Source of the DNA: Atribacterota bacterium
Lineage (GTDB): Bacteria > Atribacterota > Atribacteria > Atribacterales > Caldatribacteriaceae
Direction: 5' to 3'
Length of the DNA: 43,729 nucleotides
Assembly: GCA_039638595.1 (NCBI GenBank)
Contig: JBDIWM010000013.1
Span: 1 to 43,729 of the forward strand
Part shown: positions 1 to 43,729 of the stretch, one piece after another
Layout of the letters: the number at the start of each line of letters is the position of its first letter
How positions within the stretch are numbered: the first letter of the stretch is position 1
Translations under genes and position numbers: made by a program
Notes under the pieces: generated by a model
Database searches by the model: none
Seen by the model: only the letters and a program-made list of their open reading frames with translations
What the model was told of the DNA's origin: nothing

Positions 1-698
1 ACGGAATTTCTGCGAATTATCCCAATGTGGTTTTGATTGTCCTTCTTATTGATGAAAGGCCTGAAGAAGTGACTCAAATGGAACGTTCGGTGAAAGGATA
101 TGTTATTGCTTCAACGTTCGATCAGAAACCGGAAAACCATCTTCGGGTTGCCGAACTCACCTTAGAAAGGGCAAAGAGGCTTGTGGAAGAGGGGAAGGAC
201 GTGGTTATCCTTCTCGATAGCATCACTCGCTTGGCTCGATCCAACAACCTGGTTGTACCAACTACTGGAAAAACACTCTCTGGAGGTATTGACTCTTCGG
301 CTTTACACTGGCCGAAACGCTTCTTTGGGGCGGCCCGCAATATTGAAGAGGGTGGAAGTTTGACGATTCTTGCTACGGCCCTCATTGATACCGGTTCTCG
401 AATGGACGAAGTTATTTATGAGGAATTCAAGGGTACAGGGAATATGGAGCTCCATCTCAGTAGAGCTCTGGCCGAGAGTAGAATTTTTCCGGCGATTGAC
501 ATTCATCGTTCTGGTACCCGAAAGGAGGAGTTGCTCCTCAAGAAGGAAGACCTAGAGAGAATCTGGACTCTACGGAGGCTTCTGGCAAATGTTGAGTCGC
601 AGGAAGCCATCCAGATGGTCATCGAACGTATGCAAAACACCCGTTCCAACCGGGAATTTCTCAAAATCATTGACCAGGTTATGAAAGCCTCCCGCTAA
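1..698 (+). CDS. rho: Transcription termination factor Rho (C-terminal part; 5' end outside the window)
   Basis: Rho is a hexameric RNA-dependent ATPase/helicase that terminates transcription. The reading frame is open from base 3, so the gene starts upstream of the window; about 231 residues remain. Visible conserved blocks are LIDERPEEV, the Walker B region [35 protein letters not shown], the GTGNMELHL stretch and the [11 protein letters not shown]-loop region. The P-loop and the RNA-binding N-terminal domain lie before the window. The gene ends about 20 bases before the rpmE promoter, a neighbour pair common in Bacillota and Thermotogota. One small deviation is HWPKRFFG where most Rho proteins have HRPKRFFG or HKPKRFFG. 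Confidence 0.97.
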
Positions 699-717
699 GG
701 GCTTCGTTTGTGCTCTT

Positions 718-746
718 TTGACACCTGAGAATGTCCATGTTATAAT
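718..746 (+). promoter_or_regulatory. Consensus sigma-70-type promoter for rpmE
   Basis: TTGACA at 718-723 and TATAAT at 741-746 are separated by exactly 17 bases, a perfect match to the housekeeping promoter consensus. Transcription should start near 753, giving a leader of about 28 bases before rpmE. It sits in the only gap between rho and rpmE. Confidence 0.9.
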
Positions 747-780
747 ATCTTCCACTTTTGGTGAGGTAGAGGTGAACAAC

Positions 781-987
781 ATGAAGAAGGGAATCCATCC
801 AGAATATAAAGAAACTCGAGTGGTCTGTGCCTGTGGAAATTCTTTTATGACCCGTTCGACCAGGTTTCCTGAAATTAAGGTGGAGATTTGCGCGAAATGT
901 CATCCTTTCTTCACTGGCCAACAAAAGCTGGTGGATACCGCCGGGAGAGTGGAGAAATTTCGCAGCAAATACGGAGATACGTACTAG
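781..987 (+). CDS. rpmE: 50S ribosomal protein L31, zinc-binding form
   Basis: L31 bridges the large and small ribosomal subunits. The ATG at 781 follows a GAGGTG ribosome-binding site and gives a 68-residue protein, normal for the family. Cysteines at CAC near the start and CAKC about 20 residues later form the zinc-binding set of the C+ class, which can serve as a zinc store. The PFFTG motif is typical. It is flanked by its own consensus promoter and a strong intrinsic terminator, so it is probably transcribed mainly on its own. Confidence 0.97.
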
Positions 988-1008
988 TTGGTTCTGTATA
1001 GCTGGTTT

Positions 1009-1042
1009 AAAGGAAGTAGCTTCATGTGCTACTTCCTTTTTT
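1009..1042 (+). terminator. Rho-independent terminator after rpmE
   Basis: A perfect 12-bp stem (AAAGGAAGTAGC at 1009-1020 with GCTACTTCCTTT at 1028-1039) encloses a 7-base loop and runs into a six-T tract at 1037-1042. It should end the rpmE transcript 19 bases before thyX. Confidence 0.93.
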
Positions 1043-1060
1043 GATTTTGGGGACGTTTTT

Positions 1061-1723
1061 ATGGATGTTTCTCTGGTTACATGGACTCCGGAACCGGAAA
1101 TAACAATCGCTCTGGCAGCACGGACCTGCTACAGCACAAATCCTCCTCAAGAGATCGCCGTAGAAAAAGCGAGACAATTAATTCGGGAACTTTTGCATCG
1201 AGGACACGAATCAATTCTTGAACACGCTTCGTTTACTTTTCGTATAGAGGGGATTTCTCGAGTGGCATCACATCAACTGGTCCGGCATCGCTTGGCATCG
1301 TATGCGCAACAGAGCCAGCGTTATGTTTCTCTTGAAGTGTCAGATTTTGTGTGCCCCCCGATAGTTGAGGAAAATCCACAAGCCAAGAGTCTTTATTGGG
1401 AAGTGGTGCAACGTTGCAAAGAAGCGTATGGAAAACTCTTAGCCTTGGGAATACCTAAGGAGGATGCCCGTTATATCATTCCGCAGGGAATGACTACGAA
1501 TTTGGTATTTACAGCTAACGCCCGAGAACTTTTGCATGTTTTTCGCCTACGTCTTTGTAATAGAGCTCAGTGGGAAATCCGGGAATTGTGTTTGAGGATG
1601 TTGGCAATAGTCCAGGGGAAGGCACCAGCGGTTTTCGAATTTGCTGGTCCTCCTTGTGTGGATGGAATTTGTCCGGAAGGGGAGAAAAGCTGTGGGCAAC
1701 CGTGGAGAAAGAGTGGAAAATAA
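1061..1723 (+). CDS. thyX: Flavin-dependent thymidylate synthase ThyX
   Basis: ThyX makes dTMP from dUMP using FAD and methylenetetrahydrofolate, independently of ThyA. The 220-residue protein has the family signature RHRx7S at residues 75-85 (R75, H76, R77, S85), and a downstream RYIIPQGMTTNL block matches the substrate-binding region. The ATG at 1061 gives a standard N-terminus but has only a weak purine-rich site. The C-terminus carries a small cysteine cluster (CVDGIC and, six residues on, SCG), which is not needed for the known reaction. It lies just after the rpmE terminator and overlaps the DUF1385 gene. A dCMP deaminase further down the same gene run would supply dUMP. Confidence 0.97.
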   Translation: MDVSLVTWTPEPEITIALAARTCYSTNPPQEIAVEKARQLIRELLHRGHESILEHASFTFRIEGISRVASHQLVRHRLASYAQQSQRYVSLEVSDFVCPPIVEENPQAKSLYWEVVQRCKEAYGKLLALGIPKEDARYIIPQGMTTNLVFTANARELLHVFRLRLCNRAQWEIRELCLRMLAIVQGKAPAVFEFAGPPCVDGICPEGEKSCGQPWRKSGK

Positions 1724-2612
1724 AAGAACGTGTCTTGATGTAGGGGGTCAAGCTTTGATCGAAGGGGTCATGATGCGTACTCCTTTCAGAGTGGCTCTGG
1801 CAGTGCGCAAGAGAAATGGAGATATTGCCGTAGAGGTGAGGAATACCAAACCCCTTGTCAAGAGAAACCGCTTTTTTGGTTTGCCTATTATTCGAGGGAT
1901 TGTGGGTCTAGTGGATTCCTTAATAGTTGGGTGGCAGGCTCTTTCGTACTCGGTATCGGTTGCTTTTGAAGAGGAGGAGGAAAAACTGAGCACTTTTGAT
2001 ATGGGAGTGGCTATTCTTATTGCGCTTGGTCTTTTTGTGGGTCTTTTTGTTGCTCTTCCTACCTTTTTAGCCTCTTTTGTGGATCGATTTATCTCCTCGA
2101 CCTTCTTGTACAATCTTGTGGAAGGGTGTATCCGGGTGGGGATTTTTCTTGTGTATCTTGCGGTTATTGCCAGTTTGAAGGATATCAGAAGGGTGTTTGA
2201 GTACCATGGTGCTGAACATAAAGCAATTTTTACTTTTGAAAGTGGTGAAGAGTTGAAACCGGAAAATGCTGAAAAGTTTACCACCTGGCATCCTCGCTGT
2301 GGGACAAATTGGCTGATTGTGGTTATGATTGTGAGTATTTTTGTTTTTTCCCTTTTGGGAAGACCTGGAATCGTTGGTAGAGTGCTCACCCGAGTTCTCG
2401 TCGTTCCTCTGGTGGCCGGCCTTGCCTATGAAGTGATTCGATTTATTTCGCGCTACCGGAGTAATAGCCTAATTTATTCACTGAGTTTACCGGGCCTCTG
2501 GTTACAACGGATTACGACTCGAGAACCAGACCGCTCTCAACTCGAAGTCGCTTTTTCGGCGCTGAAGGGAAGTTTAGGGGAGGAAAGGGACAATGTGGCG
2601 GGAGAAAGTTGA
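1713..2612 (+). CDS. DUF1385 polytopic membrane protein, function unknown
   Basis: I recognise the DUF1385 family (YqhQ-like) but know of no established function. Family hallmarks are [12 protein letters not shown] at the N-terminus, [13 protein letters not shown] near the middle and HPRCGTNW shortly after. Hydrophobic stretches around residues 90-130, 140-165, 200-220 and 225-250 indicate several membrane helices. The GTG at 1713 is chosen because it follows GGAG by six bases and puts the conserved block at the usual distance; it overlaps the end of thyX by 11 bases. The stop overlaps prfA by 20 bases. The gene sits between rpmE/thyX and prfA, as in many Bacillota. The conserved His/Glu/Cys set could bind a metal, which is an inference. 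Confidence 0.85.
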
Positions 2613-3663
2613 AGCCATTGCCAAACAGTACGAAGAATTGACCCAGAAAATGGTTGATCCTGCGGTAATCAGTGATATGACCCGTTATCGAGATTATGCT
2701 CAGAGCCTTGCTGAGATAGAACCCCTGGTCAGCAAGTACAGAGAGTATCAAAGATTGGAAAAGGAGCTGGAGGAAGAACGAGCTCTTTTCAGGGTTGAAA
2801 AGGACCCGGAAATGAGGATTCTCTTAGAGGAGGATATGGACCGTCTTCGGGATGCCATGGATAGAATCGCTGGGGAAATTAAGATTATGCTCCTTCCCCG
2901 GGATCCTCGGGATGAGAAAGATACACTGGTAGAGGTTCGAGCAGGAACTGGTGGTGAAGAAGCGGCGCTTTTTGTGGCTGACCTTTTCCGGATGTATAGT
3001 CGTTATGCTGAACGACAGGGATGGAAAATCGAGGTGATGAGCGCGAATCCTACAGAGCTGGGGGGGTTTAAAGAAATCATTTTTGCCGTGGAGGGGAAAG
3101 GGGCGTACAGTAAATTTAAGTTTGAAAGTGGAGTTCACCGTGTGCAGAGAATTCCGATTACCGAAGCGGGAGGGCGTATTCACACTTCTACAGCGACTGT
3201 GGCTGTGTTACCAGAAGCCGATGAAGTGGAAGTGGAAATAAAGCCCGAGGAACTGCGGATTGATGTATATCGTTCCTCCGGTCATGGGGGGCAGAGTGTG
3301 AATACCACCGATTCAGCAGTCCGGGTTACCCATATTCCCACGGGGATGGTGGTTACCTGTCAGGATGAAAAGTCGCAGCATAAAAATAAAGCTAAGGCCC
3401 TGCGGATTTTAAGGGCGAGGCTCTTAGAGTTAGAACGAAGGACCCAAAAAGAAGAAATAGACCGGGAAAGGAAAACGCAGATTGGAACTGGAGAACGAAG
3501 TGAACGCATTCGGACTTATAATTTTCCTCAGAACCGGGTTACCGATCACCGTATCAATCTTACTCTCTATCGCCTGGAGTCGGTTCTGGAAGGAGATTTA
3601 GAAGAAATTATTGAGGCGCTGGCTGCCGAGGAAAGGGCTAAGATGCTTGAAAAGGTTGGTTAG
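2593..3663 (+). CDS. prfA: Peptide chain release factor 1
   Basis: RF1 recognises UAA and UAG stop codons and triggers peptide release. At 356 residues it has normal length. The anticodon-like tripeptide is PIT in [10 protein letters not shown], the RF1-type PxT rather than the SPF of RF2, and the catalytic GGQ is at residues 232-234 (GHGGQSVN). The ATG at 2593 follows GGAAAGGGA. prmC, which methylates the GGQ glutamine, starts three bases after the stop, a very common pairing. Confidence 0.98.
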
Positions 3664-3665
3664 GT

Positions 3666-4544
3666 GTGGCTCTGGTAAGGAAAATCTGGAAGGACTTGGT
3701 GAACACTTTGCGGGAGAATCGGATTCTTTCTCCAACGCGGGAAGCTCGTCTTTTGTTGGCTCAACTCCTTCGCACCACCCCCGGCCGGGTATACCTTTTC
3801 TGGGATTTTGACTTGGATGGGGAACTCTTGCGGGAGCTTTATGCCATGCTTGAAGAACGCTTGCGAGGTGTTCCTTTACAGTACATTTTGGGGGAATGGG
3901 AATTTTTATCGTTACCATTTCAGATGGAGAAGGGAGTTTTTATTCCTCGATTTGATACTGAAGCCTGGGTGGAGGAGGCGATATTGGTTTTACGGTTTCT
4001 CACTCAGAGGGAAGAGAACGTTACCGTTTGTGACGTGGGATGTGGGAGTGGGGTTATTGGAATTTCCTGTGCGTTTTGGGTTCCTGGTCTTCAAGTCTTT
4101 GGGGTTGATATTTCTGAAAAGGCCATAATACTTGCGCAACGGAATGCGCAACGATTGGGTATTGCGGACCGAGTTTTCCTTTTGCGTTCTAACCTTTTTG
4201 AGGTCTTTCGTGATTCGGGTGTTTGTTTTGATGCAATTCTTGCGAATCCACCGTATGTGTCTCAAGAGGAATGGAATAGTCTTGCCCGGGAAGTTCGAGA
4301 ATATGAGCCAAAAGAGGCTCTCGTGGCTGATCAGGATGGTTTGGGAATGATATGGAGGATCATAGAAGAGGGAGTTTCCTTTTTAAAGGAACGAGGAGTT
4401 TTTTTGATTGAGCATGACCCGCGGCAGAAAGATACGATTCAGGAGAGAGTCCAGGGATACTCATCTCTGGAGTATGTATGTTCTATTGAAGATTATAGTG
4501 GGAGAACCAGAGCAAGTATGCTTAGGAAAAGAAAGGGGGATTGA
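3666..4544 (+). CDS. prmC: Release factor glutamine methyltransferase PrmC
   Basis: PrmC is an S-adenosylmethionine-dependent N5-glutamine methyltransferase acting on the GGQ motif of release factors. The 292-residue protein has an N-terminal helical recognition domain, the SAM-binding DVGCGSGVIGIS block and the catalytic NPPYVS motif. Two usual signatures are modified: IPRFDTE where most have IPRPETE, and IEHDPRQ where most have LEIGYDQ. The core residues remain, so activity is expected. GTG at 3666 starts directly after prfA. The stop overlaps the region of the rpiB start. Confidence 0.94.
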   Translation: MALVRKIWKDLVNTLRENRILSPTREARLLLAQLLRTTPGRVYLFWDFDLDGELLRELYAMLEERLRGVPLQYILGEWEFLSLPFQMEKGVFIPRFDTEAWVEEAILVLRFLTQREENVTVCDVGCGSGVIGISCAFWVPGLQVFGVDISEKAIILAQRNAQRLGIADRVFLLRSNLFEVFRDSGVCFDAILANPPYVSQEEWNSLAREVREYEPKEALVADQDGLGMIWRIIEEGVSFLKERGVFLIEHDPRQKDTIQERVQGYSSLEYVCSIEDYSGRTRASMLRKRKGD

Positions 4545-4546
4545 TG

Positions 4547-4987
4547 ATGAAGGTGTTGCTGGGAAGTGATCATGCTGGGGTTCAATTGAAAGAAGACTTG
4601 AAAATATTCATTCAGAGCCTGGGTCACGAAGTGGAAGATTACGGTGTCCATACCGGTGAGTCCTTTGATTATCCGGATGTGGCCATTCCTCTGGCAAAGG
4701 ATGTGGCAGAAGGAAGGGGTGCCAGGGGGATTCTTATCTGTGGTACCGGGGTGGGAATGTCTATTGCGGCAAACAAAGTGAAGGGGATAAGAGCGGCACT
4801 CTGTCACGACGTATTTTCAGCACGGGCTTCTCGGGAACATAACAACGCTAATATTTTAACTATGGGTGAAAGAGTGATTGGGAAGGGCTTGGCGCGGGAG
4901 ATCGTGAAGGTGTGGCTCGAGACAGATTTTCAGGGAGAGCGACATGCGCGACGCCTGGAAAAAATAGAAAGGTACGAACGGTTGTGA
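4547..4987 (+). CDS. rpiB: Ribose-5-phosphate isomerase B
   Basis: RpiB interconverts ribose-5-phosphate and ribulose-5-phosphate in the pentose phosphate pathway. The protein begins [11 protein letters not shown] and contains the active-site cysteine loop [13 protein letters not shown] and the [10 protein letters not shown] block, all typical of the LacA/RpiB family. Length is 146 residues, as expected. ATGs at 4544 and 4547 are both possible; 4547 is better spaced from AAAGGGGGA. The 3' end overlaps the next gene by a GTGA junction. Confidence 0.95.
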
Positions 4988-5445
4988 AGGAAAGACCCGA
5001 TTGGGACAGTTACTTTATGGCGATTGCGCATCTTGTGGCCACTCGGTCAACCTGTCTGCGTCGTCAGGTTGGAGCGGTATTGGTGAAGGATAAGCGAATC
5101 CTTGCTACTGGTTATAATGGGGCTCCCAGCAATATAGCTCATTGCACTCCGGATCTATGTCTGCGGAGTACAGGCAATATTCCTTCTGGGCAGAATCAGG
5201 AATTATGTCGGGGACTTCATGCTGAACAGAATGTGATCATCCAAGCTGCACTCCACGGAGTGAGCACCAAAAATTCCACCTTATACTGCACGCACAAACC
5301 TTGCATTCTTTGTGCTAAAATGATTATCAATGCAGGAGTGGTGCGGGTGGTGTATGAAAACCCCTATCCAGATCTTTTAGCAGATGCGATGCTTGAGGAG
5401 GCAGGACTTGCAATGTGTGTATTTTCAGGGGGAGGAGTTCCTTGA
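4984..5445 (+). CDS. Deoxycytidylate (dCMP) deaminase, ComEB-like
   Basis: It is a zinc-dependent cytidine/deoxycytidylate deaminase family protein of 153 residues. The zinc site is visible as HAEQN plus PCILC, and the N-terminal [11 protein letters not shown] and TGYNGAP blocks are typical of dCMP deaminases. The likely reaction is dCMP to dUMP, the substrate of ThyX encoded in the same gene run. GTG at 4984 overlaps the rpiB stop (GTGA), suggesting translational coupling. A late-competence role, as once proposed for ComEB, is not suggested by anything here. Confidence 0.92.
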
Positions 5446-6494
5446 AAGAAGTTCTGCTTTTTAGTTTTTTTGCCTTTATCATAGCCTGGGCGGTTACACC
5501 ACTTGTTATTCTGACCAGTCAACGATTGAACTGGTTTGATTGGCCTGGTGACCAGCGAAAGGTTCATGAACGGCCAGTTCCCCGTCTGGGCGGTGTGTCG
5601 CTTTTTATTTCCTTTTTGGTGAGTTTTTTCCTGCTTCATTTTTTCCTCCACCTGTCCTTTTCCTGGTTCTTAGTGCTGGGTGTTTTGATTTTCTTTTTGA
5701 TAGGTTTCCTGGATGACCTTTTTTCCCTTTCGCCCTGGATTAAACTTTTGGGACAGGTTCTTGGCGCTGTGCTGCTCATCCAGGGTGGGGTGCTGATTCG
5801 CTTTTTTACGCTGCCTTGGGATCGCATGTTTTATTTGGGTTTCTGGGGATATCCCTTGACTTTGATGTGGATTGTGGGTATTTCGAACGCTCTGAATCTC
5901 ATCGATGGTCTTGATGGTCTTTCGGGAGGCGTTGGGGCTATTGCCTCTTTTACGCTGGGAATGATTGCCTGGCAGGAGGGTCGTATGGAACCGGCTATTC
6001 TTTCTTTTCTCCTTTCTGGAGGTATTTTGGGTTTCTTGCTCTATAATTTTCCACCCGCTCGTATTTTTTTAGGAGATGGTGGCGCCCTTTTTCTGGGTGC
6101 TATGCTTGCCTCGACCTCGGTGCAGGGAGCCACAAAGAGTGCTGCTGCGTTTACTCTGGCTGTGCCGATTCTCATTCTCGGTATTCCTATCTTTGACACC
6201 TTTTTTGCGATTGTTCGTCGAAAAAAGAATGGTCTTTCCATTTTGCATCCGGATCGTGGTCATCTCCATCATCGATTGCTGGAGAAGGGGTATTCACAAA
6301 GAGAAGTGGTGGTGATCTTTTATGGTATCAGTGCGCTTTGTGGAGGTACGGCAATCCTTATTAATTTTTTCTTAGCAAACAGCACGTATTCACTCCTCTT
6401 TTTCTTTTTCTTTGTGGTGCTCTTTCTGGGATGGGGGAAGAACCTCAGGGTTACGGAGCTTCCAGAAAGGAAGAGTTCGGTTGAAAAAAGCTAA
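5442..6494 (+). CDS. Undecaprenyl-phosphate N-acetylhexosamine-1-phosphate transferase (TagO/WecA-like)
   Basis: It belongs to the MraY/WecA/TagO family, which transfers a sugar-1-phosphate from a UDP-sugar to undecaprenyl phosphate at the inner membrane. About ten hydrophobic helices span its 350 residues. Signatures in order are [38 protein letters not shown] and the C-terminal [15 protein letters not shown], whose His-rich loop marks WecA/TagO rather than MraY. TTG at 5442 follows GGGGAGGAG and overlaps the deaminase stop (TTGA). The following wecB makes UDP-ManNAc, so the pair probably starts a wall or surface glycan on a GlcNAc-PP-lipid. Confidence 0.93.
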
Positions 6495-7653
6495 GATTTT
6501 TTTTATTCTGGGGACCCGACCCGAAGCAATTAAACTGGCTCCTCTGATTCTCGCTTTTCTGCAAAAGGAAGAATTTGAAATTAAGTTGATTAATACCGGT
6601 CAGCATCGGGAGATGTCTACCGCGTTCTTGCGCAATTTTGGTCTTGCACCTCATTATGATTTGCAGGTGATGGTGGAGAAACAATCTCTGCATTATCTCA
6701 CTTCCAGAATTGTAGAAGAGTTGGAGCAGGTTTTTCGTGAACAAAGACCGGACTTTGTTTTTGTACAAGGAGACACCACCACTGCTCTATGCGGAGCGCT
6801 ATCGGCATTTTATTTTCGCATACCCCTGGGACATGTGGAAGCTGGCTTGCGAACCTGGGAAAAGTGGCGTCCTTTTCCCGAAGAGATGAATCGAGTTCTG
6901 ATTTCGCGTCTTGCGGACTTTCATTTTGCTCCCACTTTTCTGGCGAAAAGAAATCTTCTTCGGGAAGGCATCAATGAATCGCAAATCCTTTTGACTGGGA
7001 ACACCATTGTAGATGCTTTGTTGCTCATTCTGAATGACGGTCGGCCACTTTCTCATCCGGTGCTCAAAAAGGAGTTTGAACGAGTTGACGGTTCTTATCG
7101 TTTTGTCACGGTTACTGCCCATCGCCGGGAGAACTGGGGAGAAGGAATGCGGAGTATTGCTTTCGGGGTAAAAATAATTGCTGAAACATGTCCAGATGTA
7201 AAGGTTTTTTTCTCTCTTCACCCGAATCCTTTGGTGCGGGAGACGGTAATGCGAGAACTCACCAGTACTCCTCGGGTGGTTCTTCTTGACCATCTGGAAT
7301 ACCCTGATTTTGTGCAGCTTCTTTCTCGCTCGGTTTTGGTGGTTACCGATTCAGGTGGTGTACAGGAAGAGGCGGCTTCTTTGGGGATTCCAGTTCTCAT
7401 TACTCGAGAGTCGACCGAGAGGCCTGAGGTGGTGGAATCGGGGTTAGGGACTTTGGTGGGTTGTCACGCCGAAAGAATTGCTCAGGAAGCTCTTGCCATC
7501 CTTGGCACCAGAAGTCGTCTTCGTCAGAGGAAAAACCTCTTCGGTGACGGAAAAGCCTCCTGGAGGATTCTCCAATTTGTGAGCCGTTTCTTTGGTTTTC
7601 CTTATGAGGATATTCAAGAATTTTGTTCTTTAACACAAGGTATGCGGTTATGA
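6481..7653 (+). CDS. wecB: UDP-N-acetylglucosamine 2-epimerase (non-hydrolysing)
   Basis: It interconverts UDP-GlcNAc and UDP-ManNAc. The 390-residue protein opens with FILGTRPEAIKLAPL and contains HVEAGLRT, PEEMNR and TDSGGVQEEAASLGIPVL, all diagnostic of WecB/MnaA. TTG at 6481 is preceded by AAAGGAAG and overlaps the preceding transferase by 14 bases. Its stop overlaps the start of the ATP synthase operon as ATGA at 7650-7653. In Bacillus the homologue mnaA is also the gene before atpI, so this junction is an old arrangement. Confidence 0.96.
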   Translation: MKKAKIFFILGTRPEAIKLAPLILAFLQKEEFEIKLINTGQHREMSTAFLRNFGLAPHYDLQVMVEKQSLHYLTSRIVEELEQVFREQRPDFVFVQGDTTTALCGALSAFYFRIPLGHVEAGLRTWEKWRPFPEEMNRVLISRLADFHFAPTFLAKRNLLREGINESQILLTGNTIVDALLLILNDGRPLSHPVLKKEFERVDGSYRFVTVTAHRRENWGEGMRSIAFGVKIIAETCPDVKVFFSLHPNPLVRETVMRELTSTPRVVLLDHLEYPDFVQLLSRSVLVVTDSGGVQEEAASLGIPVLITRESTERPEVVESGLGTLVGCHAERIAQEALAILGTRSRLRQRKNLFGDGKASWRILQFVSRFFGFPYEDIQEFCSLTQGMRL

Positions 7654-7913
7654 ATCGGTGGGATAAAGAGAGCATTTTTAAAGATATAGGAATACTCTGG
7701 GATTTAGCCTGGATGACGGTAAGCCCAGTACTTTTGGGAATTTTTGTGGGTCAGTACCTGGATCGCCACTATTTCCTCGGTTTCTCGTGGACCCTGTCGC
7801 TCTTGGTTTTGGGTGCCATACTGGGTTTTTATAACCTGTACGAGTTTTTGATGAAAGAAAGCCGCAAAATGGGTAAGAATGGTCTTTCCAATGATAAGAG
7901 CAATGATAGGTAG
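7650..7913 (+). CDS. AtpI/AtpQ-like ATP synthase accessory membrane protein
   Basis: This 87-residue protein has two hydrophobic helices. It matches the AtpI/AtpQ family pattern, in which a GxxxGxxxD motif (GIFVGQYLD) in helix 1 and GAILGFYNLYEFL at the end of helix 2 are conserved. Such proteins assist assembly of the c ring or supply Mg2+. ATG at 7650 overlaps the wecB stop. In N-ATPase operons the equivalent gene is called atpQ and is followed by atpR, exactly as here. Confidence 0.82.
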   Translation: MNRWDKESIFKDIGILWDLAWMTVSPVLLGIFVGQYLDRHYFLGFSWTLSLLVLGAILGFYNLYEFLMKESRKMGKNGLSNDKSNDR

Positions 7914-8169
7914 CTTTGGTGGTTTCACTCTGGCAGTTCTTGAGATATTGCTGCTATGGAAAGATGTCCAAAAAATTGTGCGGCGGAAGGCTACTTCATC
8001 TTTTACCATGTTTTTGCGTCTTCTTTTAAGTGGTACAGTCATTCTCGTTTTTCTCCGCTTTTTTCATGGAGATATCATGCTCTTTATCCTCTCTTTCTCG
8101 GTGGTCTATTTTTCCTTGGTTATTTGGTTAGGAATGGACTGGAGGGATAGAAATGGAAGAAATATTTAA
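7879..8169 (+). CDS. AtpR-like small membrane protein of the ATP synthase operon
   Basis: This small protein has about three hydrophobic helices and a membrane-embedded arginine (FLRLLLSG), as described for AtpR of N-ATPases, which is thought to help build Na+-type c rings. Position between AtpQ and subunit a is the N-ATPase order. The alternative is the AtpI/subunit I family found at this place in some Bacillota. ATGs at 7879, 7891 and 7903 are possible; none has a strong ribosome-binding site, and the last overlaps AtpI by only 11 bases. The end overlaps atpB by 17 bases. The family call rests on size, helices and context. Confidence 0.65.
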   Translation: MVFPMIRAMIGSFGGFTLAVLEILLLWKDVQKIVRRKATSSFTMFLRLLLSGTVILVFLRFFHGDIMLFILSFSVVYFSLVIWLGMDWRDRNGRNI

Positions 8170-8818
8170 TCCTCAGACTCTTTTTTATTTTTTTACGATT
8201 CCGATTACCAAAACCATCGTTTCTACCTGGATAGTGATGGTATTTTTGGTGTTTTTGTCCTTTGTTCTCACCCGAAAGATGACTTTTATCCCTGGTCGAT
8301 TACAGAATGTGTTGGAACTCTTCGTGGAAGCGATTATCAACCTGATTGAAGGAATGTCGCCAGGTAATGGCAGGAAATTTTTGTCATTGGTCGGAACTCT
8401 GGCCCTTTTTATCGGGACAGCGAACCTGGCCCATCTTGTACCCGGCCTTAAGGCACCTACTTCCGATTTTAATACGGCTTTTGCTCTGGCATTAGTGGTA
8501 TTTTTTGCAGTCCCCTTCTATGGTATTACCACACAGGGGCTTAAACAATATTTTAAGGAATATATTTCTCCCTCGCCGATTCTTCTTCCTTTCCATGTTA
8601 TTAGTGAGATTACCCGGACCTTTTCTTTAGCCCTGCGACTTTTCGGCAACATTCTCGGGGAAGAAATCATTATTGGAATCCTATTTCTCCTGGCGCCTCT
8701 TTTTGTTCCTGTACCGATGATGCTTTTCAGTATTTTTACAGGAATCATCCAGGCGTACATCTTTACCATTCTTACCGTGGTGTACCTCAGTTCTGCGGTT
8801 GAAGTTTCAAAACATTAG
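8153..8818 (+). CDS. atpB: ATP synthase F0 subunit a
   Basis: Subunit a forms the ion half-channels against the c ring. The 221-residue protein has five to six membrane helices and the essential arginine at residue 162 in SLALRLFGN. The N-terminal PITKTIVSTWIVM and the C-terminal FTGIIQAYIFTILTVVYL resemble N-ATPase a subunits more than the typical F-type protein, a judgement from memory. The ATG at 8153 follows GGAGGGATAG. Confidence 0.95.
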   Translation: MEEIFNPQTLFYFFTIPITKTIVSTWIVMVFLVFLSFVLTRKMTFIPGRLQNVLELFVEAIINLIEGMSPGNGRKFLSLVGTLALFIGTANLAHLVPGLKAPTSDFNTAFALALVVFFAVPFYGITTQGLKQYFKEYISPSPILLPFHVISEITRTFSLALRLFGNILGEEIIIGILFLLAPLFVPVPMMLFSIFTGIIQAYIFTILTVVYLSSAVEVSKH

Positions 8819-8827
8819 TTGTATAAT
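8799..8827 (+). promoter_or_regulatory. Probable internal promoter ahead of atpE
   Basis: TTGAAG at 8799-8804 and TATAAT at 8822-8827 are separated by 17 bases and lie across the atpB stop. The -10 box is perfect and the -35 matches 4 of 6. It would start transcription near 8834, just before atpE, and could raise output of the c subunit, which is needed in many copies per enzyme. Confidence 0.55.
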
Positions 8828-8862
8828 CCCATTTAATGCTTTGACGAAGGAGATGAAAGTCT

Positions 8863-9129
8863 ATGCAAGGAGAGATAATTTTTCTTTGCGTGACAGTTTT
8901 CACTGCTGGTTTTGCTATCGCCTTGGGAGTCATATTTCCTGCTTTGGGACAGGGTAAAGCATGTGCTCAGGCTCTGGAGAGCATTGCTCGCCAGCCGGAA
9001 GCCACTGGTCCGATCAGTAGAACCCTTTTTGTTGGTCTGGCCATGCTTGAATCTCTGGCCATTTATGTCCTGGTTATTTCTCTTATTCTTCTTTTTGCCA
9101 ATCCTTTGCTTCGTTACGTCTTTCGTTAG
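8863..9129 (+). CDS. atpE: ATP synthase F0 subunit c, Na+-type signature
   Basis: Subunit c forms the rotor ring. The 88-residue protein is a two-helix hairpin with the conserved RQPEA loop. The ion carboxylate is Glu63 in [11 protein letters not shown]. Gln30 (ALGQG), Ser64 and Tyr68 are at the positions that bind Na+ in the Ilyobacter c ring (Gln32, Ser66, Tyr70, Glu65); the Thr67 equivalent is Leu65. The glycine repeat of helix 1 is degenerate ([10 protein letters not shown]). [11 protein letters not shown] and LILLFANP resemble N-ATPase c subunits. A good GAAGGAGA site precedes the ATG. Confidence 0.95.
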
Positions 9130-9143
9130 GAAGTGTTTCCAGT

Positions 9144-9659
9144 ATGATTCGTATTGACCGAAGTATCATATTTCAGATTATTAATTTTATTGCTCTGGTT
9201 TTTCTTCTTTTCCGGTTTCTCTTTAGACCTGTGGTTAGAGCGCTCGACCAGCGTTCTCAATTTATTCGGGGGGAGTTGCAAAAGATCGAAGATGAAAAGA
9301 AAAATCTTGAAGCTACAAAACGTGCTCTTGAGGAAGAGATGGTCAGAGCGAAAGAGAAATATTTTGAAATTATGGATCAGGCAAAATTGGAAGCTTCTAA
9401 AATTAAGGAAGGCATCATTCGGGAAGCATACGAAGAAGGCGAGAAAATTAAAAATGAGTACCGGCGAAAAGCGCGAAAAGAGGTAGAAGAATTACTCAGC
9501 GGTTTGCGTGAGGATATCGTTGAACTCACCGAGGAAGTGGTCAAGAAATTTCTTGCCACACAGATTACCCCTGAAGTGCAGACTCGTCTGATTGATGTGT
9601 TGCTTGAAGAAGCCTTGAAAGAGTTGGAGGCGCAGGTGGGAACAATTCATGAGCGATGA
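9144..9659 (+). CDS. atpF: ATP synthase F0 subunit b
   Basis: Subunit b is the peripheral stalk. The protein has one N-terminal membrane helix (about residues 8-28) ending in FRFLFRPVVRALDQR, then a long charged coiled coil to about residue 130 and a short C-terminal helical part. At 171 residues it is a normal F-type b length. N-ATPase b subunits are remembered as much longer (about 250). The gene overlaps the next small delta-like gene by 11 bases. Confidence 0.94.
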   Translation: MIRIDRSIIFQIINFIALVFLLFRFLFRPVVRALDQRSQFIRGELQKIEDEKKNLEATKRALEEEMVRAKEKYFEIMDQAKLEASKIKEGIIREAYEEGEKIKNEYRRKARKEVEELLSGLREDIVELTEEVVKKFLATQITPEVQTRLIDVLLEEALKELEAQVGTIHER

Positions 9660-9882
9660 AGTAGTACGGGTGGTGACACCTTTCCCCCTCACTGATGTGC
9701 AACGCGCCCTCATCCGGGCGAAGATGGAACAATTTTTAAACGGGAGTCTCTTCTCTCTTCAGGAGGAGATTGATGAGTCGCTCATTGGAGGAGTGGTTGT
9801 TTTCGTGCGGGATCTAATAATTGATTGCAGTATCAGGACGCAACTTGAAAGGATGAAAGAGTTTATATTGAAGGGCGAATAA
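9649..9882 (+). CDS. C-terminal-domain-only ATP synthase delta subunit
   Basis: Only 77 residues, against about 180 for a usual delta (AtpH). The whole protein aligns to the delta C-terminal domain: a strand like VVRVVTPFPLTDVQ, a helix, then the hallmark IDESLIGGVVVFVRDLIIDCS, cut here in sense as SLIGGVVV followed by IDCSIRTQLERM. The N-terminal six-helix domain, which normally holds the alpha subunits, is absent and there is no room for it, since the ATG at 9649 overlaps atpF. AGGTGGG lies eight bases upstream. Gene position between b and alpha is that of atpH. Together with b (171) it totals about 248 residues, near the length of N-ATPase b subunits. Confidence 0.85.
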   Translation: MSDEVVRVVTPFPLTDVQRALIRAKMEQFLNGSLFSLQEEIDESLIGGVVVFVRDLIIDCSIRTQLERMKEFILKGE

Positions 9883-9884
9883 AA

Positions 9885-11393
9885 ATGAGCGTTCTGGAAG
9901 AGGTTGTTCGGAAAACCAAAGAGATAGTTCGTTCTTACCAGGTCAGACCGGAAATTCACGAAGTTGGAGAGCTTCTGGAAGTGCAAGATGGTGTGGCTCT
10001 AGTAAAAGGTCTCAAGAAGGCTCTGGTTGGGGAACAACTCCTTTTTGCTGGAAAAATTCCTGGGCAAGTTTTTAATCTGGAGAGAGAGCGATTGCGGTGC
10101 ATTATCCTGGGTGATTACACTACACTTCGGGCTGGTGACCCAGTATTCCGGGTCAAAGGAACGTTAGAAATTCCGGTTGGAAAAGAGCTTTTAGGGAGAA
10201 CGATTGATCCCTTGGGAAACCCTCTGGATGGGGGTGCGCCTTTAAGTGCGCACAGTAAAAGGCCAGTATTTTCTCCAGCACCCAGGATTGTGGATCGGGT
10301 TCCGGTTCAGAGACCACTTCTCACCGGGGTGAAAATCGTGGATGCCATGATTCCCCTGGGAAAGGGGCAGAGGGAACTGCTTATTGGGGATCGACGTACC
10401 GGCAAAACTTCGCTGGCCCTCGACGTGATAATTAATCAAAAAGGGAAAAATGTCATTTGTATTTATGCTGGAATAGGACAGAAACTTTCCAGTATTGTTC
10501 AGGTTGTGGATACCCTCAAGTCTTTTGGGGCAATGAGTTATAGTATAGTCGTGGCTACTTCTTCTGAGGACCCTCCAGCTCTGGTCTATCTTACTCCATA
10601 TGTAGCCTGTGCCATTGGGGAGTATTTTATGTATCAGGGCGAGGATGTGCTTCTGGTGTACGATGACCTGACCAAACATGCTAATGCTTATCGAACCATC
10701 GCTCTTTTGATGCGCCGGCCTCCGGGAAGGGAATCGTATCCGGGGGATATCTTCTATATTCATTCGAGTTTACTGGAACGGAGCGCTCAACTGTCGGAAG
10801 ATTTGGGTGGCGGTTCCTTGAGTGCGCTTCCTATTGCAGAGACTCAGGAAGGTGATATCTCGGCATATATTCCCACTAATATTATTTCCATTACGGATGG
10901 ACAGATTTATCTTGAGAGTGGGCTCTTTGCTAGAGGTTTTATGCCTGCAATAAATATAGGGCTTTCGGTTTCGAGGGTGGGGGGAGAAGCGCAGACCCCC
11001 ATCATGAAGAGTGTGGCAAAAAGGCTACGATTGGATTTGTCGCAGTACTTTGAGTTGGAGGACTTTGCTCGCTTCAGTTCGGATCTCGACGAAATAACCA
11101 AAAAACAACTCGAACGTGGGAAAAGGGTATTGCAACTTTTGACCCAGCCTCGGTTCACTCCTTTACCATTGGCTTGGGAAATTGTCTGTATTTTTTCTGC
11201 TACTCAGGGACTGGTAGATAAAGTCCCCTGGGAACGAATCAAAGACTGGGAAGCGCAACTTTATGCTTACTTCGAGACAGAGAGATCAGAGCTCCTTGAG
11301 CGTTTGGAAAAAGAGGTATCCTGGTCTCGGGACTTGGAGGAGGAACTGAAGGTCACCATTATGCAGTTCACTGAAAGATTCCTGGAGATATAG
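9885..11393 (+). CDS. atpA: ATP synthase F1 subunit alpha
   Basis: Alpha alternates with beta in the catalytic hexamer and binds non-exchanged nucleotide. The 502-residue protein has the N-terminal barrel, the P-loop GDRRTGKT (Lys174), YDDLTKHANAYR, RRPPGRESYPGDIFY and the arginine-finger region SVSRVGG. The P-loop has Arg where nearly all F-type alphas have Gln (GDRQTGKT). KHANAYR is close to the N-ATPase version (RHA.AYR) rather than KQAVAYR. A normal N-terminal helix of about 20 residues remains, although the delta domain that usually binds it is missing. AAGGG precedes the ATG at 9885. Confidence 0.97.
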   Translation: MSVLEEVVRKTKEIVRSYQVRPEIHEVGELLEVQDGVALVKGLKKALVGEQLLFAGKIPGQVFNLERERLRCIILGDYTTLRAGDPVFRVKGTLEIPVGKELLGRTIDPLGNPLDGGAPLSAHSKRPVFSPAPRIVDRVPVQRPLLTGVKIVDAMIPLGKGQRELLIGDRRTGKTSLALDVIINQKGKNVICIYAGIGQKLSSIVQVVDTLKSFGAMSYSIVVATSSEDPPALVYLTPYVACAIGEYFMYQGEDVLLVYDDLTKHANAYRTIALLMRRPPGRESYPGDIFYIHSSLLERSAQLSEDLGGGSLSALPIAETQEGDISAYIPTNIISITDGQIYLESGLFARGFMPAINIGLSVSRVGGEAQTPIMKSVAKRLRLDLSQYFELEDFARFSSDLDEITKKQLERGKRVLQLLTQPRFTPLPLAWEIVCIFSATQGLVDKVPWERIKDWEAQLYAYFETERSELLERLEKEVSWSRDLEEELKVTIMQFTERFLEI

Positions 11394-11397
11394 AAGG

Positions 11398-12252
11398 ATG
11401 GCTAAAATTCAGGGAATCAAAAAACAGATTGCTCTGGTCAGGCAAATTCAACACGTGACCCATGCGATGAAGACTCTTTCCGCGGTTCGTTTGCGACTGG
11501 GGAAAGAAACTGTAGAGCAGGTTCGCCACTTTGTGGAGAATTTAAAAAAGAATTTGGAAACCATCGAACTTTATATGCCCTCTCTCGTATTTCCAGAGGA
11601 TCGAATTCTTCTTTTGGCTATATTTTCGGATAAGGGCTTGGTGGGAGGTTTTAATAAGAATGTTGCCGACGCCGTGTTCCGCTTTGTGGAATTGAAAGGT
11701 CTTCCCCGAGTAAAAATTGCAATTTTGGGAAAACAGGGAGAGCGGGAATTGCGAGAGCTGCAAAAAAATGTAGTTCTGGTTTCTTCTTTATCGTTACATC
11801 ATGTTCCCCACTATGCTGGTGTGCGGGACCTGGCGTTTCGGATTATGAAAATGAGGGAGGAAGGACGCTATACGTACCTCTATATTGCTTTTACTCGTTA
11901 TTTTTCGATCACCTCTCGTGCTCTACAGATTGTACAGGTATTTCCGCCACAACTTCACACGAAATTGCTTCCAATACAAGATCGAAAGAAATTAGAGGTA
12001 GAACATCTGCTTTTTGGCGATTTGATTTCCTTACGGAGGACCTTGGAGCAACAGTATCTTGTAGGGATGCTTTATCAAACAGTGATGGAGTCTTTCGTCA
12101 GTGAGCACGCCGCAAGGTTTACCATCATGGATGCAGCGACGACCCATTCTAAGGATATTATTGAATCACTGACTATTTTTTACCACAAGAAGCGTCAAGA
12201 GAGAATCACGCAGGAATTGAATGAGGTCACGAGCGCCGCGGAAGTTTTATAA
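11398..12252 (+). CDS. atpG: ATP synthase F1 subunit gamma
   Basis: Gamma is the rotating central shaft. The 284-residue protein has the expected long N-terminal helix (IQHVTHAMKTLSAVRL), a Rossmann-like middle with SDKGLVGGFNKN, and the conserved C-terminal helix SEHAARFTIMDAAT followed by ITQELNEVTSAAEVL. It starts four bases after the atpA stop, with AGAAGG overlapping that stop. No regulatory cysteine insert of the chloroplast type is present. Confidence 0.96.
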   Translation: MAKIQGIKKQIALVRQIQHVTHAMKTLSAVRLRLGKETVEQVRHFVENLKKNLETIELYMPSLVFPEDRILLLAIFSDKGLVGGFNKNVADAVFRFVELKGLPRVKIAILGKQGERELRELQKNVVLVSSLSLHHVPHYAGVRDLAFRIMKMREEGRYTYLYIAFTRYFSITSRALQIVQVFPPQLHTKLLPIQDRKKLEVEHLLFGDLISLRRTLEQQYLVGMLYQTVMESFVSEHAARFTIMDAATTHSKDIIESLTIFYHKKRQERITQELNEVTSAAEVL

Positions 12253-12259
12253 TTTTTGA

Positions 12260-14106
<1,847 letters not shown>

Positions 14107-14177
14107 AAAGGTTTCGACTTGTAAGTAGTGCAGTGGTATGGGAAAATTAATCGAGAATGTTTGTAGGTTAAAAGCGT

Positions 14178-14768
14178 ATGGTTTATTTTTTGAGTAAGTA
14201 TCTGGCTCTTTTCCTGTTGAAGCTTTTTTTTCGTTTCCGAGTCAAAGGTCAGTTTTCTATTCCCAAGGAGGGACCCTGTGTTATTGTTTCAAATCATTCC
14301 AGTTATCTTGATCCCATTGTGATAGGGTGTGCTGCGCCGCGGCGAGTCTACTTTGTCGCCAAAGAGGAACTTTTCCGCAATCCGCTGGCACGGTTTTTTC
14401 TGTATCAGCTGGGAGCTTTTCCCCTTCGAAGGAAGGAAGTTGACCAAGTTGCAGTGAAAAGAATTTTTACCCTCCTGCGGCAGGGGAAGGTGGTTTGTCT
14501 TTTTCCCGAAGGGACACGCAACGACGGCGTGATCAGAGAATTTAAACCTGGAGTGATTAAGCTGCTACTAAAAGCAAAAGTTCCTCTGGTCGTCGCTGGG
14601 ATTCGAGGAACTTACGAGAGTTTTCCGCGGGGAGCAAGGTTTCCTCGACCCTTTCCCATTCAAGTAGCTTTTTCACATCTTCTGCTTTCTTCGACGGTGG
14701 GAGAACTCGAATTGAGCATTCACAAAGAGATGGAGGTATTACTAGGTGAAGGTGGTAAGGAGTCGTAA
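14178..14768 (+). CDS. 1-acyl-sn-glycerol-3-phosphate acyltransferase (PlsC family)
   Basis: PlsC-type enzymes acylate lysophosphatidic acid to phosphatidic acid at the inner face of the membrane. The 196-residue protein has a hydrophobic N-terminal anchor, the catalytic HX4D motif in NHSSYLDP, FRNPLARFF, and the substrate-binding FPEGTRN. Length fits the short PlsC class. The start codon ATG at 14178 lacks a clear ribosome-binding site. The 71-base gap before it holds only a weak promoter-like sequence. The end overlaps the NHL-protein gene by 23 bases. Exact acyl acceptor cannot be told from sequence. Confidence 0.9.
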   Translation: MVYFLSKYLALFLLKLFFRFRVKGQFSIPKEGPCVIVSNHSSYLDPIVIGCAAPRRVYFVAKEELFRNPLARFFLYQLGAFPLRRKEVDQVAVKRIFTLLRQGKVVCLFPEGTRNDGVIREFKPGVIKLLLKAKVPLVVAGIRGTYESFPRGARFPRPFPIQVAFSHLLLSSTVGELELSIHKEMEVLLGEGGKES

Positions 14769-16140
14769 AAAAACAGTGCTCGCTGTCCTTGTCGTGTATC
14801 TCTGCTTCTTTCTTTCTGGAAGTGTGCAGGCTGTAGAATTTCCCTGGAAGCTGGAGAAAAGCTTTGAAGAAGTTGCCGAGGATCCCCCTTTTATGAATTA
14901 CCCGGTAGGAGTGGTGGTGGACTCTGGGACGGGAGTGGTTTGGGTGAGTGATTGGGGAAACAACCGGGTTCTGGCTTTTACCCGAGAAGGGAAACTTTTG
15001 AAATCTATTCCAGGTCTTCAAGGACCGGTAGGGCTGGCTTTACGCAGCGGGAAACTTTTTGTGGTGGAGCAGAAAGGGAATCAGGTCAAAATTTTCGACA
15101 CGGTGACGGGAAATGTAGTAGTTTCGCTGAAGCCCGAAAAATCGTCTTTCCGTGAACCCCGGGGAATATGGGTTGATGGGGAGGGAAATATATATGTGGC
15201 TGATACTGGGAATTCACGGATCGTGATTTTCGATTCTTCGGGTAAAGAAATCGATTCTTTGGGTAAAGAGGGAATGGGTGACGGAGAGTTTTATTATCCG
15301 AGGGGTATTACAGTAGACCGTGAGGGACACATCTGGATTGTGGACACGGCGCACAATTGCGTTCAAGTACTTGACAAAAGTGGTCGGTTCTTATTCCGTT
15401 TTGGTCGGGAAGGAAGCGAGGATGTGAACTTCCGTCATCCCCGATATATTTTTGTGCAGAATGATTTTGTTTTTATCTCTGATTATCGTAATCACCGTAT
15501 CACAATTTATGATCGGCAAGGTAATCTTGTAACTACCATTGGTGGCAAGGAAGGTATTGGAGAGTTAGATTTTTCATATCCTGAAGGAGTATGGGTGGAT
15601 GAGGAAGGGATATTATGGGTAGCTGATGCCGGAAACAACCGGGTAAAGGCCATCAACGCGGTTTTCCTGCTTCAGCCTAAGCGATACCTTCTCTCTCTTT
15701 TGGAAAGTGGAAATGATGGCGATTTTTTTGCTCTGTGGGAACGCCTTTCTCCAGAGGAGAGGAAAGATCCGGAATTGGCAAGGCTGGTCTTTCGTTTTCT
15801 CCAAAAACGTGGCGATCTGGAAGGTATGATAGCTCAGGCTGAAGAACTCTTTCTTAACGACGCAGAACATCGGGATAGGTGGAGAAAGACTTTGGGTGAA
15901 CTGTATTACCTGAAGGGAAAAGAATTACGCAAAATCGGGAAAGCGGAAAGCGCCCGAGAGTTTTATCTCAGGTCTTTTCGGAATGGTTACTGGCGTGCTT
16001 TTCTCTCTTTCCTTTGGCTTTCTTTTCTTCTGATGGGTGGGTCAAATGTCTTTCTTTTGGTTCTCGCCCTTGTGCTTCTTTTGCTTCTTTTAGTTTTCTA
16101 TCGAATAAAAATGTACCGTAAGAGGTGGTCAAAATGGTAA
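14746..16140 (+). CDS. Secreted/anchored NHL beta-propeller protein with C-terminal membrane helix
   Basis: Not a protein I can name. The 464 residues begin with a signal peptide (KTVLAVLVVYLCFFLSGSVQA). Then come six NHL-type repeats (for example GIWVDGEGNIYVADTGNSR and GVWVDEEGILWVADAGNNR) from about residue 50 to 305, enough for a complete six-bladed propeller. Next is a helical stretch of about 100 residues that looks TPR-like (LYYLKGKELRKIGKAESARE). A C-terminal transmembrane helix follows, ending in a basic tail (YRIKMYRKRWSKW). The propeller would face outward, with the tail in the cytoplasm. GTG at 14746 follows GGAGGT by eight bases and overlaps plsC, and the stop overlaps the MEMO gene. 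Confidence 0.85.
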   Translation: MKVVRSRKKTVLAVLVVYLCFFLSGSVQAVEFPWKLEKSFEEVAEDPPFMNYPVGVVVDSGTGVVWVSDWGNNRVLAFTREGKLLKSIPGLQGPVGLALRSGKLFVVEQKGNQVKIFDTVTGNVVVSLKPEKSSFREPRGIWVDGEGNIYVADTGNSRIVIFDSSGKEIDSLGKEGMGDGEFYYPRGITVDREGHIWIVDTAHNCVQVLDKSGRFLFRFGREGSEDVNFRHPRYIFVQNDFVFISDYRNHRITIYDRQGNLVTTIGGKEGIGELDFSYPEGVWVDEEGILWVADAGNNRVKAINAVFLLQPKRYLLSLLESGNDGDFFALWERLSPEERKDPELARLVFRFLQKRGDLEGMIAQAEELFLNDAEHRDRWRKTLGELYYLKGKELRKIGKAESAREFYLRSFRNGYWRAFLSFLWLSFLLMGGSNVFLLVLALVLLLLLLVFYRIKMYRKRWSKW

Positions 16141-16982
16141 GAAAACCAGCGGTATCTGGATATTTTTATCCTTCGCAGGGAGAGGAACTGCGCGCTATGG
16201 TTAGAACCATGTTGACCGAAGAAACGAAGCAAGTGATTCAAAGGTCCCTGCAGGGTGCAAAAGGTGTTGTCGGTGTGGTCAGCCCCCATGCTGGATATAT
16301 CTATTCTGGAAAGATTGCCGCGTACTCTTCTTATGCTCTCTCTCTTTCTCCCCCTGTAGAGACTGTGGTGCTCATTGGACCAAATCACCGAGGGATCGGG
16401 GCAGAAGTGGCTCTGGGAGGCGAGGATTTCTGGCAAACTCCCCTCGGCCTTGTGGCCTTGGATCGAGAAGCGATTGATTTTTTGGTGGAACACAACCCCT
16501 TTTTTCGGGTGGATTCAGAGGCTCATCGATTAGAACACTCTCTGGAGGTGCAGCTCCCTTTTCTGCAATGTTTTCTTTCCTATGATTTTAAGGTGCTGCC
16601 AATTGCGCTTGTCAAACAGGATCCAGCGACGGCTCGCGCTATTGCCGAAGCTTTGAAAAAACTCAGTGCGTGTCGCAGGCTTTGTATCGTTGCCAGCAGC
16701 GATTTTTCCCATTATGAAGAGGCGAATGTGGTAACCGAAAAAGATTCTGCCCTGATTGTTCGTATTCTTTCTCTGGATGTCGAAGGTTTTTATAGGGAAA
16801 TGTATACACGAGGAATCAGTGTTTGTGGTCCTGGGGGTATTGCAGTATTGATGGAATATCACCGAAATATCTCAGGAAGTAAGGGATCTCTTTTGGTGTA
16901 TACGCACAGTGGTGAGGTAACCGGTGATATGGACCGAGTTGTAGGGTATGCTTCGATAATTTTTCCAAAATTATCCTCCTGA
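16134..16982 (+). CDS. MEMO1 family protein (AmmeMemoRadiSam system protein B)
   Basis: The protein belongs to the MEMO family, relatives of extradiol dioxygenases and of human MEMO1. It has 282 residues. The expected metal-site residues are visible: His in VSPHAGYIYSGK, His in IGPNHRG, Asp and His in SSDFSHY, and Cys in VCGPGGI. EHSLEVQLPFLQ is also family-typical. In many prokaryotes the gene sits with AMMECR1 and radical-SAM partners, but neither is here. ATG at 16134 follows AGAGGTGG and overlaps the NHL gene by seven bases. The cellular function in bacteria is unsettled. Confidence 0.88.
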   Translation: MVRKPAVSGYFYPSQGEELRAMVRTMLTEETKQVIQRSLQGAKGVVGVVSPHAGYIYSGKIAAYSSYALSLSPPVETVVLIGPNHRGIGAEVALGGEDFWQTPLGLVALDREAIDFLVEHNPFFRVDSEAHRLEHSLEVQLPFLQCFLSYDFKVLPIALVKQDPATARAIAEALKKLSACRRLCIVASSDFSHYEEANVVTEKDSALIVRILSLDVEGFYREMYTRGISVCGPGGIAVLMEYHRNISGSKGSLLVYTHSGEVTGDMDRVVGYASIIFPKLSS

Positions 16983-16987
16983 ATCTC

Positions 16988-17016
16988 TTGACAGACCTGC
17001 GTAAATCTTTTACAAT
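16988..17016 (+). promoter_or_regulatory. Consensus promoter for the rpoBC operon
   Basis: TTGACA at 16988-16993 and TACAAT at 17011-17016 are 17 bases apart, a near-perfect housekeeping promoter right after the MEMO gene stop. Transcription from about 17023 leaves a leader of roughly 138 bases before rpoB. No L10-binding leader was recognised, and rplJL is not in this operon. Confidence 0.88.
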
Positions 17017-17046
17017 GACCAATTGTCGGTTTGAAAGCCCAATTGT
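17012..17046 (+). promoter_or_regulatory. Repeats overlapping the rpoB promoter start site
   Basis: ACAAT (17012-17016) and ATTGT (17022-17026) form an inverted repeat across the -10 box and start point. CCAATTGT occurs at 17019-17026 and again at 17039-17046, exactly 20 bases (two helical turns) apart. AATTG at 17021-17025 can also pair with CAATT at 17040-17044 in the RNA. This could be an operator or a leader hairpin; both are inference. The rest of the leader to 17160 shows nothing recognisable beyond the rpoB ribosome-binding site (AAAGGTGGTG). Confidence 0.35.
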
Positions 17047-17160
17047 TTCATGGAAAAGGATGGGTTGTTTATTTTTTCTGCTATTTTTGGTATGAGAATT
17101 TGATAGGTATTGATAAGTGTTGCTCCCATTTTTAACTTCCCCTCAAAGGTGGTGTGATGC

Positions 17161-20100
17161 GTGAGTCTGGGTTATGTGAGAAGGCGAAGTTTTGCTAAGA
17201 TTCCTCCTTGTGCCGAGATTCCCAACCTCATAGAGATTCAGCGAGATTCTTTCCAGTGGTTTCTCCAGGCAGATGTTGTTCCTCAGGAGCGGAGGCGCCA
17301 GGGGTTGCAGGAAGTTTTTCTGGAAGTGTTCCCCATTCAGGATTTTACTGGTAACTTGATTCTGGAGTTTCTGGAATACCGTCTGGAAGAACCGCCTCTG
17401 AGCATCAAAGAGGCCAAAGAAAAAGGAAGAACCTACGCTGCTCCGCTGTACGTTCGAGTACGATTGATTGATCGACGAACCAATGAAATTCGAGAGCAGG
17501 ACGTCTACATGGGTGATATGCCACTTATGACCGATAAGGGTACTTTTGTGGTCAATGGAGCCGAGCGAGTGGTGGTGACACAGCTCGTGCGTTCTCCTGG
17601 AGTTTTCTTTTCCAGAGAGGTGACTGCTACTGGAAAAGTGGAATACGGATTTAAAATTATCCCGAATCGAGGGGCTTGGCTCGAGTTCGGTATCGATCCT
17701 GGGGATGTGCTTTTTGTGCGGGTGGATAAACGTCGTAAAATTAACGCCTGTACTTTGGTGAGAGCTTTTGGATTTGACAGTAATGAAGATATCCTGTCTC
17801 TTTTCGATCGTCATCCCTTAATTCGCAAAACTCTGGAAAAAGACCCTTCCAGCAATGCCAGAGAAGCAGTTACAGAAATGTTTCGGCGCTTGAGACCCAG
17901 CGAACCGCCTACTGAGGAGAATACCCGTGATTTTATCCGGTATCTCTTTAGTGATCCTCGACATTACGATCTGGGAGAAGTGGGGCGCTACAAAATCAAC
18001 AATAAATTAAGATTGGAAGAACGGATTGTGCGCATAGAAGAACCGATGGTGGCTGAAGATCTGGTCATTGACCTTGCGGAACGGAAGGTTTTGCGGGAAT
18101 TTTCTCCGGAAATGGAAAGCGATTTCTCCCGCTATCAGGTGGTTTTGAAAAGGAATGACCGCCTGAACCGGCAGCTTGCTCAGGAAATTGAATGGCTAAG
18201 CCAGGAATATCCCATAGAGTACGTTAAAGTGTTTAACGAAGAAGACTTTGAAGTCAAAGTCTACGTGGAGCGAGAAGATACCTGGGAGGTGCTCTCCGAA
18301 AATCTGGAGGGTCGGGTGTTAACCGAGGACGTCAAGGATATCGATACGGGAACAGTGCTTTTAGAAAAAGGAAAAGAGTTGACGCTTGATCTGATCCGAG
18401 AACTTCGAGGGCTGGGTATCGAGAAGGTACGGGTTAAAAAGAGTAGAACCCTTGCTCCCGAGGACGTGGTGGGGAGTATCCGGTATCTTTTGAACCTTAT
18501 TGATGGTATCGGATATGATGATGATATTGACCATCTTGGGAACCGTCGAGCAAGACTTGTAGGGGAACTCTTGCAAAATCAATTTCGCACCGGCCTACTC
18601 CGAGTGGAAAAGGTCATAAGAGAAAGAATGACCATCCAGCCTGATACCGAATCTCCCACTCCTCAGAGTTTGATTAACGTTCGTCCAGTGGTAGCGGCTT
18701 TGCGGGAGTTCCTGGGGAGTAGTCCTCTATCGCAATTTATGGATCAGATTAATCCTCTTTCTGAAATTACTCACAAACGGCGTCTGAGTGCTCTGGGGCC
18801 GGGGGGACTGAGCAGAGAGCGAGCCGGTTTTGAGGTTCGAGATGTTCATTATACCCATTATGGTCGAATGTGCCCCATTGAGACTCCCGAAGGACCCAAT
18901 ATTGGTCTTATTACTTCGATTTGCATTTTTGCCAAAGTAAACGAATATGGGTTTATTGAGACTCCCTATCGCCGGGTCGTAGATGGGAGATTAACCAACG
19001 AGATTATATATTTAACTGCTGATGAAGAAGATCGTTATCACATCGCGCCTTCAGACGTGAAGGTTGGCCAGGATGGGGTGCTTGTAGAAGAAACAGTGGT
19101 GGTCCGTTTTCGGGGTAAGATCGTGGAGGTTCCAAAAAGTAAAGTCGATTTTATGGATGTTTCTCCTCAGCAGATTATCAGCGTTTCGGCTTCGTTGATT
19201 CCCTTTTTGGAACACAACGACGCGAACCGGGCACTCATGGGCACGAACATGCAAAGACAAGCTGTTCCTCTTCTTGCTCCTCATCCCCCTTACATTGGAA
19301 CTGGAATGGAGTATAAAGTGGCACAGGACTCCGGAGCAACGGTGGTGGCCAGAAGAGCTGGCTGGGTGAGGAAGGCAGATAGTTTACGTATTGAAATCGA
19401 AACGGAAGATGGTTTTATCGATGTTTACGAACTGGATAAGTTTCAGCGTTCCAACCAAAGTACCTGCATTAACCATAAGCCGATTGTAAGAAAAGGAGAT
19501 TTTATTTCCAAGGGGCAGGTCATTGCTGACGGTCCGTGTACTGCGATGGGTGAGGTTTCCTTGGGGAGAAATGTGCTTGTGGCGTTTATGCCCTGGGAAG
19601 GAGAGAATTTTGAGGATGCCATCGTCATCAGCGAAAGGTTGGTCAAAGAGGATGTTTTTACTTCTATTCACATTGAAGAGTACGAAATAGAGGCTCGGGA
19701 AACCAAGCTGGGTCCTGAAGAAATTACCCGAGATATTCCTAATCTGGGAGAAGACATGTTACGTAACCTGGATGAGAGCGGAATCATCCGGATTGGAGCA
19801 GATGTGAAACCGGGTGATATTCTGGTGGGGAAGGTAACCCCCAAAGGAGAGACCGAGTTGACGCCTGAAGAGAAGCTCTTGCGGGCTATTTTTGGCGAGA
19901 AAGCTCGGGAAGTCCGAGATACATCGCTCCGGGTACCTCATGGTGAATATGGTAAGGTTATTGACGTGAAAGTGTTTTCCCGGGAAAGCGGCGACGAACT
20001 ATCTCCTGGGGTCAATAAGCTGGTAAAAGTCTTTGTCGCTCAGAAGCGGAAGATCTCGGTGGGCGATAAGATGGCGGGACGTCACGGAAATAAAGGGGTT

Positions 20101-20895
20101 ATCGCTCGAGTGGTCGCCGAAGAAGACATGCCTTATCTTCCCGATGGTACACCGGTTGACATTGTGCTGAATCCTCTGGGAGTGCCGTCACGTATGAATA
20201 TCGGTCAAATTTTGGAAACCCATTTGGGATGGATTGCTAATAAAGAAAAGCAATTTGTAGCCAGTCCACCCTTTGATGGCGCGAGGGAAAGGGAAATTCT
20301 GGAAGCTATTAACAAAGTGCAGTCGCCTGAAGGCAGGGTGGATTTTGAAGAATTTTTTGACCACCGTGTTTCGAGAGATCTACAGATTGACCATGATGGA
20401 AAAACTGTACTCTATGATGGGAGAACCGGTGAACCCCTGGATAACCGGGTTACTGTGGGATATATCTATATGATGAAACTGGCCCACCTGGTAGAAACCA
20501 AGATTCATGCTCGTTCCACTGGTCCATACTCGCTTGTAACCCAGCAGCCTCTCGGTGGTAAGGCGCAGTTTGGTGGTCAGCGCTTTGGCGAGATGGAGGT
20601 CTGGGCTCTGGAAGGGTATGGTGCAGCATATACTCTGCAGGAAATGCTTACGGTAAAATCGGATGACATCACTGGGAGAGTGAAGGCATACGAAGCCATT
20701 GTGAAAGGTAAAAATGTATTTAAGCCTTCTCTGCCTGAGTCTTTTAAAGTACTGGTTAAGGAGTTGCAGAGCTTGTGTTTGAGTGTGAAGGTTTTTGATG
20801 CCAAGAAAAAGGAAATTTCCCTGGAGGAAATGGAAAACACTGAAGAAGAGGGAACAAACTTGGGTGTAAATCTCCAGGGACGCGAAAAAAAGTGA
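17161..20895 (+). CDS. rpoB: DNA-directed RNA polymerase subunit beta
   Basis: The beta subunit forms half of the active cleft. The 1244-residue protein has the rifampicin-pocket block [19 protein letters not shown] followed by LSALGPGG, with the Asp, His and Ser that drugs contact all wild type, so rifampicin sensitivity is predicted. [36 protein letters not shown] and the C-terminal [18 protein letters not shown] are present. E. coli-type insertions SI1 and SI2 are absent. A module around residues 382-428 ([19 protein letters not shown]) is of the same family as repeats in RpoC. GTG at 17161 is the start, after AAAGGTGGTG. Confidence 0.98.
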
Positions 20896-20913
20896 GAAAA
20901 GGGGGAAGGACCC

Positions 20914-23900
20914 TTGGTGGATGTGAACGACCTTGGCGCGATTCAAATTGGATTGGCCTCTCCCGAGGAAATCAGAAAGTGGTCTCGGGGTGAAGTCAAA
21001 AAGCCGGAGACGATAAATTACCGCACTTTGAAGCCAGAAAAGGACGGTCTCTTTTGCGAGAAGATTTTCGGTCCTACCAAAGATTGGGAATGCTACTGTG
21101 GTAAATACAAAAGAGTAAAAGATAAGGGAATGGTCTGCGATCGATGTGGAGTAGAGATCACCAAATCTTCGGTCCGGCGTGAACGTCTGGGGCACATTGA
21201 GCTGGCTACTCCGGTTTCCCATATCTGGTATTTTAAGAGTATACCCAGTAAGATGGCCCTTCTTCTGGGGATTATTCCTAAGAATCTGGAAAAGGTACTC
21301 TATTTTGCTTCGGGTCGGAAAAGGGAGGATTGTTATAAAGTTATTGACCCTGGTTCTACGGATCTGGGTGCCGGAGCAATCATTCGGGAGACCGAATACA
21401 AGATTTACTCGAAATATGATCCAAGTTTTCGGGCTGAACCGGCTCACCACATTGTGGAAGTGCACAGCCTTCCTTTTTCGATTGGTGACCGTCTGACTCT
21501 TAAGGATTACACTCGCTATCATTCTAAGTACAAGGATAGTTTCACTGCAGAGCCGGTTGATGAAAACCACTTTGAAGTGGTCGATATAAAGGTTTTCCCC
21601 TACCAGCGGGATGAAGAACTGTCGGAATCCGAGGTCAACCAGCTGCGAGAAGTGTTTGGAGGACTTTTTGAGGAGAATGTCCTTTCTGATACGGTGGAAG
21701 AACCATGTTATATTGTGGTAAATCCTGGCAAAACTGGCCTTAAGGTTTCCCAAATGATTCTGGAAACCGAAGCTCGTCTTCTTTCTCATTATGATCCTGA
21801 GTTCAAAGCTGGAGTCGGTGCTGAAGCGGTACGGGAAATTCTGAAGAACATTGATGTGCACCAGTTGGCTCGAGAACTGCGTAAAGAACTGAAAGAATCT
21901 TCTGGAGCCAAGGCCAAAAAGCTTATCAAAAGACTTCAAGTGGTGGAATCCTTCTGCAAGTCTGGAAACCGACCGGAGTGGATGATTCTTGAAGTCATTC
22001 CAGTGCTTCCACCGGATCTCCGACCCATGGTCCAGCTTGACGGGGGAAGGTTTGCTGCTTCCGACTTGAATGACCTCTATCGGCGGGTAATTAACCGAAA
22101 TAACCGTCTGAAGAGACTTCTCCAGCTTGGTGCTCCGGAAATTATCGTGAAAAATGAGAAAAGGATGCTTCAGGAAGCTGTTGATGCCCTTTTTGATAAC
22201 GGCCGTCGAGGGCGACCGGTGCTCGGTCCTGGCAATCGACCTCTGAAGTCGTTGAGCGACATGCTCCGGGGTAAAAAGGGTCGTTTCCGTCAAAATCTCC
22301 TGGGGAAACGGGTTGATTATTCTGGCCGTTCGGTAATTGTTTCTGGACCACGGCTTCGGTTTGATCAGTGCGGGATTCCCAAAAAAATGGCTCTGGAACT
22401 GTTTAAACCCTTTGTGATGAAAAAACTGGTGGACAAGGGATTTGCCCATAATATTAAGAGTGCCAAGCGAATGGTAGAGAAGGTCCGCGATGAGGTCTGG
22501 GGTATCCTGGAAGAAGTGATTGCCGAACATCCGGTACTGTTGAATCGTGCTCCAACGCTTCACCGCCTGAGTATTCAGGCCTTTCAGCCAGTGCTTGTGG
22601 AAGGGAACGCCATTCAGCTCCATCCCCTGGTATGTCCAGCTTTTAATGCTGACTTTGACGGTGATCAGATGGCGGTGCATGTGCCCCTTTCGGCGGAAGC
22701 ACAGGCCGAGGCACAAATCATCATGCTATCATCGCACAATATTCTATCTCCTGCTCATGGAAAGCCCATCGCGGTTCCCACCCAGGATATGGTTTTAGGC
22801 TGTTACTATCTGACGCTTCTTGGTAACAAAGGTGCAAAGAGGAGAATTTTCCGCGATGTTAATGAAGCAATGCTTGCATATTCTTTCCGGAAACTTGACT
22901 TGCATGAACCCATTTTTGTTAGGGAAATTACTGAGCGTCATCCCGAAATTCGGGAAACCACGGTGGGAAGAATCATCTTCAACCAGGTTCTTCCTGAGGG
23001 GATGCCTTATTATAATGAGTCCATTACCAAAAAGAAACTTTCGGAGATTGTGGATCTCTGTTACCGAAACTTTGGAAACCTGGTCACGGTGCAGTTGCTT
23101 GATAGGATTAAGGAATTAGGATTTCATTATGCTACTAAGTCTGGCTCGACCATTGGAGTTCTGGATCTCGAAATTCCGGTTGAAAAAACCGAGATCATCG
23201 AAGAAGCGACTCAACGCGTTGAGGAGATTAACGAGCATTATAACGAGGGTCTCATTACCAGTGAGGAACGAGAGCAAAAAGTGATTGATGTCTGGACTGA
23301 TGCTTCCAACAAGATTGCTGATGCCATATTGAAAAGCCTGAGTGATTTTAACCCGGTGAACATGATGGCCAAATCCGGAGCTCGAGGGAGTATCCGTCAG
23401 GTTAGCCAGCTCGCTGGTATGCGCGGGCTTATGGCTGATCCTTCAGGAAGGATCATTGAATATCCCATCCGGGCCAATTTCCGGGAGGGTCTGAGTGTTC
23501 TTGAATACTTTATTTCCACTCATGGAGCGAGGAAAGGATTGGCTGATACAGCCCTTCGGACGGCCAAATCCGGGTATCTCACTAGACGTCTTGTGGATGT
23601 GGCTCAGGATGTGATTGTTCGTGAAGAAGATTGTGGCACCGATGACGGTGTTCTTCTTGAAGACCTGCGAGATGAGAGCGACAACGTAGTGGAAGCGTTT
23701 GAAGATCGGATTCTGGGAAGAATCGCCCTCCGAGATGTGATCGACGAAAGAACCGGTGAAGTGCTGGTCAGAGCGAACGAAGAAATTGATGAAAAAGTGG
23801 TGGAACGCTTTAAAGAGGGCGGGATTAAAAAAGCCTGGGTGCGATCGGTTTTAACCTGCAAAACTCGCTACGGGGTTTGTGTGAAGTGTTATGGAAGGAA

Positions 23901-25926
23901 TCTTGCCACCGGGCGTCTCGTCGATATTGGTGAGGCAGTGGGTATTGTGGCGGCCCAATCTATCGGAGAACCTGGGACCCAGCTTACCATGCGGACTTTC
24001 CACACCGGAGGAATTCGTATCGCTGGAGAAGATATTACCCAGGGTTTACCCCGGGTGGAGCAACTCTTTGAGGTTCGGAAACCCAAAAAGGCAGCAGTGC
24101 TCTCAGAGGTGGACGGAGTGGTGGAAAAGATTGAGACTGTCGGAAACCGCCGTAAAATTTATGTCCGACCTGGCGAAGACGAAGAAGATCAGACCATTCG
24201 CACTTATTTCGTGCCCCACGATGTCAGGATCTGTGTGGTGGAAGGAGATACGGTTAGAGCGGGAGAGCGATTGACTTTGGGGCCCATTAATCCCCGGGAC
24301 ATTCTGAAAATCAAGGGGATTCGAGCCGTGCAGAAATATCTCCTGGAAGAAATTCAGTCTGTTTACGTGTCTCAGGGTGTGAATATCAACGATAAGCATA
24401 TTGAGGTGATCATCCGGCAAATTGCCCGTCTCAACAAAATCATGGTGGAAAACGCTGGGAATACTGGTCTTTTGTCTGGAGAAATGGTTTTTCTGGAGGA
24501 TTTCGAAAAAGAAAACGCTCGTATTCTTTCTGAAAACCAGGCCCTTCTTGAAAATGCTAGAGTTCTTTTGGAGGGTCGTAGACTTGGTGAAGATGTTCTG
24601 GATATTTCTGGGGAAACCATTCTGCGAAAAGGAGAAACCCTGCAGGAATCGGCGATTCAACAGATTCTTTCTATGGAATGTAAACCCTTCTTAATCGAAA
24701 AGGAAGGAAACATGGTGCGGGTGATTCGGGGGTACCGGAACCTGGAACATGAACTTCTAGATAGAGTCTGTGTGGAGGAAATGAAAGATAAAGAGGGAAA
24801 AACGCTCATCAAGGCTGGTGAAACCTTAAGACTTACCCTCCTTGATTCCATTGCCGAAATAGGTCCAGTGAGTTTGCGAATTCGGGAAAAGACCACTTGG
24901 GAGAAGCTAAAGGGGTTAATTCTTGCTGAGGATGTGGTAAGCCGCAAAACTAAAGAAGTACTCATTCCGGCTCATACTCGTCTTGAAAATGAACAGGTTG
25001 AAGTGTTGCAGAAACACGATGTGGAACAGGTAGTGGTATGGAAGAATATTAAATCTTTCCCCATTAAGGAGAATTTAGTCAAGGTGCTCCGGGACGAGAT
25101 TTTAGGGAAGGAAGTGGCAAAAGACATCGTGAGTCCTCAAACTGGAGAGGTGATTGTTCCCTCGGGGCAGACCATTAGCCGGGGCTCGGCACGCAGGCTG
25201 GTGAGTGAGGGTATTCGGGAAATACCGCTTCGAGATGGACGGTTCTTCTCTATCGAAGGAAGATTGATTGAGATGCTCGAGCAGGAAATTGTGGGAAAAG
25301 TTGCTGCTCAGGACGTCATTCTGGGGAATAGCGGTATTGTGCTTGTTAAGGCTGGAGAAGTGATCGATCGAGAAGATGTGGCCCGGATTGCAGAGGATAA
25401 CATTAGTATCCTTTTCTTACGGGATCTGGAAAGTGAAAAAGAAGTGAAAACCTTGGTTGAAGAAGTCATTTATCTCCCTGGGCTAAAAAATGTGGCCACC
25501 GGTAGGCCTATTGTGCTTGGAATTACCAAGGCTTCTCTGGCAGTGGAAAGTTTCCTCTCGGCGGCTTCGTTCCAGCAGACGACACACGTTCTGGCCGATT
25601 CAGCCATCAAAGGAAAGGTTGATGAGCTCATTGGCCTCAAAGAGAACGTGATTATTGGAAAAGTTATTCCGTCGGGCACTGGTTGCAGTCGTTACCGGAA
25701 AATTCGTCTTTCTACCGAAGGTGAGGTTATGGTTCAGGAGCATCCTGAGATACAGGAGGACCTGATCCGGGACTTGATGGGGGCAAAGGGCATTGCTTCC
25801 CTTCTGGAGGAAGAATTTGGGGAGGGATTTGTCACTTCGGGTGAGGATGGCGAGGAAGAGGAGGACTTTGTTACTTACGAAGAAGATTACGAAGATAACC
25901 TTGATGAAGACGAAGAAGAGGAGTAA
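20914..25926 (+). CDS. rpoC: DNA-directed RNA polymerase subunit beta', with large C-terminal repeat insertion
   Basis: The subunit is 1670 residues, far longer than the roughly 1200 of Bacillus. The N-terminal zinc site (CYCG, CDRCG) is intact. The catalytic Mg2+ motif NADFDGD is at residues 578-584. The bridge helix/trigger loop region ([29 protein letters not shown]) and the second zinc site ([17 protein letters not shown]) are also intact. There is no insertion in the trigger loop (no SI3). An insertion lies at about residues 140-300, where many bacteria vary. A second of about 325 residues (about 1200-1525) lies just before [12 protein letters not shown] and is made of tandem modules. 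The C-terminus is an acidic tail. TTG at 20914 gives the usual MVDVND start; GTG at 20917 is possible. Confidence 0.97.
24564..25431 (+). repeat. Five tandem copies of a ~45-residue module inside rpoC
   Basis: Degenerate protein repeats begin near 24564, 24754, 24906, 25099 and 25288. Their shared pattern is roughly G+..A.DV....TGE.L...G..I.......L...GI..V.VR. Examples are [20 protein letters not shown] and [20 protein letters not shown]. The normal copy in all beta' subunits, just before the second zinc site, starts near 23710 ([20 protein letters not shown]), and RpoB has one near 18304. DNA identity between copies is low, so this is not a recent duplication. Confidence 0.75.
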
Positions 25927-25944
25927 TGGTACTCCTCTTCTTCG
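25911..25944 (+). other. Perfect 15-bp hairpin spanning the rpoC stop codon
   Basis: CGAAGAAGAGGAGTA (25911-25925) and TACTCCTCTTCTTCG (25930-25944) pair perfectly around a four-base ATGG loop. The TAA stop (25924-25926) is inside it. No T-tract follows, so it is not a classic intrinsic terminator; it could pause polymerase, protect the mRNA 3' end, or help Rho. The arm is also the coding sequence of the acidic tail. Confidence 0.8.
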
Positions 25945-25955
25945 TCCGTCAATCG

Positions 25956-25984
25956 TTGACAGGTCTTTAAAATGCTGGTAAAAT
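25956..25984 (+). promoter_or_regulatory. Consensus promoter for the L7Ae-str-S10-spc gene run
   Basis: TTGACA at 25956-25961 and TAAAAT at 25979-25984 are spaced by 17 bases. The start site should be near 25991, about 25 bases before the L7Ae gene. It lies immediately after the rpoC hairpin, separating rpoBC from the ribosomal-protein genes as transcription units. Confidence 0.85.
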
Positions 25985-26015
25985 TCCTCCGTTGTCTTGG
26001 GGGTCGTGTTTTGTT

Positions 26016-26294
26016 ATGGGTCTTGAAGAGTTGAAATATGCTAGAAAGGTAGTGGGATTGAGGGCTACCGAAAAGGCAATCCAGAGAGGAAAGGCGAAAA
26101 AAGTGTATTTGGCTATGGATGTGGAGAAAAAGATTAGGGAAAGAATAGAAAGTCTGGCAAAGGAAAGAAGAGTAGAAGTTGAATATGTTGATTTGGCGGA
26201 AACACTGGGAAGGGTGTGTGGAATAGAGGTTGCTTCTTCCTGTGCTGCTTTGCTTGACTTTTCAGAAAGTAATCAAGAGAACGCTTCCAAGTAA
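26016..26294 (+). CDS. L7Ae/L30e/S12e/Gadd45-family ribosome-associated protein (YbxF-like)
   Basis: A 92-residue member of the L7Ae family, which binds kink-turn RNA. GLRATEKAIQRGKAKKVYLAMD matches the RNA-binding start of YbxF/YlxQ proteins; the VASSCAALLDF end is also typical. In Bacillus the homologue occupies the same place between rpoC and rpsL. ATG at 26016 is the only sensible start and is preceded by GGGGG at a rather long spacing, so initiation may be weak. Its role on the ribosome or on a leader RNA is unproven. Confidence 0.88.
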   Translation: MGLEELKYARKVVGLRATEKAIQRGKAKKVYLAMDVEKKIRERIESLAKERRVEVEYVDLAETLGRVCGIEVASSCAALLDFSESNQENASK

Positions 26295-26306
26295 AGGAGG
26301 AATGAA

Positions 26307-26681
26307 ATGCCTACGGTTAACCAATTAGTTCGTGAAGGTCGTAAAAAGGTCAGAAAGAAGAGCGGTGCTCCAGCTCTGAAGGGTTCTCCTCAGAAACGGG
26401 GAGTGTGTACTCGAGTATGGACCATTACTCCCAAAAAACCAAACTCAGCGTTGCGGAAAGTTGCTCGAGTACGGTTGACAAATGGCATGGAAGTGACCGC
26501 CTATATCCCTGGTATTGGTCATAATCTCCAGGAACACTCTATCGTTCTGATTCGGGGTGGTAGAGTAAAGGATCTGCCAGGGGTTCGTTACCACGTGATT
26601 CGTGGAACCCTGGATACTGCTGGTGTAGAAAAACGGAAGCAGGGTCGTTCCAAGTACGGTGCGAAAAGACCCAAATCCTGA
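26307..26681 (+). CDS. rpsL: 30S ribosomal protein S12
   Basis: S12 sits at the decoding centre. The 124-residue protein has [10 protein letters not shown] and [13 protein letters not shown]; the two lysines tied to streptomycin resistance are wild type and the Asp that is methylthiolated in many bacteria is kept. A strong AAAGGAGGAA precedes the ATG. First gene of the str operon. Confidence 0.98.
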
Positions 26682-26699
26682 AAGGAGGAGAACGCAAAG

Positions 26700-27173
26700 G
26701 TGCCCAGAAAAGGTCCAGTTTCAGAAAGGGAAGTCCATCCAGATCCAGTGTACAATAGTGTGGATGTGGCGATGTTGATTAATAAAGTTATGAAGGACGG
26801 CAAAAAGAGCATTGCTGAGAAAATTGTTTACGGTGTTTTTGAAATTGTCAGGGAAAAAACCAGAAGAGATCCCCTGGAAGTTTTTTCTCAAGCATTGAAT
26901 AACGTCATGCCTCTTGTGGAAGTACGACCAAGACGGGTGGGTGGAGCGAACTATCAGGTTCCAATTGAAGTGCGTCCTGGTCGGAGTAGGAGCCTTGGTT
27001 TGCGGTGGCTGGTAAACTATGCTCGAGCAAGACAGGGAAAAAGCATGATGGAGAGGTTAGCGAGCGAGATCATCGATGCTGCCAATGGTGCAGGTGGAGC
27101 GGTGAAAAAGCGAGAAGATACCCACCGCATGGCGGAAGCGAACAAAGCTTTTGCCCACTATCGGTGGTTCTGA
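26700..27173 (+). CDS. rpsG: 30S ribosomal protein S7
   Basis: S7 nucleates assembly of the 30S head. The 157-residue protein has [23 protein letters not shown], readable as PDPVYNS and [11 protein letters not shown], then [14 protein letters not shown] and the C-terminal AHYRWF. GTG at 26700 follows AAAGGAGGAG by nine bases. Between rpsL and fusA, as usual for str. Confidence 0.98.
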
Positions 27174-27197
27174 TAAAAGGGAGGTCACCCAGTACGC

Positions 27198-29294
27198 GTG
27201 AGTAAAAACATGAATAAAGTAGAGCCGAAGTTTGAGGAATACGCAATTTCCCATATTCGAAATATCGGTATTATGGCCCATATAGATGCAGGTAAGACTA
27301 CAGTTACCGAGCGCATCCTTTATTATACCGGCAGGATTCACCGGATGGGCGAAGTTCATGAAGGTACAGCGACGATGGATTTCCTTCCTCAGGAGCAAGA
27401 GCGGGGAATCACCATCAGCTCGGCGGTTACAACCTGTTTCTGGAAGAATTGTCGGATTAATATTATTGATACGCCAGGCCACGTGGACTTTACAGTAGAA
27501 GTAGAAAGAAGCTTGCGAGTCCTCGATGGAGCCATTGCTGTCTTTTGCGGTGTGGGAGGTGTCGAACCTCAGTCGGAGACGGTATGGTATCAGGCGGATC
27601 GTTATCGGGTACCTCGGATTGCTTTTGTCAACAAACTGGACCGGGTTGGGGCTGATTTTTACGCTGTGGTAGAAGCCATTCGAAAAAAGCTAAATGCCAA
27701 TGCCTTTCCTATTCAGGTACCGGTAGGGAAAGAGTCTGATTTTTTGGGAGTTGTTGATTTGGTCGAATTAAAGGCTTATTTGTATGATGTCGATGAAGAA
27801 GGTTTACGGTACCGGGTGACTGATATTCCTGAAGCGATGGAATCCGAAGTTTTTTCTCATCGCGAAAAACTTTTGGAAGCATTGGCTGAGCTTGATGAAG
27901 AGATTTTTGAAAAGTATTTGAGCGGAGAAGAAATCACCCCTGCTGAAATTCGTTACGCTATCAGGAAAACAACCATAGAAGGGAAGTTTGTTCCGGTTCT
28001 TGCCGGTTCCGCCTTGCGAAATAAATGTATTCAACTGCTTCTTGATGCTGTAGTATGGTATCTTCCTTCCCCTGCGGACCTTCCTTCTTTAAAAGGAATG
28101 AATCCTCGCAGTGGTGAGGAAGAGCTTCGTTTACCACTTATTGATGAGCCTTTTGCTGGTCTGGTTTTTAAAATCGTCATGGATCCTCACGCGGGAAAAA
28201 TTTCCTTTTTACGTGTTTATTCTGGAAAATTGAAGAGCGGAAGTTATGTGTACAACGCCACTAAGGGCGAAAAAGAAAGGGTAAGCCGTCTGCTCATTAT
28301 GCATGCCAGTCGGAGGGAGGATGTGGAAGAAGTCAAGGCAGGTGATTTGTGTGGTATTGTGGGTCTGCGGAAGACAACGACCGGTGACACCATCTGTGAA
28401 GAGCGCCATCCAATTCTTTTCGAGATCCCATCCTTTCCGGAGCCAGTTATCTCGGTAGCAATTGAGCCCAAGACCAGGGCGGACCAGGATAAACTAACCA
28501 TGGCTTTGAATAAACTTTCCGAAGAAGATCCCACCTTTAAGGTACGCACCGATGAGGAGACCACCCAGACTATCATTTCTGGCATGGGTGAGCTTCACCT
28601 TGAGATTATTGTTGACCGTTTATTGCGAGAATTTAAAGTTGAAGCGAACATAGGAAAACCTCAGGTGGCATATAAAGAGACGATCAAATCAAGAGCGAAA
28701 GGCGAAGGAAGGTTCATTCGTCAAACTGGAGGAAGAGGTCAATACGGGCATGTAGTTCTGGAAATTGAGCCCTATGAAGGGTTTATCTTTGAAAATAAAA
28801 TATTTGGTGGAGTCATACCCCAGGAATATGTTCCCGCGGTCCAGGCCGGAGTAAAGGAAGCTCTGGATAACGGGGTAATCAGCGGGTTTCCGGTGGTTAA
28901 TTTAAAGGTACGCCTTATAGATGGTTCGTATCATCCGGTGGATTCTTCTGACATTGCTTTTAAGATTGCCGGAGCTATGGCTGTGAAAGAAGCTATTGAA
29001 AAGGCAAGCCCGGTGATCTTGGAACCCATCATGAAGGTTCAGGTTATCGTTCCTCGGGAGTACCTGGGAGATGTGATTGGGGACCTCAACGCTCGCCGAG
29101 GCAAAGTTGAGGGCATGGAAGCTAAGGGGGATATTCAAATTGTCAACGCCAGGGTTCCTTTGGCCAGTCTTTTTGGATATGCAACGGCTCTACGCTCTCT
29201 AACCCAGGGAAGAGCAAATTATACCATGCAGTTTTCTCATTACCAAGAAGTTCCTTCTTCTCTAATGAAAGAGATAGTGGAGAAGAATAGATAA
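27198..29294 (+). CDS. fusA: Elongation factor G
   Basis: EF-G is the GTPase that drives translocation. The 698-residue protein has G1 [10 protein letters not shown]2 region [11 protein letters not shown]3 DTPGHVDF and G4 NKLD, then domains II-V ending in [19 protein letters not shown]. The switch-I segment reads [11 protein letters not shown] rather than the common MDWMEQEQERG. Context in the str operon marks it as the main EF-G. GTG at 27198 is about 12 bases from GGGAGGTC; ATG at 27210 is a less likely alternative. Confidence 0.97.
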
Positions 29295-29315
29295 GAAGGA
29301 AAAGGAGGATATCCT

Positions 29316-30518
29316 ATGGCAAAGCAAAAGTTTGAGAGGAAAAAACCGCACGTCAACGTGGGAACCATTGGACACGTCGATCATGGTAAAACCACACTCA
29401 CTGCCGCCATTACCTTGACCCTTTCCAAACATGGCATGGCGAATTACACCCCCTTTGAGCAGATTGATAAAGCTCCTGAAGAGAGAGAGCGGGGTATCAC
29501 CATTGCCATTGCTCATGTGGAGTATGAAACTGAGAACCGCCACTATGCCCACATTGACTGTCCAGGGCATGCTGACTACGTGAAGAACATGATTACCGGT
29601 GCAGCCCAGATGGATGGAGCTGTGCTGGTGGTCTCTGCAGCTGATGGCCCCATGCCCCAGACCCGAGAGCACATTCTCCTCTCCCGTCAGGTGGGTGTTC
29701 CCTATATCATCGTCTTCCTCAACAAGGTGGACATGGTGGATGACCCGGAACTCATCGAACTGGTGGAAATGGAAGTCCGGGAACTTTTGAGTAAGTATGA
29801 ATTCCCTGGTGACGAGATTCCCATCATCCCCGGTAGTGCCCTCAAAGCCTTGCAGTGTGGCTGTGGGAAGAAAGAGTGTGAGTGGTGTGGCGGTATCTGG
29901 AAACTCCTCGATGCCATGGACCAGTATATTCCTCTTCCCATGCGGGAACTGGATAAACCCTTTCTCATGTCCATTGAAGATGTTTTCTCCATCACCGGTC
30001 GAGGGACGGTGGTCACTGGAAGAGTAGAACGTGGCACCCTCAAGCTGGGTGACTCGGTGGAAATCGTGGGTCTCTCCCATGAGATCAAAAAGACGGTGGT
30101 CACCGGTATCGAGATGTTCCGCAAAATCCTGGACGAAGCTCAGGCTGGTGATAACATTGGAGTGCTTTTGAGGGGTATCGACAAAAAAGAGGTAGAACGA
30201 GGGCAGGTTCTGGCAGCTCCAGGTACCATCACCCCCCATACCCACTTCAAAGCCGAAGTCTACGTGCTCACCAAAGAGGAAGGTGGCCGACACACTCCCT
30301 TCTTCAATGGATATCGTCCTCAGTTTTACTTCCGAACCACTGATGTCACTGGAGAGATTAAGCTCCCTCAGGGTGTGGAAATGGTCATGCCTGGAGACAA
30401 CGCCAATTTGGAAGTGAAGCTCATTTACCCCATTGCCATGGAGAAGGGTTTGCGCTTTGCTATCCGTGAGGGAGGACGAACGGTAGGGGCTGGAGTGGTA
30501 TCGGATATTATTGAGTGA
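29316..30518 (+). CDS. tuf: Elongation factor Tu with a four-cysteine insert
   Basis: EF-Tu delivers aminoacyl-tRNA. The 400-residue protein has [24 protein letters not shown] and SALK, domain [20 protein letters not shown] and domain [18 protein letters not shown]. In the G domain, just after GSALKALQ, residues 181-191 read [11 protein letters not shown], a CxCx4CxxC cluster absent from E. coli EF-Tu. AAAAGGAGGA precedes the ATG. Codon use is clearly richer in C-ending codons (many CTC, ATC, ACC) than in fusA and the ribosomal genes around it. Confidence 0.98.
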
Positions 30519-30542
30519 GTTTGAGATGAGGAGGCATGAAAG

Positions 30543-30848
30543 GTGGCTCAAAAAATCCGAATTAAGTTAAAGGGGTATGATCATCGAATTTTAGATCAAT
30601 CTGCGGTTAGAATTGTTCAGGCGGTGGAGCGAACTGGAGCGACTGTGGCGGGTCCAGTTCCTTTGCCAGTAGAAATTTCTCGATATACAGTTTTACGTTC
30701 TCCTCACGTGGATAAAAAGTCTCGAGATCAGTTCGAAATGAGGACCCATAAGAGGTTGATTGACATCCTGGATCCCAATCCCAAAACTGTGGATGCTTTA
30801 ATGCATTTGGATCTGCCAGCGGGTGTAGACATCGAAATTAAGCTTTAG
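30543..30848 (+). CDS. rpsJ: 30S ribosomal protein S10
   Basis: S10 is a 30S head protein that also acts with NusB in antitermination. The 101-residue protein has the conserved [39 protein letters not shown] region (read as VPLPVE and SPHVDKKSR) and [18 protein letters not shown] at 30543 is eight bases after GAGGAGG. It follows tuf by only 24 bases, so str and S10 operons are joined. Confidence 0.98.
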
Positions 30849-30881
30849 TGGGCTCTCAGTGAAGGAAGGAGAGAGGTAGGG

Positions 30882-31514
30882 ATGAAAACAGTACGATACG
30901 GGATGATTGGCGAAAAGGTTGGCATGACGCGAATTTTCAACCAAGATGGCCTGGTAATACCGGTAACGGTGATCAAATGTGGCCCCTGTTACTTGGTGCA
31001 GAAACGACTTCAGGAAAAAGAGGGATATCAGTCTTTGCAACTGGGTTACGGAGAGGTTAAAGAAAAAAAGTTGAATAAACCTCAGCTTGGGCATCTCAAA
31101 AAGGCTGGAACACCACCTCTACGATTTTTGGCTGAATTTCGCTTTGAAAACATTGGTGAATACCAGATAGGACAAACCTTGAAGGTCGATGGGTTTCAAG
31201 TTGGTGATAAGGTTGACGTGACCGGTGTCTCAAAGGGCAAAGGTTTTCAGGGTGTGGTGCGTCGATATGGGTATGGAGGTGGCCCAGCAACGCACGGTTC
31301 GATGTTTTATCGAGAGCCCGGTTCGATTGGTGGTACCGATGCCGAGAGGGTGTTTAAGGGCAAAGGTCTTCCAGGAAGAATGGGACGGGATACGGTGACA
31401 GTTAGGAATCTAGAAGTGGTAGGTGTAAATCCCGAACGAGATCTTCTCCTCATTAAAGGAGCGGTACCGGGGCCAGCAGGGAGCAAGGTCTTGGTGAAAA
31501 AGAGAGTATTGTAG
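30882..31514 (+). CDS. rplC: 50S ribosomal protein L3
   Basis: L3 binds near the peptidyl transferase centre and starts 50S assembly. The 210-residue protein opens [13 protein letters not shown] and has [24 protein letters not shown] and the [13 protein letters not shown] block. Length and position after rpsJ are standard. AAGGAAGGAGAG lies upstream of the ATG. Confidence 0.98.
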
Positions 31515-31525
31515 GAGGAACACAG

Positions 31526-32161
31526 ATGGAACTCGAAGTGAAAGATAGAAGTGGAAAAGTGGTAGGAAGTGTCAGCGTGCGAGAGAATATTCTACCGATG
31601 GAAAGGAATGCCCACCTGCTTTATCTTTCGGTGAAAAGTTTTCTTGATAATCAACGCCTGGGGACTGCCAAAGCCAAAACTCGGGGTGAAGTGCGTGGTG
31701 GTGGGAAAAAACCCTGGCGTCAAAAGGGAACGGGTCGGGCACGTCATGGAAGCATCCGTTCACCAATCTGGAGAGGTGGAGGAGTTGTTTTTGGTCCTTT
31801 GCCACGTTCTTTCTATCATTCGCTTCCCAAGGGAGAACAGAAGAAGTCTTTTATTTTAGCTTTAAGTGAGAAAATTGGGCAAAAAGCTCTTATCATTGTT
31901 GATAATCTTGATTTTCAGATGCCCAAGACCAAGGAAGCAGTGTCTTTTTTGAGGGATTTTGGCGTTTCCGAGGGAAAGAAAGTTTTGCTGATTACCGTGA
32001 TGAAGAAAGAGGGAGTGGTACGAGCGTTTGCAAATCTCCCCCTTGTGGTCGTAAAGCCGATCAATGAAGTGCATACTTATCTTCTTCTCTGGTCTAACGC
32101 GGTGATTATGGAGAAAGAGGCTTTTCTGAAATTGGTGGAGGTGTATGGTGGTGAACGGTGA
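31526..32161 (+). CDS. rplD: 50S ribosomal protein L4
   Basis: L4 lines the exit tunnel and in E. coli represses the S10 operon. The 211-residue protein has the tunnel loop KTRGEVRGGGKKPWRQKGTG and RARHGSIRSPIWRGGG. GTAGGAGGAA precedes the ATG. No S10-type leader structure was recognised upstream of rpsJ, so L4 autoregulation cannot be asserted. Confidence 0.98.
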   Translation: MELEVKDRSGKVVGSVSVRENILPMERNAHLLYLSVKSFLDNQRLGTAKAKTRGEVRGGGKKPWRQKGTGRARHGSIRSPIWRGGGVVFGPLPRSFYHSLPKGEQKKSFILALSEKIGQKALIIVDNLDFQMPKTKEAVSFLRDFGVSEGKKVLLITVMKKEGVVRAFANLPLVVVKPINEVHTYLLLWSNAVIMEKEAFLKLVEVYGGER

Positions 32162-32438
32162 GCATGAAGTTCTTATTCACCCAATCATGACGGAGAAAAC
32201 GGTTGGGCTTCAGAAAGAGAATAAGTACGTTTTCAGAGTAGACCTTCGGGCGACCAAACCTGAAATTAAAAAGGCTGTTCAGAACATGTTTGGTGTGACG
32301 GTTCTTAAGGTACACACCGTAAGAGTAGGAGGAAAAAAGAAAAGACTGGGTCGTTTCGAAGGAGAAACCAGTAGTTGGAAAAAGGCTATCGTTTTTGTGA
32401 AGCCCGGTGAGCGGATTAAGGCCTTTGATATTTCGTAG
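32151..32438 (+). CDS. rplW: 50S ribosomal protein L23
   Basis: L23 is at the tunnel exit, where trigger factor and SRP dock. About 95 residues: [19 protein letters not shown] and the C-terminal basic loop are typical. Start choices are ATG 32145, GTG 32148 and GTG 32151; the last is eight bases after GGAGGT and gives the usual length. It overlaps the rplD end by 11 bases. Confidence 0.96.
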
Positions 32439-32458
32439 TGATAAAGGAGAGAATCGGG

Positions 32459-33283
32459 ATGGCAAACATCAAAGAATATAAACCTGTTACTCCGAGTCGG
32501 CGCCATATGAGTGGATATGCCTTTGAGGAAATCACTCCAGGGGGGCCTGAGAAGTCACTGCTTGAGACCCTCAAGAGTAAAGCAGGGAGGGATAACCAGG
32601 GAAGGATTGCGGTTCGTCATCAGGGTGGAGGAAACAAGAGAAAGTATCGGATCATCGATTTTAAAAGAGACAAGATTGGTGTTCCTGCCAAAGTGGAGAG
32701 GATTGAGTACGACCCAAATCGTTCAGCCCGTATTGCTCTTTTGAAATATGTTGATGGTGAAAAGCGGTACATCATTGCTCCCCTGGGACTGGTGGTGGGA
32801 GATACCGTGATAAGCGGACCTGATGCCGATATCCGGCCAGGGAATGCTCTCCCTCTTCGTTCGATACCGGTGGGAACCTTTATTCATAATGTTGAACTTC
32901 GAAAGGGTAAAGGAGGACAGTTGGTTCGATCTGCAGGTGGGTATGCACAGCTTATGGCTAAAGAAGGCGACTACGCTCAGGTAAGGATGCCGTCTGGAGA
33001 AGTACGTCTTATCCATCTTGACTGTATGGCTACAGTTGGACAGGTTGGGAATGTCGACCACGAGAACGTGACCATTGGAAAAGCTGGTAGAAGCCGTTGG
33101 TTAGGAATACGCCCAACGGTAAGAGGTGTAGCCATGAACCCCATTGATCATCCTCATGGTGGTGGTGAGGGGCGATCCCATGGTGGAAGGCATCCGGTCA
33201 GCCCTTGGGGTGTGTTGACCAAGGGATTCAAGACCAGGAAAAACAAAAATACTGATAAGTGGATTGTAAAGAGGAGAAAGTAA
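32459..33283 (+). CDS. rplB: 50S ribosomal protein L2
   Basis: L2 is needed for subunit joining and peptidyl transfer. The 274-residue protein has [21 protein letters not shown] readable as GRITVRH-like [13 protein letters not shown], and the key histidine loop [23 protein letters not shown] at 32459 follows AAAGGAGA by eight bases and gives [15 protein letters not shown], the normal N-terminus; an upstream in-frame start at 32438 is rejected. Confidence 0.98.
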
Positions 33284-33301
33284 GCGGAAGGAGGCATTGC
33301 A

Positions 33302-33586
33302 TTGGGTAGGTCGTCTAAAAAAGGTCCCTATGTGGACCCGAAATTACGAAAGAAGATTGACGAGATGAATAGGCGCGGTGAAAAGAGAGTCATCAAGAGC
33401 TGGTGCCGGGCCTGCGTGATTATTCCCGAAATGGTTGGACACACCATTGCGGTGCATAACGGAAAGAAGCATGTGCCAGTTTACATCACGGAACAGATGG
33501 TTGGACATCGTTTAGGGGAGTTTGCTCCGACCCGGACGTTTAAGGGACACGGAAATCCCACTGAGCGTTCTACCGCTCTGAAATAA
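33302..33586 (+). CDS. rpsS: 30S ribosomal protein S19
   Basis: S19 is a 30S head protein contacting S13 and the A-site tRNA. The 94-residue protein has [30 protein letters not shown] (read as [10 protein letters not shown]) and [11 protein letters not shown]. It starts with TTG at 33302, seven bases after GAAGGAGG. The SWCR in place of the usual TWSR is a small difference. Confidence 0.97.
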
Positions 33587-33600
33587 GGAGGTGTGCCTTG

Positions 33601-33945
33601 GTGGAAGCCAGAGCAACCGCGAAGTATTTGCGTATTTCACCTCGCAAAGCCAGACAGGCCGTGGATCTCATTCGGGGTAAAAAGGCTCAGGAGGCGCTTG
33701 CGCTCCTTAAGTTTGTTCCTAAGAAGTCTGCTCGGCTGGTTTATAAGGTATTACAGTCTGCTATTGCGAATGCTGAAAACAATCGGGGTTTGGATGTGGA
33801 TAAATTGGTGGTATCCCAGGCTTTTGTAAATCCAGGGCCTACCATGAAGAGGATAAGGCCCAGAGCCATGGGGAGGGCGTATCTGATTCGCAAAAGAAGT
33901 TCTCATATCACTGTGGTTGTTTCCGAAGCGGGGGAGGGAAGGTAA
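33601..33945 (+). CDS. rplV: 50S ribosomal protein L22
   Basis: L22 lines the exit tunnel. About 114 residues, with [22 protein letters not shown] (read as RISPRKAR), AIANAENN and the tunnel loop [18 protein letters not shown] at 33601 is seven bases from AAGGAGGTG; TTG at 33598 is slightly too close. The macrolide-contacting loop looks unmodified. Confidence 0.96.
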
Positions 33946-34668
33946 TTGGGGCAGAAAGTCAATCCAGTCGGTTTACGTTTGGGTATTATTAAAGATTGGC
34001 AATCTCGCTGGTATGCTGAGAAAAAGTTTCAGGATCATCTTTTAGAGGATTTGAAGGTTCGGCAATACATCAAAGAAAGGCTCTATCGCTCTGGAGTTTC
34101 CAGGGTTGAGGTGGAACGTTTAGCAAACCAGGTTAAAGTGGTTATCAAAACGGCTCGTCCAGGAATTGTCATCGGTCGTAAGGGAAGCGAAGTTGAAAAA
34201 TTGAAACAAGATTTGCAGGCCATGATTGGGAACCAAAATGTCCAAATTTCGGTCGAAGAGGTTCAATCCCCCGAAACCGATGCACAGCTTGTTGCTGAAA
34301 ACATCGCTTTGCAGATCGAGCGACGTGTTTCTTACCGGAGAGCTATGAAACAGGCCATTGTTCGCGCACTCAAAGCTGGAGCCAAAGGAATCAAGGTAGC
34401 CTGTTCTGGAAGACTGGCAGGAGCAGAGATTGCTCGTGAAGAGTGGTATCGTGAAGGTCGCTTGCCTTTACAGACTTTACGTGCTGATATAGACTATGGA
34501 TTTGCCGAAGCGATCACCACGTACGGTAAAATTGGTGTCAAAGTTTGGATTTTTAAGGGTGAAGTAATCTCTCCGGGTGAAGTTCTGGAAGAAGGGGGCT
34601 TCGGAGAAGTAAAAGAAGGGAAATACGAGGAGGAATTGGTAGACTATGCTGATACCCAAGAGAGTTAA
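33946..34668 (+). CDS. rpsC: 30S ribosomal protein S3
   Basis: S3 forms part of the mRNA entry channel. The 240-residue protein has [13 protein letters not shown], a KH domain with [12 protein letters not shown] and the C-terminal [26 protein letters not shown] pattern, plus an acidic tail. It begins with TTG at 33946 immediately after the rplV stop, with GGGGAGGGAAGG upstream. The end overlaps rplP by 23 bases. Confidence 0.97.
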
Positions 34669-35056
34669 ATATAGAAAACAGCAACGTGGGAGAATGACGG
34701 GTATTGCCCACCGAGGGTGTGAGGTTGATTTCGGTGACTTTGGTCTGCAGGCTCTGGAGCCGGCCTGGATTACCAATCCTCAGATTGAGGCGGCGCGAGT
34801 TGCCATTTCAAGACATATTAAAAAGGGAAGGATCTGGGTGAGAGTTTTTCCAGACAAGCCCTATACGAAGAAACCTACTGAATCCCGAATGGGTAAAGGA
34901 AAAGGTCCAGTAGAAGGATGGGTAGCGGTAGTAAGACCGGGGAAGGTCCTTTTTGAAATCGGGGGTGTAGACAGGGAAACCGCTATGGAAGCCTTGCGTC
35001 TGGCTTCTCATAAATTGCCCATCAAAACGAGAGTTGTCGAGAGAAGTGTTGAGTAG
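34646..35056 (+). CDS. rplP: 50S ribosomal protein L16
   Basis: L16 shapes the A-site tRNA path on the 50S. The 136-residue protein has [37 protein letters not shown] (read as ALEPAWIT) and [22 protein letters not shown] in parts. ATG at 34646 lies inside rpsC, nine bases after GAGGAGGAATT. Expected place between rpsC and rpmC. Confidence 0.97.
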
Positions 35057-35067
35057 AGGTGACCATA

Positions 35068-35280
35068 ATGAGGGCTTCCGAATTGCGTAATTTGACAAAT
35101 GAAGAGTTAAATCAGAAATTAAAAGATTTGCGGACTGAGCTCTTTAATTTGCGTTTTCAGACCATCACTGGCCAATTAGCGAATCCCCAGAGGATCCGTA
35201 CGGTAAAGAGGGACGTTGCTCGAATTAAGACTATCCTCAAAGAGCGGGAACTGGGATTGCAGAAACAGGGGGTAAAGTAA
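35068..35280 (+). CDS. rpmC: 50S ribosomal protein L29
   Basis: L29 lies beside L23 at the tunnel exit. A 70-residue helical hairpin protein with [20 protein letters not shown] and [19 protein letters not shown] in part. ATG at 35068 is placed six bases after AGAGGTGA; an in-frame GTG at 35059 would add three residues. Confidence 0.95.
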
Positions 35281-35281
35281 A

Positions 35282-35575
35282 ATGGGCGCTCGCAAACAGT
35301 TTGTTGGAGAAGTGGTCAGTAACGCCATGGATAAAACTGTAGTGGTTAAAGTAACCAGGGTTACAGAACATCCGCTTTACAGAAAAAAGATCAAAAGGAA
35401 TGCGAAGTTTAAAGCTCATGATGAGAATAAAATCTGTGGAAAAGGCGATAAAGTGCTCATTGAAGAGACTAGGCCCCTGAGCAAGACGAAGCGTTTTCGG
35501 GTTGTGGAAGTGTTAGAGAGGGCGAGGGTTGAGGAAGGAGGAGAGTTCGTTGATTCAGCCGAGAACAATGCTTGA
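35282..35575 (+). CDS. rpsQ: 30S ribosomal protein S17
   Basis: S17 is a primary 16S rRNA binding OB-fold protein. The 97-residue protein has [35 protein letters not shown] in part, [18 protein letters not shown] and a C-terminal tail about 10 residues longer than in E. coli. ATG at 35282 is one base after rpmC; the end overlaps rplN by 26 bases. Confidence 0.96.
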
Positions 35576-35918
35576 AGTGGCCGATAATACCGGTGCAAAG
35601 AAAATCATGTGCATTCGGGTGATGGGTGGCTCGAATCGCCGTTATGCGACAATTGGAGATATTATTATCGCTTCGGTTAAAGAAGCTGAACCCCATTCAG
35701 GGGTGAAGAAAGGGGAAGTGGTGAGAGCGGTGGTAGTCCGGGTTCGAAAGGAGCTGGGCCGGCCTGACGGGACATTCGTCAGATTTGATGATAATGCAGC
35801 AGTGCTCGTTAATAACCAAGATGTTCCCAGGGGAACCCGTATTTTCGGTCCGGTAGGTCGGGAGTTGCGGGAAAAAAATTTCATGCGAATTATTTCCTTA
35901 GCGCCTGAAGTTGTATAA
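35550..35918 (+). CDS. rplN: 50S ribosomal protein L14
   Basis: L14 forms an intersubunit bridge. TTG at 35550, just after AAGGAGGAGAG, gives exactly 122 residues, the universal length, starting [18 protein letters not shown]. The [14 protein letters not shown] and [10 protein letters not shown] blocks follow. The start lies within rpsQ, so the two are probably translationally coupled. Confidence 0.97.
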
Positions 35919-35933
35919 GGAGCGTGATCGATT

Positions 35934-36278
35934 TTGGAAACGAAAAAGAAATTTAAGTTACCTATTAAAAAGGGTGATCTGGTTGAAGTCATACACGGAA
36001 AGGATCGTGGCAAGCGGGGGAAGGTTTTAACGGTTCTCCTGCAGGATGGCAAAGCAGTGGTCGAAGGAGTTAACATGGTGAAAAAACATACTCGCCCCAC
36101 TCAGAAAAACCCTCAGGGGGGAATCATTGACCAGGAAAATCCGGTCAGGGTTTCCAATCTGCGTCTGGTATGTAGTCGTTGTAGCCAGGTTACCCGGATA
36201 GGGCGAAAAAAGGTGGCTGATGCCAGGTTCAGAGTCCGGGTATGCAAGAAGTGTGGCGAAATTATTGATAAAGTATAG
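35934..36278 (+). CDS. rplX: 50S ribosomal protein L24 with C-terminal zinc-ribbon cysteines
   Basis: L24 starts 50S assembly. The 114-residue protein has a KOW motif ([19 protein letters not shown]) and [20 protein letters not shown] in part. Two CxxC pairs (VCSRC and VCKKC) form a likely zinc ribbon, as in many Gram-positive L24 proteins. TTG at 35934 follows AAGGAGCG. Confidence 0.96.
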
Positions 36279-36295
36279 CAAGGAGGTCTTCGGAA

Positions 36296-36835
36296 GTGTC
36301 GGTTACCAGAGAGAAATATGTGCAAGAATCTGTTCCCAAACTTCTCAAGCGTTTTGGATACCGAAATGTCATGCAGGTTCCAAGGTTAGAAAAAGTGGTC
36401 ATCAATCTGGGAATTGGAGACGCAACGCAGAATGCTCGTTATCTCGACCTGGCGGTGGAGGAATTAGCTGCGATCACTGGTCAGAAACCGCTTGTTACCA
36501 GAGCCCGGAAGTCAATCTCCAATTTTAAATTACGTAAAGGAATGCCCATTGGTTGTAAGGTTACCCTGAGAGGAGCGAGAATGTACGAGTTCCTGGATCG
36601 TTTCTTGAATATTGCTATTGCTCGTATTCGAGATTTTAAGGGTTTTCCTGCTGGTTCTTTCGACGGTAGGGGCAATTGCACGATTGGTATTGAGGAACAG
36701 CTGATTTTTCCAGAGATCAGTTATGATAAGGTGGAGCGGGTACGAGGGATGAATATTACCTTCGTAACTACGGCAAGAACAGATGAAGAAGCAAAAGCGT
36801 TGTTAGAGAGTTTGGGATTACCTTTCCGAAAATGA
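36296..36835 (+). CDS. rplE: 50S ribosomal protein L5
   Basis: L5 binds 5S rRNA and contacts the P-site tRNA. The 179-residue protein has [37 protein letters not shown] (read as [14 protein letters not shown]) and the [10 protein letters not shown] and [11 protein letters not shown] blocks. GTG at 36296 is eight bases after AAGGAGG. Confidence 0.98.
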
Positions 36836-36847
36836 GGAGGACTGCTC

Positions 36848-37033
36848 ATGGCTCGTAAGGCCAAGGTCGAGAGACTGAATAAAACGTATCGGTTTGAAGT
36901 ACGACGAAGGAATCGATGTCGGTTATGTGGGAGACCGCGAGGATATTTGCGAAAATTTGGAATCTGCAGGCTGTGTTTCCGGATGTTAGCAGGTCGAGGT
37001 GAAATACCAGGCGTGGTTAAATCGAGCTGGTAG
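36848..37033 (+). CDS. rpsN: 30S ribosomal protein S14, zinc-binding type
   Basis: S14 is a 30S head protein. At 61 residues it is the short, zinc-containing type: CRLC and CRLC pairs separated by 12 residues ([13 protein letters not shown] and GICRLCFR). It ends [11 protein letters not shown], as expected. TGAGGAGGA precedes the ATG. Confidence 0.97.
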
Positions 37034-37047
37034 GAAGGGGAATGGAA

Positions 37048-37449
37048 ATGGCCCATACGGATCCTATTGCTGATATGTTAACTCGAATTCGGAATGCCTT
37101 GAAAGCTCGTGAAACCGTGGTGAAGATGGCTGCATCCAGGCTAAAGATGGAAGTGGCAAGAATCCTGAAGGAAGAAGGATATATTAAGGATTACCAGGTG
37201 ATTGTCCAGGAAGGAAACAAAAAAAACCTGGTTATTGAGCTCAAGTATGGCCCGAATCGGGAACGGTTGATTAATGGCTTACGAAGAGTCAGTAAGCCTG
37301 GTTTGAGAATTTATGCTGGAAAGAATGAAATACCGATTTTGCTTGGTGGGATGGGTACAGTCATTGTTTCCACTTCGCAGGGAGTCATGACTGGGAAAGA
37401 AGCCCGACACCTGGGCGTAGGTGGCGAGATTATCTGTTTTGTCTGGTGA
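37048..37449 (+). CDS. rpsH: 30S ribosomal protein S8
   Basis: S8 is a central-domain assembly protein and in E. coli represses the spc operon. The 133-residue protein begins MAHTDPIADMLTRIRNA and ends with VSTSQGVMTGKEARHLGVGG and EIICFVW. ATG at 37048 is seven bases from GGAAGGGG; ATG at 37042 is too close. Confidence 0.97.
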   Translation: MAHTDPIADMLTRIRNALKARETVVKMAASRLKMEVARILKEEGYIKDYQVIVQEGNKKNLVIELKYGPNRERLINGLRRVSKPGLRIYAGKNEIPILLGGMGTVIVSTSQGVMTGKEARHLGVGGEIICFVW

Positions 37450-37461
37450 AGGAGGATTCGT

Positions 37462-37998
37462 ATGTCTCGGATTGGGAAAAAGCCAATAGAGATTCCCAAG
37501 GGAGTGGATGTAACTATAACTGGTTCCAAGGTGGTGGTCGAAGGTCCCTTGGGAAAGCTGGAGAGAGAATTTCATCCCCGGATGAAAATTGAAAGAGAAG
37601 GGCAAATGGTCAGAGTTTTGCGTGAGGGAGAGAATAAACTGGACAAATCTCTTCACGGCCTAACCAGAACCCTGGTTGCCAACATGATTCAGGGAGTTTC
37701 AAAGGGCTTTGAAAGGGCTCTGGAGGTTAACGGTCTTGGTTATCGTGTTCAGAAAAAGGGAAATAATCTTCTACTTAACCTTGGTTTTACGCATCCGGTC
37801 GAAATTGAACCACCTGCTGGAATCAGTTTTGAGGTAGAAGGACAGGTCATAAAGGTGAAAGGTGCTGATAAAGAGCGGGTAGGACAGGTCGCGGCGGATA
37901 TTCGTAAACTGCGAAAGGTGGAACCATATAAGGGGACCGGTATCAAATATGTTGGTGAGATTGTGAGACGGAAACAAGGAAAAGCAACCGCGAAGTGA
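37462..37998 (+). CDS. rplF: 50S ribosomal protein L6
   Basis: L6 lies near the GTPase centre. The 178-residue protein has SRIGKKPIEIPKGV, two related RRM-like halves, and the C-terminal EPYKGTGIKYVGEIVRRKQGK. GAAGGAGGA precedes the ATG. Length and place are standard. Confidence 0.98.
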   Translation: MSRIGKKPIEIPKGVDVTITGSKVVVEGPLGKLEREFHPRMKIEREGQMVRVLREGENKLDKSLHGLTRTLVANMIQGVSKGFERALEVNGLGYRVQKKGNNLLLNLGFTHPVEIEPPAGISFEVEGQVIKVKGADKERVGQVAADIRKLRKVEPYKGTGIKYVGEIVRRKQGKATAK

Positions 37999-38013
37999 AG
38001 GGAGAGTCCTGTT

Positions 38014-38373
38014 ATGTTAGTGAAAGAGAGAAAAGCGTTGCGAGATAGAAGACATAGGAGGATTCGGAAGAAAATACGAGGCACTGCAGAACGTCCTCGC
38101 CTGTGTGTTTTTCGAAGCCTGCGACATATTTATGCTCAGCTTATCGATGATGATCGGGGGCATACGCTTCTTGGGGTTTCTTCTCTTGCTCTAGAGTTGA
38201 AGGGTCTCACGGGGACCAAGACTGAGGTTGCCAGGGCTGTGGGTGTTCTCCTCGGTAAAAAGGCTGTGGAAAAAGGGATCAAAGCCGTGGTATTTGATCG
38301 GGGAGGATATGAGTATCATGGTCGAGTCAAGGCTTTAGCTGATGGTGCCAGAGAAGCAGGACTGGTATTTTGA
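38014..38373 (+). CDS. rplR: 50S ribosomal protein L18
   Basis: L18 binds 5S rRNA. The 119-residue protein has an N-terminal basic arm, [20 protein letters not shown] in part, and the C-terminal [24 protein letters not shown] (read as [16 protein letters not shown]). ATG at 38014 follows AGGGAGAG. Confidence 0.97.
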
Positions 38374-38391
38374 GAGGACGGAGGTAAAACG

Positions 38392-38919
38392 ATGGGTAAA
38401 ATAAACCCTGAAGGATTGGAACTTAAGGAACGCCTCATTGCTGTAAGCAGGGTCAGCAAGGTGGTAAAAGGTGGTAAGCGTTTTCGCTTTAGAGCGCTCG
38501 TTGCGGTAGGAAATGGGGACGGGATTGTGGGTATTGGCATCGGCAAGGCGAAAGAAGTTCCCGACGCTGTTCGGAAAGCGGTTGAAAAAGCTAAAAAATC
38601 TCTTTTCCGGTTTCCGATGAGAAAGTCTACCATTACCCATGAAGTTATGGGTCAGTTTGGTTCCAGCAGTGTTTTTCTCAAGCCGGCTGCTCCAGGGACT
38701 GGAGTTATTGCTGGTGGTGCTGTGCGGGCCATCCTCGAGGTTGCAGGAGTGAAAGACATCTTAACGAAGTCTCTGGGTAGCAATAACCCTGTTAATCTGG
38801 CACAGGCTACCATAAAGGGCTTGCTGAATCTTAAAAATCCTGAGGAAGTGGCTCTGATGAGAGGGAAGAACGTGAAGGAGATGTTCGCCAGAGAGAGGGA
38901 GGTCGTGGTGCATGAGTGA
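38392..38919 (+). CDS. rpsE: 30S ribosomal protein S5
   Basis: S5 contributes to decoding fidelity and the mRNA entry site. The 175-residue protein has the double-stranded RNA-binding-like N-terminal half ([20 protein letters not shown]), [20 protein letters not shown] and the C-terminal [12 protein letters not shown] with [21 protein letters not shown] precedes the ATG. The stop overlaps rpmD. Confidence 0.97.
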
Positions 38920-39127
38920 AAAGCTTTTGAGGATTACTCTTGTACGCAGTCCCATTGGAAGACCTGAGTCGCATAAGAAAACCGTAAAGGCGCTTGGTTT
39001 CCGGAAGCTCTATCAGACGATGGTTAAAGAGGATTCTCCCTCTCTGCGGGGTATGATCCACAAGGTTGGGTATCTCTTACGAGTCGAAGAGATTGGGAAG
39101 GAGTATGAGGTCAATGCAAATCAATGA
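38912..39127 (+). CDS. rpmD: 50S ribosomal protein L30
   Basis: L30 is a small 50S protein. [22 protein letters not shown] and [21 protein letters not shown] match the family in parts. At 71 residues it is about ten longer than the usual 60, with an extra C-terminal [18 protein letters not shown] at 38912 overlaps the rpsE stop by eight bases. Confidence 0.95.
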
Positions 39128-39554
39128 TTTGAAACCAGCTCGGGGTTCTTTTCATCCTTCCAAAAGGGTAGGACGGGGCGTCGGTTCTGGACACGGTAAG
39201 ACTTCTTGTCGGGGCCACAAAGGGCAAAAAGCTCGTTCGGGAGGTCAGATTCACCCCAGATTTGAGGGTGGGCAGATGCCTTTAGTACGCCGGATACCGA
39301 AAAGGGGTTTTCGTCGGGTTCCTTCTGAAAAGTGGGAAATCGTGAATCTCCAGGCCTTTAATGTTTTTGCTGATGGTACTCAGGTTGATAAAAAGGTTCT
39401 GAAAGAGGCAGGAATTGTTAAAGATGAGACGGCAAAGTTGAAAGTGCTGGCAAAAGGAGTGTTGGAGAGGAAACTGGTAGTCAGAGCAGACGCCTTTTCG
39501 GAGAAGGCAAGGCTCATGATTGAAGAAAAGGGCGGGAAAGCCGAGGTGGCATGA
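39114..39554 (+). CDS. rplO: 50S ribosomal protein L15
   Basis: L15 is a late 50S assembly protein. The 146-residue protein has the glycine-rich N-terminus KRVGRGVGSGHGKTSCRGHK, GQKARSGG, FEGGQMPLVRRIPKRGF and a C-terminal mixed domain. ATG at 39114 is ten bases from AAGGAG and gives [15 protein letters not shown] at 39105 is too close to the site. It overlaps rpmD by 14 bases. Confidence 0.96.
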   Translation: MQINDLKPARGSFHPSKRVGRGVGSGHGKTSCRGHKGQKARSGGQIHPRFEGGQMPLVRRIPKRGFRRVPSEKWEIVNLQAFNVFADGTQVDKKVLKEAGIVKDETAKLKVLAKGVLERKLVVRADAFSEKARLMIEEKGGKAEVA

Positions 39555-39555
39555 G

Positions 39556-40824
39556 ATGTGGGAATCGCTACTCAAGTTATTCAGGGTTCCAGACTTAAAG
39601 CGGCGCATTCTTTTTACCGTCTCCATGCTGGTTGTGTTCCGAATCGGTGCTCATATTCCTGTTCCAGGAATTGACCCCAAGGCTCTGTCCAATGTCTTTT
39701 CTCAGGGAGGGATTCTGGGTTTCCTGGACATGTTTGCTGGGGGTGCTCTGAGCAATTTCTCAGTACTGGCTCTGGGGGTTATGCCGTACATCAACGCTTC
39801 CATCATTATTCAGCTTCTCACTTCGGTGGTGCCGCAACTTGAGGAGTTAGCCAAAAGTGGAGAAGAGGGTCGGGATAAAATCGCTCAGTATACCCGGTGG
39901 GGTGCGATATTGCTTGCCATCGTTCAGGGTTTTGGAATCACGGTGTGGATGGAAAATCTGGGAGTGTTGGCGATAGGAGGATGGGGATACCGAATAGCGG
40001 TAATCTTCACTCTTACCGCGGGGAGCATGTTCCTGATGTGGTTGGGAGAAATTGTATCTGACTTTGGAATTGGGAATGGCATCTCGCTTATCATCTTTGG
40101 AGGAATTGTGGCCCGTCTCCTTCCCCAGTTTGTACGAACCATTTCCCTCATTCGGGTGGGCGAAATCAACGTGTTGCTTTTTGCCATCACCCTGGTGGTT
40201 GCAGTTTTCATTATTGCCTTCGTGGTTGCTTTTCAAGAAGCACAGCGGAAAATTCCCGTGCAGTATGCGAAGAGGGTGGTTGGGAGGAGAGTATATGGCG
40301 GGCAGAGCACGCATATTCCCATTCGGGTCATTCAGGGAGGAGTTATCCCCATTATTTTCGCTTCCTCGATTCTCCTTTTCCCGGCAACGCTGGCCCAGTT
40401 TTTCCAGGGTTCGAGTTTCATGAAAGCAATTGCCGACGCGCTCTCTCCAAATTCTGCTCTCTATATTTTGCTTTACGCAGCGCTAATTTTATTCTTCACC
40501 TATTTTTACACTGCGGTAACCTTTAATCCCATGGAGCTGGCTGAGAATATGAAAAAATACGGTGGTTTTGTGCCGGGTATTAGACCTGGGAAACCCACGG
40601 TTGAGTATATTGACCGGTGCCTTTCCCGGATTACTTTGTGGGGTGCTCTGGCTTTAGTCTTTATTGCAGTGGTTCCCAACGCGGTGGAAAATCTCACCAG
40701 GATCACCACGTTTTATTTTGGTGGAACGGCGATTCTCATTATGGTTGGTGTGGCCATTGAGACAGTCAATCAGTTGGAGGCGCAACTTTTAATGAGGCAT
40801 TATGAAGGATTCCTCAAAAAATAG
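39556..40824 (+). CDS. secY: Protein translocase subunit SecY
   Basis: SecY is the channel of the Sec translocon. The 422-residue protein has ten membrane helices. Visible motifs are IPVPGID, the plug-region MFAGGALSNFSVLALGVMPYI in part, GIGNGISLIIFGGI, YGGQSTHIPIRV and the cytoplasmic loop FNPMELAENMKKYGGFVPGI with RPGKPT. ATG at 39556 directly follows the rplO stop and is six bases from GAGGTGG. Its usual place is between rplO and adk. Confidence 0.97.
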   Translation: MWESLLKLFRVPDLKRRILFTVSMLVVFRIGAHIPVPGIDPKALSNVFSQGGILGFLDMFAGGALSNFSVLALGVMPYINASIIIQLLTSVVPQLEELAKSGEEGRDKIAQYTRWGAILLAIVQGFGITVWMENLGVLAIGGWGYRIAVIFTLTAGSMFLMWLGEIVSDFGIGNGISLIIFGGIVARLLPQFVRTISLIRVGEINVLLFAITLVVAVFIIAFVVAFQEAQRKIPVQYAKRVVGRRVYGGQSTHIPIRVIQGGVIPIIFASSILLFPATLAQFFQGSSFMKAIADALSPNSALYILLYAALILFFTYFYTAVTFNPMELAENMKKYGGFVPGIRPGKPTVEYIDRCLSRITLWGALALVFIAVVPNAVENLTRITTFYFGGTAILIMVGVAIETVNQLEAQLLMRHYEGFLKK

Positions 40825-40843
40825 TGCGATAAGGAGTGAAACA

Positions 40844-41488
40844 ATGCGCATCATTCTTTTAGGACCACCAGGAGCAGGCAAAGGAACGCAGGCCAAAATG
40901 ATTGAGAAAGATTTTGGAATTCCCCAACTTTCCACCGGGGATATCATTCGTCTGGCTATTCAAAATCAGACTGAATGGGGGAAACGGGCTGAGGAATTTG
41001 TAAAAGCAGGGAAGTTAGTCCCTGATGAAGTTGTCATTGGAATTGTGAGGGAAAAACTTTCGGGTAGGGAACTTGACAGTGGTTTCATTCTGGACGGTTT
41101 CCCTCGGACCCTCCCCCAAGCTGAAGTACTGGAAAAAATGCTTCAAGAGTTAGGGATACGGATTGACGCAGTCCTCTATTTCAAAATGGATAGCGATGAA
41201 ATTGTGAAACGTCTCTCTGCGCGCCGAGTCTGTGAAAAGTGCCAAACTCCCTATAATCTTCTTTCGAAGCCTCCACGGAATGACGAAATCTGCGATAACT
41301 GTGGGGGGAAGGTAGTCCAGAGACCGGATGACCGCCCGGAGGTCATCCGGGAACGACTCAGGGTCTACGAAGAGCAAACGAGACCCCTTGTGGAATTTTA
41401 CGCTCGTAAAGGCCTTTTGAAGGTCGTTTCTGCAGATGGTTCTATCGAGGATGTCTATGAGCGGGTTAAGGAGATCCTGAAAGGGTAA
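40844..41488 (+). CDS. adk: Adenylate kinase with zinc-type LID
   Basis: Adenylate kinase interconverts ATP + AMP and 2 ADP. The 214-residue protein has the P-loop GPPGAGKGTQA, the AMP-binding STGDIIR and DGFPRT motifs. Its long LID has two cysteine pairs (CEKC and CDNC) that bind structural zinc, common in Gram-positives and thermophiles. ATG at 40844 follows ATAAGGAGTG; an upstream in-frame ATG at 40802 inside secY is rejected. Place after secY is standard. Confidence 0.97.
   Translation: MRIILLGPPGAGKGTQAKMIEKDFGIPQLSTGDIIRLAIQNQTEWGKRAEEFVKAGKLVPDEVVIGIVREKLSGRELDSGFILDGFPRTLPQAEVLEKMLQELGIRIDAVLYFKMDSDEIVKRLSARRVCEKCQTPYNLLSKPPRNDEICDNCGGKVVQRPDDRPEVIRERLRVYEEQTRPLVEFYARKGLLKVVSADGSIEDVYERVKEILKG
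41324..41350 (+). other. Perfect 10-bp inverted repeat inside adk
   Basis: CCGGATGACC (41324-41333) and GGTCATCCGG (41341-41350) pair around a seven-base loop within the coding sequence just after the LID domain. It has no T-tract. It might slow ribosomes or be a chance result of the encoded RPDDRPEVIRE. Confidence 0.6.
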
Positions 41489-41496
41489 GTGTCTTT

Positions 41497-42252
41497 ATGG
41501 GCCAATTTTTAACCAAAGAAGAAGTCGAAGCCCTGAGACGCAGTGGTCAGATTTTGGGTGAAGTATTAAAGAAAGTTAAGAGTGTAATTATTCCGGGCAT
41601 CCAGGCGTCTTCAATAGACCAGATCGCTGAAAAAGAAATTCGCCGATTAGGGGCTCGCCCTGCCTTTTTAGGGTATCGGGGCTTCCCTGCTTCGGTCTGT
41701 GTTTCGTTCAATGACGAGGTTGTGCATGGGATTCCCAGGAAGCAGGTGGTGAAAGAGGGGGACCTGGTAAGTATTGATCTGGGGGTTGAATTTGAAGGTT
41801 TTTATACTGATGCGGCGTTCAGTGTGGTAGTTGGAAATGGAAATACTCTGGCTCACCGGTTGGTGGAAATAACGAAGGAGGCACTGTACGCTGGTATTAG
41901 GGCAGCAATCCCTGGAAATCGGATTGGAGATATTTCATACGCCATCCAGACGGTGGCTGAACGTAACGGTTTTTCGGTGGTACGGGATCTTGTGGGACAT
42001 GGTATTGGTCGAGCTTTACATGAAGAACCGCAGGTGCCCAATTTCGGCAAAAGAGGGCAGGGCGTTCTTTTAGAGAGAGGCATGGTTCTGGCGATTGAAC
42101 CAATGGTTAACGAGAAAGGATATCGAGTACGGGTCATGAAAGATGGCTGGACGATTGTAACTGAAGATGGTGGATTATCGGCCCATTTTGAGCATACCGT
42201 ACTGGTGACCGATGGTGTGCCGGAGATTTTAACTTTGTGGGAGAGGGGATGA
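41497..42252 (+). CDS. map: Methionine aminopeptidase, type I
   Basis: It removes the initiator methionine from nascent proteins. The 251-residue protein has the type I pita-bread fold residues: His in VVHGIPR, the two metal aspartates in SIDLGVEFEGFYTDAAFS, His in GHGIGRALHEEP, Glu in AIEPMV and the C-terminal Glu in HFEHTVLVTD. It lacks the N-terminal zinc finger of type Ib. It follows adk by eight bases and leads into infA. Confidence 0.97.
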   Translation: MGQFLTKEEVEALRRSGQILGEVLKKVKSVIIPGIQASSIDQIAEKEIRRLGARPAFLGYRGFPASVCVSFNDEVVHGIPRKQVVKEGDLVSIDLGVEFEGFYTDAAFSVVVGNGNTLAHRLVEITKEALYAGIRAAIPGNRIGDISYAIQTVAERNGFSVVRDLVGHGIGRALHEEPQVPNFGKRGQGVLLERGMVLAIEPMVNEKGYRVRVMKDGWTIVTEDGGLSAHFEHTVLVTDGVPEILTLWERG

Positions 42253-42255
42253 TTT

Positions 42256-42480
42256 TTGCGAATGCCTAAGGAGGACATTATCGAGGTAAAGGGAACGGTT
42301 CTCGAGCCGTTGCCCAATGCGATGTTTAGAGTGGAGTTGGAAACTGGAAAAACCATACTGGCGCATATCTCTGGTAAAATGCGCATGCATTACATCCGGA
42401 TACTTCCGGGGGACACGGTTGTGGTTCAGATTTCTAAGTATGACCCCACCAAAGGACGGATTGTGTATCGACACAAGTAA
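42256..42480 (+). CDS. infA: Translation initiation factor IF-1
   Basis: IF-1 occupies the 30S A site during initiation. The protein is about 74 residues, an OB fold with [36 protein letters not shown] and the C-terminal RIVYRHK. TTG at 42256 is six bases from AGGGGA; ATG at 42262, giving MPKEDII, is the alternative and would be 72 residues, the usual length. Confidence 0.95.
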
Positions 42481-42513
42481 GAGGGGTTGAATTATTGAAG
42501 AGGAGGTATTAGA

Positions 42514-42627
42514 ATGAAAGTTCGTGCGTCTGTGAAACCGAGATGTGAAAAGTGCAAAGTAATTCGTCGCAGGGGTCGGGTGGTGGTAGTGTGCTCTGAT
42601 CCGCGACACAAGCAAAGACAGGGTTAG
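42514..42627 (+). CDS. rpmJ: 50S ribosomal protein L36, zinc-binding form
   Basis: The open frame is 37 residues, the universal L36 length: [20 protein letters not shown], then [17 protein letters not shown]. The CxxC, one further Cys and a His form the classical zinc site. AGAGGAGGT lies upstream of the ATG at 42514. Place between infA and rpsM is standard. Confidence 0.97.
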
Positions 42628-42637
42628 GAGGACGGAT

Positions 42638-43006
42638 ATGGCCAGGATCGCGGGTGTTGATTTACCGGCAAATAAGAGGATTGATATTGCTCTGACTTAC
42701 ATTTATGGTATCGGCAAGAGTTTGGCAAAGGTGGTCCTTGAAGAGGCGAAGGTGAGCCCTGAGGTTCGAGTGAAGGATTTAACTGATGATGAAATCAGCC
42801 GGGTTCAGAAGGCAGTGGAAAAGTACCCGGTTGAGGGGGAACTGCGGGCACAGGTTTCTCAGAACATCAAGCGTCTGATTGCCATTGGCTGTTACCGGGG
42901 CTTGAGGCATCGTCGGGGATTACCGGTAAGAGGGCAGAGAACTCGAACCAATGCGCGAACCCGGAAAGGTCCAAGACGGACCGTTGGTGTGAGGAGAAAG
43001 AAGTAG
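42638..43006 (+). CDS. rpsM: 30S ribosomal protein S13
   Basis: S13 contacts the P-site tRNA and the 50S. The 122-residue protein has [14 protein letters not shown], a helix-two-turn-helix [17 protein letters not shown] and the basic end [27 protein letters not shown] overlaps the rpmJ stop. Confidence 0.98.
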
Positions 43007-43043
43007 GCGATTTTGAATATAGGATAAGGAGGTTTTGATCAAT

Positions 43044-43430
43044 TTGGCTAAACCAGGGAAGAAAAAGAAAAGAGAGAAGAGGATTGTGCGAGAGGGCGTT
43101 GCGCACATAAAGTCAACCTTCAATAACACCCTTGTTTCCATCACTGATCGTCAGGGAAACGTGCTTTCGTGGGCCAGTGCTGGTACGTCCGGATTTAAGG
43201 GAACCAAAAAGGGTACTCCTTTTGCAGCTCAGCTTGCCGCGGAACAGGCAGCGAAGAAGGCTATGGATCAGGGCGTTCGAGAGGTTGAGGTTCTGGTAAA
43301 AGGTCCTGGTCCGGGGCGAGAAACAGCCATTCGAGCACTTCAGGCGGCAGGGTTGATTATTAATTCGATCAAAGATGTCACGCCTATTCCACACAACGGT
43401 TGCAGACCGCCGAAGCAACGAAGGGTATAA
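43044..43430 (+). CDS. rpsK: 30S ribosomal protein S11
   Basis: S11 lines the mRNA exit on the 30S platform. About 128 residues with [54 protein letters not shown] and the end [19 protein letters not shown] at 43044 is 11 bases from AAGGAGG and gives MAKPGKKKK, the usual N-terminus; TTG at 43035 is too near. Confidence 0.96.
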
Positions 43431-43445
43431 AGGGGGCGAAAAGTC

Positions 43446-43729
43446 ATGTCGAAATATACTGGGTCAAGATGTCGTTTGTGTCGGAGGCAGGGAGTCAAAC
43501 TCTTTTTGAAGGGACCACGTTGTTACACGGATAAATGCGCTTTCGAAAGAAGGCCGTTTGCTCCAGGTATTCATAAGGGTGGGCGCCGTAAACTTTCTGG
43601 TTATGGCTTGCAGCTTCGAGAAAAACAGCGAGTTCGTTTCATTTACAGTATTACTGAGAAACAGTTTGAAAATTACTTTGAGCGCGCTACCAGAATGCCA
43701 GGTGTTACTGGTGAAAATCTGTTGTCGCT
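43446..43729 (+). CDS. rpsD: 30S ribosomal protein S4 (N-terminal part; 3' end outside the window), zinc type
   Basis: S4 starts 30S assembly and forms part of the mRNA entry helicase. About 94 residues are in view, starting [23 protein letters not shown] followed by CYTDKC is the zinc-binding N-terminus of the C+ form, and [18 protein letters not shown] is the family hallmark (seen in parts). ATG at 43446 follows AAAGGGGGCG. rpoA and rplQ would be expected after it. Confidence 0.96.

Follow-up and report, generated by a model that had tools for sequence, protein, structure and literature searches.

The TRIM and Thin NHL proteins are eukaryotic and cytosolic and bind RNA or partners; they are not known to have a signal peptide, TPR region, or membrane anchor of the kind reported here. 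In Mycobacterium tuberculosis, the sensor domain of the membrane protein PknD is a six-bladed NHL propeller outside the cytoplasm, and the ScyF family (PEP-CTERM NHL protein) has a secreted NHL propeller and a C-terminal hydrophobic segment. GpsA and PlsY act on the path to phosphatidic acid. According to the respective papers, the LPA/PlsC step leads to phosphatidic acid (PMC11633183), MEMO1 is conserved from bacteria to humans with a primary molecular function described as unknown (PMC11081632), and the first isolate of Atribacterota seems to possess three layers resembling membranes (PMC7736352).

We analyzed a stretch of 43,729 nucleotides (the window) from a genome of the phylum Atribacterota, to which its close relatives, Candidatus Caldatribacterium among them, also belong. 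The three genes described first, with their parts and motifs, lie on the forward strand of the window. A gene at 14746–16140 encodes an NHL-TPR-TM envelope protein of 464 amino acids, recognized from sequence, Pfam, and AlphaFold2. Its start codon is GTG, and a GGAGG ribosome-binding motif (14732–14736) sits 9 nt upstream. It stands between a plsC-like acyltransferase gene (14178–14768, 196 amino acids) and the gene for MEMO, or AmmeMemoRadiSam protein B (16134–16982, 282 amino acids). The plsC stop at 14768 produces an overlap of 23 bp with the NHL gene, and the MEMO ATG at 16134 one of 7 bp; the MEMO ribosome-binding motif, GAGGTGG (16122–16128), lies within the codons of the NHL tail. A chance ORF was ruled out by relatives at 27–84% identity across the phylum. 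Scanning for promoters and terminators turned up no more sites than shuffled sequences did; one promoter-like site of that scan, with 11 of 12 matches, lies between MEMO and rpoB (16988–17016).

The AlphaFold2 model of the NHL protein was built on 24 sequences (mean pLDDT 90.2, pTM 0.78). Residues 1–29 (14746–14832) form, by inspection, a putative signal peptide ending in VQA, and a hydrophobic N-terminal core was present in 24 of 24 members; a lipoprotein was discarded because no lipobox cysteine was seen by eye. Residues 35–304 (14848–15657) are predicted, with pLDDT mostly above 90, to form a propeller of six four-stranded blades, the last of which is closed by the N-terminal strand 35–40. 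The Pfam NHL model (PF01436) matched the protein at E 1e-36 (123.5 bits, cut-off 20), with five stretches individually significant. The propeller is strongly conserved: 40 of the 41 positions invariant among 24 sequences fall within residues 52–299. It is followed by a TPR-like helical stalk (residues 311–412; 15676–15981), assigned from the model, the family profile, and structural matches, and this part gave the same helices when folded alone (mean pLDDT 89.5). The family profile matched engineered consensus TPR proteins at positions 311–404 with a whole-chain E of 3.9e-31, no single stretch reaching 1e-10 alone. Pfam TPR models matched the window protein weakly (TPR_8, E 0.076), and the Z values of 8.5–11.3 against TPR protein structures may reflect only a common helical-repeat arrangement.

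At the C-terminus, the model has a short helix (residues 417–429; 15994–16032), which may sit at the membrane interface, and a last helix of residues 433–463. The latter contains the predicted membrane span, whose best 19-residue window (433–451; 16042–16098) has a Kyte–Doolittle mean of 3.05. Hydropathy predicted this span in 24 of 24 members (means of 2.45–3.45), and in all 24 the following tail is basic by charge count (net charge +3 to +9); in the window protein, it comprises residues 452–464 (16099–16137) and ends in Trp. A two-span hairpin is the less likely alternative, since helix 417–429 aligns with a more polar segment in families f5 and f7, which makes one span simpler. A preliminary description of this DNA had claimed the same architecture, with the C-terminal span as its critical point, and the two gene overlaps; Pfam, AlphaFold2, hydropathy, and the sequence bear it out. 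From the signal peptide and the basic tail after the span, the propeller and stalk are predicted, by hydropathy and inspection, to be outside and the tail inside. Because Omp85 was found in 48 of the 50 Atribacterota genomes, outside should mean the periplasm; at that frequency, co-occurrence with outer-membrane genes, a lead from the same description, does not discriminate.

The closest solved fold to the propeller is the NHL domain of Thin (6xg7; Z 40.4, rmsd 1.9, 270 aligned), and the NHL domains of TRIM2, TRIM3, TRIM71, and Thin gave Z values of about 39–40 at 25–29% identity. The PknD sensor (1rwl; Z 32.1, rmsd 2.3, 250 aligned) shares the extracytoplasmic six-bladed propeller on a membrane protein; unlike PknD, the window protein has a TPR stalk and a C-terminal anchor and no kinase domain. 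A receptor Ser/Thr kinase was rejected because the Pfam scan found no kinase family at E up to 1 and the tail has 13 residues. Pfam and NCBIfam give the protein only a generic repeat name: it scored 134.9 bits for ScyF (NF035926) against an equivalog cut-off of 350 and 54.9 for the LIC_12708 family (NF047780) against a subfamily cut-off of 150. The parts (NHL, TPR, PlsC, and MEMO) are of known kinds. A partial literature search of open-licence papers retrieved no description of the NHL protein, its full-length architecture, its two-phylum range, or the fixed trio of genes.

The NHL gene was detected in 32 of the 50 Atribacterota genomes at E 1e-20. Of these 50, 22 have a completeness of 90% or more and a contamination of 5% or less, and 19 of them carry the gene. 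Among 40 fetched regions, 33 hold the gene; G008 gave two copies, one resembling family f3, and its bin may be mixed. Where the contig left room, the same-strand upstream neighbor was always plsC (31/31 loci; contig ends in the other two) and the downstream neighbor always MEMO (30/30; contig ends in the other three). The trio, whose presence in other genomes had been set as a test in the preliminary description, is therefore found beyond the window. In the taxonomic order of the window, the overlap of plsC with the NHL gene spans 11–50 bp across 19 fetched copies, and the MEMO start lies anywhere from 16 bp before to 6 bp after the NHL stop (starts by nearest match in both cases). In f5/f7, the distance from plsC to the NHL gene ranges from −17 to +150, and 34–68 nt separate the NHL stop from the MEMO start in seven intact copies.

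Genes outside the trio vary while the trio stays. The gene beyond MEMO is rpoB in nine of the fetched loci and rpmE in three; in eight the contig ends, and in ten no gene of the window follows within 1.5 kb. In an f4 genome, lysA comes after MEMO. The window, G001, and G002 have F-type atp genes before plsC, whereas f5/f7 have a V/A-type ATPase operon there (identity checked in L041). The F-type ATP synthase operon occupies 8153–14106 in the window, and the V/A-type ATPase operon 12061–19999 in L041. Three f5/f7 loci (L041, L044, and L049) have a small ORF after MEMO, which in L041 (8188–8532) is DUF498 (PF04430, 66.6 bits).

Across the 50 genomes, the NHL gene and a trio-type MEMO were both present in 30, the NHL gene alone in two (G026 and G034), MEMO alone in three (G022, G039, and G041), and neither in 15 (Fisher p 4e-8, phylogeny and contig gaps ignored). 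For the 22 better genomes, the figures were 19 with both, three with neither, and none with only one (p 6e-4, again ignoring phylogeny and contig gaps). Both genes are missing from some genomes of fair completeness, G028 and G031 for example, and plsC-like genes remain in several genomes without the NHL gene (G028, G031, G044, and G046). In G041, only a 100-residue NHL ORF remains between plsC and MEMO (L049 1873–3340), through either decay in place or an assembly error. The fetched flanks of 49 NHL loci from outside Atribacterota gave no tblastn match (E 1e-3) to the window plsC or MEMO. The conservation of the trio in one phylum hints at an unrecognized membrane-related job.

The plsC neighbor scored 110.2 bits with Pfam Acyltransferase (cut-off 23), and its translation shows NHSSYLD and FPEGTR, which we take to be the HX4D and EGTR motifs of PlsC-type acyltransferases; it falls below the subfamily cut-off of TIGR00530 (96.5 against 102.95 bits). 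The MEMO neighbor scored 297 bits with TIGR04336 (cut-off 26), and a member from f5 scored 293.1. All 22 trio members compared have H52, H85, and C231, which align, with an offset of 4 set by eye, with H49, H81, and C244 of human MEMO1, the metal ligands of that protein (PMC11081632). By these sequence features, the downstream gene is an intact AmmeMemoRadiSam protein B.

A signal peptide, NHL, TPR, and a C-terminal span also make up the protein of locus L105, from Candidatus Muiribacteriota CSMAG_1642. With a profile built from 18 members of this second phylum, a full-length relative was found in 36 of its 39 genomes, the match reaching at least profile position 413 of 458. We fetched 20 regions, of which 19 had an NHL call and 18 of these had upstream sequence. 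In all 18 with room, gpsA is upstream on the same strand, 17 by gene calling and L213 by tblastn. The simple ORF caller missed genes behind antisense ORFs, namely gpsA in L213 and the NHL gene in L223, where the second-phylum profile search shows it to be present. A vanW-like gene (with VanW and G5 domains in the example inspected) lies between gpsA and the NHL gene in 16 loci, plsY comes immediately before gpsA in nine, and lepA is downstream of the NHL gene in eleven; the example identities were GpsA, 359 bits (cut-off 257), PlsY, 184.3 (137.2), and LepA, 984.8 (533.9). An RsbW-like ATPase is downstream in six loci, five of which also showed a STAS gene (one such pair was checked with Pfam). 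In L105 (1254–2573), the genes after the NHL gene encode an RsbW-like ATPase, a STAS protein and, judged by eye, MurJ. MEMO was not found adjoining the family in the second-phylum loci looked at, so it is not a general partner of this architecture.

The two families match by profile over 395 columns (E 1.1e-72), although generic NHL propellers align too, and they differ in their neighbors, gpsA, vanW, and lepA against plsC and MEMO. The stalk-plus-TM profile alone also matched between them (97.1%, E 6.1e-11, 91 columns), and a repeat with another alignment gave 94.8% and E 5e-8 over 65 TPR columns without the TM; one second-phylum member, L213, exceeds the TPR_19 cut-off (25.8 against 25). On these profile matches, the stalks of both phyla likely descend from a common ancestor, with the reservation that TPR repeats match each other in general. 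Elsewhere, the Atribacterota profile matched 22 of 336 other genomes at 1e-40, and among the 14 of these that were fetched, only L173 (G305) has a C-terminal span by hydropathy in an ORF below 600 amino acids; its contig is also that of G390, a second-phylum genome. With the second-phylum profile, 14 of 342 genomes from outside matched at 1e-45, and every match stopped at or before profile position 338 of 458. For most genomes, no more than four candidates were scored in either search, so a missing match is no proof of absence. The position of the NHL-TPR-TM architecture beside phosphatidic-acid synthesis genes in two phyla is suggestive. The membrane-related job that the preliminary description gave to the trio gains independent support from the second phylum, with its gpsA and often plsY.

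The architecture and gene linkage of the NHL protein are firm; from its gene context, we infer a possible mechanism. We tentatively propose an inner-membrane binding scaffold or sensor that serves phosphatidic-acid and envelope synthesis. The signal peptide would carry the chain across the membrane, the propeller and TPR stalk would stand in the periplasm, and one C-terminal helix would anchor the protein, its short basic tail reaching the cytosol. Made together with PlsC and MEMO, it could couple the making of phosphatidic acid and of the envelope to an extracytoplasmic ligand or partner; in Atribacterota, it may also place or inform MEMO at the membrane. This proposal presumes that the three proteins share a pathway, that the propeller binds a ligand, and that the NHL protein acts on PlsC and touches PlsC or MEMO. 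The cytosolic part, of about 13 residues, cannot signal alone, so a partner would have to relay any signal to the inside. Against a scaffold or sensor stand the housekeeping nature of PlsC and GpsA, the fact that genes may retain an ancestral order without working together, and the failure to find MEMO beside the family in the second-phylum loci looked at.

About equally likely is an envelope protein with a separate job of its own, linked to its neighbors through expression level or inherited gene order and sharing no pathway with them. This agrees with the housekeeping nature of the neighbors, with the position of the trio next to atp, rpoB, rpmE, or lysA depending on the genome, and with the lack of MEMO in the second-phylum loci looked at. 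It fits less well with a trio that persists while its outer flanks change, with the joint loss of the NHL gene and trio-type MEMO from fairly complete genomes (G028 and G031, for example), and with lipid genes that recur beside the family in two phyla.

A role of the NHL protein as a helper in protein export or in assembling the outer membrane, comparable to that of BamB and BamD for BamA, seems unlikely. The wide presence of Omp85 in the phylum and the resemblance of the stalk to BamD (3qky, Z 9.3) and to the membrane protein LapB (7wzb, Z 10.6) speak for such a role, but Z values of this size may simply come from an arrangement that helical repeats have in common. BamB is an eight-bladed propeller lipoprotein, whereas the window protein has six blades and an inner-membrane anchor, and no bam gene was seen beside the NHL gene in the loci inspected. 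It is very improbable that the protein is an extracytoplasmic propeller enzyme, whether lyase or lactonase: Pfam SGL is above its cut-off (63.4 against 26.3 bits) and the propeller resembles the lyase PAL (3fvz, Z 32.0) and a lactonase (8djf, Z 31.3), but PAL (peptidyl-hydroxyglycine lyase) has a three-histidine zinc site, H203 is the sole invariant histidine here among 24 aligned sequences, and non-enzymatic NHL domains are the better structural matches.

Whichever role it has, the protein marks an envelope architecture common to two phyla and otherwise only generically named. The fixed unit of MEMO, a phospholipid acyltransferase, and a periplasm-facing binding protein offers a bacterial setting for testing MEMO function. 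On a further, unlikely reading, the NHL protein would be the membrane dock of the AmmeMemoRadiSam system, in which an extracytoplasmic state read by the propeller would control MEMO beside PlsC; if so, metal or redox chemistry would be coupled to phospholipid synthesis. The end of the tail bears on this idea. Its last residue is aromatic in 31 of 32 complete Atribacterota copies, being Trp in 21 of 22 from the taxonomic order of the window and Phe or Tyr in 10 of 10 from f5/f7 (L089 counted there by similarity), and in only 1 of 19 second-phylum copies. The comparison of the MEMO-linked with the unlinked clade (31/32 against 1/19) is one contrast between two clades. In the order of the window, the TGG codon and the stop after it share nucleotides with the ribosome-binding site or start codon of MEMO; the terminal Trp may be forced there by the MEMO start signals, and its value as proof of function is weakened. 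G018 lacks the terminal Trp yet keeps the ribosome-binding site (GGAGGTGA). The aromatic end in f5/f7 is not forced in this way, given the distance to the MEMO start in those families.

The other components of the AmmeMemoRadiSam system are encoded elsewhere in the genome. AMMECR1 was found in 40 of the 50 Atribacterota genomes, and in that of the window it is adjacent to a TIGR04337 radical SAM gene (332.2 bits, cut-off 220) on another contig (G000:C4). The downstream gene of the trio, which encodes protein B of the system, lies at a distance from the genes for protein A and the radical SAM enzyme and is linked instead to those for PlsC and the NHL membrane protein. By family search, the AMMECR1/radical SAM pair is next to ApbE, MreC, PBP2, and RodA (L144 1031–7696, which is G000:C4), so that both halves of the system adjoin envelope genes; the ORF at the place of MreD had no Pfam match. 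Loci from f4 and f3 (L145 6963–13638 and L146 1476–8135) show the same arrangement by eye. In G035 (f7), a long ORF with a secretion-type N-terminus (L050 3351–5309) matches MEMO and continues, by eye, as AMMECR1, with no Pfam-level AMMECR1 reported for that genome. This candidate fusion would be an extracytoplasmic version of AmmeMemoRadiSam, and a likely radical SAM gene lies beside it (L050 5321–6613).
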